A stretch of DNA of 64,000 bases from an uncultured Chryseobacterium sp. (lineage in GTDB: Bacteria > Bacteroidota > Bacteroidia > Flavobacteriales > Weeksellaceae): positions 202,917-266,916 of the forward strand of contig CAJYXJ010000014.1 in assembly GCA_913778085.1 (NCBI GenBank), written 5' to 3'. Both the position numbers and the translations under genes were made by a program. Position 1 is the first letter of the stretch; the number at the start of each line of letters is the position of its first letter. The notes below the pieces were generated by a model that was not told the origin of the DNA, did no database searches, and saw only the letters and a program-made list of their open reading frames with translations. Below are positions 1 through 64,000 of the stretch, piece by piece.

Positions 1-148
1 TCCACCATATCGTATTATTTTTCATATCATTAAAATTTAATTGTTTTAAAAGTCCGAATAAACTAACTCCTCCCAAGGCGAACTGAAAAAAAGTAGGCGG
101 CGGGCAACCAAACATTAACATAGATACTTCTTTTAGAACTACTGACAT
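1..148 (-). CDS. Possible partial small ORF running off the left edge
   Basis: Reading leftward from an ATG at 146-148, the minus strand stays open for 49 codons to the window edge. The product is hydrophobic in its middle (a Gly/Phe/Leu-rich stretch after a CPPP motif) and then turns polar. It starts about 80 bases after the stop of the methylase gene and points the same way, so it could be a fourth gene of that operon. I do not recognise the family, and chance openness in AT-rich DNA is possible. Confidence 0.25.
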   Translation of the reverse strand, partial: MSVVLKEVSMLMFGCPPPTFFQFALGGVSLFGLLKQLNFNDMKNNTIWW

Positions 149-229
149 CCATTTTAAAGGACTAATATAGTTCTTTTATATTATAAAACTACTAATCTAA
201 ATAACACTTTATTATGCTCTACAGACATA

Positions 230-1873
230 CTATTTTCTATTAGTTCTTCTGCTTGCCATTTTTTTCCATATACTCCTTAAAGTTTTTAATTCATCCTCTT
301 CAAAACCGTGATATCTTATTAAAAGTTCTTCATCTACCATATTGAGAGCATCATCTATTTTTCGTTCGCGGATTAAGGAATCTAGTTTTAAAAAATCAAT
401 ATTTATATCTCCAACTATAGGAATTTTTATTTCCTGAATCTCTGTGGGTTCAAATGTCAGAACGCCTCCACCATAACTTCTTCCAGTAATTTCTGAAAAG
501 GCAAATGTAAGTGAATTCAAAAATGATGCAGTCACAATATTACTGTCTATATTTTCCTTAAACTTTACTCGGTGTATTGTATCTGTTGAAGAAGCTCCTG
601 TTCTATTCATAATAATCTTCGGATAGTCTCCAACTTGTCGTAACGCAAATGCATCCGGAACCCAAAGTGAAGGAGTAATATACCATCGTTTCCTTATCCT
701 AGTTTTATATCCAGTATGAAAACCCTGTTCTTCACCATATTTTATATACTCCTGACACACTTTTGGAAGCACTTCGAAATCCTCATTAGGAGGCATGAAT
801 AGATATATTGAATTTTGTGCTTCCGAATTAAATAAAAAGTCATCTTCTGAAAATGTTATTCCTTTAAGCTGATTAGATCTGCTAACAACTGGAATAGTAA
901 ATTCTTTTAGTCGCCACTCATTTACCTGTTTTTCATTCAACATGAAAAATTCATTCCTTCCAGTAACTAAACCAACTTCGACTTTCATTATATCACTACA
1001 AGAAATAATTCTTTTGTCGTTTTTTAATCGCTTTAATAAATTGATTTCATCCTCATTAAGGAAATATTTAGTCCATTTTTCAGTACTATGATCTACCGGT
1101 TTAACCTTAGAGCCATTTATTTCTTCAAAATTCAAGCTATCTAAGTCCTTTATATTCTCACATTCGATTACTCTTATTCCTTTTCCATGATCTACTTTTT
1201 TTTCACATAAAAGCAGAACAACTTCTTGCTGAATATCTTGAAATACTAATTTTTTAAATGTTACAATTGTTATTCTTTGAAAAAACTTTGAAAGAAACAC
1301 TCTAGTTTCAGCTGCATACTTAACCTGAAATAATTCAGCAGGAATCACCATGGCCATCTTACCATTTTCTTTTAACAGTGAAGCTGATACAACGAGAAAA
1401 GGCACCCAAATATTTGTTAGTTTGTTTGGATTTAATCCTAAGTCTTGCATCATTTCAATAGCAAGCGCCCTATGTTCTTCAGGAAAGTTCTGATATCTTA
1501 TAAAGGGTGGATTGCCAATAACAACATCATATTTTTTGGAATTACTATTTTTTATATAACAGAAAAAATCACTATTTACAATTGTATCTGAGTTTAAACC
1601 TAATTTTGCAGCCCGCTGCTTTGCCTTCATAGATTCGTTCTCAATTAGTTCAATACCTTTAATTCTTCCTTTGAGGCTTTCGCCTTCAATACCTAATTCC
1701 TTGAAACGGAGAATAGCGGATTCTACAAAATTACCATCACCGCAACTTGGCTCCAATATACTTTTTGTATCGACATTTATACTCCAGCGACACAAAAATT
1801 CAGCAATGGCTTTTGGAGTATAATATCCCCCTCTTAACTTCTGATCGATTATATTTTCTTTAACTTCTTGCAT
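230..1873 (-). CDS. Eco57I-type N6-adenine DNA methyltransferase
   Basis: A class I SAM-dependent DNA methylase of 547 residues, expected to methylate adenine in the recognition site of the neighbouring restriction enzyme. The N-terminus has the GGYYTP motif X typical of Eco57I and TaqI-like enzymes (residues 15-20), motif I EPSCGDG at 41-47, and the catalytic motif IV as NPPF near residue 120. The remaining C-terminal half resembles a TaqI-like target-recognition region with no nuclease motif that I can see, so this is a methylase only. Its ATG shares one base with the stop of the upstream Type IIG gene (TAATG), which points to translational coupling. It is the last clear gene of a minus-strand operon. 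That it protects the same site as its neighbour is inference. Confidence 0.85.
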   Translation of the reverse strand: MQEVKENIIDQKLRGGYYTPKAIAEFLCRWSINVDTKSILEPSCGDGNFVESAILRFKELGIEGESLKGRIKGIELIENESMKAKQRAAKLGLNSDTIVNSDFFCYIKNSNSKKYDVVIGNPPFIRYQNFPEEHRALAIEMMQDLGLNPNKLTNIWVPFLVVSASLLKENGKMAMVIPAELFQVKYAAETRVFLSKFFQRITIVTFKKLVFQDIQQEVVLLLCEKKVDHGKGIRVIECENIKDLDSLNFEEINGSKVKPVDHSTEKWTKYFLNEDEINLLKRLKNDKRIISCSDIMKVEVGLVTGRNEFFMLNEKQVNEWRLKEFTIPVVSRSNQLKGITFSEDDFLFNSEAQNSIYLFMPPNEDFEVLPKVCQEYIKYGEEQGFHTGYKTRIRKRWYITPSLWVPDAFALRQVGDYPKIIMNRTGASSTDTIHRVKFKENIDSNIVTASFLNSLTFAFSEITGRSYGGGVLTFEPTEIQEIKIPIVGDINIDFLKLDSLIRERKIDDALNMVDEELLIRYHGFEEDELKTLRSIWKKMASRRTNRK

Positions 1874-4800
1874 TAATCTTCTATTGATAGTTCAGTTTTA
1901 AACATTTCATCATTGATAACAACATTATAATCATCATCACTTATTTGGTACAGTGCATTAACTGCATTTATAAGATACTTCTGAAGAGTATCTATTTTTC
2001 TTTTTAAAATTGTTCTTATAGGTCCATAGGAACCATTTAAATATTCTTTTTTTGTAGTTAATAATTCATCTACAGTTTTTATAATCAAATTATATAGATC
2101 GACGTCAACTTTTTCTTTCCAATCTATCACTCGTATAGGGATATTTTCAATAAATTGTTTACCATGGGAGTAATAAGCGCCTCTAAATTCACTTGCTCCG
2201 GATTTTACCATATTTTCAAAAAGTGGATGAGATAATATGGCCAAGAAGTAATTTAAGGAGTAATGAGATCTATTTAGTAAAGCATAATATGGCCCATTCC
2301 CTCCACCAGTAAATTGTATATCATTTTGATCCAATGCATAGGGAGCTGATGTTGCTAAAACTGACCATATCAGTTTAGGAGTATTATGAAATCGCGTAAG
2401 ACTTTGAGAGCGACCAAATTGAAACCATTTAACCTTACTTTCATCACCTTTTTTTGCTGCGAATTCATAATGGTCACTAATACTTTTATTATCAACTTTT
2501 CGCTGTAATAATTTTTCTTTGTGGAATAATAAATATTCATAAGTTAACGGAAATTGATTCTTTAACTTTTCTTCAGTAAAAAGTGTTGCTTTTCCATTAG
2601 TAATTTCATATGGAAAAATAATCTGGGCATTTGGAGCAATTGAATCGAATGCACTAAATGATAATTTGTAAATTGCTGGCAAACATATATCTTTTTCCAC
2701 TTCCCATATTTTTCCGTTTTTTGAAAAAATATAGGAACTACTATTTGATTGGTTTGGTTCAAATATATAAACCTTATCATCGCTCGTCTGTAATCCTACA
2801 CTGATTTCTGCAATTTGCTTTAAAGAAATTGTATTTCCTCTACTTATTCCATCAAATATTTCTTTTGTTTTAGGTGCTAGAAATATCCAAGGATCTGAAT
2901 TGTAATCAGTTGTGTTATATTCTATAAATTCCTGGTTAGCTTCAAGTTCTTGGGATGATATTTTTTTTATGCGGTTGAAAGTAAAAGTGTTTTTTTTATT
3001 TTTTTGGAGAATTAGAATTGCTGTATATGTTGAGCGTTCAGGAAATACCTGAATAATACCAAAATGTATAATTTTTGATAATTGACTATTTGTTGTAATG
3101 TAATCTCTTAATGCCTGACCACCCTTTATAATGAAAAACTTATGAGGAATTATATATCCTAAGAGCCCATTAGGATTTAATAGACCTATTGCCCTTTGAA
3201 TAAATACATAATACTTATCAATCGCATCTTTTGAAGCTACAGCATATCCAGAAATAGCCGATTGATAATATTTAACTTCTTCCGGCGCATATTTTACGAG
3301 GTTTTGAATACGTACATATGGTGGATTACCAATTATAGCATCAAACCCTTTTGTTTTTGTCAAAAATCGAAATTCTGTTTCCCACTCAAAAGGTTTTAAA
3401 TTAAACAAAAGTTTATTATTTAATATTGCTTCTGGTAAAAATTCGAAAAACTTATTATCCACCAACGAATTCCCACATTTGATGTTACCTTTTAGATTAG
3501 GTAAGACCTTTTCGGAATTATGGCTAATGAAACTTTCAACAGAAGCGGAATTCTCTCCCTCTAAAAGTTTTAGTAATAGGCTAAATTCTGATACTTCAAC
3601 CGCATAAGGATTAATATCGACTCCAAATAGGTTTTGTTCTAAAATGTGTCTTTTTGTTTTTAATGTAAGACTGATATTAAATTCATTTACATTTTGTACT
3701 AACTGCCTATCCAGAATCTTTTCCTGAATGATTTGCTGTAGAATTCTTTCTGACAAAAAATCATACGCAGATAGCAAAAAAGTCCCAGAACCACAACATA
3801 TATCCGCAACTTTAATTTTAGTCAACTCATCGTAACTTTTTTTAAATGTCAATGGAAAAAGAGTATCTTTTACAATTTGATCAACAATAATTTTAGGCGT
3901 TGGTACAACACCTTTTGATGCTGAAACTTCGGGTTCTTCTAAAATTACTAGCTGTTGTTCATCAGTAAGTACAATACGGCTTCCTAAAAAGCGTTCATAA
4001 ATCTGGCTTAAAATAGATGGATCAACAACAGAAAAATCATACGGACTAAGCGGATAATATAATTCGCTGAATATTTCAATTAACACTTCAGAATCTAAAT
4101 CAATACGAAGTGTTAAATTGTCATCAATGAAGTCAAACAAGCCAGAATTAAATTTTTTGTCTGATTTGCTAAACAACTGCTTTAATTCCGAATAACTTTT
4201 GATATTTCTTAATGTCTCGAATTTCTCTATACTTCTATCTTCACAAATTCGGAGAAATATAATTCTATTAAGTAACCTCTGAATTAAGAAATTTATGTCC
4301 TCAATATTTAGGTGAGAATTAGCACTAATAGCAGATTCTGCTAAACGTTTTCGCCATTTTTCAATTTGTTTAAGAAAGTAATCATCAAAAGTTTGACCTT
4401 TTCTTTCATACACTGAATATAGATCATCTAACAATCCCGAATTAGCAGAATCATAAGACATTAGTTGCGCTAATTCTTCAAAAGCATTTTCATATTCGTC
4501 ATGATTGAAAATTTTAATACGTGCTACTGACTCATTATCTAAATTATCTGGTTTAAACCGACAGTCATAGATTATGATATTTTCAAAATTAGTTAGTACT
4601 GAAATACCGAGATTAGCGTTCCAACCATACCTTCTTGTCTGAAATGCTGATTTAGCTGATTTTAATATATTGACGGAAGGTTTCTTTACTTCAACGAATA
4701 GTTTTCTTGTACCATTAATACGCAAAGTATAGTCTGGGCTTTTCTTAGTATTCTCATCTTCAATTTCAATATATTCTTCTTGAATTACATCTCTCAAAAA

Positions 4801-4956
4801 ATGTGTTTTACCCTTCTCATTATCAACATCCCATCCCAGACATTTAAGTAAAGGATCGATAAAGTCATTACGCAATTGAGTTTCATTATAAATTGGCTCA
4901 AGATAACTAGCTCTTTCTGCGCTATATTTTTGTACAAGTTCAGAAATGTTCATCAT
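1873..4956 (-). CDS. Type IIG restriction-modification enzyme (fused nuclease and N6-methylase)
   Basis: A 1027-residue single-chain restriction and modification enzyme. The N-terminus carries a PD-(D/E)xK nuclease signature: D75 in SPDYTL and E89-x-K91 in FVEVKKP, the arrangement of HsdR-N-like domains. The centre has a methylase with motif I DICCGSGTF near residue 387 and motif IV NPPY near 548. The last 300 residues fit a TaqI-like specificity domain. Length suits Type IIG enzymes such as Eco57I (about 1000 residues). Its ATG overlaps the stop of the HTH regulator gene by 4 bases (ATGA), and its stop overlaps the next methylase start, so the three genes are one coupled unit. A second ATG directly follows the first and could be used. 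The recognition site cannot be read from sequence. Confidence 0.87.
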   Translation of the reverse strand: MMNISELVQKYSAERASYLEPIYNETQLRNDFIDPLLKCLGWDVDNEKGKTHFLRDVIQEEYIEIEDENTKKSPDYTLRINGTRKLFVEVKKPSVNILKSAKSAFQTRRYGWNANLGISVLTNFENIIIYDCRFKPDNLDNESVARIKIFNHDEYENAFEELAQLMSYDSANSGLLDDLYSVYERKGQTFDDYFLKQIEKWRKRLAESAISANSHLNIEDINFLIQRLLNRIIFLRICEDRSIEKFETLRNIKSYSELKQLFSKSDKKFNSGLFDFIDDNLTLRIDLDSEVLIEIFSELYYPLSPYDFSVVDPSILSQIYERFLGSRIVLTDEQQLVILEEPEVSASKGVVPTPKIIVDQIVKDTLFPLTFKKSYDELTKIKVADICCGSGTFLLSAYDFLSERILQQIIQEKILDRQLVQNVNEFNISLTLKTKRHILEQNLFGVDINPYAVEVSEFSLLLKLLEGENSASVESFISHNSEKVLPNLKGNIKCGNSLVDNKFFEFLPEAILNNKLLFNLKPFEWETEFRFLTKTKGFDAIIGNPPYVRIQNLVKYAPEEVKYYQSAISGYAVASKDAIDKYYVFIQRAIGLLNPNGLLGYIIPHKFFIIKGGQALRDYITTNSQLSKIIHFGIIQVFPERSTYTAILILQKNKKNTFTFNRIKKISSQELEANQEFIEYNTTDYNSDPWIFLAPKTKEIFDGISRGNTISLKQIAEISVGLQTSDDKVYIFEPNQSNSSSYIFSKNGKIWEVEKDICLPAIYKLSFSAFDSIAPNAQIIFPYEITNGKATLFTEEKLKNQFPLTYEYLLFHKEKLLQRKVDNKSISDHYEFAAKKGDESKVKWFQFGRSQSLTRFHNTPKLIWSVLATSAPYALDQNDIQFTGGGNGPYYALLNRSHYSLNYFLAILSHPLFENMVKSGASEFRGAYYSHGKQFIENIPIRVIDWKEKVDVDLYNLIIKTVDELLTTKKEYLNGSYGPIRTILKRKIDTLQKYLINAVNALYQISDDDYNVVINDEMFKTELSIED

Positions 4957-5294
4957 ATATCAAAATCAATTTTTGCCTGACGTGCACTTTTTGCTTTTAA
5001 AAATTTAATTTTTTCTTCCGCTAATTTGATTATTTCATTTGGATTATTCTCCTGGAACAAATCATAAGCAACTTTATCACTCAATAAGATAATTCCAAGT
5101 TCATCTTGATCTTCATGGAATAAATTAGCTAATGGATTAAGCATATCTTTATTTGCTGAACGCTCACCACGTTCTATCTTGCTAAGTGTTGACGGATCAA
5201 TATCAAGCGCAGCAGCAACTTTTCTTAGTGGTAGTCCACTATCTTCTCTTAACTTTCGAATATGCTCTCCAAAAGATTCTTTATTGATGGTCAT
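4953..5294 (-). CDS. XRE-family HTH regulator of the restriction operon (C-protein-like)
   Basis: A 113-residue DNA-binding protein with a Cro/C1-type helix-turn-helix in the first 65 residues (LRKVAAALDIDPSTLSKIE lies in the HTH core), followed by a short helical tail rich in Lys and Glu. It is the first gene of the restriction operon and overlaps the start of the Type IIG gene by 4 bases. In restriction systems such a protein usually delays nuclease production until the DNA is methylated. A palindrome at 5320-5342 overlaps the probable promoter, which fits autoregulation. At 113 residues it is longer than classical C proteins (about 80). The control role is inferred from position. Confidence 0.82.
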   Translation of the reverse strand: MTINKESFGEHIRKLREDSGLPLRKVAAALDIDPSTLSKIERGERSANKDMLNPLANLFHEDQDELGIILLSDKVAYDLFQENNPNEIIKLAEEKIKFLKAKSARQAKIDFDI

Positions 5295-5641
5295 TTTACT
5301 AAATTTTCTTGATTTTTAATTTTGGACAATTTATGTCAAAAAAATAAATTTTGCAATAGAAATTTTGATCTTCCTAAAAAAGATTTTCTAATATTTATAA
5401 TTTGAATATTCTAATTTTACTATTATAAAAATTAAGTGACTGAAAAAATGATTACAGACTATTATTAAGAACTTAAAAGGTCTGTCTCATAACTTATGAA
5501 AACAGATTTTTCTTGTGCTTTTTGTTGGTCTCGTCGCAGAGAATGATATATACAGTCGATTCTTAACCTCTTATTTAGTTATAAAACTGACTGATTTTCT
5601 GAAATGTGTTTATAATTTTCATTCTCTACAGCTATGATTCT
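5295..5641. other. Non-coding gap with possible insertion-element remnant
   Basis: Apart from the operon promoter, this stretch holds no convincing gene. The sequence GGTCTGTCTCATAACTTATG near 5480 resembles the termini of flavobacterial insertion sequences, but I find no matching inverted partner or transposase, so this is only a hint. Confidence 0.25.
5320..5356 (-). promoter_or_regulatory. Promoter with overlapping palindromic operator for the restriction operon
   Basis: On the minus strand TTG (5354-5356) is followed after 20 bases by TAAATTGT (from 5333 downward), close to the Bacteroidota -33/-7 consensus. The -7 element lies inside a near-perfect inverted repeat, TTTTGGACA (5320-5328), ATTTA, TGTCAAAAA (5334-5342), with one mismatch. 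A repressor dimer bound here would block RNA polymerase. The regulator start codon lies about 26 bases downstream. Confidence 0.5.
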
Positions 5642-5836
5642 TTAGGATCTCCGCAAATGGTGACATTTATGATGTGAAAATCGTTCTAGATCCCTAGATA
5701 TAATCTGCAGGAACTGATCATCAAAATATGTTGCCAGCTTGTCTTTCTTCAGTAACTTTCCCGAGAACTAATGATAATCCTTGTTGCGGGCATACTCTAA
5801 AATATCTTTGAAGCAAAACTTTCCGGGTCTATTATC
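5642..5836 (-). pseudogene. Decayed 3' end of an unidentified coding sequence
   Basis: The minus strand reads as a protein-like C-terminus of about 65 codons with one internal TAG stop (5768-5770) and a natural stop at 5642-5644. The translation has the amphipathic composition of a real protein (FCFKDILEYARNKDYH, then after the stop FSGKLLKKDKLATYFDDQF). No start is left and nothing upstream continues it. It lies in the 600-base gap between the restriction operon and the Gabija-like genes and is probably a remnant of a gene displaced during island assembly. I do not recognise the family. Confidence 0.4.
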
Positions 5837-5897
5837 TGATTATTTTTATCCTAATTAATTTTTATAAGATAATTATTTTGTCTTAATTTATTTTATG

Positions 5898-7979
5898 CTA
5901 TTCATCAAGTGGTACAATCGTCCAGCCAGCATTTTTAAATTTTTCAATATCGTTGCGGACATTATCTCTTCTTATTGCAAAACACAGAAGATCTGTTGGT
6001 CGCGAAAAGCCTACATACATCATTTTTAACGTCTCATTGGATCTAACCTTATTTAAATGAGAAAAATTTTGTTCTTGAAAGAATAAAGGATTACATCCTA
6101 CAAAATCGGCTTTATTTTTTTTACCTTTAATGAATACAGTCAACTTAGCAAGCTCTGATGTGTGGTAATCTGTCTCAACATACATTGTTGCACAATGTGT
6201 CTGTCCTTTTGCTGAATGAACAGATCCTAACTTAACAATAATACCTTTATCTTCAATTTGTTCAGGTTGTAATATTTCAGCAAAGTTGAAATTATATTCC
6301 CGGTTAATAAAACCTTCTGAATTCTGAATTTTAAAGTCCTCAATCAAATCGGTCAGCTGATTTCTAATATAATTCACATAGTCATCAAATACCATCTGAT
6401 AATTCTCTTCGACAATAATTGAATAACACCAGTTAAACAGTCGACCCTTAAATATATCATAGTATGCATCCCCTTTACTCTTAACTAAATCAACAAAAAT
6501 AGATTTACTGTACTTTTTAGAAGAACTCCCAGGAATATTAACCCCTTCAATTCGTAAAATTCTGATGATTCCATTTAAAAGAGATTTCCGAACAGCTTCA
6601 AAAGTTGATTTTCTGCGGTCAAATAAAAATAAATATTTCCTTAAACAGTCAAAATCCTCTCTTTTTTGCTTTATTTCTCTAGAATATTCTGGAAAAAGTT
6701 TTCTTAAATGCCATTTTTCAGAACCCTCTTCTTTGTCTGTTGTCCAAGCAATGATATGAAAACCTTTTTCGATATTAGTACTATTTTCGTTAAGACCAAA
6801 ATGTTTAATTAGTTCAATATACCTCTCTTTAAGCATCTTAGCGTGAGTTTCATCCTTAAAAATTAAAAGATGGGGTGGAATTGATTCTCGATTAGAAATA
6901 CCAACAACTCGATATTCACTGCTTCGGCTCAATGCGAAACCATCAACTAGCTCACCAATTATTGGTGTTAACCGATGCGAATTATTTAAACTAAGATCTG
7001 CTTGAAATCTTTCAGGGTCAATCTGATTTCGAGTCCTCCAGACATTTTCACTATGCAACGATGAACTTGAATAAATTGCCTGATTCTGATCCCCGATTCT
7101 TTGAATAATTGTAGTAGAACCTTCAGTAAAGAAAATACTTTCAATCAGCTGTACCTGATCAAAATCAAGATCCTGCATTTCATCAATAAAGACATATCTG
7201 AACCGGTTTTGTAAAATTTCTTTAAAATCATTTGCACAGGGAAGATTTAAGTAACTTTTTGAGATATCAAAGCTATCTTTGAACGAAAGTATACCTTGAG
7301 AGAGAAGATTTAACTTCCACCTTTCCAATTCAAGATAATATTCTCTATTTACACCAGTATATGTCAATTTAGAAGTATTACCAATTTTAACTTTTCTTCC
7401 TTCAAGATCATATGAGCAATTTTTCAGAAACTCTAATATATTTCTTTCCTTTTCATTAGATGAACCTTCAAAATCTCTGTTAACCAAACCAAAAAGTTTA
7501 TTTTTTAAATTAGCTGGATTCTGTCCCTTTTCAGAGTATTGAAGGCTTTTAAAAAATCTCTCAACTTCATATAAGTACATCTGATCGTCATTCTTATGAA
7601 TATAACTACCATATAGGTCAAAACAAGCTTGATTGGCGACAAATTTATTTGTAAAACTCTGAATGGTTCCGACAAAATTTGGATATACAAAAAGCTGCGG
7701 GCACAGAGGTTTTAATACTTTTTCAATCTCCTCGATGGCATGATTTGTATGACAGAGAATTAGTACTGCCCGATTCGTGTCCAAGGGCATTTGTTTAGCC
7801 ATACAATACAATTTTGCCAGTAAGGCAGTAGTCTTTCCACTCCCAGGTACTGCCAATAAGTCAACTGTATTCATGTTGGCAATAAATGCTCTTCTTTCAG
7901 AGTCGAAAACTTCTCCACCTATCAAAATTTCTTCGGCAGCTCTGAGATGTAACGGATCAATTCTCATAATCATGTACAT
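5898..7979 (-). CDS. UvrD/PcrA-like superfamily 1 helicase, GajB-like
   Basis: A 693-residue SF1A helicase. The Walker A is VPGSGKTT (residues 44-51), motif II is VFIDEMQDLD near 267 (the DExQD form of UvrD/Rep), motif III/IV follow around RIGDQNQAIYSS near 295, and a late SVHSAKGQTH segment near 585 matches motif V. The gene lies just downstream of and overlaps (23 bases) an OLD-family nuclease gene. This pairing, OLD nuclease plus UvrD-like helicase, defines the Gabija anti-phage system, in which the helicase partners with the nuclease to sense and cut phage DNA. It is longer than the reference GajB (about 494 residues), mainly through the central and 2B-like regions. Starts at residues 3 or 5 are equally possible and would shorten the overlap. 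Confidence 0.82.
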   Translation of the reverse strand: MYMIMRIDPLHLRAAEEILIGGEVFDSERRAFIANMNTVDLLAVPGSGKTTALLAKLYCMAKQMPLDTNRAVLILCHTNHAIEEIEKVLKPLCPQLFVYPNFVGTIQSFTNKFVANQACFDLYGSYIHKNDDQMYLYEVERFFKSLQYSEKGQNPANLKNKLFGLVNRDFEGSSNEKERNILEFLKNCSYDLEGRKVKIGNTSKLTYTGVNREYYLELERWKLNLLSQGILSFKDSFDISKSYLNLPCANDFKEILQNRFRYVFIDEMQDLDFDQVQLIESIFFTEGSTTIIQRIGDQNQAIYSSSSLHSENVWRTRNQIDPERFQADLSLNNSHRLTPIIGELVDGFALSRSSEYRVVGISNRESIPPHLLIFKDETHAKMLKERYIELIKHFGLNENSTNIEKGFHIIAWTTDKEEGSEKWHLRKLFPEYSREIKQKREDFDCLRKYLFLFDRRKSTFEAVRKSLLNGIIRILRIEGVNIPGSSSKKYSKSIFVDLVKSKGDAYYDIFKGRLFNWCYSIIVEENYQMVFDDYVNYIRNQLTDLIEDFKIQNSEGFINREYNFNFAEILQPEQIEDKGIIVKLGSVHSAKGQTHCATMYVETDYHTSELAKLTVFIKGKKNKADFVGCNPLFFQEQNFSHLNKVRSNETLKMMYVGFSRPTDLLCFAIRRDNVRNDIEKFKNAGWTIVPLDE

Positions 7980-9774
7980 ACTTAATAGCGTTCACCAAAT
8001 AAGAAAGAAATGGATCTTCATTTATCTGATTCGCCGTTATTGTATTATTCTCGGACAACAGTTCAGCAAAGACATTCATAACCGCGACCTTATCTATGGG
8101 GGATGTTCCTGATTTCTTTGACAGTTTTTTAATAAACTTTGCTTCAAATGAAGCTTTAAAAGTACCATTAACCTTTTGGAACTCTTCTGTTTTACTATGT
8201 ACTTGTAATATTGCTTCCTTAAATATGTTAGATAAACAAGATCGATACAGACACCATTCCAGTGTCCATTGTATTGCAATATTTAATTTTACATCTGTAG
8301 ACTTGAGTTCGCGTTTTAAAATATTAATATTACATAGCTTATTTTTAAATGTTTTATCTTCTCTAAAAAAAGATATAAACCGGCCAAACTCATCAGGTCT
8401 ATTATCTAGATCCGTGATAATTGCAATTGGGACATTCATTCTACGACTATCTGCTCGCAAAAATATTTTTGCAAAATGCAGGTATGCTGTTGAAGCCACG
8501 TTGATAACAGAAATTTCTTTTTTAGCTAGATCCATTCCTAACTTACCAGCCAACGTAGGAAGAAGTATTTCTTCAGACCAACCCTCAACTATTATATTTC
8601 CCTTTGAAAAGAAAAGGTTACTCTTGGTAACATCCAGGAAACGCTCCAGATATTTATAGTCCTTTCGCTCCAGTTTAGTATTTCCTTCACCTAGCGGAAA
8701 CACATCATTACCCTTGCAAATGATAATTTCTTTTAAATCTGCCTGTGATGTAATATTTGAGCTATGACTGGTAAGGATATATTGAATTTCTACTTCCTTT
8801 TTCAATCGATTTATGATCTTTAGCTGTGCCTGTGGATGAAGATGTGCTTCAAGTTCTTCGATCATGCATAGCTTTAAACCATTCCAATCAGATTTCCGCA
8901 GATGGAGTAATTCTGCAGCCATAAACAGCCGATTCATTGTACCCAAGCCTAAATTTTTTGCTCCAATTACCCCTAGAGACATTTTCTCAAGGATATTGGT
9001 AATCTTAGTAGGTCCAAAATCAAATACAGATTCTGAGCTTTCATTTATAAAAGAGCCGATAAAGTCATCTACAACCTTCTTTATATTAGTATGATATCCC
9101 TGATCTTCATCTTTAAATTTAACCCGGATTTGCTCACTTGTATCTTCAAATAGCTCCTCAAATTCATGAAGTCCATTTTCTTTTTTCAGTTTAAATTCCT
9201 TATGCTCCTTTAAAATCTGCGACAATCTTGAATTTTTTTTAGCAGCAAGTTCATTATCAGCATCCCGTAAAGCCTTAAGGTAAGTACATTTGAGATATTC
9301 TTTAGCTTCTGCTGTCAACGTATTTCCGACACCATCCATGCCTGCCTTGATGTCGGAAGGGATTATCCGACCATTCAAGTATTGAACCTGATAGATCAGA
9401 TGCAACTTCGGCCTACGAAATATCTCTTCCCTTCCACCGACGTGCATAACCTCATTTTGCATTCCGCACCATTCTGTAAAATTAGCTGCTTCCACATTGG
9501 TAATTCCGGAAAACTCAAGTTCAATTCTTAAAATGGGTGAAATTTCATTGCCATTACTGAAAAAATCGCTTTCCTCGACTTTAATCCATTCATATGCATG
9601 AGTTTTTAAAACAATCTTAATGGCATCGATGATAGCAGATTTTCCTGAATCATTTTCTCCAATAAGAATATTCATTCCTTTATTAAAAGGTACTGTCAAA
9701 TTTGGTAAATTAAGGTCAAAATTTGGACTTCCGTACTTTCTGAAATTCCAAAGTTTCAAAGAAGATATATACAT
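7957..9774 (-). CDS. OLD-family ATPase/TOPRIM endonuclease, GajA-like
   Basis: A 605-residue class 2 OLD protein. It begins with an SMC-like ATPase: Walker A GENDSGKS at residues 39-46, the ABC-type signature region around NLGLGTMNRL, and Walker B CMIEELEAHLHP. The C-terminal half has a TOPRIM domain with the glutamate in IIVEGWSEE (about residue 390) and the aspartates in IITDLDNRPDE (about 455). These are the nucleotide-sensing and metal-dependent nicking parts of GajA, whose usual length is about 578 residues. It is the first gene of a two-gene operon with the helicase. A lone OLD nuclease would be the alternative, but the overlapping helicase favours Gabija. The target of cleavage is not visible. 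Confidence 0.85.
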   Translation of the reverse strand: MYISSLKLWNFRKYGSPNFDLNLPNLTVPFNKGMNILIGENDSGKSAIIDAIKIVLKTHAYEWIKVEESDFFSNGNEISPILRIELEFSGITNVEAANFTEWCGMQNEVMHVGGREEIFRRPKLHLIYQVQYLNGRIIPSDIKAGMDGVGNTLTAEAKEYLKCTYLKALRDADNELAAKKNSRLSQILKEHKEFKLKKENGLHEFEELFEDTSEQIRVKFKDEDQGYHTNIKKVVDDFIGSFINESSESVFDFGPTKITNILEKMSLGVIGAKNLGLGTMNRLFMAAELLHLRKSDWNGLKLCMIEELEAHLHPQAQLKIINRLKKEVEIQYILTSHSSNITSQADLKEIIICKGNDVFPLGEGNTKLERKDYKYLERFLDVTKSNLFFSKGNIIVEGWSEEILLPTLAGKLGMDLAKKEISVINVASTAYLHFAKIFLRADSRRMNVPIAIITDLDNRPDEFGRFISFFREDKTFKNKLCNINILKRELKSTDVKLNIAIQWTLEWCLYRSCLSNIFKEAILQVHSKTEEFQKVNGTFKASFEAKFIKKLSKKSGTSPIDKVAVMNVFAELLSENNTITANQINEDPFLSYLVNAIKYVHDYEN

Positions 9775-10051
9775 GCAGAGTTTAATATGGTTAAAGTGAA
9801 AAAATACAAAAAAAAATTAAAAATTTAATACTAGATTTATAGCATTAAGGAAACCCGTAAATCAGATTCCGAAATTAGCTTGTGAGCTTTTGAATACTCC
9901 TTCATTAGAAAATTATTCTCTTAATATTATTTTTAATTTATATTCTCTGCAACTAAGGTGTTTCTTTAGAAGTTCCGGTATTTATGACAAACTTTAATTT
10001 GGCCTCAGTTAAGATCTTTAAAGGAAACTTGTTGAACTGCTTAGTTACTTG
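9775..10051. other. Intergenic region between divergent defence genes
   Basis: This AT-rich gap should contain the promoter of the Gabija-like operon (minus) as well as that of the STAND gene (plus, listed separately). I see no ORF and no strong inverted repeat in it. Confidence 0.4.
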
Positions 10052-10077
10052 TTTTTTATAAATAAATACTAATTTTG
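10049..10077 (+). promoter_or_regulatory. Bacteroidota-type promoter of the STAND NTPase gene
   Basis: TTG at 10049-10051 and TAATTTTG at 10070-10077 are 18 bases apart, a perfect -7 element (TAnnTTTG) with good spacing. Transcription should start near 10083, leaving a leader of about 14 bases before the ATG at 10097. Confidence 0.55.
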
Positions 10078-10096
10078 AATCTAATAAAATGGCTTA

Positions 10097-13000
10097 ATGA
10101 GAAATGCTTACAGCGGTTATACCTATCAAAAACATATAACTCAGTTGTTATTGTCCATAATGGATGTAGAGAGGAAAATTTCAAAAATTGAAATCGAAGC
10201 AAAAGTTGATGATAACTTCGATGATTTATTAGTATCTATTAATAATGAAGAATATAGTTTTCAGATTAAGGATTTTGAAAATATAACGTTAGATCAACTT
10301 GTTGTTGAAGATGAAAATTTAATAATTAAAGGTAAAGCTCATAAACTTTCAAAGAGTAAAAACATTGTTTTTTTTAAGCATATCGATATTGTTCCCAATG
10401 ACAAAGTATTAGAATTTAATTGTTTGAAAAAAGGCAATTTGTATTTCATATCAATGAGCCGGACTGATGCAGATCTCTTTATTGATGATCTATATAGTGG
10501 GAACTTAAATAGGAAATATGAGATTGAAAATTATTTAAGTGAAACACTTGACAACAGGATATGGCTGATTGAAAGGTCTGATCTTCCCAGCTTAAAAACT
10601 TATACCACGGACCTACACCAAGAATCGGTAAAAATTAATCATACTCTTGTTGAATTTGAAAAGTTATTATTGATAGAAGGTAAACCCGGAGTTGGGAAAA
10701 GTCATTTTGTAAATTCACTTGTTGAAGAATATCCTGTAAATATATTATACCGATTTTGGGTAGGAAATCAGGAATCCGATTATCTGGAGAGATTAAAATT
10801 TCAAAACTTTGTACAAGATTTAAACGTAAAACTATTTCACGATCTAAAAAACAGGGATATTACTGATTTACTTAAGGAGATTGAAAGAAAAAAAATAACT
10901 CTCATCATTGATGGTTTAGATCATGTCGAAAATTATAATAGCAGTGAACTGTCTAGATTTATAAAATTCATAGAAGAGTTAAAAGAGTACTGCAAAGTTA
11001 TCGTATTATCAAGACCATTGGTAGTTAAGTTAGATTGGAAAAAACATATTTTTGAAAACTGGAATAAAAAACAAACTGAGTTTGTCTTAGAGGAATTGTT
11101 TCATATTACAAATTACAATATCCAGAAAGAAGTCTTTTACATGACGCAGGGCTATCCTATTCTTGTAAAATACGTTGCAGAATTTTATAAATTAAATAAG
11201 AAGCTGCCGGAAACAGGACAACTTCAAGATATTGACAGTTTTTATGAAGGCATCATCAAACATGAAAAAGGAAAATATTCTCTTTCTATTTTTTTATGCA
11301 CGAATTCGTATTTAATGTATTCAGAACTAGATCTCTTTTTAGGGGAAGCTAAATATTATGTTGAAGAGTTCATAGATGAACATCCTTATCTATTTGACAC
11401 CAAGCTGAATAGAATTGCTTTGTTTCACGATAGTTTCAACACTTATCTGCGTAACAGGTCGACTAATTACAAAATATTAAATGAAAACGCGACCAAACTG
11501 GTATATAATTCAATAATGAGCTTAGATAGACGATTTCTTTCAAGATTTTCTCTATTTAATCTATCCAATCAACAGAGAAAAGAAATAGCTAGAAAATTTT
11601 GTAACATAGCGATTTTTGAAGAAATAATAAAAAGCAGTATTGATATTGAGGCAATCCGGAATTTTTACTTTGATTTAAGAGATTGCATGTCCAACTATAA
11701 ATTTGATGATTTTGAAATCTCACATTATTATGAACTATCACTTATTATAAATCTTATTTATAGAGATCACATTTCAACGCCTGATGGCTTTCTTTATACT
11801 TATACGCAAGCGCTATTATTTAATGGATATACTGAGGAGGATATAACCAGTTCAGGATACTTATTTGGAATGTTATTTTATGTAAAAACTAGTAATCCAA
11901 TTTTGCTTTATAATAAGGTGTCAAATGATAATTACTCTACCGACTATTTTCATATGAGATTGGAAGGAGATGTTAATAAAGAAGAATATTTTTTTATCAG
12001 GAATAAAAAAGTCATTACGAAAACAAAAATAATTAAAGCTCTAAAAGATAGACGGTATTTTAGTAATTATTTGCCATGGATTATGGAAAATCTTTTTCTT
12101 CATCAAAAGAGATATCAAGGGTTTGAAGAATTAAGTGATTCAGTAAATCTCTTTCTAGAAGGCTTTGAGTCAAAAGGTGCCATAAAGTTAGCTCAATTTT
12201 TAGAAAAACATCCTAATTCATACCATCATGCAAATTGGTATTTAAATGACGTAAAAAAGAATTTAATTGCTGCAGGATGTGAGGTTAGTAATATAGAAGA
12301 GAACAAATACAATCATCTGACTTTAGCAGGGCTTATTTTAAAAAATAAAGAAGTTGGAAGCTTTAATTTAAGTAATAAAATTCATGAATATATAAGATTA
12401 ACCTTACATCGAAAGAAAAAAATCGATATATCAAGTATCTCATTGTTATGGACCAAATATTATAACAGAAAAGATTATACATTATATGGTTTACCAAAAG
12501 CATTGAAGGCACTTCATAAAAATAATTTTTTGACACTGGATGAATGCATATTTACGATTACAAAAATCCAGGATATTTCTGAGAAGGGATACCGGTATTT
12601 ATTGGGAGATTTTTTTGAAATGTACGACCCTTGTGAAATAATGCCCTACGTTGAAAAAGTTAATTTAAATCATCTTTCCTTGCAGTGGTTTCTACTTCCA
12701 TTAGAATTCATCAATTCTTTTTCGGATAAATTATATAACTACGCAATAAGGCAATTACTACAAGATAACAGAAACAATTCGGTGGAAATTAATGAGATAA
12801 GAAATGGATTACTTTCGAGTCGCCTGCATGATATTGAACTACAATTCAGCATCACAAAAACAAAAGTAAGAGTAGAAAAATCAGATATTATTATTAAAGA
12901 ACTAAAAAAATCTAAAATTCTTTTAGATATATATGTCGACAGGGAAGGTAGATACAGCACCACAATCGAAGAAAGGCTTAATTCAGGCTATATATATCAT

Positions 13001-13327
13001 GGTGATCTTAATTATATAAAAGAAAAAAAAATAGACCTTTTAGATGCAGCCAAGCTTGCTGATAGTGAGTCATCTTCTTTGGTTTTTACAGAATTATTCG
13101 AGATGTACGAAAAAAAAGAGGTAACTGATAATTTTAAAGAAATATTGTATAATGCGATAATTGGAAAAACATGGCGAGGAGAGTATAGTTTATTGCTTTA
13201 TTATACTGCGGGACATATTTTGTACATAATTGAAAAGTATCGAAATAAAAAAGAATTTGAAGAAGCCGTAAAAAGTTTTAAAAAATTCACTCAATTATCA
13301 TTAATTGAAATCAACTGGTCTAAGTAA
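10097..13327 (+). CDS. STAND-type NTPase with N-terminal PD-(D/E)xK-like nuclease domain (Avs-like)
   Basis: A 1076-residue protein built like anti-phage STAND sensors. The N-terminus starts with SGYTYQ, common in DUF4297/Cap4-type nucleases, and has an acidic DNFDDLL segment (residues 39-45) followed by FQIK (55-58), which fits the D and (E/Q)xK positions of a PD-(D/E)xK fold. The NTPase follows: Walker A GKPGVGKS at 195-202, Walker B LIIDGLDH near 271 and a sensor-1-like VLSRP near 297. The C-terminal 650 residues are helical and without recognised repeats; in Avs proteins this is where phage proteins are sensed. It stands alone, transcribed away from the Gabija pair. I infer that ligand binding triggers oligomerisation and DNA cutting. 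I cannot assign an Avs subtype. Confidence 0.72.
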   Translation: MRNAYSGYTYQKHITQLLLSIMDVERKISKIEIEAKVDDNFDDLLVSINNEEYSFQIKDFENITLDQLVVEDENLIIKGKAHKLSKSKNIVFFKHIDIVPNDKVLEFNCLKKGNLYFISMSRTDADLFIDDLYSGNLNRKYEIENYLSETLDNRIWLIERSDLPSLKTYTTDLHQESVKINHTLVEFEKLLLIEGKPGVGKSHFVNSLVEEYPVNILYRFWVGNQESDYLERLKFQNFVQDLNVKLFHDLKNRDITDLLKEIERKKITLIIDGLDHVENYNSSELSRFIKFIEELKEYCKVIVLSRPLVVKLDWKKHIFENWNKKQTEFVLEELFHITNYNIQKEVFYMTQGYPILVKYVAEFYKLNKKLPETGQLQDIDSFYEGIIKHEKGKYSLSIFLCTNSYLMYSELDLFLGEAKYYVEEFIDEHPYLFDTKLNRIALFHDSFNTYLRNRSTNYKILNENATKLVYNSIMSLDRRFLSRFSLFNLSNQQRKEIARKFCNIAIFEEIIKSSIDIEAIRNFYFDLRDCMSNYKFDDFEISHYYELSLIINLIYRDHISTPDGFLYTYTQALLFNGYTEEDITSSGYLFGMLFYVKTSNPILLYNKVSNDNYSTDYFHMRLEGDVNKEEYFFIRNKKVITKTKIIKALKDRRYFSNYLPWIMENLFLHQKRYQGFEELSDSVNLFLEGFESKGAIKLAQFLEKHPNSYHHANWYLNDVKKNLIAAGCEVSNIEENKYNHLTLAGLILKNKEVGSFNLSNKIHEYIRLTLHRKKKIDISSISLLWTKYYNRKDYTLYGLPKALKALHKNNFLTLDECIFTITKIQDISEKGYRYLLGDFFEMYDPCEIMPYVEKVNLNHLSLQWFLLPLEFINSFSDKLYNYAIRQLLQDNRNNSVEINEIRNGLLSSRLHDIELQFSITKTKVRVEKSDIIIKELKKSKILLDIYVDREGRYSTTIEERLNSGYIYHGDLNYIKEKKIDLLDAAKLADSESSSLVFTELFEMYEKKEVTDNFKEILYNAIIGKTWRGEYSLLLYYTAGHILYIIEKYRNKKEFEEAVKSFKKFTQLSLIEINWSK

Positions 13328-13344
13328 ATTAATAAAAAATTAGT

Positions 13345-13614
13345 TTATTTGGCATTTGTTTTATTTCTTCATCGGTATGATTATGCAGAATTTTAGCATT
13401 TCTACAAAATGTAGCCTTGGTCAACCCACATGGTTTATAAATATCTTCTGGACGTTTCGTGACATCCTTATAATATATTATGTAAAAGCAAAAGTTTAGA
13501 AATTATTTCTTAGTATAATCCTTTGACCGTTCACCTAACCTTCCCCTTGCTCTGACAGATTGTAAATCGGCACTGGTTATCGTCCGATCAATTAATGCTC
13601 ATATTCAGATAAGG
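13345..13614 (-). pseudogene. Relic of the 3' end of a serine resolvase gene
   Basis: This non-coding stretch aligns along its length with 15293-15565, the last 90 or so codons of the intact resolvase gene, at roughly 80 percent identity by eye. Blocks such as CAGAATTTTAGCAT and TGGTTTATAAAT are shared. The reading frame is broken by substitutions and small indels, and the homology stops near 13614. It points the same way as the intact gene, so the two copies form a direct repeat on either side of the HExxH gene. Confidence 0.75.
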
Positions 13615-13680
13615 ATATTTAAAGAATTAATTCTTTTCTTCATTTTTTGAGACTGTTCTAGTAGAATATAATGCAAAGTA

Positions 13681-15060
13681 CTATTTATTTTTAGCTTTCT
13701 GTTCATTAAGATACCGTTGATAAAGCCCTAACTCATTCAGGGCAATTCTAAATACAATCCCATAAATAGGTAAATCTGTAAATTTTGCAATATTATCGCA
13801 TTCAGGATCATAATCAGGAAATAGATATTTTACTTTTTGATGTTTAGGTCTTGTGGCTATTCTGTTAGTGTTAAGACTTTCAAAAATCTCGTAAGTAGCT
13901 ATTATTAAGGCTGTCGCCTCACCAAAAGACGTAAGTTTGTCTATATATCTAAATTTTTTATCTTTAAGAATCACAGGAGGTGTAAATATGTTTACTATCC
14001 TAGAAAGTTCTAATAAGAATCGTTGTTTAAATCTAAAATTGTCAGTAGTGTCAAAAGGAAAAAATGGTCTGATAAAAAAGAAAAAGTCATCATCTTTAAG
14101 TTTAGATGCAATATAGAATTTATCGTAATAATATTTTAATGCCTGTGATATATGAACACGATCTTGTTGATACGTTTCTTCAGCAAATAATTTTATTGAT
14201 TCTAGAACGTTTTTGTATTGTGGTGCCTCTGAAAAATTAGAAAGCAGATATACTTCTGGATTTTCTGTAAATTGATCATAGTCTCCATCTCTAAGCTTCT
14301 CTAATATCGTAATTAAGGTTGAAGGAGGGTTTGCTGAATTTAGAGCGAAGTATACAAGAACAATTTTCTCAAAAGATGTCGATCTTTTTATTCCGTAGAA
14401 TGAAAGTAATTCGTCAAAAAATAAGTAGGGATAAAACGGTCTTTTACTGAGTAAGCTTGGGTCTATGTCTGAAAGATCATGTTCGTAAAGAAATTCGTCA
14501 ATTGCAGAACTTAAAAATTCATCCATAGCACCGAATGTTAATCTAAAGTTATGAATATTTAAAAGTCCAACAATGTTAATTTTGATAAATATTCGACAAC
14601 CATTAATACTCTTACCCTCTATTTTTAAGTCAACAGGAACAATTTCTTGTTCTATAGAAACTATTTCAAATTTATTATTTAAAGCATTTTTTGTCTCATT
14701 AACGACTTCATAATTTATATCATCTTCGTTAAGTATTTTAATAGTATTATTCCAGTACTTAACTAAATCCTCACAACTTTTATAAGTGTTTTTACTAATA
14801 GGAAAGGCATTAAGTCCCTCGTTCATTGTGAGAATGGTTAAAGTTCGAAAACGGTCACAAAAGTTTAAGCTAAACTGGCGAATCCCGGGTAGTGTTGCAA
14901 TGTTTGTCAGATAGTGATAATATTCATGAATAAATATTGCATGATCTTGACCAATTTCAAGATCTGTTAAAAATGTTGTAAGATTTTCCGTATTAAAGCC
15001 ATCGAGTTTAATATAAAATCTATCTGGATAATACTTGATTTCACCGATATCAATACTCAT
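13681..15060 (-). CDS. Unrecognised protein with HExxH metallopeptidase-like motif
   Basis: A 459-residue protein that I cannot place in a family. The clearest motif is HEYYH at residues 45-49, inside a hydrophobic helix (AIFIHEYYHYL), the usual zinc-binding and catalytic form of zincin peptidases. A possible third ligand is one of the acidic residues in AMDEFLSSAIDEF around residue 180. There is no signal peptide or clear membrane segment, so a cytoplasmic role is likely. It sits alone among defence genes, between a relic and an intact resolvase gene, as cargo would. A protease effector or a peptidase-like defence protein are both possible; a structural helical protein with a chance HExxH cannot be excluded. 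Base composition is as AT-rich as the rest of the island. Confidence 0.55.
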   Translation of the reverse strand: MSIDIGEIKYYPDRFYIKLDGFNTENLTTFLTDLEIGQDHAIFIHEYYHYLTNIATLPGIRQFSLNFCDRFRTLTILTMNEGLNAFPISKNTYKSCEDLVKYWNNTIKILNEDDINYEVVNETKNALNNKFEIVSIEQEIVPVDLKIEGKSINGCRIFIKINIVGLLNIHNFRLTFGAMDEFLSSAIDEFLYEHDLSDIDPSLLSKRPFYPYLFFDELLSFYGIKRSTSFEKIVLVYFALNSANPPSTLITILEKLRDGDYDQFTENPEVYLLSNFSEAPQYKNVLESIKLFAEETYQQDRVHISQALKYYYDKFYIASKLKDDDFFFFIRPFFPFDTTDNFRFKQRFLLELSRIVNIFTPPVILKDKKFRYIDKLTSFGEATALIIATYEIFESLNTNRIATRPKHQKVKYLFPDYDPECDNIAKFTDLPIYGIVFRIALNELGLYQRYLNEQKAKNK

Positions 15061-15292
15061 AAATTTTAATATTTTAAATAGTAAGCATTTTAAAATTGGA
15101 GTTACTAACTTTTGTTAGGATGGAATTCTTATACTTTTTTATCTTTAAAATAAGGATTAATATAAAATAATGATATATCTATATATGTAATTTAAATCAT
15201 GAATTCACAAATGTAATAATAAGAAATATTTCATTTTTACGGCAATCCGTATTTATACTGAATCTTATACATTAAATTGATTACCTTTAAAA

Positions 15293-15898
15293 TTATTTTC
15301 CATTTGACATTCTTTTAATTTCTTCATCCGTATGATTGTCCAGAATTTTAGCATACCTATAGAATGTTGCCCTAGTCAATCCAAATGGTTTATAAATTTC
15401 TTCCGGACGTTTTGTTACATCCTTATATATATTACGTAAAAGTAAAAGTTTGGAAATTGTTTCTTTAGTATAGCCCTTCGGTCTTCCACCTAACCTACCT
15501 CTTGCTCTGGCAGATTGTAAACCTGCGTTGGTTCTCTCTCGGATCAACTCGCGCTCATATTCAGCAAGCGATGCCATCAGATTTAAGAAGAGCCGACCAT
15601 TTGTAGTAGCAGTATCTACTCCGTCAGTTATACCTTTTATAATAATACCCTTATCACTTAAACTTAGAACAAGGTCAATGATATTTTTTAAGCTTCTCCC
15701 TAGTCGGTCCAGCTTCCAAACATAAAGTTCATCACCTTCACGAAATTGTTCGATCATCTTATCGAGCTCCGGACGATTTTTTGTTGTACCGGAAATTTTC
15801 TCCTGGTAAATTTTTTCGCAGCCTGCTTTTTCAAGCGCTTCAATTTGCAAATCTAAATTTTGGTCTTTGGTCGAAACCCGGGCATATCCTATTTTCAT
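15293..15898 (-). CDS. Small serine recombinase (resolvase/invertase family)
   Basis: A 201-residue site-specific recombinase. The resolvase catalytic domain begins at once with YARVSTKDQ, where Ser9 is the nucleophile, and includes the conserved LDRLGRS and the ERELIRERT segment leading into the long E helix. The C-terminal 45 residues form a Hin-type helix-turn-helix (TRATFYRYAKIL). Full length and intact, it should catalyse resolution or inversion at short sites. It lies upstream of, and in the same direction as, the HExxH gene, with 230 bases between. A decayed copy of its 3' end lies beyond that gene. No obvious inverted target sites were found near it. Confidence 0.9.
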   Translation of the reverse strand: MKIGYARVSTKDQNLDLQIEALEKAGCEKIYQEKISGTTKNRPELDKMIEQFREGDELYVWKLDRLGRSLKNIIDLVLSLSDKGIIIKGITDGVDTATTNGRLFLNLMASLAEYERELIRERTNAGLQSARARGRLGGRPKGYTKETISKLLLLRNIYKDVTKRPEEIYKPFGLTRATFYRYAKILDNHTDEEIKRMSNGK

Positions 15899-16383
15899 AA
15901 TTTGTTACATTAAACTCATATTTTGTAAATTTATGGAACTTTGTTTACTGATACGCCATTTTGAGAAAATATATCCAAAAAATGAAGTGATTAGATCCGA
16001 CCACTTTAAAAATCTCACAAAACCACAGTTTGCAATTCATTTTTAATTTCGCTTAAGTGCAGTAAATCTTCAATAAAAGTGTTTGAAGACACGCTCGTCT
16101 TGGTCACAAGACGGGATTATATGATTTTTTAAAATCCAAAATTCTTTATCAATAATTAATTTTTTTTTAAATATGATATATAGCCGATAAATTCTAATTA
16201 GAGATTATTCTATACAAACATGACTAACTATTTGTACTATAAGCTATAATTAAGCAATTTATCTTTATAAAAAAGACACTTTAAGACAATGAATACGACG
16301 AGCCGGCATACTTCATTATTTTTTATTGTAGCGCTATAATTTGATTTGAAGTTTGAGATTATCTCATTCATGATAAATTAAAT
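15899..16383. other. Non-coding divergent region with a 7-bp hairpin
   Basis: This 485-base gap between the divergent resolvase and the small gene at 16384 must hold both promoters. CGTCTTG (16096-16102) and CAAGACG (16107-16113) form a perfect inverted repeat with a 4-base spacer and could be a recombinase or regulator binding site. I see no ORF here. Confidence 0.35.
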
Positions 16384-16614
16384 ATGATGAGTGTAATGAA
16401 AAAGGGTTCTTTAAAAAAAGACGGTCAGAGAAATAGATCTGGGGATAGAATTATAGACTTTACACACGATAGCTTGAAAAAAATTTCTTTCGAAAAATCA
16501 AAAAAAATTCTGACAGAATCTGGGTTAAATCCAACAGATGACGAAATTAGAAGTATTATGGATTTTGCATATCAGCTGGCAGATATTATTATTAAAAACT
16601 ATATTTTAAAATAA
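16384..16614 (+). CDS. Small hypothetical protein ahead of the large serine recombinase
   Basis: A 76-residue protein, Lys-rich at the start and helical at the end (DEIRSIMDFAYQLADII). It lies 50 bases upstream of the large serine recombinase and in the same direction, so the two are probably co-transcribed. Small basic proteins in this position may act as recombination directionality or regulatory factors, but no motif here proves that. I do not recognise the family. Confidence 0.55.
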   Translation: MMSVMKKGSLKKDGQRNRSGDRIIDFTHDSLKKISFEKSKKILTESGLNPTDDEIRSIMDFAYQLADIIIKNYILK

Positions 16615-16663
16615 AATTCACTACATTAGCCTGACAACCAAAATGTTAATAAAACTAACCACT

Positions 16664-18274
16664 ATGCTAATAGCAGATTTATACATTAGAGTTTCTACTG
16701 ATGAACAAGCGGATAAAGGCTATTCACAAAGAGACCAGCATGAAAGATTGGAAAGATATTGTCTTCAAAACCAAATTACAATTGGACATGTAATCTTTGA
16801 AGATCATTCAGCTAAGAACTTCAATCGCCCAGAGTGGACTAAATATATCAATTATATCAAAAAAAGAAATCTGAAATCCAATTTAGTATTATTTACTAAA
16901 TGGGATCGTTTTAGTAGAAACGCAGGTGATGCCTATCAAATGATAAAATTATTGTTAAGTAATAATATTTCACCTCAAGCTATAGAACAACCTTTGGATA
17001 TGTCTATACCGGAAAACAAAATGATGCTTGCCATCTATTTAGCTGCACCGGAGGTAGAAAATGATCGAAGAGCACTAAATACATTCTATGGGATGAGAAG
17101 AGCTCAGAAAGAAGGAAGACTGATGGGCACCGCGTCCTATGGTTATATTAATAAATGTGCTGAAGATGGAAGAAAATATGTGGCCCTAAAAGAACCTGAG
17201 GCTTCAAATATGCGGTGGGCATTTAATGAAATCGCTAAGGGTAAATATGCCATCAACCAGATAAGACTTCAAATGAATAAGATGGGAGGCGCAAAAATTA
17301 GTAGAACTTCTTTTTACAGGGCAATAAGAAATCCAGTTTACATTGGGAAAATATATATTAAAGCATACAAAGACGAGGAGGCCTGTATTGTTGATGCCAA
17401 TCATGAAAGTCTGATATCAGAAAGCTTATTTTATAAAGTGCAAAATGTTTTAAGCGGAAAAACTTTGGAGGAAAGACCTCATGGTAAAATTATCACTGCT
17501 AATGAATTTCCACTGAGAGGCTTTTTAAAATGTCCGCGATGTGGAGGACATATTTCAGGGAGCGGATCTAAGGGCAAGAAAAATGTTTATTATTACTATC
17601 ACTGTAATTCTAAATGCGGTTATAGACATAGCTCAGATAAAGTTAATTCTGCATTTGAAAAAGAATTAATAAAATATAACTTCCATGAAGGTGTAAATAC
17701 GTTATTAAAAGAAATAATATTAAACAATTTTAAATATATACAGGAAAATATTGATGGTAAAAAAAAGGAATTGTCCGAACAAATTGTTAATTTAACCAAT
17801 AAGCTATCTAGTGCTAGAGAAAAGTATCTCGAAAACAGATTAGATTTTGAGGATTATCAGATCATTAAAAATGAAAGTAAGAAAAAAATTGATGAACTTG
17901 AAATGGAACTGCAGAATCAAAGGCTATCACGTAAAAATGTAGATATTAAGACGAAGCTTGACCAAGTTTTAAATATTTTGCCAAACCTTTCTCAACTGTA
18001 TATTAAAGGTGATAATGAGACAAAAAATTCTATACTGTGTTCGATTTTGGCCGAAAAACTTGAATTTCAAGAAAATGCTTTTCGAACACCTAAATTAAAT
18101 CCCGCACTTACTCAAATAATACTGATTCACAATCAGTTACAAAGTAAAAAAAAAGGAAAGAGCACTTCTAAAAATGCTCTTTCCCGCAGAGTGACCCCGG
18201 AGGGATTCGAACCCCCAACCGTTGGAGCCGAAATCCAATATTCTATCCAGTTGAACTACGGAGCCATTTCATAA
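16664..18274 (+). CDS. Large serine recombinase (integrase of the island)
   Basis: The integrase expected to insert and excise the island. The N-terminal resolvase domain has the catalytic serine in LYIRVSTDEQ and the LFTKWDRFSRN motif. A recombinase domain follows (GTASYGY onward), then a zinc ribbon with CPRC and CNSKC cysteines, and a coiled coil rich in Lys and Glu around residues 360-440. I chose the ATG at 16664 because family members begin directly before the first beta strand; an in-frame ATG at 16643 adds seven residues. The last 40 or so codons cross a transcription terminator and the antisense strand of tRNA-Arg, so they are host DNA and not an original part of the protein. The gene lies at the island edge as integrases do. 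Confidence 0.88.
   Translation: MLIADLYIRVSTDEQADKGYSQRDQHERLERYCLQNQITIGHVIFEDHSAKNFNRPEWTKYINYIKKRNLKSNLVLFTKWDRFSRNAGDAYQMIKLLLSNNISPQAIEQPLDMSIPENKMMLAIYLAAPEVENDRRALNTFYGMRRAQKEGRLMGTASYGYINKCAEDGRKYVALKEPEASNMRWAFNEIAKGKYAINQIRLQMNKMGGAKISRTSFYRAIRNPVYIGKIYIKAYKDEEACIVDANHESLISESLFYKVQNVLSGKTLEERPHGKIITANEFPLRGFLKCPRCGGHISGSGSKGKKNVYYYYHCNSKCGYRHSSDKVNSAFEKELIKYNFHEGVNTLLKEIILNNFKYIQENIDGKKKELSEQIVNLTNKLSSAREKYLENRLDFEDYQIIKNESKKKIDELEMELQNQRLSRKNVDIKTKLDQVLNILPNLSQLYIKGDNETKNSILCSILAEKLEFQENAFRTPKLNPALTQIILIHNQLQSKKKGKSTSKNALSRRVTPEGFEPPTVGAEIQYSIQLNYGAIS
18121..18137. other. Candidate attachment-site inverted repeat at the island edge
   Basis: ACTGATT and AATCAGT form a perfect 7-base inverted repeat around CAC, in the last part of the recombinase gene and only 18 bases before the tRNA terminator hairpin. 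Large serine recombinases recombine within short imperfectly palindromic sites, and the junction with host DNA should be close. No second copy is visible in this window, so the site is only a candidate. Confidence 0.3.
18146..18184 (-). terminator. Intrinsic terminator of tRNA-Arg
   Basis: On the minus strand a perfect 10-bp stem (GGAAAGAGCA and its complement, 18155-18164 with 18175-18184) is followed by nine T (18146-18154). It starts 8 bases after the tRNA 3' end. Its presence shows that host sequence extends at least to 18146. Confidence 0.85.
18192..18265 (-). tRNA. tRNA-Arg (anticodon TCG)
   Basis: The minus strand folds as a complete tRNA: 7-bp acceptor GGCTCCG with CGGGGTC (two G-T wobbles), a D arm, an anticodon stem TTGGA/TCCAA with loop TTTCGGC giving anticodon TCG for CGA codons, and a T arm with TTCGAAT. 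The CCA end is not encoded. It borders the island on its 3' side and is intact, so integration restored or spared the gene. Confidence 0.93.
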
Positions 18275-18336
18275 ATGATAATTGATGAATTATAAACGAT
18301 GTAATCACTCATCAATCATCATCTATCAATTATATT

Positions 18337-20100
18337 TTAGAACGTAATCTTCACGCCTCCCAAAACCTGTGCACCGAGAACCTTGTATCCTTTGTACGTC
18401 TGGTATTTTGAGCTCAGAAGATTATTTCCGAGTGCGAAAATACTAAAATTTTTGTGAACTTTATACTCTGCAGACAAATTTAAATCGGCATACCCCCCAA
18501 CTTTATCGTTGGTATCCTCGGTAGACTGGTACATCATCGGACTGCCAACTCCCTCAATCATAAAGGAATTCGTCGTTCTGTCACTGGCAAAAAGCCCCTT
18601 AAAACCAAGCAATAATTTTTGATCCAGCATGGTATATTTTGCACCGATTGTTGCCGTTACCAACGGAATATTGTAGATATTTTCATAATTTTTCAGGTCG
18701 AACTTGGTAAATTTCACCTCTCCATCCAGAATTAAGTTGGCCAATGGGAAATATTGAAGACTTCCCTTAATGTCACTTACATTGCCTTCATCGTAAACGG
18801 CAGAAAAGGTATTGGCATAATCATAAGCAGAACGGTTGAGGGTATAATTGTTATCGAAAATGCTGTTGCCTTTAAAGAACATAATGTCCTTCATTTTACC
18901 ATACCCTGCCGAAACGTCATATTTGAACATATCATCAATATCCCCTCTCAACCCTACATAGAAATGATATTTCGTTTCCGTCGGTCTTAAATACTGATCC
19001 GAAACCAGAAACGGGTTCTGCTGCAAAAGATCGGCATAGGTATTAAGTTTCAGTCCGCCGTCTACTCCACCGTAAAATTTAAACTGTTCGGCGGCGGCAA
19101 ACTGAAACTCCGCTTCCGGGAACCAATAGGCCTTGTTATTCTTCATCTGCTCCGCCATCAGATCGTTGTTGTTTTTGCTGTTCAGGAAAGAAAACTGTGA
19201 ACCTAACCGTAGATAAGAATCCCCTTTACGGAAAGTTACTTTCGGATTTAAGTTGGTATTGAAAAAATTTGAGTTGTTTTTATCTCGGATGGCAAATTCG
19301 GTTTTTACCGTCTCCAATCCCACTCCCAGATCAGCATTCAGGTTGATTCCCGATTTCCCGATCTCTACGCCGTGCTTGGAGAAATTGGCCAGTACGGAAG
19401 CCTGGTTTTCCTGGGCATCGAAGTGGTCTTTTAAAAATGAAGACTTTACCCGTACATCATTTAAGATTTCATTGGAATAAAAATCGTAATATCCGTTTAC
19501 CTTAAATTGGTTTACCCTCTGGTTCAAATCCACGTTACCCGGATTTAAAGCATAAATCCCATAATAATTGTAGCTGTTCAGCCCATATTCAGCATTTAGG
19601 TTAAATTTGCCTTTATCGCCGTAAGAATTCAGGAAAGCGCCTAAAGTTGTCGAGCTTTGCTTGGAATCCCAGTCGTATTCTTTTTTCAGACCCTGGGTAG
19701 AAAGGAAATGGGCATCAACACCAACTTCAATTTTGTTTTCCAGCGTTTTCGATATGTTGGCATCTCCCAGGATTTTCCCGTAGTTCCCCATTCCGAACTG
19801 GAGGTAGTTATTCTGTGCCGAACCTTCAAATTTCGGTGTTACATCTTGTCCCTGAATGGTGGAAGTCTTGAAGTCCGAAACAGCCGGCACATCGGTAATC
19901 GTGTACTGCACAGGGTTCTGCGATTTTTCTTCCGGCGGATAGTTCTTAATGGTTTCTACCGAAGTTTTCTTTTTTTCGATCTTCCTTACTTCCGGCTCCC
20001 TTTTTTTATTGAGGATCAGCTTTTCTTCTTTGATCTGGGAAAACGCCACTGACGAAATTCCTAAAAATAACAGGGATAATATTTGAATTCTTTTGTTCAT
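18337..20100 (-). CDS. Outer-membrane beta-barrel protein, TonB-dependent-receptor-like without plug
   Basis: A predicted outer-membrane protein of 587 residues. The start at 20100 is preferred over one 13 codons upstream because it gives a clean signal peptide (MNKRIQILSLLFLGISSVAF, cut after FSQ). A charged, Lys- and Pro-rich stretch follows, then repeated amphipathic strands with alternating aromatic residues, ending in VKITF with the terminal Phe typical of barrels assembled by the BAM complex. No plug domain or TonB box is evident, so this resembles a porin or a receptor fragment of the family annotated as TonB-dependent in Chryseobacterium. It lies 88 bases downstream of the TPR gene and is likely in its operon, suggesting that the two work together at the outer membrane. 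Substrate unknown. Confidence 0.72.
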   Translation of the reverse strand: MNKRIQILSLLFLGISSVAFSQIKEEKLILNKKREPEVRKIEKKKTSVETIKNYPPEEKSQNPVQYTITDVPAVSDFKTSTIQGQDVTPKFEGSAQNNYLQFGMGNYGKILGDANISKTLENKIEVGVDAHFLSTQGLKKEYDWDSKQSSTTLGAFLNSYGDKGKFNLNAEYGLNSYNYYGIYALNPGNVDLNQRVNQFKVNGYYDFYSNEILNDVRVKSSFLKDHFDAQENQASVLANFSKHGVEIGKSGINLNADLGVGLETVKTEFAIRDKNNSNFFNTNLNPKVTFRKGDSYLRLGSQFSFLNSKNNNDLMAEQMKNNKAYWFPEAEFQFAAAEQFKFYGGVDGGLKLNTYADLLQQNPFLVSDQYLRPTETKYHFYVGLRGDIDDMFKYDVSAGYGKMKDIMFFKGNSIFDNNYTLNRSAYDYANTFSAVYDEGNVSDIKGSLQYFPLANLILDGEVKFTKFDLKNYENIYNIPLVTATIGAKYTMLDQKLLLGFKGLFASDRTTNSFMIEGVGSPMMYQSTEDTNDKVGGYADLNLSAEYKVHKNFSIFALGNNLLSSKYQTYKGYKVLGAQVLGGVKITF

Positions 20101-20188
20101 TTTTTTATAGGTATTAATGTATAATGTCGGATGTATCATGTAGGGACTACATTTTACTTTTTACATTCTACGCTGTACATTTTATACT

Positions 20189-23152
20189 TTACTTTTTAAT
20201 CTGCTTTTTAACCTCCTTCGCTTCCGCTACGATCTCCGGGAAATCTTTGTAATTCTCGATGATCTGGTCGCAGGTATAACTTGCCTGGTAATTGTCTTTC
20301 AGGCCGATGTAATTTTTTGCCATCAGCACCAGGGCTTTTGCACCCCAATATTCTTCGGAAGCGTAATTATTGGCCAGTTTAAAGATGGTTTCGTTGGAGG
20401 ATTTGTATGCTTTGCCTTTATTCTGGTAATATGCTTTTGCATAAAGGGATTCAGCCGCTACCGAAGTATTTGAGGATTTCTCAAGCGCCGCATAAGCCGA
20501 CTGTGCATCTTTATCCTTTCCTGAATTCATCAGGCTTCGGGCTTTGATGACTTTAGCCGTCTCGATAACCGCCGATGAGTTTTTGCTGTTGGCAATAACA
20601 GCATCCGCCAGTTTTTCCGCCTGTAAGAAATTCTTTTCATCGGCATAAACCTTCATAAGCTCTACATTCGCGTAGTTCCTGATATTGACATCCGATGAAT
20701 TGATCAGGTTTTCAAGATACTTTTTCGCTTCCTGGGCATCACCCTGGGCCGTGTAAATCTGAGCCAGACGGGTCTGGGCATCATCCTGATAGTCGTTCGG
20801 TACATTGGCCACGTCCTGAAGAACAAGCAGGGCTTTTGTCGTATTTTTCGTTTGGTAATAGCTTTCTCCCAATTCGTATTTCGCCTGGTAAAGCCCTTCT
20901 CCGGTAGGGTTCTGGGTTAAATATTTCTCATAATAAGAAATCGCGTTTTTGTAATCTTTCTTGGTGAAATACTGTTTCGCTGTCGATAAGTTGATCTCAT
21001 CAATCTCTGAAGCATCAATATTTACCCCGGCATTTCGTGCAAAAGTTTCATAGCCTGACACATCTCCGTTTTTCGTAAAGATCGGTTTCGCGGCCTGAAC
21101 GATTTTTTCAGCATAGGCCGTATTTTTATACTGTTCCGCAAGCGATCTCAGTTCAGCCAGTGCTTTATCGCTCTGGTTCTGATCGATGTAGTTCTGTGCC
21201 CTGTAAATGGAAGCATTCGCTACAAGATCTCTGTCAGAAGAAGTTTTAATAACTTTATTAAAATAATCATTGGAATTGCTGAAATCGTCCTGTGCCGCAT
21301 ATGCCGTTCCGATTTCATATTGGGCATCATCGTAATAATCCGAATCCGGATATTTGGACAGCAGGTTTTTCAGGTTGGTAATTTTCGCCTGGGTATCACC
21401 TTTAAATCCTAGAGCCATCGCTTTCTGATACAAAGTGTAATCCGTAGCATCTTCGTTTTTATCGTAGATCGCAATCGCTTCATTCAGGTTGTTGTTGGCA
21501 TAATTAATATCTGCCAGTCGGAGTTCCGCATCATTCCTAAATTCAGGTTTCGGGTTGGCTAGATACTGTTTGAAATATTTTTCAGCCTCATCGAATTTTT
21601 TAGATTTAAAATAAGCATATCCCAGATCATAAGGCAGCTGCTGTTTCTCAGGAAAATTTTCGTTAAGCAGTTTTTCGTAACGTACAATTGCTGAAGGGTA
21701 ATTTCCTTTCTGGTAATACACCTGCCCCAGCCAGTATAGTGCCCGGTTGTTAAATTCCTTATTGATGTTAAAACCTAAGCTTCGTAAAAGATACTGTTCC
21801 GCCTGGTCATAATTCCCTTTGTTGAATTCTTCCGTTCCCAGCAGGTAAGAAACTTCCTGGTCGATCTTATTGATTTCCGGAGTGGAATTCTGAAGCCTGT
21901 CAATAGCATTCAGCGTCTCTTTATAATTTCCGGAATATAAATAGGATTTTACAAGAAGCGACTGCATTTCGGAAGCATTGGCGCCGTTCCGGTTTTCATT
22001 GATATAATTCTGGATTACCGTTGAAGCACTCTCAAATGGGTTCCCTATGTCGTAGCTCAGTTTGGCGTACTGCTCGTGTGCCAGCTTTTTTACATTCTTA
22101 TCATAATTCATCTGATAGGCAGAACGGAATGCCGATAAAGCTTCCTGCTTCTTGCCAACTGCCAGATAAGCATTTCCAAGCTGATAATAAGCGTTCTGGG
22201 CCAGCGCCGAATTGCTGTTCAGCAGCTGGTTGTAATAAGAAACCGCTTCATCGTATTTTTTAAGCTGCGCCGCAACAAACCCCATTTCATAAAGGTCATT
22301 TTCCGAAGGGTTCTGCTGAACGCTCAGGTATTCCTTCAGATGCGGATAGGCAGAAGTATAATCATTTTTCATGAAATAACTTTCACCAATGATCTTGTGG
22401 ACTTCCGCTTTGTAAGCCTCCGAAATATCTTCGTTCAGGAGCGCCGTCCCTTCGGTGATGGCTTTATCATAATCCTTATCGTTGTAGTACATCTGCACAT
22501 AATAAGGACGGACAAGCTTGGAATATTTCGCTTCATCCTTTATCGAATCAAAATACCGGAAAGCCTTGTCATTCTGCCGGTTTGAGTAATATAAATGCCC
22601 CAGCATGTAGGCAATATCGCCTCGCTGCGACTGGTCTGCCGTTTTGTAAGCTTCTTCCAAAGCATCAGTTGCCCCTTTGGAATCACCCATCATAAACTTG
22701 GCGTAGCCCAGCTTCAGGATATATTGGGTATTTTCTTCTTTTGAAAGCTGGTACTGGTTTACTTCTTTCAGGGTTTCCAATGCTTTTTCAAAATCCTTTT
22801 TAGCCAGATAATAATCTGCCAGCGGTAAGCTTGCCTGGGCAAAATAGGCTGAATTCGGATATTCTTTCATAAAAGCTTCAAGCCCCTGTTCGGCATGGTT
22901 TTTCTGAAGGATCACCCCGATTACATTATCAAAAAACTGCGCTGCTTCTCTTCTTGACCTCGAAAGTTGCTCGTTATAAAAGTACTGTCGGGCATATTCG
23001 TATTGAGACGCATTATATATTTTGGTCTGATAAAGGTTTTCAGCTAAATTGAACCGGTAGTTTTCTTTTTGGGTAAAGTACTGAGACTGTTGCGCATCGG
23101 AGATCCCGAAATACATTACAGCAGCCGCTAAAAGTATTTTTCTTGATTTCAT
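20189..23152 (-). CDS. Large periplasmic tetratricopeptide-repeat protein
   Basis: A 987-residue secreted protein. The N-terminus is a signal peptide (MKSRKILLAAAVMYFGISDA, cut before QQS). The rest is a continuous array of tetratricopeptide-type helical repeats of about 34-37 residues, many with the pattern LGxxYYxxGNYxxAIxxYxxxL. Such solenoids act as protein-binding scaffolds in the periplasm, for example YbgF/CpoB-like or gliding-related assembly factors. No catalytic domain is seen. It lies upstream of the outer-membrane barrel gene on the same strand, so it may escort or assemble that protein. The long helical array and the even codon use suggest an old chromosomal gene. Confidence 0.85.
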   Translation of the reverse strand: MKSRKILLAAAVMYFGISDAQQSQYFTQKENYRFNLAENLYQTKIYNASQYEYARQYFYNEQLSRSRREAAQFFDNVIGVILQKNHAEQGLEAFMKEYPNSAYFAQASLPLADYYLAKKDFEKALETLKEVNQYQLSKEENTQYILKLGYAKFMMGDSKGATDALEEAYKTADQSQRGDIAYMLGHLYYSNRQNDKAFRYFDSIKDEAKYSKLVRPYYVQMYYNDKDYDKAITEGTALLNEDISEAYKAEVHKIIGESYFMKNDYTSAYPHLKEYLSVQQNPSENDLYEMGFVAAQLKKYDEAVSYYNQLLNSNSALAQNAYYQLGNAYLAVGKKQEALSAFRSAYQMNYDKNVKKLAHEQYAKLSYDIGNPFESASTVIQNYINENRNGANASEMQSLLVKSYLYSGNYKETLNAIDRLQNSTPEINKIDQEVSYLLGTEEFNKGNYDQAEQYLLRSLGFNINKEFNNRALYWLGQVYYQKGNYPSAIVRYEKLLNENFPEKQQLPYDLGYAYFKSKKFDEAEKYFKQYLANPKPEFRNDAELRLADINYANNNLNEAIAIYDKNEDATDYTLYQKAMALGFKGDTQAKITNLKNLLSKYPDSDYYDDAQYEIGTAYAAQDDFSNSNDYFNKVIKTSSDRDLVANASIYRAQNYIDQNQSDKALAELRSLAEQYKNTAYAEKIVQAAKPIFTKNGDVSGYETFARNAGVNIDASEIDEINLSTAKQYFTKKDYKNAISYYEKYLTQNPTGEGLYQAKYELGESYYQTKNTTKALLVLQDVANVPNDYQDDAQTRLAQIYTAQGDAQEAKKYLENLINSSDVNIRNYANVELMKVYADEKNFLQAEKLADAVIANSKNSSAVIETAKVIKARSLMNSGKDKDAQSAYAALEKSSNTSVAAESLYAKAYYQNKGKAYKSSNETIFKLANNYASEEYWGAKALVLMAKNYIGLKDNYQASYTCDQIIENYKDFPEIVAEAKEVKKQIKK

Positions 23153-23347
23153 TAATTTTAAATTTTAACATGGGAAGACCTGAAAATCAGGTTCAGCTAT
23201 TTAAAATTACGGGAGTTTTATCCACAATTTATCAACGAAAATATTGAAAAGAAATTGTATAGACAAGCCTTTTAACACATTGTTAATAACGGATTATTAT
23301 TTTAAGACTTCTTAACTTTATCAGGAAGAAAGCTTAAAGAAAATAAA

Positions 23348-23375
23348 AATTATTTCCGGGAAATAATTACATTTG
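23348..23375 (+). promoter_or_regulatory. Promoter with adjoining 10-bp palindrome upstream of the permease operon
   Basis: A perfect inverted repeat, AATTATTTCC (23348-23357) and GGAAATAATT (23359-23368), is separated by a single G and runs directly into TACATTTG (23368-23375), an exact Bacteroidota -7 element. No good -33 box is present, which is consistent with a promoter controlled by a regulator at the palindrome. Transcription would start near 23381, 22 bases before the ATG. Confidence 0.55.
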
Positions 23376-23402
23376 CTTTTTTTGAATCAAATATAGAATT
23401 GA

Positions 23403-25073
23403 ATGAATCAACTTTTTAAAAGGAAAAACTATTCAGATACAGATACATCCACTCATTTATTAAGGGTATTGGGTGTTTGGGACATCGTATTTTTCGGTAT
23501 TGCGGCCATTATTGGAGCGGGAAGTTTCAGCAGTTTGGGGGAAGCCGTTTTCAGAGGAGGTCCCGGTGTGATCTTACTATATTTGATCTGCGGATTTGCC
23601 TGCGGGTTTACCGCTCTCTGCTATGCTGAATTTGCCAGCAGGATTCCGACGGCAGGTTCCGCTTACACCTATGCTTATGCCAGCTTCGGGGAACTGATTG
23701 CCTGGATCATCGGCTGGGCACTGATCATGGAATATTCTTTCGGAAATATCTACGTAGCCTTTTCATGGTCGGATTATTTTACCAGCTTCCTCCACCGGTT
23801 GGGAATGCACATCCCGGATTATCTGACCTGCAGCTATACCGAAGCGAAAAAAGCCTTTATGAACGGCTCTGAAAATAAAGAACTGATCAATGCATGGACC
23901 AATGCACCTTTGATCGGAAGCCTGAAATTTATTGTGGATGTTCCCGCTTTGGTCATCAACGGACTCATTACCTGGCTGTGTTACGTGGGTGTAAAGGAAA
24001 GCAAGAATTTCAATAATGCACTGGTAATTCTTAAATTGGCGGTTATCATTCTTGTGATCCTGGTTGGTTTTGCTTACATCAATACCGATAACTGGACCCC
24101 GGTGAATCCGGAAACCCATGTTTCATCCTTTATGCCGAATGGTTTTGCAGGAGTAATGAGCGCCGTTTCGGGAGTTTTCTTTGCCTATATCGGCTTCGAT
24201 GCCTTGAGCGTACTCTCCGAAGAAACGAAAGATCCCCAGAAAACACTTCCAAAAGGAATGATTATTTCCCTGGTATTGTGTACGTTTATTTATATCGCCT
24301 TAACACTGGTTTTAACGGGAATGGTGGATTACAGGAAATTCGACGGTGTCGGGGATCCGCTTTCTTTCATCTTTGAAAAATCGAATGCCAATGTAGCCTG
24401 GATGGAACTGGTGGTTTCTTTCGTAGCGATTGTTGCCATCACCACTGTTCTGTTGGTGTTCCAGATGGGACAGCCGAGAATCTGGTATGCGATGAGCCGA
24501 GACGGACTGATGCCGCAGAAATTCCAGGAAGTGCATCCGAAATATAAAACCCCGGCTTTTGCTACCATCGTTACAGGAATTGTAGTGGGAATTCCGATCC
24601 TGTTTACCGATAAAAGCTTCATCCTGGATTTTACGAGTATCGGGACAATTTTTGCCTTTGTATTGGTATGTGCAGGAGTACTGATGCTTCCAGCCAAAGA
24701 AAAGATCAAAGGCAGGTTCCATCTTCCTTATATTAACGGTAAATTTATTTTCCCGGTTATTTTCATCGGAGGAATTGTTTTTTTCTACTTCTGGCAGGCA
24801 GACTTTTTCCATACGCTGATGGACTGGAAAGATCCGAAAGAAGGCGAATTCAGGGCTTCTATTTTCTTTTTCATCCTGATTAATATTGTTTTGTGTGCAC
24901 TAGCATTTATTAAAAACCTGTCGCTGATCCCTCTGATCGGGCTGAGTTCCTGTCTTTATCTTTTAACCGGAATGAGCCACGACAACTGGTTCTGGTTTGG
25001 ACTGTGGTTTGCTGTAGGTTTAATTATTTATTTCTGCTACGGATACCGGAACAGTAAGCTTAGAAATGCTTAA
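23403..25073 (+). CDS. APC-superfamily amino acid permease (CAT/YfnA-like)
   Basis: A 556-residue inner-membrane transporter with 12 or more hydrophobic segments. The first helix carries the broken-helix motif GIAAIIGAGSFSSLG, the conserved substrate-binding GAG of the amino acid-polyamine-organocation superfamily, and later GFDALSVLSEE matches the CAT/YfnA group of cationic amino acid permeases. The family imports amino acids with protons. The specificity cannot be told. It begins a plus-strand operon with two small genes at 6 and 2 base gaps, preceded by a promoter with a palindrome. A long loop after helix 4 (residues 120-165) is a minor distinctive feature. Confidence 0.88.
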   Translation: MNQLFKRKNYSDTDTSTHLLRVLGVWDIVFFGIAAIIGAGSFSSLGEAVFRGGPGVILLYLICGFACGFTALCYAEFASRIPTAGSAYTYAYASFGELIAWIIGWALIMEYSFGNIYVAFSWSDYFTSFLHRLGMHIPDYLTCSYTEAKKAFMNGSENKELINAWTNAPLIGSLKFIVDVPALVINGLITWLCYVGVKESKNFNNALVILKLAVIILVILVGFAYINTDNWTPVNPETHVSSFMPNGFAGVMSAVSGVFFAYIGFDALSVLSEETKDPQKTLPKGMIISLVLCTFIYIALTLVLTGMVDYRKFDGVGDPLSFIFEKSNANVAWMELVVSFVAIVAITTVLLVFQMGQPRIWYAMSRDGLMPQKFQEVHPKYKTPAFATIVTGIVVGIPILFTDKSFILDFTSIGTIFAFVLVCAGVLMLPAKEKIKGRFHLPYINGKFIFPVIFIGGIVFFYFWQADFFHTLMDWKDPKEGEFRASIFFFILINIVLCALAFIKNLSLIPLIGLSSCLYLLTGMSHDNWFWFGLWFAVGLIIYFCYGYRNSKLRNA

Positions 25074-25079
25074 TCTTGC

Positions 25080-25682
25080 ATGAAGTGCTGTTGGATATGC
25101 CTGCTGCTATTCTTGATCAGCTGTAAGAAAACGGATGGACTTATTTCCGGAAGCAGTCGTACAGAAAGGAAATTGGAGTATAAGGAATTTTTAACGACCA
25201 TCGGTAAAAAGAATAAAAGTGAAAAGAAAGACTACCTTTTCAGATTTATCAATTATGATGTTCCCTGGTACTGGCGTGGTACACCCTGGTCATTTGCAGG
25301 AACGTCGAGACAGCCCCGGAAAGGCAGCATTGCCTGCGGATATTTTGTAACAAATATTTTGTCGGATTATGGCTTTGACCTCAACAGAAGATTTTATGCG
25401 CAGCAAGCATCTTCGGTGATGATCAAAAAGCTGTGCACGGACATCCGGTACTTTACCAAAAGGCGGGAACTTGAAGAATATATTTTAGGAAAGAAGAAAA
25501 ATCAGGTATATATCGTAGGATTGGATTTCCATACAGGATATATCACCCGTGAAAATAAAGACACTTATTTTATTCATTCTAATTACATTCGAAATGAAGG
25601 TGTAATAAAGGAACTGACTAAAAACTCAAAGGCATTGAATGCTTCTAAGACGTTTATGATTGGAACTTTAAATTACAGATAA
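25080..25682 (+). CDS. Lipoprotein with NlpC/P60-like cysteine peptidase fold
   Basis: A 200-residue protein with a lipoprotein signal: hydrophobic start and lipobox LISC with Cys15 as the lipidation site. The mature part suggests a papain-like fold of the NlpC/P60 or YiiX type: Cys86 in GSIACGYFVTNIL at the start of a helix, a histidine in LDFHTGYI (about residue 160), and FIHSN as the third polar position near 177. Those enzymes cut peptidoglycan stem peptides or lipids. The match is by pattern and spacing only, so catalytic activity is inference. It follows the permease by 6 bases and precedes a DUF962 gene by 2, so all three are likely co-expressed. Confidence 0.6.
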   Translation: MKCCWICLLLFLISCKKTDGLISGSSRTERKLEYKEFLTTIGKKNKSEKKDYLFRFINYDVPWYWRGTPWSFAGTSRQPRKGSIACGYFVTNILSDYGFDLNRRFYAQQASSVMIKKLCTDIRYFTKRRELEEYILGKKKNQVYIVGLDFHTGYITRENKDTYFIHSNYIRNEGVIKELTKNSKALNASKTFMIGTLNYR

Positions 25683-25684
25683 TC

Positions 25685-26020
25685 ATGGCTGAAAGAATAA
25701 AAACATTTAACGAATTCTATCCGTTTTATTTAACTGAGCACAGTAAAACGGGAACCCGGATTTTCCATTTTATCGGAACGCTGCTGGTCTTTTTTGTAAT
25801 CGGATATGTAATCGCTTCGGGAAAGGAACGGTTCCTCTGGTATGTGCCGATCTTCGGCTACGGATTTGCGTGGTTCAGCCATGCAGTCGTTGAAAAGAAC
25901 AAGCCTGCCACTTTTAAATACCCTTTATGGTCGCTGATCTCGGATTTCAGGCTGTTCTTTGAGCTGCTGATCGGGAAACAGAAGTTTAAAGGAATTCCGG
26001 CGGCAAAAGCTTCTGAGTAA
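25685..26020 (+). CDS. DUF962/Mpo1-like small membrane protein
   Basis: A 111-residue protein of the DUF962 family, whose yeast member Mpo1 is a 2-hydroxy fatty acid dioxygenase. Family marks are the start FNEFYPFYLTEH, the HFIGT segment opening the first membrane helix, and FSHAVVEKNKPATFKYP before a final SDFRLF stretch. The histidines would bind iron. Two membrane helices are predicted. Bacterial members are short forms of unproven activity; a role in sphingolipid or 2-hydroxy fatty acid turnover is plausible because this group of bacteria makes sphingolipids. It is the last gene of the permease operon. Confidence 0.8.
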   Translation: MAERIKTFNEFYPFYLTEHSKTGTRIFHFIGTLLVFFVIGYVIASGKERFLWYVPIFGYGFAWFSHAVVEKNKPATFKYPLWSLISDFRLFFELLIGKQKFKGIPAAKASE

Positions 26021-26160
26021 ATCTTTAGCGGGAAGATGGATGCTGGAAGATAGAAGTTTTCCGATTGAGTGTTTTCATAATTTTTTTTTGCATCAACAGA
26101 TTTCTTACTATTCTTTAGAAAAAAGTTTATTTATCTATGAAATAATTATAATATCAATAG

Positions 26161-26184
26161 AAATGGGCTTTAGCCCATTTTTTT
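26161..26184 (+). terminator. Probable terminator of the permease operon
   Basis: A 9-bp stem AAATGGGCT with AGCCCATTT and a 2-base turn is followed by TTTT. It lies 140 bases past the last stop of the operon. It is also one of the local GGCTTTAGCC repeats. Confidence 0.5.
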
Positions 26185-26357
26185 ATGATGTATGCTGATC
26201 GGCTTTAGCCAAATTATAGTAGGTTTTGGCTAAAGCCAAATTTTAAACCCGTTATGATGACATCGGGCTGAAGCCCGACGCTATTGATAATTTTATCTTT
26301 TTAATATCTAACAGACTTAAAATAAATTTACCATTTCTAAATTTGAAATAAAGCAGA

Positions 26358-26395
26358 TAAAAAATTTCGGCGGGTTTGCTTGCAAACCCGCCGAA
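26358..26395 (-). terminator. Intrinsic terminator of the transglutaminase-like gene
   Basis: A perfect 15-bp stem (TTTCGGCGGGTTTGC, 26364-26378, with its complement at 26381-26395) and a 2-base turn; on the minus strand it is followed by six T. It lies about 120 bases past the stop at 26516. Confidence 0.75.
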
Positions 26396-26515
26396 ACTAT
26401 ATTTAATGACGATGTATCAATCATCGAGCATTCAGTATTATTTTTATTAAATCTATTTCATCTCCCATCCTAACACCTCAACTTCCATCATCCCTCTTTA
26501 AGATGCCAGCAAACA

Positions 26516-28534
26516 TTAAAACATTTTCTTAAAACTGTACTTCAGTAGGTTCATAAATCCAGGTTCGATAATATCGATGCCTAATCCGAAATTACTGTCG
26601 GCAATGGTATGGTGATCGGCCCTAAATTTTTCAAATGCTTCCTGCGGGATCTCGAGATTTACCAGCGGCTTAAATTCAATGTTCACCGTAGCTCCGTTTT
26701 TAGTCACTTTTTTACGGCTTAAAAAATCAAAATACGGATTACGAATCGTGCTTTCCTGAGTGGTGTATTTCTCTTCGGTATCGATTTTCTGGTCCGTATA
26801 CAGATTGATCTCATATTTTTCACTGTCGAAATTATGCCAGAACGGAAGATCTTTGTGGATAAAATCCCGTGCACTGGCCTTCACCACGTTCCGGTCGAAG
26901 TACATCAAAAAACGGTCGCCTTTGGGATCGGTATAATACGGATTATTCACGGAGGCTGTATACTGTATTTTAAACTCATTCAGCTTTCGGTCGTCGCTCA
27001 CCATATCAATGACGGCATCATTAAAAATATTTCGGACATCGGTTCCGTTACGGTCGCCGGAATAATTCAGACTGTAGAAAAGGAAATTGTTCCAGCTGTC
27101 GATCACTTCCCGCTTGTTGGTATTCTTGAAGTACCGTCTCATGGCGTTGGCACGGTTCCCTTTATAAGTTGTCGTAAGAACCAAATTTCCGGTTTTACCT
27201 TGTACATTGAAATCCACTTTTTCATCAATGCAGAAATAAGGATATTTATATGGTTTTCTTTGTTTCAGTTCCTGGTCAGGTTTTACTTCAAGATAATGCA
27301 TAAAATAAATAAATCCCCGGTTTTCAAGCAATCCGAACTCATCCCGTACGGTAGCATCTACAAAATACTCTTCTCCTTTATGGTTGATTTTGACAATCGC
27401 GTGGTTGAAAGTCAGCAACGATGGCAAATAATATTTAATATAAAAATCGGTATGGAAATTAACGAGGACGATGGATGATTCTACTCCAATGTAATCCAGG
27501 ATTACCTTCAGCAAAACGGATTTCGCCTTGCAGTCGCCCTGTTTGTTTTCATAGGTAACGGCAGGTTCCTGCGGCTTATGGCCGTTCATTTCATCGGCAT
27601 TAAAAATATAGTAAATATTGTTCTGTACATACTCAATGGCGAACTGCATCTTTTCATCCTGGTCTGCAATGGCATCCAGCTTTTCAATAAGGTTAGGGGC
27701 AAAGTTCTGCAATGATGCCTGACTGAATACTTCCCCATAGATCGGCGCGATGTAGTTGGATAGCTCTTTCCAGCTGCGGTCCGTAGCAAAATCGATGTAC
27801 GGAAAAATCTCGCGGCTGGCATCCACCGGATTGATGTAGTTCTCCAGCCTGAAAATAAACTCTTCCCCTTTATTCAGGTAATGGATTTCCGGATCCAGAA
27901 CGGTTCCGGCTTCATCGCGGAAAAAGGTCTTTTTGCACGCTACTTTCTGTTCGCGGTCGTTGATAAAAGTAAAAGTATAGCTTCCGTACGCCCAGTAGCT
28001 GTCCGGGCTTACCCAAACATATTTCGCAAATTCTTTTCTCAGGAAATCACGTTCGCTGAATACTTTTACCCGGGAATCTTCCATGATCAGGATATCATTG
28101 AGCCTAAGGTCCTTTATAGTAATATTGATTTTTTTGTTGCTGCTCAGGATCCCGCCACTGCTCTGGTTTTCACTGTCGAGCACCTTTATTTTGGTGTCAG
28201 GGATTTTGTCGATCATTACGCCGTCTCTTACGACGCTGATACGGTGGATATGGTAAACTTCATTTTCTTCCACTACAATATCGGAAACGGATGCCCTTTC
28301 GAGATTCGCCGGCTCATTCAGTGTATAGGCCATGCAGACGTACTCACTGTTTTCATTATTTCCGGTGCGGTATTTTTTATCTAAAAAATAGCAGAAATCT
28401 TTTCCCTCATCAATCTGGTGTTTCGCAAATTCAGATTCTCTGATCCGTTCGAGAAGCTCGTGATCTTCTATATTTCCTGCCCATGCTTCCGTTTTCCCGA
28501 TCCTGTAATTTTCAATTTCAAGTTGATTATCCAT
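26516..28534 (-). CDS. DUF3857 and transglutaminase-like domain protein
   Basis: A 672-residue protein of the DUF3857/transglutaminase-like group common in Bacteroidota. The N-terminal 280 residues fit DUF3857, the middle has the papain-like triad order of a transglutaminase core: Cys in QGDCKAKSVLL, His in LTFNHAIVKI and Asp in EYFVDAT. The C-terminal part is a beta-rich DUF2569/immunoglobulin-like region. The start at 28534 (MDNQLEIENY) was chosen because the 16 codons before it look like leader sequence. No signal peptide follows this start, which is unusual for the group, so it may act in the cytoplasm. Substrate unknown. It is followed by a strong terminator and stands alone. Confidence 0.75.
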   Translation of the reverse strand: MDNQLEIENYRIGKTEAWAGNIEDHELLERIRESEFAKHQIDEGKDFCYFLDKKYRTGNNENSEYVCMAYTLNEPANLERASVSDIVVEENEVYHIHRISVVRDGVMIDKIPDTKIKVLDSENQSSGGILSSNKKINITIKDLRLNDILIMEDSRVKVFSERDFLRKEFAKYVWVSPDSYWAYGSYTFTFINDREQKVACKKTFFRDEAGTVLDPEIHYLNKGEEFIFRLENYINPVDASREIFPYIDFATDRSWKELSNYIAPIYGEVFSQASLQNFAPNLIEKLDAIADQDEKMQFAIEYVQNNIYYIFNADEMNGHKPQEPAVTYENKQGDCKAKSVLLKVILDYIGVESSIVLVNFHTDFYIKYYLPSLLTFNHAIVKINHKGEEYFVDATVRDEFGLLENRGFIYFMHYLEVKPDQELKQRKPYKYPYFCIDEKVDFNVQGKTGNLVLTTTYKGNRANAMRRYFKNTNKREVIDSWNNFLFYSLNYSGDRNGTDVRNIFNDAVIDMVSDDRKLNEFKIQYTASVNNPYYTDPKGDRFLMYFDRNVVKASARDFIHKDLPFWHNFDSEKYEINLYTDQKIDTEEKYTTQESTIRNPYFDFLSRKKVTKNGATVNIEFKPLVNLEIPQEAFEKFRADHHTIADSNFGLGIDIIEPGFMNLLKYSFKKMF

Positions 28535-29002
28535 ATTCTTATTGCTGATTGTACAATTTGGTATTTTAAAAAGGTAGATCAAATTAGGGATTTAATGGCA
28601 AAAAAACAAGAGTAAAAAATTGAAGATATTTCTTTAATGAGATTAAAGGTTTGGAAGCCGGATGCTGGAAGTTTTTCTCCGTCGATCTAACATCCAATGG
28701 AAACTTAACTGTCAAATCGTATTGCTTATTATTCTGTTATGACGAACCCTATTTAAAATTCTGATCCATTACTTATCCTTTTCTCTCCTATTTAATTTAA
28801 CGCATAAAAATCAAAACAATTAAACCAAATTTATGTTATTTAAAACCTAATCATCTTTCTACAAAAAATCCTTTCCAGCGTGTTGGAAAGGATCAATTTA
28901 TTAGTCAAAAACAACAGTTTGTCCTATTGTTTTACCGGATATCATCAGTTTTCATTATTGATCAGCCGATGAATTCCATATCTATTTTACAGTTAAAGTG
29001 AT
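28535..29002. other. Intergenic gap, no gene seen
   Basis: This 468-base gap separates two minus-strand genes. It should hold the promoter of the transglutaminase-like gene and carries the terminator of the SPFH gene (listed separately). I see no ORF or repeat family in the rest. Confidence 0.5.
28863..28893 (-). terminator. Intrinsic terminator of the SPFH gene
   Basis: On the minus strand ATCCTTTCCAA pairs with TGGAAAGGAT around a short loop and is followed by six T. It lies 110 bases past the stop of the SPFH gene. Confidence 0.7.
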
Positions 29003-29929
29003 TTACAAATCTTTCTTCTTTGTCGGATCAGTTACCGGGATGTATTCGTCCATTTTCTGGGTCGCCGCCATGGAAACCACCAAGTCATTCAGCATGGTAC
29101 TGGCCGCAGTAGGCGAATTAGGCAAAAGCACGAGGTTGCTCCGGTTGTTGGCGCCTATGGAACTTAGGGTATCGTAATGCTGCGTCACTACAATCAGGGC
29201 CGATGCTTCCTGGGCATTGATGTTGGCGGCATTCAGCATTTTTACCGATTCCTCCAGTCCTTTTGCAATTTCTCGTCTTTGATCGGCAATTCCCTGTCCC
29301 TGCAGCTTTTTGGATTCCGCTTCGGCTTTCGCTACGGCAACGATCCGTATTCTCTGGGCTTCAGATTCATATTCGGCAGCGGTTTTTTCTCTCTCGGCAG
29401 CATTGATTCGGTTCATGGCATGCTTTACCTGCTCATCGGGATCGATATCCGTCACCAGGGCTTTGATGATGTCATATCCATAACTCTGCATCGCATCCTG
29501 CAGTTCACTTTTTACAGCAATAGCGATGTCATCTTTCCTTACGAATACATCATCCAGACGTGTTTTCGGCACTTCGGCACGCACCACATCAAATACATAG
29601 GAAGTAATTTGGTTTTCCGGGTTTTCCAGCCGGTAGTAAGCGTCCTTTACATTTTCTCTGATCACCTGGTACTGCACGGAAACTTTCATTTTAATAAAGA
29701 CATTGTCCAGGGTTTTGGTATCGATAATAACATCCAGCTGCTGGATTCTGAGGTTCAGCCGTTTAGCAATCTGGTCAAGAAAAGGGATTTTCAGGTGCAG
29801 CCCTGCATGGCTCACCTTTAGAAATTTCCCCAACCGCTCTACGATAGCGGCAGATTCCTGTTTTACGGTAAAGAATGAAGCAAATAAAGTAATAAGGCCG
29901 ATAAAGGCCAATATTCCTGCGTACGCCAT
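29003..29929 (-). CDS. SPFH/Band 7 domain membrane protein (stomatin/QmcA-like)
   Basis: A 308-residue protein with one N-terminal membrane helix (MAYAGILAFIGLITLFASFF), then a Band 7 domain starting at VKQESAAIVERLGKF, the usual stomatin signature, and a coiled coil rich in Ala, Glu and Arg (AAEREKTAAEYESEAQRIR). The C-terminus is a loose tail. Family members form large ring assemblies in the membrane, and scaffold proteases or organise lipid microdomains. The usual partner NfeD is not next to it, so this is the QmcA/paraslipin type standing alone. The regulatory region is not evident. Confidence 0.9.
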   Translation of the reverse strand: MAYAGILAFIGLITLFASFFTVKQESAAIVERLGKFLKVSHAGLHLKIPFLDQIAKRLNLRIQQLDVIIDTKTLDNVFIKMKVSVQYQVIRENVKDAYYRLENPENQITSYVFDVVRAEVPKTRLDDVFVRKDDIAIAVKSELQDAMQSYGYDIIKALVTDIDPDEQVKHAMNRINAAEREKTAAEYESEAQRIRIVAVAKAEAESKKLQGQGIADQRREIAKGLEESVKMLNAANINAQEASALIVVTQHYDTLSSIGANNRSNLVLLPNSPTAASTMLNDLVVSMAATQKMDEYIPVTDPTKKKDL

Positions 29930-30278
29930 AATGTTTTCTTTTATTGGTTTGATGTAAGATAGGAATTTTCACCTGAAAAATCAAATATGCGGACAGGTTT
30001 CCAGGATGAATGGTAAATTCGCTGGGTTTGCTAATTTCCTGGCTACAGGGTCTGATTTTATCTGAGTTAAATTAACGCGAGGATCGCAAGGCTTTTTTGA
30101 TTATATTGAGAATAATTTTTCGATCGCAAAGGTACTTCGACAGGCTCAGCATAGACTATTCACTCAGCAAATGATAGCAGTGGATAAATTAGTTGACAAT
30201 AATTGCTTCATTCTCATATTAAGAGGTACACCATTTGATCAGAGATAAATATTTGCGCATTCAACCTTCATTTATAAA
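29930..30278. other. Intergenic gap with a dispersed repeat segment
   Basis: No gene is evident. The segment 30123-30190 (AAGGTACTTCGACAGGCTCA and on) closely matches 44983-45045, so it is a dispersed repeat copy. Confidence 0.55.
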
Positions 30279-30634
30279 TTCACCATTCACTTGCAAAGCA
30301 AAATTTACCTTTAGGACGACCACCCCGTCAAAAATTCCTTGAATTTTTGCCACCCCTCCAAAGGAGTGGAATTTTTCGGTTATGGTTTTTCTGAGTTTTC
30401 CTTTAATAAATAATTAACAAGCGGAGCAGATTGACCATTCACCATTTACCTGCGAAGCAGAATTCATCATTGTTCCAAAACTACCCCGTCAAAAATTCCT
30501 TCAGAATTTTCGCCACCCCTCCAAAGGAGTGGAATTTTTCGGTTACGGTTTTTCCGGATTTTCTTTTAATTAATAATTGACAAGCGGAGCGAATTCACCA
30601 TTCACTTGCGGAGCAAAATTCACCATTCACCACC
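30279..30634. repeat. Two tandem copies of a 155-165 bp intergenic repeat
   Basis: Units 30279-30433 and 30434-30596 share the order ACCATTCAC(C/T)T, CACCCCGTCAAAAATTCCTT, CCACCCCTCCAAAGGAGTGG, and ACAAGCGGAGC. Each unit holds an imperfect inverted pair (AAAATTC and GAATTTT around). A third partial copy follows at 30597-30630, and the core recurs at 46857-46915. No coding potential. Confidence 0.8.
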
Positions 30635-31993
30635 CTACACCGTCATCCCGATATCAATTCCTTTGATCTTACGGTAGAGGTCGGTGGCGTAATTGTCCGT
30701 CATGCCGGAAACGAAATCGATAACGCCCAATACTTTCTGGTAATCGGTTCCATTATCGTAAATGAACTGTTTCGGGATCAGCTTCAGCGCTTTGGTATCG
30801 TAGGATTTCCTTTTTTCTTCAGGTTTAAGAATGGACGGAATAAAGTGGTCAAGCAATTCGTACATGACATTATAGCCCGCATTCTCAATTTCCACGACGG
30901 CTTTGTGGTTGTATATTTTTTCAATCGAAAAGCTTTCGATGTCCTGCAAGGCTTTGTTTTCATCTTTATAAAGATCCAGCAGGGCTTTATCCAGGTTTCC
31001 GCTCAGTATCTTTTCAAAATCCTGCTTGTATCTTTCCATCGAGGTGTTGATGAGGGCATTGATGACCTTGGCCCGCAGGTAGGAAATCTGCTCGTTTTCG
31101 TTGGAGATGGAACTGAGCTTGCTTTCGATTCTTTTCACATCATCCGTTTCGGATTTTACCAATTCAAAAAACAGGTTTTTACAGTCGGCGGTAGAAACAA
31201 TGCCCAGGCGGTGCGCATCTTCCATATCAATGATGTTGTAGCAGATATCGTCCGCCGCTTCCACCAGCCATACAAACGGATGCCTTTTAAAGATATGCGG
31301 TTCCTCGCTTTCCGGAATTAATTGGGTTGCTTTTGCAATTTCCAGGAACACCTCTTTTTCATTCTGGAAAAAACCGAATTTTTTCCGGTGAACCACTCCT
31401 TTTGTTTTGGCAATGGCCTCACAGGGATATTTGGCAATGCTGGCAAGAGTAGAAAAGGTAAGCTGAATCCCTCCCGCATCTTTTCCCTGCTGTTGCTGGG
31501 CCAACACGCGGATCGCATTGGCATTTCCTTCAAAGTTCACCAGATCGGCCCACTCTTTTTCATTGAATTTCGGCTTCAGGTCCGATTCATTCCTCTCAAA
31601 ATAGCTCGCTATGGCATCTTCGCCGGAATGTCCGAAAGCCGGATTACCGACGTCATGGCACAGACAGCCCGCCGCAATAACGTTTCCTAAACTGTGAAGG
31701 TAAAAGCTTCTCGCCTCTTCGGTTAAATCACTTTTAAACTGATCGTGGATAAACTCCCCCATTACGCTTCCCAGGCTTCGTCCCACCGATGAAACTTCGA
31801 GCGAATGCGTCAGGCGGTTGTGCACGAATACACTTCCGGGCAACGGAAAAACCTGCGTTTTGTTCTGCAGCCTTCTGAAAGCCGATGAGAATATAATTCG
31901 GTCGAAATCTCTCTGGAAATCCGTTCTGGAAGCTTTAGTATGCGGATTATTGCCTGTACGCTGATTCGTGAAAATCTGGTTTAAGTTCATCAT
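30635..31993 (-). CDS. dgt: Deoxyguanosinetriphosphate triphosphohydrolase
   Basis: A 452-residue HD-domain enzyme that splits dGTP to deoxyguanosine and tripolyphosphate, controlling dNTP pools. The start FDRIIFSSAFRRLQNKTQVF is the conserved nucleotide-binding opening of the family; the metal site is given by HNRLTHSLEV (His), CHDVGNPAFGHSGE (the HD pair) and a later AADDICY segment with Asp. Length fits the bacterial 440-500 range. A second ATG follows the first and either may be used. The gene is single, with repeats on both sides. dGTPases also restrict phage in some bacteria, but nothing here points to that use. Confidence 0.92.
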   Translation of the reverse strand: MMNLNQIFTNQRTGNNPHTKASRTDFQRDFDRIIFSSAFRRLQNKTQVFPLPGSVFVHNRLTHSLEVSSVGRSLGSVMGEFIHDQFKSDLTEEARSFYLHSLGNVIAAGCLCHDVGNPAFGHSGEDAIASYFERNESDLKPKFNEKEWADLVNFEGNANAIRVLAQQQQGKDAGGIQLTFSTLASIAKYPCEAIAKTKGVVHRKKFGFFQNEKEVFLEIAKATQLIPESEEPHIFKRHPFVWLVEAADDICYNIIDMEDAHRLGIVSTADCKNLFFELVKSETDDVKRIESKLSSISNENEQISYLRAKVINALINTSMERYKQDFEKILSGNLDKALLDLYKDENKALQDIESFSIEKIYNHKAVVEIENAGYNVMYELLDHFIPSILKPEEKRKSYDTKALKLIPKQFIYDNGTDYQKVLGVIDFVSGMTDNYATDLYRKIKGIDIGMTV

Positions 31994-32407
31994 GCTTCAA
32001 AAATACTTTAAATTTTATTTTTTTTAATAAAAATGTTGGAATATTGAGTGAATTTTAGTGTTGGAACACGAAGGACACAGAGTTTTCTTAAATACTCACT
32101 GTTTTTAAGGTTCACAAAGCCATTTCATTTATGGGAGATAACAAAGATTAATGGTCACAATTATCGGAAATTATAGGATTTTTTGAACGCCAAGAGTAAA
32201 GATATTTTTTAATACTCACTGTTCACAGCCATTTCATTTATAAGAGATAACAAAGATTGGTGGTCACAATTATAGGAAATCGGAGGGTTTTGTTTAAATG
32301 ACAAGAACTCAGAGGCTTTTAAATATCTGCTGCTTTAAGTCTCACAAAGCCATTTCATTTATGAGAAATAACAGAGATTACCAGCCGCCATAATCAATCA
32401 TTATAAA
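31994..32407. repeat. Three tandem copies of a roughly 110-120 bp intergenic repeat
   Basis: The phrase CACAAAGCCATTTCATTTAT (or close) starts at about 32113, 32222 and 32341, each followed by GAGATAACA(A/G)AGATT and, in the first two, GGTCACAATTAT. A shorter related piece lies at 44872. No ORF is evident. The last copy ends just before the leader of the next gene. Confidence 0.75.
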
Positions 32408-32461
32408 TTGAAGAGTTTACGGCTTAAAAAAATTTCAGTAGTATTGTTACAAATTTCAAAT

Positions 32462-33520
32462 ATGAAAAGTCTGCTTATATTGCTATTTCCGGTATATCTG
32501 TTTTCCCAGGAAAACTGTTTTGATGATGGTGAAAAACATTACCCGTCCGGAGAAGGCTTCTCCCTGACTTCAGAAATGACTGAATTTATCCTGCTAAATA
32601 ATCCGAAACATATTAAATACAAAGAGAACAAAAGCAACGTCAGTTACGAACAGGATCAAATGTCCGATGAATATTCAGCAATGCCGCCGGACCAGAAAAT
32701 GCCTGAGCATAATAACCCGTTTACGGCCTTTCAAACATATTTTAAGAATCGGTTCCGCTATATCCGGTTTCAGAAAGTGGGGAAATCCTTATATGCGGTC
32801 GCAGTAAATCAATTCGGGAACTGGCTGCTGGAAATAAAGGGTGACAAGCCAAAAGCCTACTATATCGGATTCAGCAAAAATACCAATATCAACCATATAC
32901 AGAAGGATGAATTTATTAAGAACAATATCCTTTTCCTTGACGGAAGTTTTATCGGTATTAAAAAAGGAATACGGTTCGATGAATCGACCGCCGTAAAAGA
33001 TTTCCTGACCTTTGAAATCAATCTGGATGATATCAAAAAAGATTCTGACGGTGACGGGTACAACGATCTCTTTGAAAACCTGATTTTCCTGAATCCAAAT
33101 TCCCGTGATACGGATGGAGACGGGATTTCTGACTTTGAAGATCTCAATCCGCTACATGCCTCGGAAAAGAATAGGTTTACCGAACTTTTTGAAAACATTA
33201 TTGAGCCCGAAAGCAGTGGAGATTACCACGCAACCAGGGATCATTATTCTTTTGAAATCTATGAATCCGACTGCGTTTTTTTTCAGAAGATCCATCCTGG
33301 AAGTACCCGGGTACTCATATTCTCCGGCACTCAGGCCTATCAACTTAAAAATAATTCCAATGCTTCCGTGCTCGGTACTTTCTACGGAAGGATTAAAAAG
33401 GGTCCCGATGAAGCAACATTTTATATCCCTTATTTCAAAAGGTCAAGTGGTGGCAAAATAATTGCTGAATACAAGAACGGAAAATGGTCGCTCACTGAAG
33501 ACCAGGAATATAAAATCTAA
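32462..33520 (+). CDS. Secreted protein with thrombospondin type 3 calcium-binding repeats
   Basis: A 352-residue exported protein from the ATG at 32462, which gives a proper signal peptide (MKSLLILLFPVYLFS, cut before QEN); the longer reading from 32408 would bury it. The middle has two type 3 repeats, KDSDGDGYNDLFE and RDTDGDGISDFEDLNP, each a DxDxDG calcium loop. The N- and C-terminal parts are not recognised; the C-terminal 110 residues look beta-rich. Type 3 repeats in this group often sit in surface or secreted proteins. No C-terminal type IX sorting motif is seen. The stop is 4 bases before the DNA glycosylase start, so the two genes are co-transcribed, an odd pairing. Confidence 0.65.
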   Translation: MKSLLILLFPVYLFSQENCFDDGEKHYPSGEGFSLTSEMTEFILLNNPKHIKYKENKSNVSYEQDQMSDEYSAMPPDQKMPEHNNPFTAFQTYFKNRFRYIRFQKVGKSLYAVAVNQFGNWLLEIKGDKPKAYYIGFSKNTNINHIQKDEFIKNNILFLDGSFIGIKKGIRFDESTAVKDFLTFEINLDDIKKDSDGDGYNDLFENLIFLNPNSRDTDGDGISDFEDLNPLHASEKNRFTELFENIIEPESSGDYHATRDHYSFEIYESDCVFFQKIHPGSTRVLIFSGTQAYQLKNNSNASVLGTFYGRIKKGPDEATFYIPYFKRSSGGKIIAEYKNGKWSLTEDQEYKI

Positions 33521-33524
33521 AGCT

Positions 33525-34259
33525 ATGCCCGAAGGTCCTCCAATAGTTCTGATGAAAGAAGACCTGCAAAAGTTTGCAGGCGAAAAGGTAATTGAAGTAA
33601 AAGGAAGTTCCATAACGGAAACCTCGGAGATCAAAGGCCACATTTTACGGGAAGTAAAAACCTTCGGCAAACAAACTTTTCTTATTTTCGACAAAGCTAA
33701 TATCCGCATCCACCTGCTGATGTTCGGTTCCTACAGCCTGACGGAGAATAAAGCCCAGGCCCATACCCTGAAGCTCGGACTGGAATTCAAAGACGGAGGC
33801 ATGTATTTTTATACCTGTAACGTAAAACTTGTGAACCCTGAATTTATAGCCGGCCTCGACTGGGAAGCCGATGTGATGAGCGATGCATGGGATCCTGAAA
33901 AAGCGAAAAAGAAACTGAAAGACCGTCCGAAAATGATGGTTTGCGATGCGCTGATGGACCAGGATATTTTTGCCGGAGTTGGCAATATCATAAAAAATGA
34001 AGCCTTGTTCAGAGTCGGCATCCATCCTGAAACGTTAATCGGGCATCTTCCTCCTTCCAAGCTGAAAGCCATGATCGATGAAGCACGGACCTACAGCTTC
34101 GATTTCAAGAAATGGAAAAAAGCCAATGTCCTGAAAAAGAATTTTCAGGTCTATCACGAAAAGAAATGTCCGAAGTGCGGCGAGGAAATCCTTAAAAAGG
34201 AAACCGGCACCACCAAACGCACCAGCTTCTTCTGCAGGAACGACCAGAAACTTTACTGA
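33525..34259 (+). CDS. Fpg/Nei-family DNA glycosylase
   Basis: A 244-residue base-excision glycosylase/AP lyase. I chose the start at 33525 because it gives MPEGP, where Pro2 and Glu3 are the catalytic pair that must follow the initiator Met. The H2TH region is evident as QDIFAGVGNIIKNEALFRVGIHP. The end should hold a CxxC...CxxC zinc finger: the first pair CPKC is present and the third Cys is in SFFCRNDQKLY, but the fourth is Asp, so the finger lacks one ligand. Whether zinc is still bound is open. The family removes oxidised bases. The gene follows the calcium-repeat protein by 4 bases. Confidence 0.83.
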   Translation: MPEGPPIVLMKEDLQKFAGEKVIEVKGSSITETSEIKGHILREVKTFGKQTFLIFDKANIRIHLLMFGSYSLTENKAQAHTLKLGLEFKDGGMYFYTCNVKLVNPEFIAGLDWEADVMSDAWDPEKAKKKLKDRPKMMVCDALMDQDIFAGVGNIIKNEALFRVGIHPETLIGHLPPSKLKAMIDEARTYSFDFKKWKKANVLKKNFQVYHEKKCPKCGEEILKKETGTTKRTSFFCRNDQKLY

Positions 34260-34996
34260 AAAAACTTATCGCCTTACTGAGAGCGGCAAACATAATTATG
34301 ACTTTTTAAATCATAAAAACCGATAACGGACTTATCAAAAAAATTTACTTTCTTTTTTTTAGTCATTGATACTGACTTTTTTAATTTTTGCACATCATTA
34401 AATCTGTTTTTATGACCGATTGGCTGTAGTTAAACAGTCTGATCATGTACAGCTTTTTAAGACAATAAATTCCTACATCTACGTTAAACAGAAGACTTCT
34501 ACCGATTTAGCAAGGATTTTTTTAAAATGAAACCTGATTCTTTTTTACATTTACAAAACAAATCTCCAGCATCAGACGCAATGAAAATAAAAATTATAAC
34601 AATTTGATTTTCAGTAATGAAAATACAGATCCAAAATGCTTATCCTGATACCGGTTACTTTTAAATACTTTTTACCCTTCGAAGGTAATTTCATGAAACA
34701 GTATTTTAAAACAGCCCAATAATAAGTTTTTGTAACATTCCATATCCATACAAGTCAAAAATAAGTGATATAATATTGTCTCAAAAAATGTTATTATGTA
34801 TGGCATTTTTTCTTTTTTGGATTATCAACTTTTAAATGCAAGCGTCAGATTTATTAACAGATCAATAATTTTTTATACAAAACACAACAAAAGCCTTTAT
34901 AAATTTTTAATTTTATATTAAATTTATGTAAACTATTTTTATCGAAACCGTAAACAAAAACCACTTAAGACACTGATATACATCATGATTATTTGT
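34260..34996. other. Long AT-rich intergenic region without recognised genes
   Basis: About 740 bases with very low GC and no ORF that I trust. No family of the local repeats is present. It ends in the promoter of the small-ORF unit. Confidence 0.5.
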
Positions 34997-35027
34997 TTTG
35001 GAACATCATTTGAAAGTCGTAATATTG
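34997..35027 (+). promoter_or_regulatory. Bacteroidota promoter of the small-ORF/RNA unit
   Basis: TTTG (34997-35000), 19 bases, then TAATATTG (35020-35027), one mismatch from TAnnTTTG. Transcription should start near 35033, with 44 bases of leader before the ATG at 35077. Confidence 0.55.
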
Positions 35028-35076
35028 CAAATGTAAAATCGACAATAATAAATCAAATAATTAAAAATTCAACAAA

Positions 35077-35160
35077 ATGATCACTTACATCGGAATCGCA
35101 ACATGTTTAGTAGTTTTTGCTTCTTATTTTGCAACTGTTAAGAGAGAAGAGAGAAACTAA
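35077..35160 (+). CDS. 27-residue small membrane peptide
   Basis: A short ORF too small for usual calls. The product starts MITYIGIATCLVVFASYF, a single membrane-spanning segment, and ends in a charged tail (KREERN). Its promoter matches the flavobacterial consensus and a terminator lies about 185 bases past the stop, which supports expression. Small peptides of this shape (KdpF, CydX, CcoS-like) tune membrane complexes, but no partner gene is next to it. I do not recognise it. Confidence 0.5.
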   Translation: MITYIGIATCLVVFASYFATVKREERN

Positions 35161-35165
35161 TCAGA

Positions 35166-35290
35166 TTTTCCGGAACTGATTGACAGTTTCCGGAAAGACA
35201 CAAATGAATGACATTGTATATGTTTTCAATCCGTCAGAAAGATTGACCGCTCTTTTGCCCGAATCGGGTGAAAGGGCACCGAAAACATAG
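35166..35290 (+). ncRNA. Candidate structured RNA downstream of the small ORF
   Basis: Right after the small ORF there is a hairpin (TTTCCGGAAC at 35166-35175 with GTTTCCGGAAA at 35186-35196, one bulge) and then a three-way-junction-like fold closed by a perfect 9-bp stem, TATGTTTTC (35219-35227) with GAAAACATA (35281-35289). Inside are AATC/GATT (35228-35244) and an extended arm GCTCTTTT/GAAAGGGC capped by CCCG/CGGG (35249-35277). This does not match a riboswitch class I know. It may be a regulatory 3' region or a small RNA. Confidence 0.4.
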
Positions 35291-35344
35291 CAAAAGATTT
35301 TACACTAAGGAAGACAACTTTTAATTTTTATAATAGCCGATAGA

Positions 35345-35371
35345 GTCGAACATTGATTGTTCGGCTTTTTT
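35345..35371 (+). terminator. Terminator of the small-ORF/RNA unit
   Basis: GTCGAACA (35345-35352) pairs with TGTTCGGC (35358-35365) across a 5-base loop, followed by six T. It separates the unit from the AAA+ gene. Confidence 0.75.
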
Positions 35372-35411
35372 GTTGGATAAGCTTTATCTTTGCTGCCATA
35401 AATCTGAAGCA

Positions 35412-36119
35412 ATGAATCTGTACAACCTCATCATCCAGGACAAGGAAGAAGTAACGCTCGATGACGTGTTCCTGTCACCTCATAATAAACAGCAGTTTGT
35501 ACAGCTCATCAAAGAAAACACCTACGCCAAAGAGCTTCAGGAATACGGGCTACCGGTCAACAACAAAGTGCTTCTGGAAGGAAGTTCCGGTTGCGGAAAA
35601 ACCATGACTGCCAAAGCCGTCGCCAATGCCTTGGGCAAAAATATCATCATTCTTAATTTAAGCAACATTGTCTCTTCACGGATCGGCGAAACGTCCCAGA
35701 ACATCAAAATGATTTTCGACAAGGCCGCCCGGGAACGGTCCGTTCTTTTCCTGGATGAACTCGACCAGATCGGAAAAGCCCGGGGCAGTGACGATAAAGA
35801 CGTGGGCGAAATGAGAAGGCTGGTGAATACCTTGCTCCAGCTCATCGATTATTATCCGGAAAACGCCCTGCTGCTCTGCGCCACCAACCATCCGGAAATC
35901 ATCGACACGGCTTTGATCAGGCGTTTTCAACTGAAAGTTAAGTATAAAATGCCTTCAAAAGAATTTCTTGATACCTTCTACAACCGGATCCTGGCGGCAT
36001 TCCCGGAAGATCTCCAGAACATCGAACGGAAATATGGTATTTCCTTTGCCGAAGCAAAAGACCATGCTTTTACGGTGGTGAAGGGGAATTTGATTAAGAA
36101 GCTGGAGGGGAATGTTTAA
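35412..36119 (+). CDS. AAA+ ATPase, single-domain
   Basis: A 235-residue AAA+ protein. The start at 35412 (MNLYNLIIQDKEE) is preferred over an upstream GTG/TTG-like reading because the previous 14 codons overlap the terminator. Walker A is EGSSGCGKTM, Walker B is SVLFLDELDQ, sensor 1 is LLCATNHPE and the arginine finger region is LIRRFQ. A small C-terminal lid follows. There is no substrate domain, so it resembles the short ATPases of the FtsH/Vps4 clade of unknown client. It stands alone with its own promoter region between the terminator and the start. Role not predicted. Confidence 0.82.
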   Translation: MNLYNLIIQDKEEVTLDDVFLSPHNKQQFVQLIKENTYAKELQEYGLPVNNKVLLEGSSGCGKTMTAKAVANALGKNIIILNLSNIVSSRIGETSQNIKMIFDKAARERSVLFLDELDQIGKARGSDDKDVGEMRRLVNTLLQLIDYYPENALLLCATNHPEIIDTALIRRFQLKVKYKMPSKEFLDTFYNRILAAFPEDLQNIERKYGISFAEAKDHAFTVVKGNLIKKLEGNV

Positions 36120-36746
36120 TCATAAAAGATTGACAAAATATTATCACACTGTTTAGTCAAGTTAGATATGGTATTCTAAAGGAAGCGCACCAAAGTTTAT
36201 CCATCCTTTTGTCATTCCGGTACGGAATCCAAGCGCGAATCTTTCCATACCTTGCTCTAAGACTACATTTAGATTCCTTTCGGGATGACAAACGCAGTGC
36301 TTAGATCTCGGTTATTGGTTTTTATACTGAAAACGATTTAATCAATAGTCATCCCGGTGGCTGAGCGAAGCCCAAGCCACGCCTTTATCTGTGCAAATCT
36401 GTGGTTTTATATCTTGCTGTAAAAAATTTAACCACAAAAGGATCAAAAGATATGGACGCTGGATAATAAAGTTAAATGCCGGAGTCTGAATAAGCTCACA
36501 TAAGTTTTCAAAAATCTCAGATTTTTGGCTGTTGCTTAAATCAAAAGTCCCAGTGGCTGAGCGAAACCCAAGCCACGCCTTTATCTGTGCAAATCTGTGG
36601 GAGACTTTAATGTAACGGTGATATTGTACACTCCTGAACCATTATCACGAGAGGGATATTTTATTCCCAAAGAAATTTTCATCCTCATCCATATTTTTTT
36701 ATCTTTACTTTCAATTTTTCTTACACTAAAAACTTAAAAACGGCAA
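36120..36746. repeat. Intergenic mosaic of dispersed repeats
   Basis: This gap holds one copy of the GATTCC/GAATGAC module (36208-36292), also found five times in 43.6-44.7 kb, and two near-identical copies of GGTGGCTGAGCGAAGCCCAA followed by GCCACGCCTTTATCTGTGCA at 36355-36413 and 36549-36603. Their ends carry the dispersed CTGTGCAAATCTGTGG element. No ORF is evident. Confidence 0.75.
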
Positions 36747-37154
36747 ATGGAACAGAAAATACATCAGGGACGGAATGTGAAACGGTTCAGGGAAATGCTC
36801 GGCATCAAGCAGGAAGCCTTGGCTTTTGATCTCGGCGAAGACTGGAACCAGAAGAAAATTTCAATACTGGAACAGAAAAAAGTCGTAGAAGAAGCATTGT
36901 TGCAGAAAATATCCGAAGTCCTGAAAATCCCGGTAGAAGCCTTCCGGAATTTCGACGAGGAAGAGGCCGTAAATGTAATTGCCAATACCTTTGGCGATCA
37001 TGGTATCGGATATCAGAAAAATGACAATCCCATTTTTCATCCTATCGAACAGATCCTTAAGCTTCACGAAGAAAAAATTGCGCTTTACGAAAGAATGCTG
37101 AAGGAAAAGGATGACATGATGACGAGACTGGAGACCCTGATCAGGTCTAAATAA
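36747..37154 (+). CDS. XRE-family HTH protein with coiled-coil tail
   Basis: A 135-residue protein with a Cro/C1-type helix-turn-helix in the first 75 residues (GRNVKRFREMLGIKQEALAFDLG) and a C-terminal amphipathic helix (ILKLHEEKIALYERMLKEKDDMM), likely for dimerisation. This architecture is common in Chryseobacterium. It precedes the tape-measure-like ORF by about 130 bases on the same strand. A regulatory role for that gene is possible but not shown. Confidence 0.82.
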   Translation: MEQKIHQGRNVKRFREMLGIKQEALAFDLGEDWNQKKISILEQKKVVEEALLQKISEVLKIPVEAFRNFDEEEAVNVIANTFGDHGIGYQKNDNPIFHPIEQILKLHEEKIALYERMLKEKDDMMTRLETLIRSK

Positions 37155-37280
37155 AAGCTCAGATAAAACTTTTATTAAATTCAGGGTATTTCTACTCTGG
37201 TGAGCGACGAGCGTGACACTCGCGGCAGCGCTGAGAGGAATACGATAACCAAAAATAAAATAAAAACTAATACCATAAAA

Positions 37281-37796
37281 ATGACAGACCAACAAAATAT
37301 CCCCGTCCGGAATGCCGGAATAGTCCTGTTAAGCCCATTTATTCCGCGACTGCTTGAACGCCTGAATTTCACCGCTGACGATCACTTTACCAGTCAGCAA
37401 AACAGGGAAAAGGCAGCCCTGTTTCTGCAATTTGTAGTAACCGGAAAGCAAGACACACCAAATACGGATTTAGCGTTAAACAAGATCATTTGTGGTCTTT
37501 CTCACGAAGCTGTTTTATCTGAAAATATTGAAATTACCACTGAAGAGGCAGTTTTCAGCGATCAGGTATTGAATGCCTTAATTTCTAATTGGCCTGCGCT
37601 CGGCAGCATTTCCATACCAGCACTCCGGGAAACTTTCCTGATGAGAGATGGCCTTCTTTCTGAATCTCAGGAGCAGTGGAAACTTACTGTAGAACGAAAA
37701 TCTTTTGATGTTCTGCTTAACCAATGTCCGTTTTCTTTTTCTGTTATCAAATATCCGTGGATGGAGAAACCACTTGTGGTGAAGTGGAGTTCTTAA
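37281..37796 (+). CDS. Orphan C-terminal module of a contractile injection system tape-measure protein
   Basis: A 171-residue protein from the ATG at 37281 (MTDQQNIPVRNAG), chosen because the 27 codons before it are low-complexity leader. Its body matches the conserved end of contractile injection system tape-measure proteins: NAGIVLLSPFIPRLLERL, FLQFVVTGK, LNKIICGL, then WPALGSISIPALRETFLMRDGLL, LTVERKSFDVLL and IKYPWMEKPLVVKW. Full-length members are several hundred residues and sit next to sheath, baseplate and VgrG-like genes. None of those are here, so this is a stand-alone module or a remnant, though the frame is intact. A possible alternative is a dedicated small family using the same fold. 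Confidence 0.7.
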   Translation: MTDQQNIPVRNAGIVLLSPFIPRLLERLNFTADDHFTSQQNREKAALFLQFVVTGKQDTPNTDLALNKIICGLSHEAVLSENIEITTEEAVFSDQVLNALISNWPALGSISIPALRETFLMRDGLLSESQEQWKLTVERKSFDVLLNQCPFSFSVIKYPWMEKPLVVKWSS

Positions 37797-37914
37797 AGAT
37801 TTAAATAATTAACGCTAATCCTTATTTCCGTTTAATATAAATATAATTTAAAATCATTATGGGATCCCATAATGATTTTTGTTATGTTACTTTTTACTTT
37901 GCCAAAAAATTTAT

Positions 37915-38739
37915 ATGGCCGTAATTTTATCCCATATTTCATTTGGGGTTGGTGAATTCTTTTCTACAACATTCTTAATATTACTTATTTTATCGTTTTG
38001 TCTGTCCCTCTATATGACTTCAAAAAATGAGCGCTATAAAAAATCTAAATATGCAATAGTTTCACTCTCAATCATCTTAGTTTTACATTTAGTTGTATTT
38101 CCTTTTGCATATACTTTAATGCTTAAAAATAATCCCGCATGTTTCGAATTTAAAACTTCCATTCATTCAAACCGGAAACAAATTGTACTTAATGAGTGGA
38201 TTGATGATTCCCGATCGATTCCTCATAAAATTAAAGAGCTTGAGAATATAAAGGAATCAAGCAAATTAATATTAAATAAAAACCTCAAAGAATTAAAGCG
38301 ATTAACTTTTACAAAAGATTACATAGTACATACAATTATAAAACTAGAAATTCCTGGTAGAAATTTTATTGCAACAGTATATATATTTGGTAAAGATGGT
38401 TTTTTGAAAAACAGTTTATCTAAAAGTGGTAGCCAAGGTGAATTGGATTCTACAAAACTTGGAAGTGTATTAACATCTGATATTAATTATCTTAAAAATC
38501 AACTTGAGCATTATAGAATTAAAAAAGCTGAATTAGATAGAAATAATGTCTGGACTTTTGCAACGTTACTTCCTTTTAGTATATCTTCCCTATTTACTGG
38601 AAACATTTTTCCGATAACTCCTATAGCCAATATATTTTATACCATACATTATTTTTTCATCTATTCTATCGGGATTGGTATTTTTTTACACTTTCTAATT
38701 ATAAATATAAATTCATTAATCAAAAACTCAAAATTATAA
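37915..38739 (+). CDS. Unrecognised membrane protein
   Basis: A 274-residue protein from the ATG at 37915; an upstream TTG at 37879 would add 12 codons. Four hydrophobic segments are visible: two at the start (FFSTTFLILLILSFCLSLYM and YAIVSLSIILVLHLVVFPF), and two at the end (WTFATLLPFSISSLF and IFYTIHYFFIYSIGIGIF). Between them lies a 110-residue charged domain. It is richer in AT than the flanking genes, which suggests recent transfer. The next gene follows 24 bases later. Function unknown. Confidence 0.6.
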   Translation: MAVILSHISFGVGEFFSTTFLILLILSFCLSLYMTSKNERYKKSKYAIVSLSIILVLHLVVFPFAYTLMLKNNPACFEFKTSIHSNRKQIVLNEWIDDSRSIPHKIKELENIKESSKLILNKNLKELKRLTFTKDYIVHTIIKLEIPGRNFIATVYIFGKDGFLKNSLSKSGSQGELDSTKLGSVLTSDINYLKNQLEHYRIKKAELDRNNVWTFATLLPFSISSLFTGNIFPITPIANIFYTIHYFFIYSIGIGIFLHFLIININSLIKNSKL

Positions 38740-38763
38740 ATCAATCATTGTAAAATTTTAAAT

Positions 38764-39102
38764 ATGAAAAAGAAATTCATTAACTGGCTATTTGCTAACC
38801 TGTTATTACCACTTATTCAAGATTTTGCTACTTACATAATTAAATTCTTCTCAAAATACTTCTTGGATTTATTAAAGAAAAAAATGGAAAGTTGGAAAGA
38901 AACTGACGAAAACAATACAAAAACAGAAGAAGAGAAGGTTGTTATTAGAAAAAAATGGAAAGAAAGAATGGACGATATTGAAGATATAAAAACAGCTATG
39001 GATCAAAGTACTGATAAAATTATTAAAAATGCATTACAAAACTCAGAAGAAAAATTCAAAAAGCAAATCCTGATTGAAAATAATGATCAGAAGTTAATAT
39101 AG
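38764..39102 (+). CDS. Unrecognised small protein with membrane-like start and charged helix
   Basis: A 112-residue protein. Residues 1-38 are hydrophobic and aromatic (INWLFANLLLPLIQDFATYI), the remainder is a highly charged helix that could form a coiled coil (KWKERMDDIEDIKTAMDQ). It is AT-rich like the preceding membrane protein gene and probably forms an operon with it. I do not recognise it. The gene ends before the gcvP terminator. Confidence 0.6.
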   Translation: MKKKFINWLFANLLLPLIQDFATYIIKFFSKYFLDLLKKKMESWKETDENNTKTEEEKVVIRKKWKERMDDIEDIKTAMDQSTDKIIKNALQNSEEKFKKQILIENNDQKLI

Positions 39103-39139
39103 TGGTTCTTTAAATATTTTTGATTACGTTTAAATTCAC

Positions 39140-39169
39140 AAAAAATCCCTCTCAGTCACGAGAGGGATT
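39140..39169 (-). terminator. Terminator of gcvP
   Basis: AATCCCTCTC (39144-39153) pairs with GAGAGGGATT (39160-39169) around a 6-base loop; on the minus strand it is followed by a T run (39140-39145). It lies about 20 bases after the gcvP stop. Confidence 0.85.
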
Positions 39170-39190
39170 CATATTATAGATCAGATTGAA

Positions 39191-42049
39191 TTACATATAG
39201 GCTTCAATCGGCTCGCAGGTACAAACCAGGTTTCTGTCTCCGTAAGCTTCATCTACTCTGGAAACGGTAGCGAAGAACTTGTGGTCTCTTACCCACTCTA
39301 ACGGATAAGCGGCTTTTTCTCTGCTGTACGGTTTATCCCATGAATCGGAGATGACGATCTGCTCGGTGTGCGGCGCATTTTTCAATACGTTGTTGGCGGC
39401 ATCAGCTTCACCGTTGGCGATTTCATCGATCTCGTGTTTGATGGCGATTAAGGCTTCTGCGAAACGGTCGATTTCTGCTTTGCTTTCCGATTCGGTCGGC
39501 TCGATCATTAGCGTTCCGGCTACCGGGAAAGAAACGGTTGGAGCGTGGAATCCATAGTCCATCAATCTTTTCGCAACATCAGCTACCTCAATTCCTAAAG
39601 ATTTGAACTGTCTGAAGTCGACAATACATTCGTGGGCTACTTTCCCATTTTCGTTGGAATATAAAATCGGGAAATGTTCTGCTAAGATTTCCTTTAAATA
39701 GTTCGCGTTTAAGATCGCATGTTCGGTTGCTTTTTTCAATCCTGAAGTTCCCAGCATTTTGATGTAAGCGTAAGAAATGTTTAGGATCAGTCCGGAACCG
39801 TAAGGTGCTGCTGAAATCCCGTCGATGGATTCATTCCCTCCTACTTTAATGTTCGCGTTGGAAGGTAAGAAAGGAACCAGGTGTTTCGCCACACAGATCG
39901 GACCTACCCCAGGACCTCCTCCACCGTGAGGAATCGCGAAAGTCTTGTGAAGGTTCAGGTGACAAACGTCTGCTCCGATGTTTCCAGGACTTGTGTAACC
40001 TACCTGAGCATTCATGTTCGCGCCGTCCATATACACCTGACCACCATGTTCGTGAATTAAAGAAGTAATTTCTTTAATGTTCGCATCGAAGAATCCGTAA
40101 GTAGACGGATAAGTGATCATTACACATGAAAGGTTTTCAGAATGCTGTTCTGCTTTGGCTTTCAGGTCTTCGAAATCAATTTCTCCGTTCTCCAGGTTCT
40201 TCACAACTACGATCTTCATTCCCGCCATCGCTGCAGAAGCCGGGTTGGTTCCGTGTGCCGACTGTGGAATCAATACGACATTTCTGTGACCTTCGCCTCT
40301 TGCGATGTGGTATTGTCTGATCACCATTAATCCTGCATATTCTCCCTGAGCCCCTGAATTCGGCTGAAGGGAAGTTCCTGCAAAACCTGTAATTTCCGCT
40401 AAATCTTTTTCCAGCTCGCGGATCATTTCCTGGTATCCGCCAGCCTGGTCTACCGGTACAAAAGGGTGAATGGCTCCCCAGTTGTCCCATGAAAGCGGAA
40501 GCATCTGGGTAGCTGCATTCAGCTTCATCGTACATGATCCTAAAGAAATCATCGAATGCGTCAATGATAAATCTTTTCTTTCCAGACGCTTGATGTAACG
40601 CATCAGTTCCGTCTCCGTATGGTATTTGTTGAATACTTCTTCGGTAAGGATTTCGTCTTTTCTTAAATTCTCTTCCGGAATGCTGTATCCTTCTTTTATT
40701 TCTAATTTGAAAGTCTGCTTGTCTTTGAACTGGGCGAAAGAAGCCATCAGGACATTCAGTTTATCCAAAGTCGTACTCTCGTTGATCGCGATACTTACCA
40801 CCCCTTCCGTGAAATAGTTCAGGTTCAGCTTGTGGTCAAGCATCATTCTCATCAGCCTTTTCTTATCTTCTTCACTGATCGTTATTTTTACCGTATCAAA
40901 GATCGGTTCTTCCACGATGTCGTATCCTAGTGCTTTCAGTCCGCCTTTTAAAGCGTTTGCTTTGAAGTGGATCTGATCAGCGATATAATTTAAGCCTTTC
41001 GGACCATGGTAAACGGCATACATTCCGGCCATTACTGCCAGAAGAACCTGTGCCGTACAGATGTTGGACGTTGCTCTTTCTCTTTTGATGTGCTGCTCTC
41101 TGGTCTGCAACGCCATTCTTAAAGCACGTTTTCCGTAAGCATCCTGAGAAACTCCGATGATCCTTCCCGGAATATCTCTTTTGTAATCTTCCTTACAAGA
41201 GAAGAAGGCCGCGTGAGGACCACCATAACCCAAAGGAATACCGAATCTCTGTGTTGTACCTACGGCACAGTCGGCGCCCATCGATGCCGGGGACTTCAGC
41301 TTAACCAAAGCCATCGGATCACAGGCAACTACTACCTGAAGGTCTGATTTTTTATATTCTGCAATATCTTCCGTATAATCCAGAACAATTCCGTTTTTCC
41401 CCGGATACTGTAGCAATACCCCGAAGTAAGAACCGTCAAGCTCATGCGTTTTGTGATCGCCTTCCACAATCTCGATCTCAAGGCCTTCCGCCTTTGTTTT
41501 CAATACAGAAACCGTCTGAGGCAATACCAGGTCGGAAACGAAGAACTTGTTAGCTCCGCCTTTTTTCTGGTCCTTTGTCCTGTTGTTGAAGAACATGTGC
41601 ATCGCTTCCGCAGCCGCCGTAGATTCATCAAGCAATGAAGCGTTGGCTAAGGCAAAACCGGTAAGGTCGCACACCACAGTCTGGAAATTAAGAAGCGCCT
41701 CCAGTCTTCCCTGGGCAATTTCTGCCTGATAAGGCGTATAAGCCGTGTACCAGCTCGGGTTTTCGAAAATGTTTCTCTGAATAGCCGACGGCAACAGGGT
41801 ATTGTGGTATCCGAAACCGATGTAGCTGGTGTAATCCGTATTTTTAGAAGCCAATTCCTTGGAGTGATTCATCATCTCATACTCGGAAAGCGGGGCTGAG
41901 ATCTTGAGATCCTGTTCTAAACGGATAGAGGAAGGGATGGTTTGAGAGATAAGCTCTTCGACACTTGAAACGCCAATTTTTTCCAGCATCGCCTGTTTAT
42001 CGGCTTCATTCATGGAAATGTGACGGCTCACAAACTGTTCTGTATTCAT
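39191..42049 (-). CDS. gcvP: Glycine dehydrogenase (decarboxylating), P protein
   Basis: A 952-residue P protein of the glycine cleavage system. It decarboxylates glycine with pyridoxal phosphate and passes the aminomethyl group to the H protein. Both halves of the fused form are present, the size fits (950-960), and the cofactor lysine lies in LHKTFAIPHGGGGPG near residue 702. The N-terminal half carries DESTAAAEAM and GFGYHNTLLP, typical of the family. No other gcv gene is next to it, as usual in this group. A promoter with TAATTTTA lies about 40 bases upstream. Confidence 0.97.
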   Translation of the reverse strand: MNTEQFVSRHISMNEADKQAMLEKIGVSSVEELISQTIPSSIRLEQDLKISAPLSEYEMMNHSKELASKNTDYTSYIGFGYHNTLLPSAIQRNIFENPSWYTAYTPYQAEIAQGRLEALLNFQTVVCDLTGFALANASLLDESTAAAEAMHMFFNNRTKDQKKGGANKFFVSDLVLPQTVSVLKTKAEGLEIEIVEGDHKTHELDGSYFGVLLQYPGKNGIVLDYTEDIAEYKKSDLQVVVACDPMALVKLKSPASMGADCAVGTTQRFGIPLGYGGPHAAFFSCKEDYKRDIPGRIIGVSQDAYGKRALRMALQTREQHIKRERATSNICTAQVLLAVMAGMYAVYHGPKGLNYIADQIHFKANALKGGLKALGYDIVEEPIFDTVKITISEEDKKRLMRMMLDHKLNLNYFTEGVVSIAINESTTLDKLNVLMASFAQFKDKQTFKLEIKEGYSIPEENLRKDEILTEEVFNKYHTETELMRYIKRLERKDLSLTHSMISLGSCTMKLNAATQMLPLSWDNWGAIHPFVPVDQAGGYQEMIRELEKDLAEITGFAGTSLQPNSGAQGEYAGLMVIRQYHIARGEGHRNVVLIPQSAHGTNPASAAMAGMKIVVVKNLENGEIDFEDLKAKAEQHSENLSCVMITYPSTYGFFDANIKEITSLIHEHGGQVYMDGANMNAQVGYTSPGNIGADVCHLNLHKTFAIPHGGGGPGVGPICVAKHLVPFLPSNANIKVGGNESIDGISAAPYGSGLILNISYAYIKMLGTSGLKKATEHAILNANYLKEILAEHFPILYSNENGKVAHECIVDFRQFKSLGIEVADVAKRLMDYGFHAPTVSFPVAGTLMIEPTESESKAEIDRFAEALIAIKHEIDEIANGEADAANNVLKNAPHTEQIVISDSWDKPYSREKAAYPLEWVRDHKFFATVSRVDEAYGDRNLVCTCEPIEAYM

Positions 42050-42086
42050 TTTTATTTATTAGATTTTGTTTGTAAAAAAAGATGGG

Positions 42087-42117
42087 TAAAATTACGATTT
42101 TTTGGAAAATTGTACAA
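42087..42117 (-). promoter_or_regulatory. Promoter of gcvP
   Basis: On the minus strand TTG (42115-42117) and TAATTTTA (42087-42094) are 20 bases apart, near the Bacteroidota consensus. Transcription would begin near 42081, with a 30-base leader. No glycine riboswitch fold is apparent in so short a leader. Confidence 0.5.
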
Positions 42118-42419
42118 CTAAATCGGAATCATAAATAAATAACGCAAAGTATTCTATCTTATTCAAAATTAAGCCGTTTTTATTGCTATTTTAAATATAT
42201 TTTAAGCTAAAACCTATTTTATCATCAAAAATAATTCACGATCTGCATTTGAAAAATTCACAAAATCAGCCATTCATTTTTTCTATCTGTGAGAATATTA
42301 AAAGAGGTTAATCTTTTTACAACGGTTCTTAAAAAGACGGAAAAAGGCTACTGTAAATAATTAAGTGTTAAAAGAATAAATATTCTTAGATTTTATTATC
42401 TGTATTTATTCTAAATTAA
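42118..42419. other. Intergenic region, no gene seen
   Basis: About 300 AT-rich bases between gcvP and the small Cys-rich ORF. I see no repeat family or hairpin here. Confidence 0.4.
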
Positions 42420-42427
42420 TATATTTG
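42420..42427 (+). promoter_or_regulatory. -7 element directly before the small Cys-rich ORF
   Basis: TATATTTG matches TAnnTTTG exactly and ends four bases before the ATG at 42432, so transcription would start at or very near the start codon. The -33 box is weak. Confidence 0.45.
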
Positions 42428-42431
42428 CATC

Positions 42432-42587
42432 ATGAATATGATCGTTCCTTTCAAAGTACCGCCGTTGGCCCTTGCTTTTTCAATGAATACCGAAGAGATT
42501 TATTGTGGCGAAAAGAAATCCTGCTGCAAGAAATTCAAAAAAGGGAAAAGATGCAAGAAGTGTCCCGGAAATAAGAAGATGGCTTAA
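42432..42587 (+). CDS. 51-residue cysteine-rich basic protein, possibly leaderless
   Basis: A small ORF below usual length limits. The product has a hydrophobic, Pro-containing start (MIVPFKVPPLALAFSM) and a very basic C-terminal half with five cysteines (one in EEIYCG, CC, then CKKC in GKRCKKCPGN). The cysteines and lysines suggest metal or nucleic acid binding. Short proteins with this tail occur in Chryseobacterium as far as I recall. A perfect -7 element sits four bases before the ATG, so the mRNA may have no leader. Confidence 0.6.
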   Translation: MNMIVPFKVPPLALAFSMNTEEIYCGEKKSCCKKFKKGKRCKKCPGNKKMA

Positions 42588-42756
42588 TATTGGCTGGAAG
42601 AGGGAAGCTGGAGGCTGGAAGTTTTTCAGTCGAATTAATTCCCGGCGGCTCTGCGTATAGAATTGTACTTAGCAGAAGGAAATTTTTTTTAAATAGAGAT
42701 TCTTCTATCTGTTTGCTACGATATTAACTTATTGAAGATAAAAATTCAAGTTAATA

Positions 42757-43407
42757 TTAATGTCCAAAACTCTTAATTAAAAAATAAACGGCCACGATAA
42801 GCATTACAACCCCAACGATAAGTCTTGCTATCTTGGGCTGCCCGGTCGGATTGGCTGCCGTCCGCGGCTGGGATTTGAATAATTCTTCCGCTTTATCTTT
42901 AAATTTTTCCGTATTGGTTTCGAAAACCTCGGTGATGGTAATGCCCTGCACTGCCGTTTTATGCAGCAGCGAATTGGTTGCGTGCAAAAGAATCTGAAAC
43001 TTCCCGTCTTTGAATTCCGTTATTTTAAAAGCCCTTTCCCCGTAAGCTTTTTCCAGTCCGAAAGGCAGCACCTTGACCACATCCGCATTTTGGGTCTGCC
43101 AGGTGACAATGATCTCCTCCCCTTTCTTTGCATGAATTTTATTGGCTGAAAAGGTCTTGATAGAAGGTGGAACCGTATACCGGAAACTTTTCTGATGACT
43201 CTCTAAATTCTGGTCGTACGTATATCGGCTGCTTTTATCACTCAACGTCTCGTAGGCTTCCTGTATTTCCCTGAACCGGTCGGCAAAGAACGCATCGTTT
43301 TCATTTTTGTCCGGATGGTATTTTAAAGACAGTTTCCGATACGCCTTTTTGATGTCTTCTTCCGAAGCATCGTTTGAAATCCCGAGAAAATAGTAGTAAT
43401 CTTTCAT
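42757..43407 (-). CDS. J-domain (DnaJ-like) membrane-anchored co-chaperone
   Basis: A 216-residue protein with a J domain in residues 1-65, including the essential HPDKNEND after the second helix and the [13 protein letters not shown] stretch. It lacks the G/F and zinc-finger parts of DnaJ. The centre (about 70-180) is an unassigned beta-rich domain, and the end has one membrane helix ([18 protein letters not shown]), so it is tail-anchored and recruits Hsp70 to the membrane. The last 15 bases before the start overlap no other gene. Partner unknown. Confidence 0.88.
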
Positions 43408-45338
43408 TGAACTTTACAAAAATAAGGAATTTATTTTCTTTGCCGGTAATGGGATGTTGCATTTTTAACGCGATGTCCGCAAAGAGCAATGTATAAAATA
43501 CTGAGCATATTTTTTGTTCGCTAAGGCGAAGCCGCATCATCATCCGGTAAATTCGTGCAGTCCGTGGAAGATGTTCTTTCTTTCAAAGAAATCAAATTCT
43601 ATACTTTTCTATTCCTAAAGCTAATACTATATTGAGATTCCCTGCGGGAATGACAAGCATCATGTAAAATTTACATGAAATAAACATTAGATAAACGCTA
43701 AGTTTGTCATTCAGAAGGAATCCAGCACCGAATCTTTCCATAGTATCTTTCTTCTGCGAAGGGTGCTTCAATAAGCTCAGCATAACACGTTTCAGCCCAA
43801 ATCATTTCATACTTGTCACTAATGCTATGTCTAGATTCCCTGTGGGAATGACAAGCATAACGTAAAAATTACATGAAGTAAAACATTTGATAAACGTCAA
43901 GTTTGTCATTCAGAAGGAATCCAGCCCCGAATCTTTCCATAATACTTTTCTTCGGAAACCTTAGCCGAAAAAATAAAACTTTTTGATCGAAGGGTGCTTT
44001 AATAAGCCCTGATGACACGTTTCCACTCAGCAAATGGTAAAAGAGTATAATTCACTAGGATTTTCTTTTGAATACAATGTGGACAGGGTCTCGATGCCGT
44101 TTCATCATTTGTAAAAATCCATGCAACCCTTTGGCTATTCACCTCTTAATTTAACATAAGTTCAAGCCCAAACCGTTCCATGCTTTATCACCAATATTGT
44201 GTTTAGATTCCCTGCGGGAATGACAAGCATAAAGTAGAAATTACATGAAGTAAAAAATTTGATAAACGCCAAGTTTGTCATTCAGAAGGAATCCAGCCCC
44301 GAATCTTTCCATAATACTTTTCTTCGGCTAAGGGTGCTTTAATAAGCTCAGCATAACACGTTTCAGCCCAAATCGTTCCACGCTTATTACTAATACTATG
44401 TTTAGGTTCCCTGCGGGAATGACAAGCATCACGTAGAAATTACATGAAGTAAAACATTTGATAAACGCCAAGTTTGTATTCCGCATGAATCCAGACGCGA
44501 ATCTTTCCATAATACTTTTCGACTGGCTTAGCATGACACGTTTCAGGCCAAATCGTTCCATGCTTATCACTACTACTATGTTTAGATTCCCTGTGGGAAT
44601 GACAAGCATCACGTAGAATTTACATGATGTAAAGCTTTAGATAAACGCCAAGTTTGTCATTCAGAAGGAATCCAGCCCCGAATCTTTCCATAATACTTTT
44701 CTTCGGAAACCTTAGCCGAAAAAATAAAACTTTTTGATCGAAGGGTGCTTTAATAAGCTCAGCATGACACGTATCATTCAGCAAATGATAGCTAACTGGG
44801 GGATACATGCTGTTTTTTGAACACAAAGTACAGGAAGATTTTTTTTGAAAGAATGCGTAAAAGATTCACAAAGCCATTGTATTTATAAGAGCTCTCGGAG
44901 GCTTGTCGGTAAATTGAAGAGATTCATTTTAACGCATTGTTCGCTAAAATTTTTTTAAGCGTTGAGGATATTTTTCGTTCGCAAAGGTACTTCGATAGGC
45001 TCAGCATAAACTATTCTCTCAGCAAGTGATAGCAGAATATAATTTATTATGATTTTCCCTTTGAATATCAGGTAGCTAAGCGTAGCCGAAGCCACATTAT
45101 CATCTCTAAACCCGTGCAGTCCGCGGGAGATTTTTATTCTTTCAAAGAAATCAAATTCTATAATTTCTATACTTACTGCTAATACTATATTGAGATTGCC
45201 TGCGGCAATGACAAAGCAGATGTATTGAACTTGTGCTTTATAATAGCTATCTGGTGGCTGAGACTACTCGAAGCCACGTTGCAGCCCTTAGGTTGATAAA
45301 CTTCCAAGCCTGAAGCTGTATAAGATAACACAAAAAAA
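43408..45338. repeat. 2 kb array of 180-200 bp non-coding repeats
   Basis: Units start with GATTCCCTGYGGGAATGACAAGCAT (shown in two parts here: GATTCCCTG and GGGAATGACAAGC) at 43636, 43834, 44216, 44405 and 44585, with a partial unit at 45192. Each continues to GTTTGTCATTCAGAAGGAA, GAATCTTTCCATA and GTGCTT(C/T)AATAAGC. The two GATTCC/GAATGAC blocks of a unit are near reverse complements, so each unit can fold. Apparent ORFs (43592-44826) are repeat readings. No transposase is present. Copy 36208-36292 shows that the module is dispersed. Confidence 0.8.
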
Positions 45339-45374
45339 GGTTGGGTCCGGAAAACAAGATTTCCAAACCCAACC
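45339..45374 (-). terminator. Terminator of the sigma-factor operon
   Basis: GGTTGGGTccGGAAA at 45339-45353 pairs with TTTCCaaACCCAACC at 45360-45374; on the minus strand a run of T follows (45332-45338). It lies just after the stop at 45401. Confidence 0.75.
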
Positions 45375-45400
45375 CAACAATTTCAATTTAGCTGCTTTCT

Positions 45401-45670
45401 TTATGCTTCGGCGACAGATTCTTTCTCAAATCTTCTATGGCCGCATCTTGAAGCGAATTCTTTCTTGAATTTCCCTTTCAGTTCCTGATAGTCCTCGTCG
45501 CTCATTTCACGGATTTTATCGGCCAGTCCGAACGGTGATTTTTCTTTAATCCCGTATTCTTCAAAAATACCTTTAACGAATTTTTTCCTGTGGATGGCTT
45601 TTTTGGCAACCATCGCGATACCTGCTACGGCCAGGGCTCCAAGTGCCCCTTTTAGTACTGAGTTTTTCAT
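45401..45670 (-). CDS. Small membrane-associated protein of the sigma-factor operon
   Basis: An 89-residue protein with a hydrophobic start (LKGALGALAVAGIAMVAKKA) and a charged C-terminal half. I do not recognise the family. It is the third gene of a minus-strand set (sigma factor, membrane protein, this) ending in a strong terminator. Its role is probably linked to the sigma factor target set, but nothing in it shows how. Confidence 0.6.
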   Translation of the reverse strand: MKNSVLKGALGALAVAGIAMVAKKAIHRKKFVKGIFEEYGIKEKSPFGLADKIREMSDEDYQELKGKFKKEFASRCGHRRFEKESVAEA

Positions 45671-45750
45671 TTTCTTAAATTTTAAATTTTACTACTTCTT
45701 TTTATAAAGACGAATGCTCCTGAACTTTACTTTACTACTTCTTAAAATTC

Positions 45751-46095
45751 TTACGATTCGCTGTTTCTTTTATTCCTGTTGAAAAATCCGCTTTCGCATC
45801 GGCTTTTCCATACTTCCTTAAATTTTTCCCGCTCTTCAGGAGACAGGTTCATCATTTTTTCGCGCATTTTTCTTTCCTTGAAGTCGCGCATCCCTTTTCC
45901 GAAATGGAAACCGCCAAAAAGGATCTTACATAAAATCAGGATTCCCATTGCCTGCCAGTAGGTGATTGATTTTACGCCTAAAATTTCTGGCAGCAGACAA
46001 TTCCAGAGTGACATGACGATCCAGGTGACGCCTAAAAAAATCAACGGCGGACAGAGTATCAAAAAAATCCAGCCTTTTTTATGTTTATGATTCAT
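45751..46095 (-). CDS. Small two-helix membrane protein after the sigma factor
   Basis: A 114-residue protein with two membrane helices (IFLILCPPLIFLGVTWIVM and YWQAMGILILCKILFG) and a charged cytoplasmic C-terminal tail (LSPEEREKFKEVWKSRC). The gene begins 14 bases after the sigma factor stop, so the two are co-transcribed. By position it could be a regulator of the sigma factor (anti-sigma-like), but no zinc-binding or anti-sigma motif is seen. Confidence 0.65.
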   Translation of the reverse strand: MNHKHKKGWIFLILCPPLIFLGVTWIVMSLWNCLLPEILGVKSITYWQAMGILILCKILFGGFHFGKGMRDFKERKMREKMMNLSPEEREKFKEVWKSRCESGFFNRNKRNSES

Positions 46096-46109
46096 AATCT
46101 TTCTTTTTA

Positions 46110-46688
46110 CTAACTATTTAAATCTTCGTATAATTTTCTCAATCGGTTCCTTAAATGCTTCACCGCATAATTTTTACGGCTGATGATGGTTTTGATATTT
46201 TCCCCGTGCTCATCGGCAATTTCCTGGAGGGTTTTATCATTCAGCTCATTTTCCACGTAAACCAGCCGCTGCTTTTCCGGAAGTTCGTCCAGTGCCTCAA
46301 ACAGCTTTTTCCAGATTTCATCCTGGAACATTTTTATTTCCGGGCCGGCGCTTTCATCCATCAGCAGGATGTCTTTGATAGAAAAGTCTCCGTCTTCATC
46401 TTCGTAAACAAAATCTTCGAGGTTCTCGGTTTTCTTCTTACGGTATTTATCGGTGATTTTATTGGCCGTCACCCGGTAGAGCCAGCCGCCGACGTTTACG
46501 ATTTCCGAGAGATTGGTAAGGCTGCTGAACTGATACCACACCTCCTGCAGGATATCTTCCGCATCTTCCGTGTTCTTCACTTTGGGGCGGATGTAAGACA
46601 TCAGCTTCCCTCCGTACTTTGAAACGGTTTGTGAGATGATATTATCTTTCTCCTTCTGTGGCATTGTTATTTTTTCGGCAACCTCCAT
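46110..46688 (-). CDS. ECF-type RNA polymerase sigma factor
   Basis: A 192-residue sigma factor with region 2 (about residues 26-95, with DAEDILQEVWYQF and GWLYRVTANKITDKYRKK) and region 4 (about 130-190, ALDELPEKQRLVYVENELNDKTLQEIADE, an HTH). The linker holds acidic EDEDGDFSIK. Length fits ECF factors. The first ATG is used; a second at residue 9 is possible. It heads a three-gene operon with two membrane-associated proteins. The signal it responds to is unknown. Confidence 0.92.
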   Translation of the reverse strand: MEVAEKITMPQKEKDNIISQTVSKYGGKLMSYIRPKVKNTEDAEDILQEVWYQFSSLTNLSEIVNVGGWLYRVTANKITDKYRKKKTENLEDFVYEDEDGDFSIKDILLMDESAGPEIKMFQDEIWKKLFEALDELPEKQRLVYVENELNDKTLQEIADEHGENIKTIISRKNYAVKHLRNRLRKLYEDLNS

Positions 46689-47030
46689 ACTGCTATGACG
46701 GTTGAAAATTTTGTTTTACTTTAATAAATTTAAAATATTTTTCGGGAATTCCGGGTTTTCTTTTGTTGATGGGGTTTAATAACGTATTATTTAAGTATGA
46801 ACTGTCTTGCTGAAACTTATATTTTCTAACGTTTTTAATCTATGACTTAATAAACCACCCCGTCAAAAATTCCTGTAGAATTTTCGCCACCCCTCCAAGG
46901 GAGGGAAATTTTTATGTTGCCTATTTTATAAAAATCAAAGATTTTTAAAGACTTTTGCAGGCTTATTTGGACTACAGTATCTAACTTCATTAAGCAGCAT
47001 CACTATCTTTTGTTTCTTTTGTGGTTTATA
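46689..47030. repeat. Intergenic region with a copy of the CACCCCGTC repeat
   Basis: 46857-46915 repeats the core CACCCCGTCAAAAATTCCT and CCACCCCTCCAA seen at 30.3-30.6 kb. 46930-46946 is one of five exact copies of AAAAATCAAAGATTTTT. No gene is evident. The sigma factor promoter should be near 46700-46740. Confidence 0.7.
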
Positions 47031-47036
47031 AATTCC

Positions 47037-47070
47037 ATAAAAAAACGGAAAGCCGATGTGACTTTCCGTT
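47037..47070 (-). terminator. Terminator of the S9 peptidase gene
   Basis: AACGGAAAG (47044-47052) pairs with CTTTCCGTT (47062-47070) around a 9-base loop; seven T follow on the minus strand. It lies 26 bases after the stop of the peptidase. Confidence 0.85.
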
Positions 47071-47095
47071 GGTTAATTATAAAAAGGTATTGCTT

Positions 47096-49099
47096 TTATT
47101 TATTAAAATTTTCAGCAAAGAAACCGAGCATGGTTTTGTAGAATTCGATACGGTTCTGCTCTTTGCCGAATCCGTGGCCTTCATCATATTTTACCATATA
47201 AGGCACTTCGAAACCTTTGGCCCGCAATGCTTTCACGATCTGGTCGGATTCGTTGATGTTTACCCTCGGATCATTGGCTCCCTGAACCACAAACAGCGGC
47301 TTTTTAATTTTATCGATCTGGAATACCGGCGAAACTTCTTTGGCAATTTTGGCTTCCTCAGGATTATCCAGGTCGTACCAGATCTGTTTTACCATTTCTT
47401 TATACGGTTTCCAGTATTCCGGGAAGGAATCGAAGAAGGTGAAAATATTGGAAACCCCTACATAATCAACACCGCATGAGTACAGATCCGGAGTTTTAAT
47501 CAGTCCCATCAGCGTCGCATAACCGCCGTGGCTTCCTCCGTAGATCGCTATTTTATCTTTATCAATCCAGCCTTGCGAAATCGCATATTTTACGCCGTCT
47601 TCCACATCATCCATTGCTTTTCTGCCGATCTGTTTATAGCCGGATTTCTGGAATTCCTTACCGTATCCTCCCGAAATCCTGAAATTCACCTGCAAGGTGG
47701 CGTATCCCCTGCTTGCAAAAAGCTGCGTTTCGGGATTAAAGCCCCAATCGTCACGGATTCCCTGCGGACCGCCGTGAGGATTTACAATTAACGGTACTTT
47801 TTTACCCTGAAGGGCTTCTTTCGGCAGGGTGATGTATCCGTGGATGGCCACGCCGTCCCTACTTTTGAATTCGATCGGCCGCATTTCCGCCATATCTTCT
47901 TCTTTCAGCTGCGGCATCAGGTCAAAGAGCAGCTTGGTGATTTTCGACTTTGTATCGTATTCGTAATATTTACCATAAAGTTTATCACTGTCGACAACCA
48001 CGAGCAGTTTATCGTCTTTGTCATCCGAGGAAACAACAGAAAATTGTTTATCTCCGAACTCGGCAGTCAGCTTATCATGAACTTCTTTGTAAAATTTGCT
48101 TACCGGAATTGTTTCATTTTTAATTCCGTTATAGCTGATAAAGTCCAGTTCATAATTCCTGTTCTTTCCGGCCAGGCCGATGGAATTGACATCGAAATCC
48201 AGGTGGGAATAGATTTCTTTAATGACGGCATCTTTCTTTAAATCGTAAAGAACAATTCTCGATTTATCTCCGTCAAGGTCCGTTACGACATAAGCCTCAT
48301 CTTTATTGTTGGAATTTTCTTTAAAACCGATGATCTGAAAACTATCCTTCCAGTCGGTAGTTTTCAAGAGGTTGAATTTCCCGGTCTGAAGATCTTTGTA
48401 ATACAGTTTTGAGGTCAACCCGTTTTCGAGAATAGAATAGCCGCGGAGGTTTCCCTGCTTATCAAAAATATAATTGTCGATTGGGCTGTTTACATCTTTA
48501 TTTTCATACAGTTGGGTCATTTCCCCTGTATTGAAATTGATTTTATAAGGTTCAAAGATCTGCTTGTTGTTTTTGTTCATCGTAACAATCACGAACGGCG
48601 TATCTTTAATGATCCGTACACTGTTCAACGTAATTCCTTCAAAAGGAGTAAGGTCTTTCAGGTTCTTTCCGTCAATGTCGGCAGCATACAGGTGAATGTT
48701 TTCATTTCCACCGCGGTCCTGCGTATAGAATAGTCGTGTTTTGTCGAGCCAGCCGTAGCTTTTAATCAGATCGCTTTTTTCTTCCAAAGCTTTTGTGATC
48801 TTTCCTGTTTTAAGAGCTTTTACGTAAACATGGTTTTTGCCGTCCTTATCTTTTTCTTTGTAGGAAAGGTATAGTCCGTCAGGTGAAATCTTAAACTGGG
48901 AAGCTTTCGGCCGTGCAAAATAATCCTCCACTCTGTATTTAAAATTTCCTTTATCGTAGGAGATCAGCTTTTCGAAAGTTGCTTTTGTAGAAACCAGAGA
49001 CGGATCTCCAGGCAGTTTGGTAGTATTGGTTTGAGCATTCATCATTAGGGTGGTTATGATCACCTGGGTGATCCCGAAAAATTTAGTACTGATATTCAT
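47096..49099 (-). CDS. S9-family prolyl oligopeptidase (secreted)
   Basis: A 667-residue serine peptidase. The N-terminus has a short signal-like sequence (ITQVIITTLMMNAQT). An N-terminal seven-bladed beta-propeller spans residues 40-400, with WD-like SPDGLYLSYKEKD and similar blades. The C-terminal alpha/beta-hydrolase has the nucleophile in GGSHGGYATL, the aspartate in GANDPRVN and the histidine in DEGHGF, which are the S9 triad. Length fits acylaminoacyl-peptidase or dipeptidyl-peptidase-like enzymes. It cuts short peptides after the residue set by the propeller gate; specificity is unknown. A terminator follows it closely. Confidence 0.92.
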   Translation of the reverse strand: MNISTKFFGITQVIITTLMMNAQTNTTKLPGDPSLVSTKATFEKLISYDKGNFKYRVEDYFARPKASQFKISPDGLYLSYKEKDKDGKNHVYVKALKTGKITKALEEKSDLIKSYGWLDKTRLFYTQDRGGNENIHLYAADIDGKNLKDLTPFEGITLNSVRIIKDTPFVIVTMNKNNKQIFEPYKINFNTGEMTQLYENKDVNSPIDNYIFDKQGNLRGYSILENGLTSKLYYKDLQTGKFNLLKTTDWKDSFQIIGFKENSNNKDEAYVVTDLDGDKSRIVLYDLKKDAVIKEIYSHLDFDVNSIGLAGKNRNYELDFISYNGIKNETIPVSKFYKEVHDKLTAEFGDKQFSVVSSDDKDDKLLVVVDSDKLYGKYYEYDTKSKITKLLFDLMPQLKEEDMAEMRPIEFKSRDGVAIHGYITLPKEALQGKKVPLIVNPHGGPQGIRDDWGFNPETQLFASRGYATLQVNFRISGGYGKEFQKSGYKQIGRKAMDDVEDGVKYAISQGWIDKDKIAIYGGSHGGYATLMGLIKTPDLYSCGVDYVGVSNIFTFFDSFPEYWKPYKEMVKQIWYDLDNPEEAKIAKEVSPVFQIDKIKKPLFVVQGANDPRVNINESDQIVKALRAKGFEVPYMVKYDEGHGFGKEQNRIEFYKTMLGFFAENFNK

Positions 49100-49218
49100 A
49101 GTCTCATGGTTTTGTGATATGTATCTTTACCATAAGACGCCTTAAGAAGCCCAATTGTTACATTCGGATTGGTTAAATGTGCTTTGGGAAAAGAAAAAGA
49201 CAATATTATTGCTCTTTT

Positions 49219-49677
49219 TTAATTCAGATAAATCCCAAAATACCAGGTCCATGCTATCAGGATCAGCTGCATCGGAATTCTTTCTTTATATAAATAAGCC
49301 ATTCCCGGGCCTGAAAAATCAGCTTTGAAAATATTGATATTTTTCCGGGAGGAGTTGATGTTGGCAATAAAAACCAATATATAGAAAACAATTAATAAAA
49401 CCGCCGTCAGTTCACGGATGGAAGGGATCGTCAGTCCGATACCAGCTGCAATTTCCAGTATTCCGGTAAAATAAACCCAAAAAAATTTACCGGGAATGAA
49501 ATCAGGCATCATCATCGCCATTCCCTTCTGGAATTTGAAGTGGGCCAATCCGGTAAACATAATGAAAGCGGTCATTCCGAGGTTGCCGGAAAATAAAAAA
49601 TTCCAGTCTCCCTGAAAAATTCTGGTGCCTAATAAGCCTAAGATAAAGGTGACGAAGAGAATCGTTAACAATTTCAT
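49219..49677 (-). CDS. DoxX-like membrane protein
   Basis: A 152-residue protein with four membrane helices (MKLLTILFVTFILGLLGTRI, LGMTAFIMFTGLAHF, FFWVYFTGILEIAAGIGL, LTAVLLIVFYILVFI). The order FxxxGxxHF and GxLEIxAGIGL matches the DoxX/SURF4-like family, which includes quinol-oxidase subunits and uncharacterised redox membrane proteins. It stands alone between two intergenic repeat regions. Specific role not known. Confidence 0.78.
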   Translation of the reverse strand: MKLLTILFVTFILGLLGTRIFQGDWNFLFSGNLGMTAFIMFTGLAHFKFQKGMAMMMPDFIPGKFFWVYFTGILEIAAGIGLTIPSIRELTAVLLIVFYILVFIANINSSRKNINIFKADFSGPGMAYLYKERIPMQLILIAWTWYFGIYLN

Positions 49678-50373
49678 ATTTTATTTTTAGTCATACAATG
49701 GTATGCATGTTATCGAAATTAAGCAAAAGAAATCAGCATTCATTCAGATAAGAGGGAAGAAAGTATTTGAGTCATAATGGTTTCCTAAAACGGCTTGATG
49801 TTTCGTGCATTTGAAATTCCTGAATTAATTTTTTAAACACAGATTTGCACGGATTTACACAGATGATCGTGCTTATTATTACAGATAAGTCACATAGGAA
49901 GAATTTCCTGGATTGCGTATATTTTAGATTACATGAGATTAAAAATCAAAGATTTTTAAAATTATAGCGAATAAAAATCTCCCACAGATCGCACGGATTT
50001 GCACAGCTGTTTGTATAACAGGCTGGAAGCTGGATGAAGGAAGCTGGATATTTAATGTTTGATTAGTGTATATTTTGGTAACCACAGATCTGCGCAGATT
50101 TTCACAGATGATTGCGCTAATATTAAAAATCTTTATGTCCTATTTGTCGTCCGATTTATATGAACAAATAAAGTGATTTTTATATTTTTTTTCGTAGAAT
50201 TTTTCATTTCTTACCAGCACGAAAATCCTTTGAATAATTTTATTTCTTACCGCATTCAAAACGGCCGTCCTATTTTTCCCTTCTTTTATTTTCTTTCATC
50301 TCAACATAATATTAGCGAATAGTATTATCAAGCCTGATCATCTGTGAAAATCCTTGCCATCTGTGGGAAATTA
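49678..50373. repeat. Intergenic region with several dispersed CACAGATTTGCACGG repeats
   Basis: Copies of CACAGATTTGCACGGATTT with CACAGATGAT tails occur at about 49838-49872, 49983-50008, 50083-50116 and, in reverse, 50336-50371. 49941-49957 is one exact AAAAATCAAAGATTTTT palindrome. No gene is evident in 700 bases. Confidence 0.75.
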
Positions 50374-50820
50374 TTATAACGTATTTTCGGCAAGACTTTT
50401 TACCACTTCCAATCCTTTTGTAAAACCGGTATTCATCATTTCCTCCCAATCCTTTTCAGTCTGAACTTCTGTGTGGAGTTTGGTTTTTCCATCATAATCA
50501 ATGAAGATGTATTTTTCAAAGCATCCGCTCCATTGCTTGACTTCCATACTTTCGGTGTCTTCATTACCATTTTTATCCACCATTCCCAAGTGTTTAAAGA
50601 TGATCTGGTCCGGTTCTTCCAGTGTGTCAATGGTAGAAACCATGCCCGCTCCTTCAGCATTGACAAAATAGGTTTTACCGCCGACTTTCCAGTCGGATTT
50701 CATCAGGCTTCCCGGACTGAAAAACTGTGTCCATTCGCTGTAGGTTTTTTCATTCCACAATACGTCCCAGACTTTTTGCTTCGGCGCATCGATGACGATT
50801 TCATAAGATAACGTTTCCAT
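50374..50820 (-). CDS. SRPBCC/AHSA1-family protein
   Basis: A 148-residue protein of the START-like AHSA1 family. It begins with the usual EIVIDAPKQKVWDVLWNEKTYSEWTQ, where the WxxLW and the following GW-like pattern (DWKVGGKTYF) line a deep hydrophobic cavity, and it ends with GWEEMMNTGFTKGL-like helix. The family binds lipids or other hydrophobic ligands, or activates Hsp90; no ligand can be named. A second family gene follows 28 bases upstream on the same strand. Confidence 0.88.
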   Translation of the reverse strand: METLSYEIVIDAPKQKVWDVLWNEKTYSEWTQFFSPGSLMKSDWKVGGKTYFVNAEGAGMVSTIDTLEEPDQIIFKHLGMVDKNGNEDTESMEVKQWSGCFEKYIFIDYDGKTKLHTEVQTEKDWEEMMNTGFTKGLEVVKSLAENTL

Positions 50821-50848
50821 GTTTTTATTAATTGGGTTGATTGTTGTT

Positions 50849-51277
50849 TTATAACTGGTTTTCGGAAAGGTGTTTCACATTGGAAAGGGCATCCGGAAAT
50901 TTCTCTTCAAAAAAAGATTTAAATTCTTCGGCAGTCTGAATGTCAACTTCCAGATGGGTAATATTTTCATCTTCAGAAAGACGGTAACTTTCCATGGCGT
51001 CTCCCAAGTCCCGTGGAGTTTCTATGCCTTCATAGATTTCCCCAAGGTGCCGGAATATGATTTCCTCATTCGGGACCAGCTTTACAATTTTGCTGTACAT
51101 CCCGTTGTTTTTCGCATCCAGGAATTTAATGGTCGCGCCTTCCTGTAAATTGCCCTGGTAAAAAGAACCTTCGGTAAAGGCAGAAGTCCACTGCCTGAAA
51201 GAAAAATCGTCCCACAACACACTCCAAACCTTTATTGCTTCAGCTTTAATCTGAATATCAAAATGTAATTTTTCCAT
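50849..51277 (-). CDS. SRPBCC/AHSA1-family protein
   Basis: A 142-residue member of the AHSA1 family with the start FDIQIKAEAIKVWSVLWDDFSFRQW and the long C-terminal helix (AEEFKSFFEEKFPDALSNVKHL). It resembles the following gene at 50374 and shares its orientation; tandem duplication is likely. The ligand is unknown. Confidence 0.87.
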   Translation of the reverse strand: MEKLHFDIQIKAEAIKVWSVLWDDFSFRQWTSAFTEGSFYQGNLQEGATIKFLDAKNNGMYSKIVKLVPNEEIIFRHLGEIYEGIETPRDLGDAMESYRLSEDENITHLEVDIQTAEEFKSFFEEKFPDALSNVKHLSENQL

Positions 51278-51317
51278 AAAAAATTTATAAACTAGCTGTT
51301 AATTTCTGTGTATATCC

Positions 51318-52157
51318 TTATCCGCCTACAAAATCCCCGCCATTAATATGGATAATTTCACCGGTAATAAAACTTGAATCCTGTGAAGCCAGGAATACAT
51401 AAGCCGGAGCTACTTCCGAAGGCTGCCCTGCCCTTTTCATCGGGTTGTCTTTTCCGAAATCCGAGACATCATCAAAGGTTTCCTTTACCAGAGGCGTCCA
51501 GATCGGGCCCGGAGCCACTCCATTCACCAGGATGTTCTTTTCTGCAATATTGGTCGCTAACGAACGGATAAAGGTGGCGATCGCTCCTTTCGTTGATGAA
51601 TAATCAATCAGGTGGTCACTGCCTCTATACGCTGTAACGGAAGTGGTACAGATCACCCGCGAACCGCTGTCCATCAGCTTCAGACAGTCTCTCGTAAAAG
51701 AAATCATGGAGATAATATTGGTATCGAACGTCTTGTAAATTTGTTCATCGGAGATGTTTTCAATGTCGTCTTTAGGAAACTGGATTCCGGCATTATTGAC
51801 AAGAATATCCAGTGATTTCCATTCGCCTTTGATTTTCTCCATGCATTCTTTCCGGAAATTTTTATCTGAAAGATCGCCTTTCAGCAGCAGGCAGCTTTTT
51901 CCTTCTTGTTCTACCAATTTCCGGGTTTCTTTTGCATCGTCATCGCTTTCTTTATAAATAATGGCTACATCAGCACCTTCACGGGCATAATGCACCGCTA
52001 CGGCCTGACCGATACCGCTGTCGCCACCGGAGATCAGCGCTTTTTTACCGGCAAGTTTGTCGCTTCCTTTGTAATTTTCCCGGATGATTTCCGGATAAAG
52101 GCCCTCCTCAGGAACCTGTGATTTGGAATCTGATTGGTTCTGTGTTTTCATATTCAA
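51318..52157 (-). CDS. Short-chain dehydrogenase/reductase (YghA/GlcDH-like)
   Basis: A 279-residue SDR. The nucleotide-binding motif is SGGDSGIG near residue 45, the structural NNAG follows in LDILVNNAGIQF, and the catalytic group is Ser in ICTTSVTAYRG with YSSTK (Tyr and Lys). A 40-residue N-terminal extension (QSDSKSQVPEEGLYPEII) is common in the YghA/YhdF glucose-dehydrogenase-like group, which uses NAD(P) and often is stress-induced. The substrate cannot be named. It lies in a minus-strand series of small enzymes. Confidence 0.9.
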   Translation of the reverse strand: MNMKTQNQSDSKSQVPEEGLYPEIIRENYKGSDKLAGKKALISGGDSGIGQAVAVHYAREGADVAIIYKESDDDAKETRKLVEQEGKSCLLLKGDLSDKNFRKECMEKIKGEWKSLDILVNNAGIQFPKDDIENISDEQIYKTFDTNIISMISFTRDCLKLMDSGSRVICTTSVTAYRGSDHLIDYSSTKGAIATFIRSLATNIAEKNILVNGVAPGPIWTPLVKETFDDVSDFGKDNPMKRAGQPSEVAPAYVFLASQDSSFITGEIIHINGGDFVGG

Positions 52158-52223
52158 ATATTTTTTGGTGAATTAAACATCAAACCACAAGCCGAAGGAG
52201 GAAAAACTATGGTACCCTAAGAA

Positions 52224-53096
52224 TTAAACCTGTGAATTATAGGCCTTTTCCAAATCTTCAATCACAATCTTCTGCATGGTCATCATAACCTGTACAACTT
52301 TCTGTGCTTTTTCCGGATCGGGGTCGCTCATCAGCTGGATGAGTCTTTTCGGAACAATCTGCCAGCTGAAGCCGAACGGGTCTTTCAGCCAGCCGCACAT
52401 GCTCGCCCTCCCGCCATCAGCGGTCAAGGCATTCCAGTACCTATCCGTTTCTTCCTGCGTATCCGTCATGACAACCATTGAAATACCTTCGTTAAAATCA
52501 AACTGATGGTTGTAGGAATTATCCATACAGAACAGGCTGTAGCCATCAATTTCAAAATGCGCATGCTGAATATTCTCCGCTGGCTCCGGTATAGGATGGC
52601 CTTCGCTGCCGTCTCCGTATCTCAGAACATTCCCAATTTTAGAATTTGGGAAAGTACGGGTGTATAACCTTATTGCTTCCATCGCCTTTCCGTTGTTTTC
52701 ATGAATGAACATGAGCGTGGGAATAATTTTCTGATCACCTGATTTCTCACCAAGGAAAATCTGCCAGGTCACACCGCAGCGGTCCTGCACCCAGCCGTAT
52801 TTTTTGCTCCAAGAATAGGAATCGAGCGGCATCAGAATCATTCCGCCTTCCGATAGCTGGTCCCAGTAATGCTGTACCTCATCTTCCGTTTCACAAATTA
52901 CCATGAAGGATACCGAAGCATTCTTTTTAAAATGCGGGCCGCCATTCAGCAGCATCAGCTTCTGACCGAAGAGATCGATGTTCATGACCATTGGCGTATC
53001 GGCAGTAATCCTGCCGTTGAAAACTTTAGCATAAAATTCGGCGGACTCCTTCGCATCGCCATCATACCAAAGGCATGGGAAAATATCGTTGTTCAT
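52224..53096 (-). CDS. Two-domain VOC-family (PhnB-like) protein
   Basis: A 290-residue protein with two copies of the glyoxalase/VOC fold: the first starts DIFPCLWYDGDAKESAEFYAKVF, the second KIIPTLMFIHENNGKAMEAIRLYTRTF. Each has the PhnB-type WQIFLG/WQIVPK end. Members of this group sit among metal-dependent and resistance enzymes, but most lack the metal ligands and their function is not known. A long helix closes the protein. It lies in the same minus-strand set as the AHSA1 and SDR genes. Confidence 0.88.
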   Translation of the reverse strand: MNNDIFPCLWYDGDAKESAEFYAKVFNGRITADTPMVMNIDLFGQKLMLLNGGPHFKKNASVSFMVICETEDEVQHYWDQLSEGGMILMPLDSYSWSKKYGWVQDRCGVTWQIFLGEKSGDQKIIPTLMFIHENNGKAMEAIRLYTRTFPNSKIGNVLRYGDGSEGHPIPEPAENIQHAHFEIDGYSLFCMDNSYNHQFDFNEGISMVVMTDTQEETDRYWNALTADGGRASMCGWLKDPFGFSWQIVPKRLIQLMSDPDPEKAQKVVQVMMTMQKIVIEDLEKAYNSQV

Positions 53097-53619
53097 AATT
53101 TTTTAATTTATCCTGTTCAATGGCAGGTATATTTTATTCCGACAGATTTGCACGGAATTTCACAGATGATTACGTGGCTTCGAGCCCACTTTAATCACTG
53201 TGATACCCGCTAATTTAAATAATTGAGTGCAAAAATCTTTGATTTTTTGAAACTTTTGTGCACTTTTTAGCATAAAGCATTTCCACTTTATTTATACAGC
53301 AAGCATATCTTTTGTGACTTTGTGGTAAAATTCCACGGTTAAATATAAACCACAGATTTGCACGGATTTTCACTGATGATTGCGTGCCATTGAGTAGTCT
53401 TAACCACCGGGATTACGGTCAAGTAAGTACGCTGAGATTTAAACCACAGATTTACTCAGATTAACACAGATGATTGCGCCTGTTTAAAAATCTTTGATTT
53501 TTAATCTGATGTGCTCTTTCTGCTTTCAAAGCTTGTCTTTTCTTTTTTTCTTATGTGTTTAACAGTTTCTACCAGACCGCTTTTACTTCTCTATAGACGC
53601 TTCAAAATTATATAGGCCT
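53097..53619. repeat. Intergenic region rich in dispersed repeats
   Basis: CACAGATTTGCACGG-type copies lie at 53138-53175, 53345-53383 and 53441-53477. Exact AAAAATCTTTGATTTTT palindromes occur at 53231-53247 and 53486-53502. No gene is evident. Confidence 0.75.
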
Positions 53620-53871
53620 TTACCTGAATGATAAGTGATTTTCTTTCAAATGCGCTTTTAGTTTTTCCATGGTGTTTTTCCTGAAGCCATACAGTTGCGT
53701 AAGCTCTTCTTCCGAATACTCCGAAAGCTTTTCGAGACAGTCTATTTTCTCTTTCTCCAAAGCTCTTCTGGCAGGCCCCGGAATAATTCCCCGAAGAAAA
53801 TTCCCTTGGGCGGCATAGCTTACCCTACTCATGGAGGAAAGGCACTTTGTCATTATCACCAGGTTGATCAT
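53620..53871 (-). CDS. Small helix-hairpin-helix (RNA polymerase alpha CTD-like) protein
   Basis: An 83-residue protein. The last 55 residues fit a helix-hairpin-helix module like the alpha subunit C-terminal domain or UvrC-type HhH: PGPARRALEKEKIDCLEKL, then YSEEELTQLYGFRKNTMEKL. Such modules bind DNA non-specifically. The start is uncertain; ATGs at residues 7 and 14 are plausible too. It follows the AHSA1 gene by 14 bases and could be co-transcribed with it. Confidence 0.6.
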   Translation of the reverse strand: MINLVIMTKCLSSMSRVSYAAQGNFLRGIIPGPARRALEKEKIDCLEKLSEYSEEELTQLYGFRKNTMEKLKAHLKENHLSFR

Positions 53872-53885
53872 GCTACCGAAAGAAT

Positions 53886-54299
53886 TTAATGATTTTCTAC
53901 ATACTTATGAAAATTATTCAGGATCGCATACCAGCCTTCCCGCTGCATTTCCGGTAGATTCTGTTTTTCCGGATCGAAAGTAATTTCTATCTTCGTCGTG
54001 GTCGCATCAACTTCATGAAATAAGACTTCAACCTTCCTGCCGTCTTCCAGGTGATACCGGATCTTTTCGCAGTCAACGATGTCGTCATACGTCCCTTCAA
54101 AATCGAAACCGAAGCTCCCGTCCTTGGCTTCCATCCTGGTTTTTAATTTTCCTCCAGTACGGAGGTCGTTTTCCGCAGACGGACAGTGCCAGCTTTCATG
54201 GGCGAAATTCCACTGGATTATGTGTTCCGGATTATTGTAATATTCCCATACTTTCTGTATGGGCGACAGTATAGTTATATCTATTGTAATTGGTTCCAT
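53886..54299 (-). CDS. SRPBCC/AHSA1-family protein
   Basis: A 137-residue AHSA1-type protein: the start ITIDITILSPIQKVWEYYNNPEHIIQW is the family N-terminus, DFEGTYDDI and WYAILNNFHKYVE complete it. It is the third SRPBCC gene of this region and shares the minus strand. A 14-base gap precedes the small HhH gene. Ligand unknown. Confidence 0.88.
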   Translation of the reverse strand: MEPITIDITILSPIQKVWEYYNNPEHIIQWNFAHESWHCPSAENDLRTGGKLKTRMEAKDGSFGFDFEGTYDDIVDCEKIRYHLEDGRKVEVLFHEVDATTTKIEITFDPEKQNLPEMQREGWYAILNNFHKYVENH

Positions 54300-54323
54300 A
54301 TTATTATATTTTTGCGGTGGATT

Positions 54324-54346
54324 AAAAGAGCAGCTTCAGAAGCTGC
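54324..54346 (-). terminator. Terminator of the VOC gene at 54375
   Basis: GCAGCTTC (54330-54337) pairs with GAAGCTGC (54339-54346) and is followed on the minus strand by TTTT. It ends the VOC gene before the AHSA1 gene begins. Confidence 0.6.
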
Positions 54347-54374
54347 CCTTGATGAAATAAAGTTTAAAGATCGC

Positions 54375-54806
54375 CTATTTTGTATATTCTTCATTGTAGT
54401 TTACCATCCAATGGGTACCATATTTGTCCTGAAAGCTTCCGAAATAGTCGCCCCAAAACTGGTCTTCAATGGGCATTTCGATATTACCGCCTTCCGAAAG
54501 GCCTCTAAAAAGCCGGTCGGCCTCTTCCCTTGACTCCGGGAAAATTGAAACATAATTGTTATTTCCAACCGTGAGCGTCTGTCCGAAGCTTGGGACAATA
54601 TCGGAAGCCATCAGAAGATCTTTTCCAACGGGAAGAGCGATATGCATCACCCTGTTTTTCTCTTCATCAGAGAGATGTTCCGTACCGGGAGCGTTTCCCA
54701 TTCTGTAGATATCGCCCAGAAATTCACCGCCGAAAACCGATTTGTAAAAGTTGAAGGCTTCTTCTGCCTGTCCGTCGAAATTTAAGTAAGAATTTAATTT
54801 AGCCAT
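54375..54806 (-). CDS. VOC-family (PhnB-like) protein
   Basis: A 143-residue protein, read from the ATG at 54806 (MAKLNSYLNFDGQAEEAF) because the upstream codons do not look coding. It has the PhnB-like sequence FYKSVFGGEF, a MHIALPVGKD segment and the terminal WGDYFGSFQDKYGTHWMVN. Single VOC-domain protein; probably a dimer of two. Function unknown. Upstream lies a copy of the dispersed CACAGATTCGCACAG repeat at 54893. Confidence 0.87.
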   Translation of the reverse strand: MAKLNSYLNFDGQAEEAFNFYKSVFGGEFLGDIYRMGNAPGTEHLSDEEKNRVMHIALPVGKDLLMASDIVPSFGQTLTVGNNNYVSIFPESREEADRLFRGLSEGGNIEMPIEDQFWGDYFGSFQDKYGTHWMVNYNEEYTK

Positions 54807-55080
54807 AAGTTTTATTTTTATTGAAATGGAGGGTCGTAACATTTGATCCGGATTCCAGAGTTCCCCGGACCATTTTGTTTGTAAAGATCTTAAACCACAG
54901 ATTCGCACAGATTTTCACAGATCTTTTATAAATATCTATTAACTGTAAAAAACCGGTCTGTAAAAAGTCTTAATGCCTATTCCGTCCGTCAGAATTTACA
55001 AATAAGTGATTCATTTACAATTATGTAAATGTATTTCGATCAGAAAACAGAGCAGGCTGTCATTTGATTTTAGAAAGGTA

Positions 55081-55485
55081 TCATTCAGGCATTTGAGAAG
55101 GATCGGCAAACATAATATTCCAGCCATGACCATTGATGTCCCAAAAGGAGTTCTGATACATCCAGCCATGGTCCTGAGGCTCTTCATGTTGTGTGGCTCC
55201 GTTCTCTACTGCCGCATGGACTGCCTGATCCACTTCTTCCCGGCTGTTCAGTCCGATGGCAATTAAGACCTGGGTGGTATCGCCTTTGGGAACCGGTCTC
55301 TCGGAAAAAGTCTGAAAATAATCTTCGGTAAGGAACATAACATACATATTGTCGCCCATTATGATGCAGACCGCATTCTCATCTGAGATCTGATCATTAA
55401 CAGGAAATCCGATATTCGTCCAGAACGCTTTGGTTTGTTCTATATTTTTAACGGGAAGGTTCACATAGATCTGATTGGCTTTCAT
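55081..55485 (-). CDS. VOC-family (glyoxalase-like) protein
   Basis: A 134-residue VOC protein from the ATG at 55485, chosen as the codons before it lack coding character. It begins IYVNLPVKNIEQTKAFWTNIGF and ends WDINGHGWNIMF, typical of the one-domain glyoxalase/bleomycin-resistance family. Metal ligands are not all obvious. It is the first of the small-enzyme series downstream of the Crp-like gene. Confidence 0.87.
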   Translation of the reverse strand: MKANQIYVNLPVKNIEQTKAFWTNIGFPVNDQISDENAVCIIMGDNMYVMFLTEDYFQTFSERPVPKGDTTQVLIAIGLNSREEVDQAVHAAVENGATQHEEPQDHGWMYQNSFWDINGHGWNIMFADPSQMPE

Positions 55486-55562
55486 ATAATAATTTTTAAG
55501 GTTAAAACTTTTATCCAAAATTATCTTATTGTTCTGAAAGCCGGCTTGCCATAAGACAAGAT

Positions 55563-56153
55563 TTACCCTTTTCGGGGATGCGAAACCAGCTCTTTTCTAA
55601 TCCGGCTTAAAGAAGTATCCGTAACGCCGAGATACGATGCAATCTGTTTTAAAGGGGCGAGCCGGACCACCTGGGGTTTCTGCTCCAGAAGATTCAGATA
55701 ACGCTTTGTTGCGGAAAGGGTAAACATTTCCACGGAGCGCTGCTTATAGATAAAAAGCTGTTGCGACATCCATGCGCGGCCCCATTCCCGGAGGTTCGGA
55801 ATTCTATGGAAAAGTTCCTGGAACTTTTCAAAGCTGAGCTTCCGGCACTCGCAGTCGGTAATGCAGACAATATTTTCCTGGGTAGGAATTCGCTGGAAAA
55901 GTGAAGAGACCTCGATAACAATTTCGTTTTCCGCAAAAAAATGAGTAGTAACCTCATTACCGTTGAAGTCATTGACGAATGATCGGGCCAGCCCTTTTTC
56001 AAGAATATAATATTCGTTGGCGGTTTTTCCTTCATTCAGAATAAAGTCTCCTTTGCGGAAATTCACTATTTCATGGGCCTGAAATATTTCATCAAGCTCC
56101 TCCCGGAGAAAGAAAGGAAAGTCGTAACAGATTTCCAGCGCTGTATTGCTCAT
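55563..56153 (-). CDS. Crp/Fnr-family transcriptional regulator
   Basis: A 196-residue protein with a cyclic-nucleotide-binding fold (residues 20-130, EILNEGKTANEYYILEKGLARSF and FFAENEIVIEVSSLFQ) and a C-terminal winged HTH (LKQIASYLGVTDTSLSRIRKEL). There are no Fnr-type cysteine clusters, so it senses no oxygen by iron-sulphur. It lies just upstream of the VOC gene on the same strand and could regulate the set of small stress-type genes at 50-55 kb. Confidence 0.9.
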   Translation of the reverse strand: MSNTALEICYDFPFFLREELDEIFQAHEIVNFRKGDFILNEGKTANEYYILEKGLARSFVNDFNGNEVTTHFFAENEIVIEVSSLFQRIPTQENIVCITDCECRKLSFEKFQELFHRIPNLREWGRAWMSQQLFIYKQRSVEMFTLSATKRYLNLLEQKPQVVRLAPLKQIASYLGVTDTSLSRIRKELVSHPRKG

Positions 56154-56478
56154 TAGTCAGTACTTTAGACTTTAAAAATAAAATTTTATTTGATATGTTG
56201 AATAAAATTTTTGCCATGCCAAAATGGATAAGGGTTTCCTATGCTATGGTGAAGTCGTTTATCCGGTAAATTTTCATACGGAAATATCAGCGCGTCGGCT
56301 GATACTTTAATGAAATGGAATATATGGTTCAAAGAACTTTAATGAATAATCCCGAAGACGTAAATTTATTTAATTAAATCATTTTTACATTTAAAAATAA
56401 TTTATCCTGATGATCCGGAAAAAAGTAATGTTAAATACATCTGTATTCCTTATCAAACAATATCGGGGTAAAGTCATA
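56154..56478. other. Intergenic gap, nothing recognised
   Basis: The 325 bases upstream of the Crp-like gene and downstream of the DUF763 gene hold no ORF or member of the local repeat families that I can see. Confidence 0.45.
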
Positions 56479-57690
56479 TTAAAACAGGGAAAGCTGGATA
56501 GGTTTCGGAGGCGACGGCTTCTGCGCATCCCCGAAAACGGTTTTCCCACCGAAACGCCATGAATTCTGACGTTCTTCTTCAATAACTTCCTGGATATCAA
56601 AGGCGGGGGTAAAGTCTTTTTCCGTAGCTTCAATGATCTGTTGAAGCTTATTAGAGGTTTTTAGTTTGTCTGGATTTCCCAGTTTCGACTTTTCAATTCC
56701 GGATCTGATGATCTGCAGGCTTTCGTCATAGACTTTGGTAGGAACCGGAAACGGATGCCCGTCCTTTCCACCATGAGCAAAAGAGAAGCGTGCCGGATCT
56801 TTAAATCTCGAAGGCGCACCGTGAATGACCTCACTGACTAACGCCAGCGACTGCATCGTACGGGGACCCACCCCTTCCAGCATCAGCAGGTCTTCAAAAT
56901 GCTGAGGCTGCTGCTCGCGGGTCACATATAACAGCGCTCCCAAACGCTTCAGATCGACATCCGAAGCCTGGACCTCGTGGTGGTTGGGAAGAATCAACCT
57001 GGAGAAATCACTCATGATCTCTGCAGAGTCGGTATGGGAAATTTCCAGAATCCCTTTGCGGTTATCAGAAGCTTCAGCATCGGTTAAATTCAGGATTCTT
57101 CCTCTCGAGATCCCGTTGATTCCGGTATGAGGCTCTTCCACGAAAGAAGTAATATTTCCGGAATGCCAGTGATAGCGCCTTGCGGTGCCGTCGGATTCAT
57201 GCATACCCTGCTGCACTACGCTCCAGTTTCCGTTATCCGATAGGATAAAGTTGTGCAGGTACAATTGATAGCCATCCTGAATCGCCGTATTGTCCACTTT
57301 TGCGGATAATTTGCTGGCTCTTACAAGATCTTTTCCATCAAGTCCGGTTTTATCGGCAATCTGAAGGAGTTCGGAAGGTGTTTCCCTCGAAAATTTACCT
57401 TTTCCGCCACAAATGTACAATCCCAGAGACTGAGAATTCGGATTAATAGAGCGTTTCAAAGCACCCATTACGGAAGTGGTAATTCCGGAAGAATGCCAGT
57501 CCATTCCCATTACCGCACCAAAGCTCTGGAACCAGAACGGGTCTGCCAGCCGGCGGAGCACTTCGTCTTTCCCGTAATCCATTAAAATAACCTCCACAAT
57601 GGAAAGTCCAAGCACCGACATGCGTTCATACAGCCACGGCGGTACTTTGCCATAGTGAAGCGGTAAATCTGCAGTTCCGGAACGTTTCAT
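56479..57690 (-). CDS. DUF763-family protein
   Basis: A 403-residue protein matching DUF763, a family found in archaea and bacteria. The start MKRSGTADLPLHYGKVPPWL is the family hallmark, followed by SFGAVMGMDWHSSG, GKGKFSRETP and a C-terminal region with ILMLEGVGPRTMQSLALVSE, a helix-hairpin-helix-like segment (GVGP). The HhH suggests DNA contact; the enzymatic role is not known. The gene is single. Confidence 0.88.
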   Translation of the reverse strand: MKRSGTADLPLHYGKVPPWLYERMSVLGLSIVEVILMDYGKDEVLRRLADPFWFQSFGAVMGMDWHSSGITTSVMGALKRSINPNSQSLGLYICGGKGKFSRETPSELLQIADKTGLDGKDLVRASKLSAKVDNTAIQDGYQLYLHNFILSDNGNWSVVQQGMHESDGTARRYHWHSGNITSFVEEPHTGINGISRGRILNLTDAEASDNRKGILEISHTDSAEIMSDFSRLILPNHHEVQASDVDLKRLGALLYVTREQQPQHFEDLLMLEGVGPRTMQSLALVSEVIHGAPSRFKDPARFSFAHGGKDGHPFPVPTKVYDESLQIIRSGIEKSKLGNPDKLKTSNKLQQIIEATEKDFTPAFDIQEVIEEERQNSWRFGGKTVFGDAQKPSPPKPIQLSLF

Positions 57691-58187
57691 ACGGTAAAGG
57701 TAAGGGTAAACTTTGTATTTTTTATTGTTTTGAATCAGTATTTTCAGGTTTAAAATTGTCTTTAATTTGAGAAGCGGTTATGCGGTGGCTTAGCGAGGAA
57801 GCTAAACTTGAGAAACCCAGGCTGAAATTTAAACACATCAAGGAAAAGGAAGAAATTTGATTTGAAAACAGGAAGAATACATCAGATTAAAAATCAAAGA
57901 TTTTTAAATATACACAATTATCCATGAAGATCTGCGATTTCAATCTAATGGAAAATTAACCACAAAAGTCAAAAAAGAGATTGATGCTGTTAAAAAGTTG
58001 AATGCTTTACAGTGAATAAGCGCACACAAGCTTTTAAAAAGCTTCGATTTTTAATCTTATGTGTTCTAAAATATTTTCACGCTATTAAATTCTCTCCTGT
58101 GACTCATCTGTTTATTAGATATTATTATCTGTGAAAATCCGTGTAAATCTGTGGTTCAAATCTTACCGTTTTATATAATTAAAGCAT
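57691..58187. repeat. Intergenic region with dispersed repeats
   Basis: 57889-57905 is one exact AAAAATCAAAGATTTTT palindrome in the longer context CATCAGATTAAAAATC; 58118-58155 is a reversed CACAGATTTGCACGG-type copy (TCTGTGAAAATCCGTGTAAA and on). No gene is evident. Confidence 0.7.
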
Positions 58188-58219
58188 AAAAAAGCCCTGC
58201 AAAATGATTCGCAGGGCTT
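58188..58219 (-). terminator. Terminator of tpx
   Basis: AAGCCCTGC (58192-58200) pairs with GCAGGGCTT (58211-58219); six T follow on the minus strand. It lies 20 bases past the tpx stop. Confidence 0.85.
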
Positions 58220-58237
58220 CTAACTTTTATTACTTAA

Positions 58238-58738
58238 TTATTTCACAGCAGATAAAGCCGCTTCATAATCGGGTTCGTCTGCAATTTCGGACACCTGCTC
58301 AGTGTACACCACTTTGTTATTTTCGTCGGCTACAATTACAGCACGGCTCAGAAGTCCTTGAAATACAGAATCTGCGATCGTGACTTCATAATCGTCCCCA
58401 AAGCTGCCTCTGAAATCTGAAAGGGTTTCTACGTTGTCCAGTCCTTCTGCCGCACAGAATCTCCCCAATGCAAAAGGAAGGTCTTTGGAAACATTGATTA
58501 CCACGGTATTGTCCAAAGCAGATGCTTTTTCATTAAACGTTCTTGCCGAAGCCGCACACACGGGAGTATCAACGCTCGGAAAAATATTGAAAATCTTCTT
58601 CTTGCCTTCGAAATTTTCCAGGGTTTTAACGTTCAATCCGGAATCTACCAATGCGAAATCCCTGATGGTAGTACCTACTGCAGGAAGTGTTCCTATTGTG
58701 TGTACTTCATTTCCTTTTAAAGTAATTGTAGTTGCCAT
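58238..58738 (-). CDS. tpx: Thiol peroxidase
   Basis: A 166-residue atypical 2-Cys peroxiredoxin that reduces hydroperoxides with thioredoxin. The peroxidatic Cys61 lies in SVDTPVCAAS and the resolving Cys95 in GRFCAAEG, at the same positions as in E. coli Tpx. Size and N-terminal TLKGNEVHTIG fit. It lies alone with its own promoter and terminator. Confidence 0.96.
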   Translation of the reverse strand: MATTITLKGNEVHTIGTLPAVGTTIRDFALVDSGLNVKTLENFEGKKKIFNIFPSVDTPVCAASARTFNEKASALDNTVVINVSKDLPFALGRFCAAEGLDNVETLSDFRGSFGDDYEVTIADSVFQGLLSRAVIVADENNKVVYTEQVSEIADEPDYEAALSAVK

Positions 58739-58763
58739 AAATTTATTTTTTAAAATGTTTTTT

Positions 58764-58794
58764 CAAATTTACTAAAATACCCCATGCCGTTAAA
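58764..58794 (-). promoter_or_regulatory. Promoter of tpx
   Basis: On the minus strand TTTA (58791-58794), 19 bases, TAAATTTG (58764-58771), an exact TAnnTTTG. The leader is about 20-25 bases. Confidence 0.55.
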
Positions 58795-59001
58795 CAGCAT
58801 CATGGTTAAATAATTCTTAAAGTAAGGCGGTTAATCACCATATCAAATGGCCTAAAGTATAAAATATCTTCCATAAATCCACATTAGGGATTTGTCTGTT
58901 TAATGCAAGACCTCTGTTTTCAGACAATTTTGCCCAGTCTATAAATTCTAATCCTTGTATTTTACATTTTTGTAAATTAACTCTAAAAATCGAAAATTAA
59001 T

Positions 59002-59032
59002 TTTATACAATGAAGGTATTTCTATATCTTTG
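59002..59032 (+). promoter_or_regulatory. Promoter of the FkbH-ACP-MBOAT-SGNH operon
   Basis: TTTA (59002-59005), 19 bases, TATCTTTG (59025-59032), an exact -7 element. Transcription should begin near 59038-59040, some 120 bases before the FkbH-like start, and right at an ATG at 59040. Confidence 0.6.
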
Positions 59033-59039
59033 CCCTTTA

Positions 59040-59120
59040 ATGAACAATACCAAAACACATCTGATGAAATCATCATTCTGTGCTCCGCCGCAATGTATGA
59101 TTTTAAGCAGAAAATATTGA
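59040..59120 (+). CDS. Possible leaderless 26-residue peptide ahead of the operon
   Basis: A 26-codon ORF begins at the predicted transcription start. The peptide holds the compact motif SFCAPPQCMIL with two cysteines four residues apart. It ends 39 bases before the FkbH-like gene. It may be a leader peptide acting on the operon, or chance. I do not recognise it. Confidence 0.3.
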   Translation: MNNTKTHLMKSSFCAPPQCMILSRKY

Positions 59121-59159
59121 TAGTATGATTGATATATTCTCCTTTAAATCAGGATTTAC

Positions 59160-60884
59160 ATGTACAAAACATTTTCGGAATTAAAAAAAGTATTGCGAAA
59201 AGAGACCCATTCGCATAAAATGATAAAGGTAGCTTTGTTGGGAGATACGGCTACCCAGTTTTTAAATGTAGCCTTAAAAGGAACGGCTAAAATGGAAGGT
59301 TTCGGACTTGAGATTTTTGAAGCGGATTTCGGGCAGATTTCCCGTCAGATCATGGATCCGTCCTCGGAATATTATGAGTTTGACGCCGATTATACCATTA
59401 TTTTTGAATCGACGCATAAACTGCTGAATCAGTATTATAAATCTTCCGATTTTTCCAAAAACTTCGCAGACAATAAGCTCCGTTATGTAGAGGAACTCTA
59501 TTATGCGATACAAAGCAGGACGAAAAGCCGTGTGATCTATTGTAATTTTCCCTTTATCGACAATAATGTATTCGGAAATTTCTCCAACAAAGTGGAAGCC
59601 TCTTTCAGCTTTCAGCTGAATAAGATCAACTACCTGCTTTCCCAGGAAATTGCCATAAAGAAAGATAATTTCTTCATTGCCGACCTGCTTTCCATTCAGA
59701 ATAAATGGGGACGTGATTTTATATTTACCCCGAGTATTTATGTGAATACGGAAATGGTAATTTCTATCGATGCCCTTCCGATCGTGGCACACCATATTTT
59801 CAGTATCATTGCCTCACTGGAAGGGAAATTTAAGAAATGTCTGATCCTGGATCTTGACAATACTACTTGGGGCGGGATCATTGGTGATGATGGCCTGGAA
59901 AAAATCCAGATCGGAAATTTAGGAATCGGAAAAGCGTTTACGGAGTTTCAGTATTGGGTAAAATCATTACAGAAAAGAGGAATTATTCTGGCCGTATGCA
60001 GTAAAAATGACGAAGACAAGGCGAAGGAGCCTTTTGAAAAGCATCCGGATATGGTGCTTAAACTTGATGATATTGCCGTATTTGTTGCCAACTGGGAAAA
60101 TAAAGCCGACAACATCAGAAAAATCCAGCATATTTTAAATATAGGTTTCGATTCTATGGTTTTTTTAGATGACAATCCTTTTGAAAGAAACCTTGTACGT
60201 GAAAACCTTCCGGAAGTTTGCGTTCCGGAACTTCCCCCAGATCCTGCAGACTACCTGGAATATCTTTACAGCCTGAATCTGTTTGAGACCGCCAGCTTTT
60301 CCGAAAACGACAGCGAAAGGACAAAGCAATACCAGAGAGAAGCCCAAAGAGCGGTTGATCTTGAAAGCTTTACGAATGTGGAAGATTTCCTGAAAAGCAT
60401 GAACATGGTTTCCGATGTTCAGCCGTTCAACAGTTTTTCCAAGCCGAGGGTCTCACAGCTTACCCAAAGATCCAATCAGTTCAACCTGCGTACCGTGCGG
60501 TATACCGAACAGGAGATTGAGAATCTGATACAATCAGAAAAGCATCATACCCTCTCGTTTACGCTGGAAGACAAATACGGCGATAACGGGCTGATCTGTG
60601 TAATCGTCCTTGAAGAACAGGATGAGGACACGGTTTTCATCGATACCTGGCTGATGAGCTGCAGGGTACTAAAGAGAGGTATGGAAGATTTCACCCTCAA
60701 TACCATTGTAGAAGAGGCTAAAAAACATGGTTATAAATACATTGCTGGTGAATATCTTGAAACCGCTAAAAACCAGATGGTGAAAGACCATTACCAAAAT
60801 TTAAATTTCACATCCGAAAATAACCGGTGGATCCTCAATATAAGTGATTACCAACCCAAAACAGTATATATAAAAAATAAATAA
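59160..60884 (+). CDS. FkbH-like HAD-IIIC enzyme
   Basis: A 574-residue protein of the FkbH type. Residues 1-220 form an N-terminal SGNH-like domain; the HAD core has the nucleophile motif ILDLDNTTWGG near 230 and DDNPFERNLVRE near 335; the C-terminal 150 residues resemble a GNAT-like fold (RGMEDFTLNTIVEEAKKHGY). Known FkbH proteins take the glyceryl group from 1,3-bisphosphoglycerate, remove a phosphate and load it on an acyl carrier protein. The very next gene is such a carrier (2 bases after), so the same reaction is likely here. In polyketide clusters this makes an extender unit; here no polyketide synthase is present and the later genes suggest envelope modification. Confidence 0.85.
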   Translation: MYKTFSELKKVLRKETHSHKMIKVALLGDTATQFLNVALKGTAKMEGFGLEIFEADFGQISRQIMDPSSEYYEFDADYTIIFESTHKLLNQYYKSSDFSKNFADNKLRYVEELYYAIQSRTKSRVIYCNFPFIDNNVFGNFSNKVEASFSFQLNKINYLLSQEIAIKKDNFFIADLLSIQNKWGRDFIFTPSIYVNTEMVISIDALPIVAHHIFSIIASLEGKFKKCLILDLDNTTWGGIIGDDGLEKIQIGNLGIGKAFTEFQYWVKSLQKRGIILAVCSKNDEDKAKEPFEKHPDMVLKLDDIAVFVANWENKADNIRKIQHILNIGFDSMVFLDDNPFERNLVRENLPEVCVPELPPDPADYLEYLYSLNLFETASFSENDSERTKQYQREAQRAVDLESFTNVEDFLKSMNMVSDVQPFNSFSKPRVSQLTQRSNQFNLRTVRYTEQEIENLIQSEKHHTLSFTLEDKYGDNGLICVIVLEEQDEDTVFIDTWLMSCRVLKRGMEDFTLNTIVEEAKKHGYKYIAGEYLETAKNQMVKDHYQNLNFTSENNRWILNISDYQPKTVYIKNK

Positions 60885-60886
60885 TT

Positions 60887-61123
60887 ATGGACAAAAATGA
60901 AGTTTTAGAAAAGCTTATTCCGATTTTCCGTGAACAGCTTGATAATGAAGATCTCGAACTGAATGCTGAAACCACTGCTGAAGACATTGAAGAATGGGAT
61001 TCCCTTTCGCATATTCAGCTGATTGTGGCTATTGAGAAAGCTTTCGGGATCCGTTTTACGTCTGCAGAAATCCAGAGCTGGAATAATGTCGGGGAAATGA
61101 TTGATTCTATCATCAGTAAATAG
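60887..61123 (+). CDS. Acyl carrier protein
   Basis: A 78-residue carrier protein. The phosphopantetheine would attach at Ser39 in EEWDSLSHIQLI, where the usual DSL motif is kept. Four-helix pattern and acidity fit. It lies 2 bases after the FkbH-like gene and 5 before the MBOAT gene, so it is the dedicated carrier of the operon, not the fatty-acid ACP. Confidence 0.92.
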   Translation: MDKNEVLEKLIPIFREQLDNEDLELNAETTAEDIEEWDSLSHIQLIVAIEKAFGIRFTSAEIQSWNNVGEMIDSIISK

Positions 61124-61128
61124 ACCAC

Positions 61129-62562
61129 ATGCTCCTCAATTCGTATTATTTCATCTTCTTTTTTACTGTACTGTTTTTTGGGTATTACCTTCTGGGGAAA
61201 ACATCAAAAATTCAGAATCTGCTCCTGCTTATAGGCAGCTATATTTTTTACAGCAGCTGGAGCTGGAATTTTCTTTCGCTGCTAATCCTATCTACTCTTG
61301 CCACTTTCTTCATTGGAAATAAGATCCGGAAGGCTGAAGGCCATGCGAAGGTATATTGGATGAGAGGAGGTGTTTTTCTGGTCCTGATCCAGCTTTTATA
61401 TTTTAAATACTTCAATTTTTTCATTGAAAATTTTAACGATCTGCTGAAACTGATAGGGACGAGAGACCAGCTGGGACTGCTGAAAATCATTTTCCCTATC
61501 GGAATAAGCTTTTACTCTTTCCGGATGATCGGTTATCTGTTGGATATCAGGAACAATAAGCTGAAAGAAATCCCTTCATTACTCGATTATTCGGTTTTTG
61601 TCGCTTTTTTTCCATGCATTATTGCGGGACCTATTGATAAAGCGGGACCATTTTTAAATAACTTAAAAAACAAAAGGGAATTTTCTCCTTTACAGTTTAC
61701 CGACGGATTGAGGCAAATATTATGGGGATTATTCAAAAAGCTGGTGGTTGCCGACAACATTGCGACGATTACCACTCCTATTTTTGAGTCCTATCATACA
61801 TTAAACGGAAGCGCACTGTTCATCGGCGCGGTTTTATATTTCATTCAGCTGTACTGCGATTTCTCGGGATATACCGATATGGCGATCGGAATTTCCAAAT
61901 TATTGGGCATTAAAATCCAGCCGAATTTCAATTACCCTCTCTTTGCACAGAATGTAGCGGATTACTGGCGAAGATGGCACATCTCCCTTACGTCATGGCT
62001 CACAGAATATGTTTTTACCCCACTGTCGATCCGGTTCCGGGATTATGACAAATACGGACTGATCATGGCGATCATCATCAACTTCCTGGTGGTGGGCTTC
62101 TGGCACGGTGCGGAATGGCATTATATTTTTCACGGACTGGTAAGCGGCATCATGTTTATTCCGATCATCTGGAAAGGAAAAATGAATAAGAAGGTAAAAA
62201 ACCAAAGCAATATTATCCCTACAAAAGAAGAGCTGAAAAATATCCCCGTAACGTTTATAATGTTCGCTCTGCTGATGGTGCTTTTCTTCTCAAGCGATAT
62301 GAAAATGGCCTTGGGATATTACAGGGAAATTTTTTCTCTGTCTTTCTTTGAGCTGCCGAATTTTAAATTTCAAAAACTTATCGCCCTGCTGATCCTGTTT
62401 ACTTTAGGAGTTGAATGGATCAACCGTGATAAGGAATATGCACTTAAAGACCTGTTTGCCCAAAACAACATGATCATGAGATGGGGCTTTTATTATCTGC
62501 TGATCTTCCTCATCTGCCTTTTTTACATTGCCCCGAAAGGATTTATTTATGCACAGTTTTAA
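61129..62562 (+). CDS. MBOAT-family O-acyltransferase (AlgI/DltB-like)
   Basis: A 477-residue membrane-bound O-acyltransferase with about ten membrane helices. The family's catalytic histidine lies in GFWHGAEWHYIFHGL near residue 325; the conserved YWRRWHISLTSWL loop precedes it. DltB and AlgI relatives take an acyl group from a carrier on the cytoplasmic side and pass it to the outside. With an ACP gene 5 bases upstream the donor is probably the FkbH-loaded carrier. The recipient would be a cell-surface glycan; it is not shown. It lies 3 bases before the SGNH gene. Confidence 0.92.
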   Translation: MLLNSYYFIFFFTVLFFGYYLLGKTSKIQNLLLLIGSYIFYSSWSWNFLSLLILSTLATFFIGNKIRKAEGHAKVYWMRGGVFLVLIQLLYFKYFNFFIENFNDLLKLIGTRDQLGLLKIIFPIGISFYSFRMIGYLLDIRNNKLKEIPSLLDYSVFVAFFPCIIAGPIDKAGPFLNNLKNKREFSPLQFTDGLRQILWGLFKKLVVADNIATITTPIFESYHTLNGSALFIGAVLYFIQLYCDFSGYTDMAIGISKLLGIKIQPNFNYPLFAQNVADYWRRWHISLTSWLTEYVFTPLSIRFRDYDKYGLIMAIIINFLVVGFWHGAEWHYIFHGLVSGIMFIPIIWKGKMNKKVKNQSNIIPTKEELKNIPVTFIMFALLMVLFFSSDMKMALGYYREIFSLSFFELPNFKFQKLIALLILFTLGVEWINRDKEYALKDLFAQNNMIMRWGFYYLLIFLICLFYIAPKGFIYAQF

Positions 62563-62565
62563 GTT

Positions 62566-63507
62566 ATGAAAAAATCACTTTACCGATTACTGCTTTTTTC
62601 CATACTCCCCCTGCTTTTCATCGGCTATGCGGTTTATGTTACCGGGAAGACTACGGATGATTTTTATAAAAGATTCTCCTCTCCCCGGCAGAACTCCTTT
62701 ATTTTGGGAAGCTCAAGGGCTGCTTCGATGAATCCTGAGATTATCGACAACATTATCCGGCAGAAATATCCTGAGGCAAAATTGTACAATTATGCTTTTA
62801 CCTGGGCCCACTCTCCCTACGGACCCAAATATCTTGAATCGATAAAGAAAAAAATAAAACCGGATACGAAACACGGCGTTTTTATTGTAACCGTGGAGCC
62901 GACAGCTTTAATGATTTCCAAGACCGGTCCTGACGATCCGTACTATTATACCGAAAACGACAAATCCGTCGCCAGAACCTCAAATGTTACAGCGAATCCC
63001 AATTTTGAATATCTTATTGAAAGCTTTGATTTTTCCATCACCAAAGAACTGAATAAAAAGATTATGCCTGAAAAAAACCAGATGGTTGAAGTTTCCGTAT
63101 TGGATAACGGGCAGTTACAGGGAAAAGTACTGAAAAGATTTTCACCGGAGAAAAGAAAATCTGTAAACAGGGAGAAAATGATGGAATTTAAAAACAGGAT
63201 CGACAATCTAAGAATGTCGAATGTCCGCATGCAATATTTAATCCGGACTATTGATTTCCTGAAAAAGCATGGAAAAGTAGTTCTCGTAAGAATGCCGATC
63301 AGCCGAACAGCCTATACTATTGAGAACGCTGCCGTTCCCGATTTTGATAATACCATTAAAGGCATCTCAACGGCTGAACAAGTGGAATATATTAATTATA
63401 ACCACATTCCCAATCATTACAAATGGACTGATGAAGTTCATCTCGAACCCGAATCCATGGACCAGTTTTCCGGACAAATAGGAAAATATATTCTCCTGTT
63501 AAAATAA
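62566..63507 (+). CDS. Membrane-anchored SGNH/DltD-like protein
   Basis: A 313-residue protein with one N-terminal membrane helix (RLLLFSILPLLFIGYAVYV) and the rest outside. SGNH-hydrolase-like marks are FILGSSRAASM (a GSSR in place of GDS, near 47) and the DxxH motif DEVHLEP near residue 288-291. In this position DltD, or AlgX/AlgJ-like, proteins complete the transfer of the acyl group to the glycan. The pairing with an MBOAT 3 bases upstream supports that. The central part is not recognised. Exact acceptor unknown. Confidence 0.75.
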   Translation: MKKSLYRLLLFSILPLLFIGYAVYVTGKTTDDFYKRFSSPRQNSFILGSSRAASMNPEIIDNIIRQKYPEAKLYNYAFTWAHSPYGPKYLESIKKKIKPDTKHGVFIVTVEPTALMISKTGPDDPYYYTENDKSVARTSNVTANPNFEYLIESFDFSITKELNKKIMPEKNQMVEVSVLDNGQLQGKVLKRFSPEKRKSVNREKMMEFKNRIDNLRMSNVRMQYLIRTIDFLKKHGKVVLVRMPISRTAYTIENAAVPDFDNTIKGISTAEQVEYINYNHIPNHYKWTDEVHLEPESMDQFSGQIGKYILLLK

Positions 63508-63798
63508 CATATGGGATTTTAAAAACTGTTTAATTTATCCAACTTTTTTTCTAAGAATTTCTCTTGTTATTGTTTATCCGTATAAAATTTATTCAGTCCC
63601 AGTTTCAATATTGAAGAATTTTTTTACTAAGCTAAAAAAATTAAATACCTAGGCTGTACATTAAATCATTAAAAAGACACGCATTAATTTATGGATGCTG
63701 CAAATCCTTTCAATCAATAATAACAAAATTTAAAACGGAGAAATAATTTATTAACCGGAAATTTTCTATCTTCGCATTCTTAAAAAAATTGTTTAACC
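63508..63798. other. Intergenic gap with probable promoter
   Basis: No ORF is evident. TATCTTCG at 63767-63774 is one mismatch from TAnnTTTG and would start transcription near 63780, about 19 bases before the next start; its -33 box is poor. Confidence 0.4.
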
Positions 63799-64000
63799 AT
63801 GAAAAAAAGAATGACTTTACTGTTATTCGGGGTTCCGCTCTTCGGTTTTGCCCAGTCGGCGATCGGAAGCATTAATTCCGGGGCAGTTTCCACAGACGGC
63901 TTTTCGCATTCCGTAGGAGAAATCTACGTAATCCCTACGGATCCCGATCAGGCAAGTTCCGGTACAATGGGTGTGCTTTATCAATCCGTCCTTCAGGTAT
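63799..64000 (+). CDS. Partial secreted protein at the right edge
   Basis: A gene whose first 67 codons lie in the window. The start has a typical signal peptide (MKKRMTLLLFGVPLFGFA, cut before QSA). The mature start, GSINSGAVSTDGFSHSVGEI, resembles short T9SS-sorted surface proteins of Flavobacteriia (SVGE/SVGQ pattern), but the sorting domain would be past the edge. The function cannot be told. Confidence 0.75.
   Translation, partial: MKKRMTLLLFGVPLFGFAQSAIGSINSGAVSTDGFSHSVGEIYVIPTDPDQASSGTMGVLYQSVLQV

Follow-up and report, generated by a model that had tools for sequence, protein, structure and literature searches.

We have identified an operon of four genes that probably specifies a carrier-fed system in which a membrane-bound O-acyltransferase (MBOAT) and an SGNH protein esterify a surface glycan with an acyl group loaded by an FkbH-type enzyme. 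The operon (59160–63507) is located on the + strand of the window (the whole stretch of 64,000 nucleotides that was analysed), in a region that starts at position 59002, 5' of the first gene, and its genes follow one another in the order FkbH, acyl carrier protein (ACP), MBOAT and SGNH with intergenic gaps of 2, 5 and 3 bases. The tight cassette described in the first-pass annotation is thus real, and the roles given there to its members (viz. loader, carrier, MBOAT and SGNH) are supported by matches to the FkbH, PP-binding and MBOAT families and, for the SGNH protein, by a profile match to DltD. A literature search found no paper on this gene set. The features of the operon are:

59160..60884, + strand: FkbH-type glyceryl transferase/phosphatase (loader), 574 aa, with N-terminal FkbH_N, a HAD-IIIC phosphatase and a C-terminal region containing the SCR motif (Cys501)
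60887..61123, + strand: stand-alone acyl carrier protein, 78 aa, phosphopantetheine site Ser39 (codon 61001–61003)
61129..62562, + strand: membrane-bound O-acyltransferase (MBOAT), 477 aa, with His284 and His326
62008..62058, + strand: MBOAT donor-side helix, residues 294–310, YVFTPLSIRFRDYDKYG, at the position of the DltC-docking helix HC of DltB and without the LGG motif of PatA-like MBOATs
62542..62559, + strand: MBOAT C-terminal acyl-shuttle hexapeptide FIYAQF, residues 472–477, with Tyr474
62566..63507, + strand: DltD-like SGNH protein, 313 aa, with an N-terminal hydrophobic stretch and the proposed triad Ser50-Asp289-His292

The first gene product has the DxD HAD motif, the conserved Lys plus DD and the SCR cysteine of FkbH proteins, and matches FkbH_N at 2.6e-68 and the solved structure PDB 3slr (BF1531) at E 1e-154. 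Its identity as an FkbH protein is upheld by a TIGR01686 score of 308.3 bits, above the cut-off of 146.65, and by the retention of conserved family residues, with D231, D233, K315 and D337 invariant across 31 FkbH sequences and Cys501 present in 30 of them. The ACP (PP-binding match 3.1e-8) carries Ser39 within DSL. FkbH-like proteins acting with an ACP or carrier domain are described, in parts of PMC7489565, PMC4979870 and PMC8949500, as making a glyceryl thioester, and the operon shares this FkbH-carrier pairing with tetronate, methoxymalonyl and NRPS/PKS pathways; it differs from them in having no ketosynthase or FabH-like partner, and its product would go to a membrane acyltransferase. The use of 1,3-bisphosphoglycerate by the enzyme studied here is assumed from its family; the glyceryl identity of the acyl group, its acceptor and the function of the operon are inferred.

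The SGNH protein matches no Pfam family above cut-off (DUF1574 reaches 20.3 bits vs. a cut-off of 29.1). A profile of 47 SGNH homologues has DltD (PDB 6o93) as its best solved match (E 2.8e-4) and includes Gly48, Ser50 and His292 among its five invariant columns, and Ser50-Asp289-His292 is proposed as the catalytic triad. The MBOAT (family match 2.2e-20) scores 175.7 bits with the DltB model TIGR04091, for which the cut-off is 375; plain DltB membership is thereby ruled out and the protein is DltB-like. Scores with this model also fail to separate five ACP-linked MBOATs (160.5–190.6 bits) from five unlinked or second-pair ones (144.3–162.7 bits). The C-terminus of the MBOAT, FIYAQF, is an acyl-shuttle motif which in Dlt systems is found on the separate protein DltX. 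The gaps inside the operon leave no room for a separate DltX microprotein, and an FXYXXF tail is present in 84 of 96 untruncated MBOAT open reading frames from 81 loci ([FY]XYXXF in 94/96, the remaining two being frame-broken).

The operon resembles the Dlt pathway of teichoic acid D-alanylation (DltA-DltB-DltC-DltX-DltD) in its carrier donor, in pairing an MBOAT with a DltD-like SGNH protein and in an MBOAT donor helix without LGG, but its loader is FkbH instead of the adenylating ligase DltA, it has no DltX gene, its MBOAT falls below the DltB cut-off and its host is Gram-negative. With the PatA-PatB system of peptidoglycan O-acetylation it shares the shuttle hexapeptide at the MBOAT C-terminus (FIYANF in Neisseria gonorrhoeae PatA, according to part of PMC12148441) and a separate SGNH protein. 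The Dlt-like reading in the first-pass annotation stands as regards the match of roles to dltABCD, but the operon is not dlt with a swapped loader alone, since its MBOAT, like PatA, incorporates the DltX shuttle. AlgI and WssH are likewise MBOATs (PMC9558356, in part), and passages of PMC12148441 describe the non-Dlt MBOAT-SGNH pathways as devoid of a carrier protein and dependent on acyl-CoA; the operon differs from systems of the PatA, AlgI and WssH type in possessing an ACP and a loader and in the absence of LGG from its MBOAT.

This donor helix provides evidence on the acyl donor. The motif P[LMI]GG is present in none of 64 MBOATs directly behind an FkbH/ACP module vs. 23 of 31 other MBOATs (two incomplete frames, L028 and L064, being left out), and each of the 8 other MBOATs that lack it is the sole MBOAT of an FkbH-ACP locus. 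For a draw of 99 genomes across the phylum, the motif was widened to LGG or [PS]MGG after a partial sample had been read and before the full count; region L249 yielded no MBOAT and that of L244 was not scorable. Among the 59 scorable MBOATs, an ACP was in view for 0/46 with LGG and 8/13 without it (Fisher 5.8e-7), where 25 of the 46 LGG cases lie in short loci, with 2–1186 bases between the open frame and the locus end, and a farther ACP could be missed there; for the other five MBOATs without LGG no ACP was visible. FkbH was likewise not visible beside any of the 8 ACP-linked MBOATs, and the test hence supports ACP linkage generally and not FkbH. As controls, the MBOAT of an N. gonorrhoeae record ending in FIYANF has LGG and the DltB of Lactobacillus crispatus does not. 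An LGG helix with no ACP in view is the CoA-type pattern, seen in every one of the 46 LGG MBOATs drawn and in the PatA control; the operon departs from it. A donor helix without LGG, together with the ACP link of non-LGG MBOATs, indicates that ACP rather than CoA is the likely acyl donor, in agreement with the carrier protein proposed as donor in the first-pass annotation. A similar arrangement is seen in three loci of the same phylum (L217, L218 and L235), where an ACP lies beside an MBOAT with a FIYFQF tail and no LGG; the loader there, unlike that of the operon, is an AMP-binding enzyme. At L217 and L235 the NCBIfam models that it matches best, at scores below their cut-offs, are those of fatty acyl ligases, and the acyl group is for this reason probably fatty.

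The four-gene set recurs within the genus. An orthologous FkbH (at least 77% identity) occurs in 13 of 36 sampled same-genus genomes, and the survey of conservation that had been called for shows ACP, MBOAT and SGNH to be retained at 13/13 of these loci, which is more than chance. Two other families have this four-gene arrangement with the gene order unchanged (L143 and L145, with FkbH identities of 37% and 50%). The linked set is uncommon across the phylum, being present at 4 of 30 FkbH loci fetched (four weak FkbH matches being left out, and L134 and L135 repeating L029 and L045), with no match to the MBOAT profile at the other 26 within the stretches fetched. In 24 sampled genomes outside the genus there is one FkbH (L164, 57% identical), which has an ACP and no recognised MBOAT, and within the stretches fetched the MBOAT profile has no match at 8 of 81 close FkbH loci. 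Not every FkbH-ACP pair is accompanied by an MBOAT.

These unaccompanied pairs favour an alternative, which we consider unlikely, in which the MBOAT and SGNH protein are an ordinary acetyl-CoA O-acetyltransferase and FkbH-ACP supplies glyceryl-ACP to a separate soluble transferase (e.g., an amino-sugar N-acyltransferase); PatA, a tested MBOAT with a built-in shuttle, also uses acetyl-CoA (PMC12148441, in part). However, the donor helix of the operon is unlike that of PatA-like MBOATs at the place where DltB docks its carrier, and the second MBOAT-SGNH pair of this genome, which has no ACP, is of the LGG type. In addition, the MBOAT type largely follows the type of tailoring genes present, and one locus (L045) has a single FkbH with two ACPs, each having its own MBOAT and SGNH.

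The tailoring genes in question (viz. MaoC plus SDR, a VOC protein or a methyltransferase) are added to the FkbH-ACP core in relatives, as if to remake the loaded acid. The MaoC motif D.N..H is kept in 31/31 sequences and the VOC residues H, Q, H and E in 24/24; the 24 loci counted as lacking tailoring genes include some in which the run breaks off shortly after FkbH (e.g., L050 and L073, with such genes farther on) or in which these genes precede FkbH (L077). Over 38 Chryseobacterium-group loci, tailoring type changes at least 11 times when mapped on the FkbH tree, compared with 5 times on the tree of the ACP or of the MBOAT and 7 times on that of the SGNH protein, suggesting that tailoring type is largely tracked by MBOAT type and not by FkbH. 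The Kaistella loci L055–L057, as well as locus L053, have tailoring genes and an MBOAT closer to the untailored type, and a partial Mantel test links the MBOAT to FkbH no less than to ACP (0.38 vs. 0.34), which does not separate co-evolution from linkage. The minimal operon is one member of a modular family, the extra enzymes predicting other acyl groups.

It is somewhat less probable again that the same machinery is at work with FkbH loading another phosphorylated acid, so that even the minimal operon would add something other than glyceryl. Some FkbH proteins of the genus and phylum share as little as 34–37% identity with the one studied here (L018, L019 and L143), and a literature search found no tested member of this FkbH subfamily; against this, its conserved residues are shared across the FkbH family as a whole, and on chemical grounds MaoC, SDR and VOC enzymes suit a 2,3-dihydroxypropanoyl thioester.

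With regard to the acceptor, 35 of 39 Chryseobacterium-group loci contain at least two glycosyltransferase genes. In this genome the corresponding glycosyltransferase locus is without the operon, and the assignment of a glycan acceptor therefore rests on the relatives; a literature search for glyceric acid in O-antigens of Chryseobacterium yielded no usable result. Homologues are not always inside polyketide loci, the counter-case named in the first-pass annotation, the four-gene set not being bound to such loci. A polyketide setting for the operon itself was ruled out, the KAS III profile having no match between positions 49001 and 64000 of the window, where the contig stops at the window end and 493 bases are visible 3' of the operon. 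FkbH domains within very long open frames also exist in the phylum (L147, 2987 aa; L150, 2157 aa). That the operon is a secondary-metabolite fragment of tetronate or polyketide type, its MBOAT acting on a small lipid or natural product, is very improbable: pairs of FkbH and ACP are a classical feature of tetronate and methoxymalonyl clusters (PMC7489565 and PMC4979870, in part) and occur with a KAS III gene at L085 and L094 and in KAS III-VOC-FkbH-ACP groups at L162 and L163, but no KAS III match lies in the part of the window searched, 35 of the 39 related loci lie among glycosyltransferase genes, the four-gene order recurs at L143 and L145, and polymer acylation typically involves a separate SGNH partner.

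In the carrier-fed esterification that we favour, FkbH would take D-1,3-bisphosphoglycerate, remove phosphate and load D-glyceryl onto the ACP, as in its family, and glyceryl-ACP would dock at the cytoplasmic donor helix of the MBOAT. By analogy with PatA and DltX, the MBOAT would then place the acyl group on Tyr474 within its FIYAQF tail, from which the SGNH protein may take it on Ser50 and hand it on to a hydroxyl group on an envelope polysaccharide. Where relatives have MaoC plus SDR, VOC or methyltransferase, these enzymes could convert glyceryl-ACP to the lactyl, L-glyceryl or methylated acyl form. A glyceryl to lactyl step is known from bryostatin loading modules.

More tentatively, these systems may form a third class of envelope acylation, in which the MBOAT has its own tyrosine shuttle and receives the acyl group from a carrier protein instead of CoA, the donor helix is the hallmark, and loaders and tailoring enzymes are exchangeable; related strains may add glyceryl, lactyl, L-glyceryl or methylated glycolysis-derived acids to a common surface glycan, FkbH remaining constant and the transferase pair being swapped to match. 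The ACP-linked MBOATs look like an exception class to the view, published in part of PMC12148441, that non-Dlt MBOAT-SGNH systems lack a carrier, and the tailoring genes make the acyl-group predictions testable strain by strain. If true, the operon would represent a non-alanine, non-acetyl counterpart of Dlt in Gram-negative bacteria, by which a glycolytic intermediate would be converted directly into a surface ester.

Our analyses indicate that the FkbH-ACP-MBOAT-SGNH operon of the uncultured Chryseobacterium sp. consists of four closely spaced genes, arranged as follows.

Genes of the operon (window coordinates)
59160-60884, forward strand: FkbH, first gene of the operon
60887-61123, forward strand: ACP, after a 2-base gap
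61129-62562, forward strand: MBOAT, after a 5-base gap
62566-63507, forward strand: SGNH protein, after a 3-base gap

The upstream neighbour (58238-58738) lies on the opposite strand, and the contig ends with the window. About 130 bases 5' of the FkbH start, TATCTTTG (59025-59032) resembles the Bacteroidota -7 promoter element. The FkbH protein passed TIGR01686 (308.3 bits; cut-off 146.65), is similar to Bacteroides BF1531, a protein of solved structure (PDB 3slr; E 1e-154), and has its closest named relatives in Chryseobacterium, with counterparts of 91% identity in two uncultured Chryseobacterium assemblies. Comparison of the window FkbH with 30 others of the phylum draw showed no variation at D231, D233, K315 and D337, and found Cys501 in 30 of the 31 sequences; from this conservation we would guess that Cys501 may carry the glyceryl group. 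The ACP has Ser39 inside a DSL motif, and in the MBOAT, His284 and His326 align with two DltB histidines, those of RWH and WHG. The fourth (SGNH) protein, whose recognition is weak, had no Pfam match over cut-off; a profile of 47 sequences, in which its Gly48, Ser50 and His292 are invariant, gave DltD (6o93) as the top match (E 2.8e-4).

The window MBOAT ends in FIYAQF. According to PMC12148441, the FXYXXF motif of Dlt systems is located on a separate protein, DltX, whereas in PatA it forms the C terminus of the MBOAT itself, where its Tyr is acetylated; the same paper describes a carrier protein as absent from MBOAT-SGNH pathways other than Dlt. In 81 loci (the window and 80 close FkbH loci), FXYXXF ends 84 of 96 untruncated MBOAT ORFs and [FY]XYXXF 94 of 96, the remaining two being frame-broken. 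Because the shuttle motif is at the MBOAT's own C terminus, a feature shared with PatA, this system combines the PatA architecture with the carrier of Dlt, from which it differs in the placement of the shuttle.

A further distinction concerns the donor-side helix, which in PatA-like MBOATs carries an LGG motif. In DltB, the seat of DltC is the horizontal helix HC (Met302, Val305, Ile306, Met309, Lys312, and Arg317), as described in PMC11035591. At this place the window MBOAT reads YVFTPLSIRFRDYDKYG. The genome encodes a second MBOAT, next to an SGNH gene but with no ACP, and its corresponding stretch reads YLYIPLGGSKGG. This second MBOAT-SGNH pair (contig C27, L160:8227-10621), lacking both ACP and FkbH, has an LGG donor helix and the tail FIYFQF, and is probably a CoA-fed O-acetyltransferase. 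Over the 81 loci, with two incomplete MBOAT ORFs excluded, none of the 64 MBOATs that immediately follow the FkbH/ACP module has P[LMI]GG, compared with 23 of 31 others; each of the remaining 8 is the sole MBOAT at its locus, where FkbH and ACP are present but reordered or more distant. A second sample comprised all MBOAT rows, except the window genome's own, of a 99-genome phylum draw (rows in 40 genomes, the window genome among them; 60 distinct MBOATs, 59 scorable, with [PS]MGG also accepted). An ACP was in view for 0 of 46 MBOATs with LGG (25 of them in short loci) versus 8 of 13 without it (Fisher 5.8e-7, p-values being indicative only, since the sequences are related to each other). No FkbH was in view of these 8 ACP-linked MBOATs, and the phylum draw therefore tests ACP linkage as such. 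As controls, an MBOAT with the PatA tail FIYANF in a Neisseria gonorrhoeae record has LGG, and DltB of Lactobacillus crispatus lacks it. Five MBOATs of the phylum draw (L219, L231, L240, L241, and L247) are without LGG and have no recognised ACP neighbour, which limits the helix signature.

An ACP was found in all 81 loci and an MBOAT in 73; of the 8 loci in which no MBOAT was found, three (L062, L063, and L096) lie on contigs that are short or come to an end. Many loci contain additional tailoring genes.

Tailoring genes in the unbroken run behind FkbH (81 loci)
MaoC+SDR: 28 loci
Methyltransferase+VOC: 15 loci
VOC alone: 9 loci
Methyltransferase alone: 3 loci
Methyltransferase with MaoC+SDR: 1 locus
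MaoC alone: 1 locus
None: 24 loci

One representative per type matched Pfam MaoC_dehydratas, adh_short, Glyoxalase_4, and Methyltransf_23. The D.N..H motif is kept in 31/31 MaoC proteins, and H, Q, H and E, which we presume to correspond to the metal ligands of methylmalonyl-CoA epimerase, in 24/24 VOC proteins. By the chemistry expected of such enzymes, dehydration of glyceryl-ACP would yield pyruvyl-ACP and its reduction lactyl-ACP, and VOC would invert C2. FkbH-ACP-MaoC-SDR also occurs in a Bacillota record (Subdoligranulum plasmid, L255), in a stretch where no MBOAT was recognised, so the module putatively making lactyl-ACP is shared between phyla. Two same-genus genomes (L162 and L163) have a distant FkbH, 34-35% identical, with ACP, KAS III, VOC and SDR and no recognised MBOAT, perhaps representing a tetronate-like or glycan acyl pathway.

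The tailoring type is tracked unequally by the four proteins. In 38 Chryseobacterium-group loci, the mean identity between untailored and tailored types is about 80% for FkbH; against the methyltransferase+VOC or MaoC-SDR types it is 49-51% for MBOAT and 27-34% for SGNH. The minimum number of type changes on the corresponding trees, which are quick and without a mixture model, is 11 for FkbH, 5 for ACP, 5 for MBOAT and 7 for SGNH, with shuffled labels giving about 20; when all loci whose run includes ACP and MBOAT are taken (59), it is 19, 13 and 13 for FkbH, ACP and MBOAT, and 13 for SGNH (56 loci). The exceptions are L053 and three Kaistella loci (L055-L057), in which the MBOAT is closer to the untailored type. 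Part of this pattern could arise from physical linkage alone, which a partial Mantel test could not distinguish from co-evolution. The best single locus for the question of which protein follows which is L045, where one FkbH (the single FkbH match of its genome, G332) is accompanied by two ACPs, each with its own MBOAT-SGNH pair behind it, one untailored and one with MaoC+SDR.

Glycosyltransferase genes of two clusters (representatives matching Pfam Glycos_transf_1 and Glycos_transf_2) number at least two per fetched stretch in 35 of 39 Chryseobacterium-group loci, the exceptions being the window, L020, L021, and L051, and in 19 of 42 loci outside this group. In the window genome, the corresponding glycan locus is on a different contig from the operon, and a glycosyltransferase directly follows the methyltransferase gene at the place occupied by the operon in relatives (compared in L168, L169, and L171-L176). 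The glycan-locus methyltransferase is found in 32 of 36 same-genus genomes (28 of them at ≥72% identity) versus 13 of 36 for the operon; because of this difference, and because the window genome's glycan locus lacks the operon, the operon represents an optional addition to a genus-wide glycan locus, situated elsewhere in the window genome. No glycan genes of such a locus surround the operon in L165, L166, L167 or L170.

Within the phylum, FkbH exceeded the cut-off in 29 of 392 genomes, the window genome counted. Of the FkbH loci of other genomes, 30 were retrieved (28 with scores above the cut-off and 2 slightly below it), and an MBOAT was recognised nearby in 4 of them: L143, L145 and, from the same genus as the window, L134 and L135. 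Beyond the phylum, a Rhodobacteraceae plasmid has ACP-FkbH-MBOAT-hypothetical-VOC, and Sinorhizobium meliloti 1021 pSymB (622000-650000; L252) has VOC, an MBOAT ending in FLYQGF without LGG, a 409-aa unknown protein, ACP, and an FkbH split over two overlapping frames that matches in one piece in the other listed S. meliloti records; the protein in the SGNH position had no Pfam match in either plasmid. Among the matches listed from an open literature library, no paper could be recognised as an account of a surface acylation system built from FkbH, ACP and an MBOAT-SGNH pair.

Three ACP loci of the phylum draw opened for their loader (L217, L218, and L235) have a 573-586-aa neighbouring protein, behind which lies an ACP-MBOAT arrangement with the tail FIYFQF and no LGG. 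The loader in L217 and L235 is an AMP-binding enzyme, with best NCBIfam matches, below cut-offs, to fatty acyl-AMP and long-chain acyl-CoA ligases; a GDSL-like gene is immediately upstream in L217. All three loci resemble systems in which a carrier would deliver fatty acyl groups to a surface polymer. MBOATs that have an internal shuttle and take their acyl group from a carrier therefore seem to form a wider class, in which FkbH is one loader among others.
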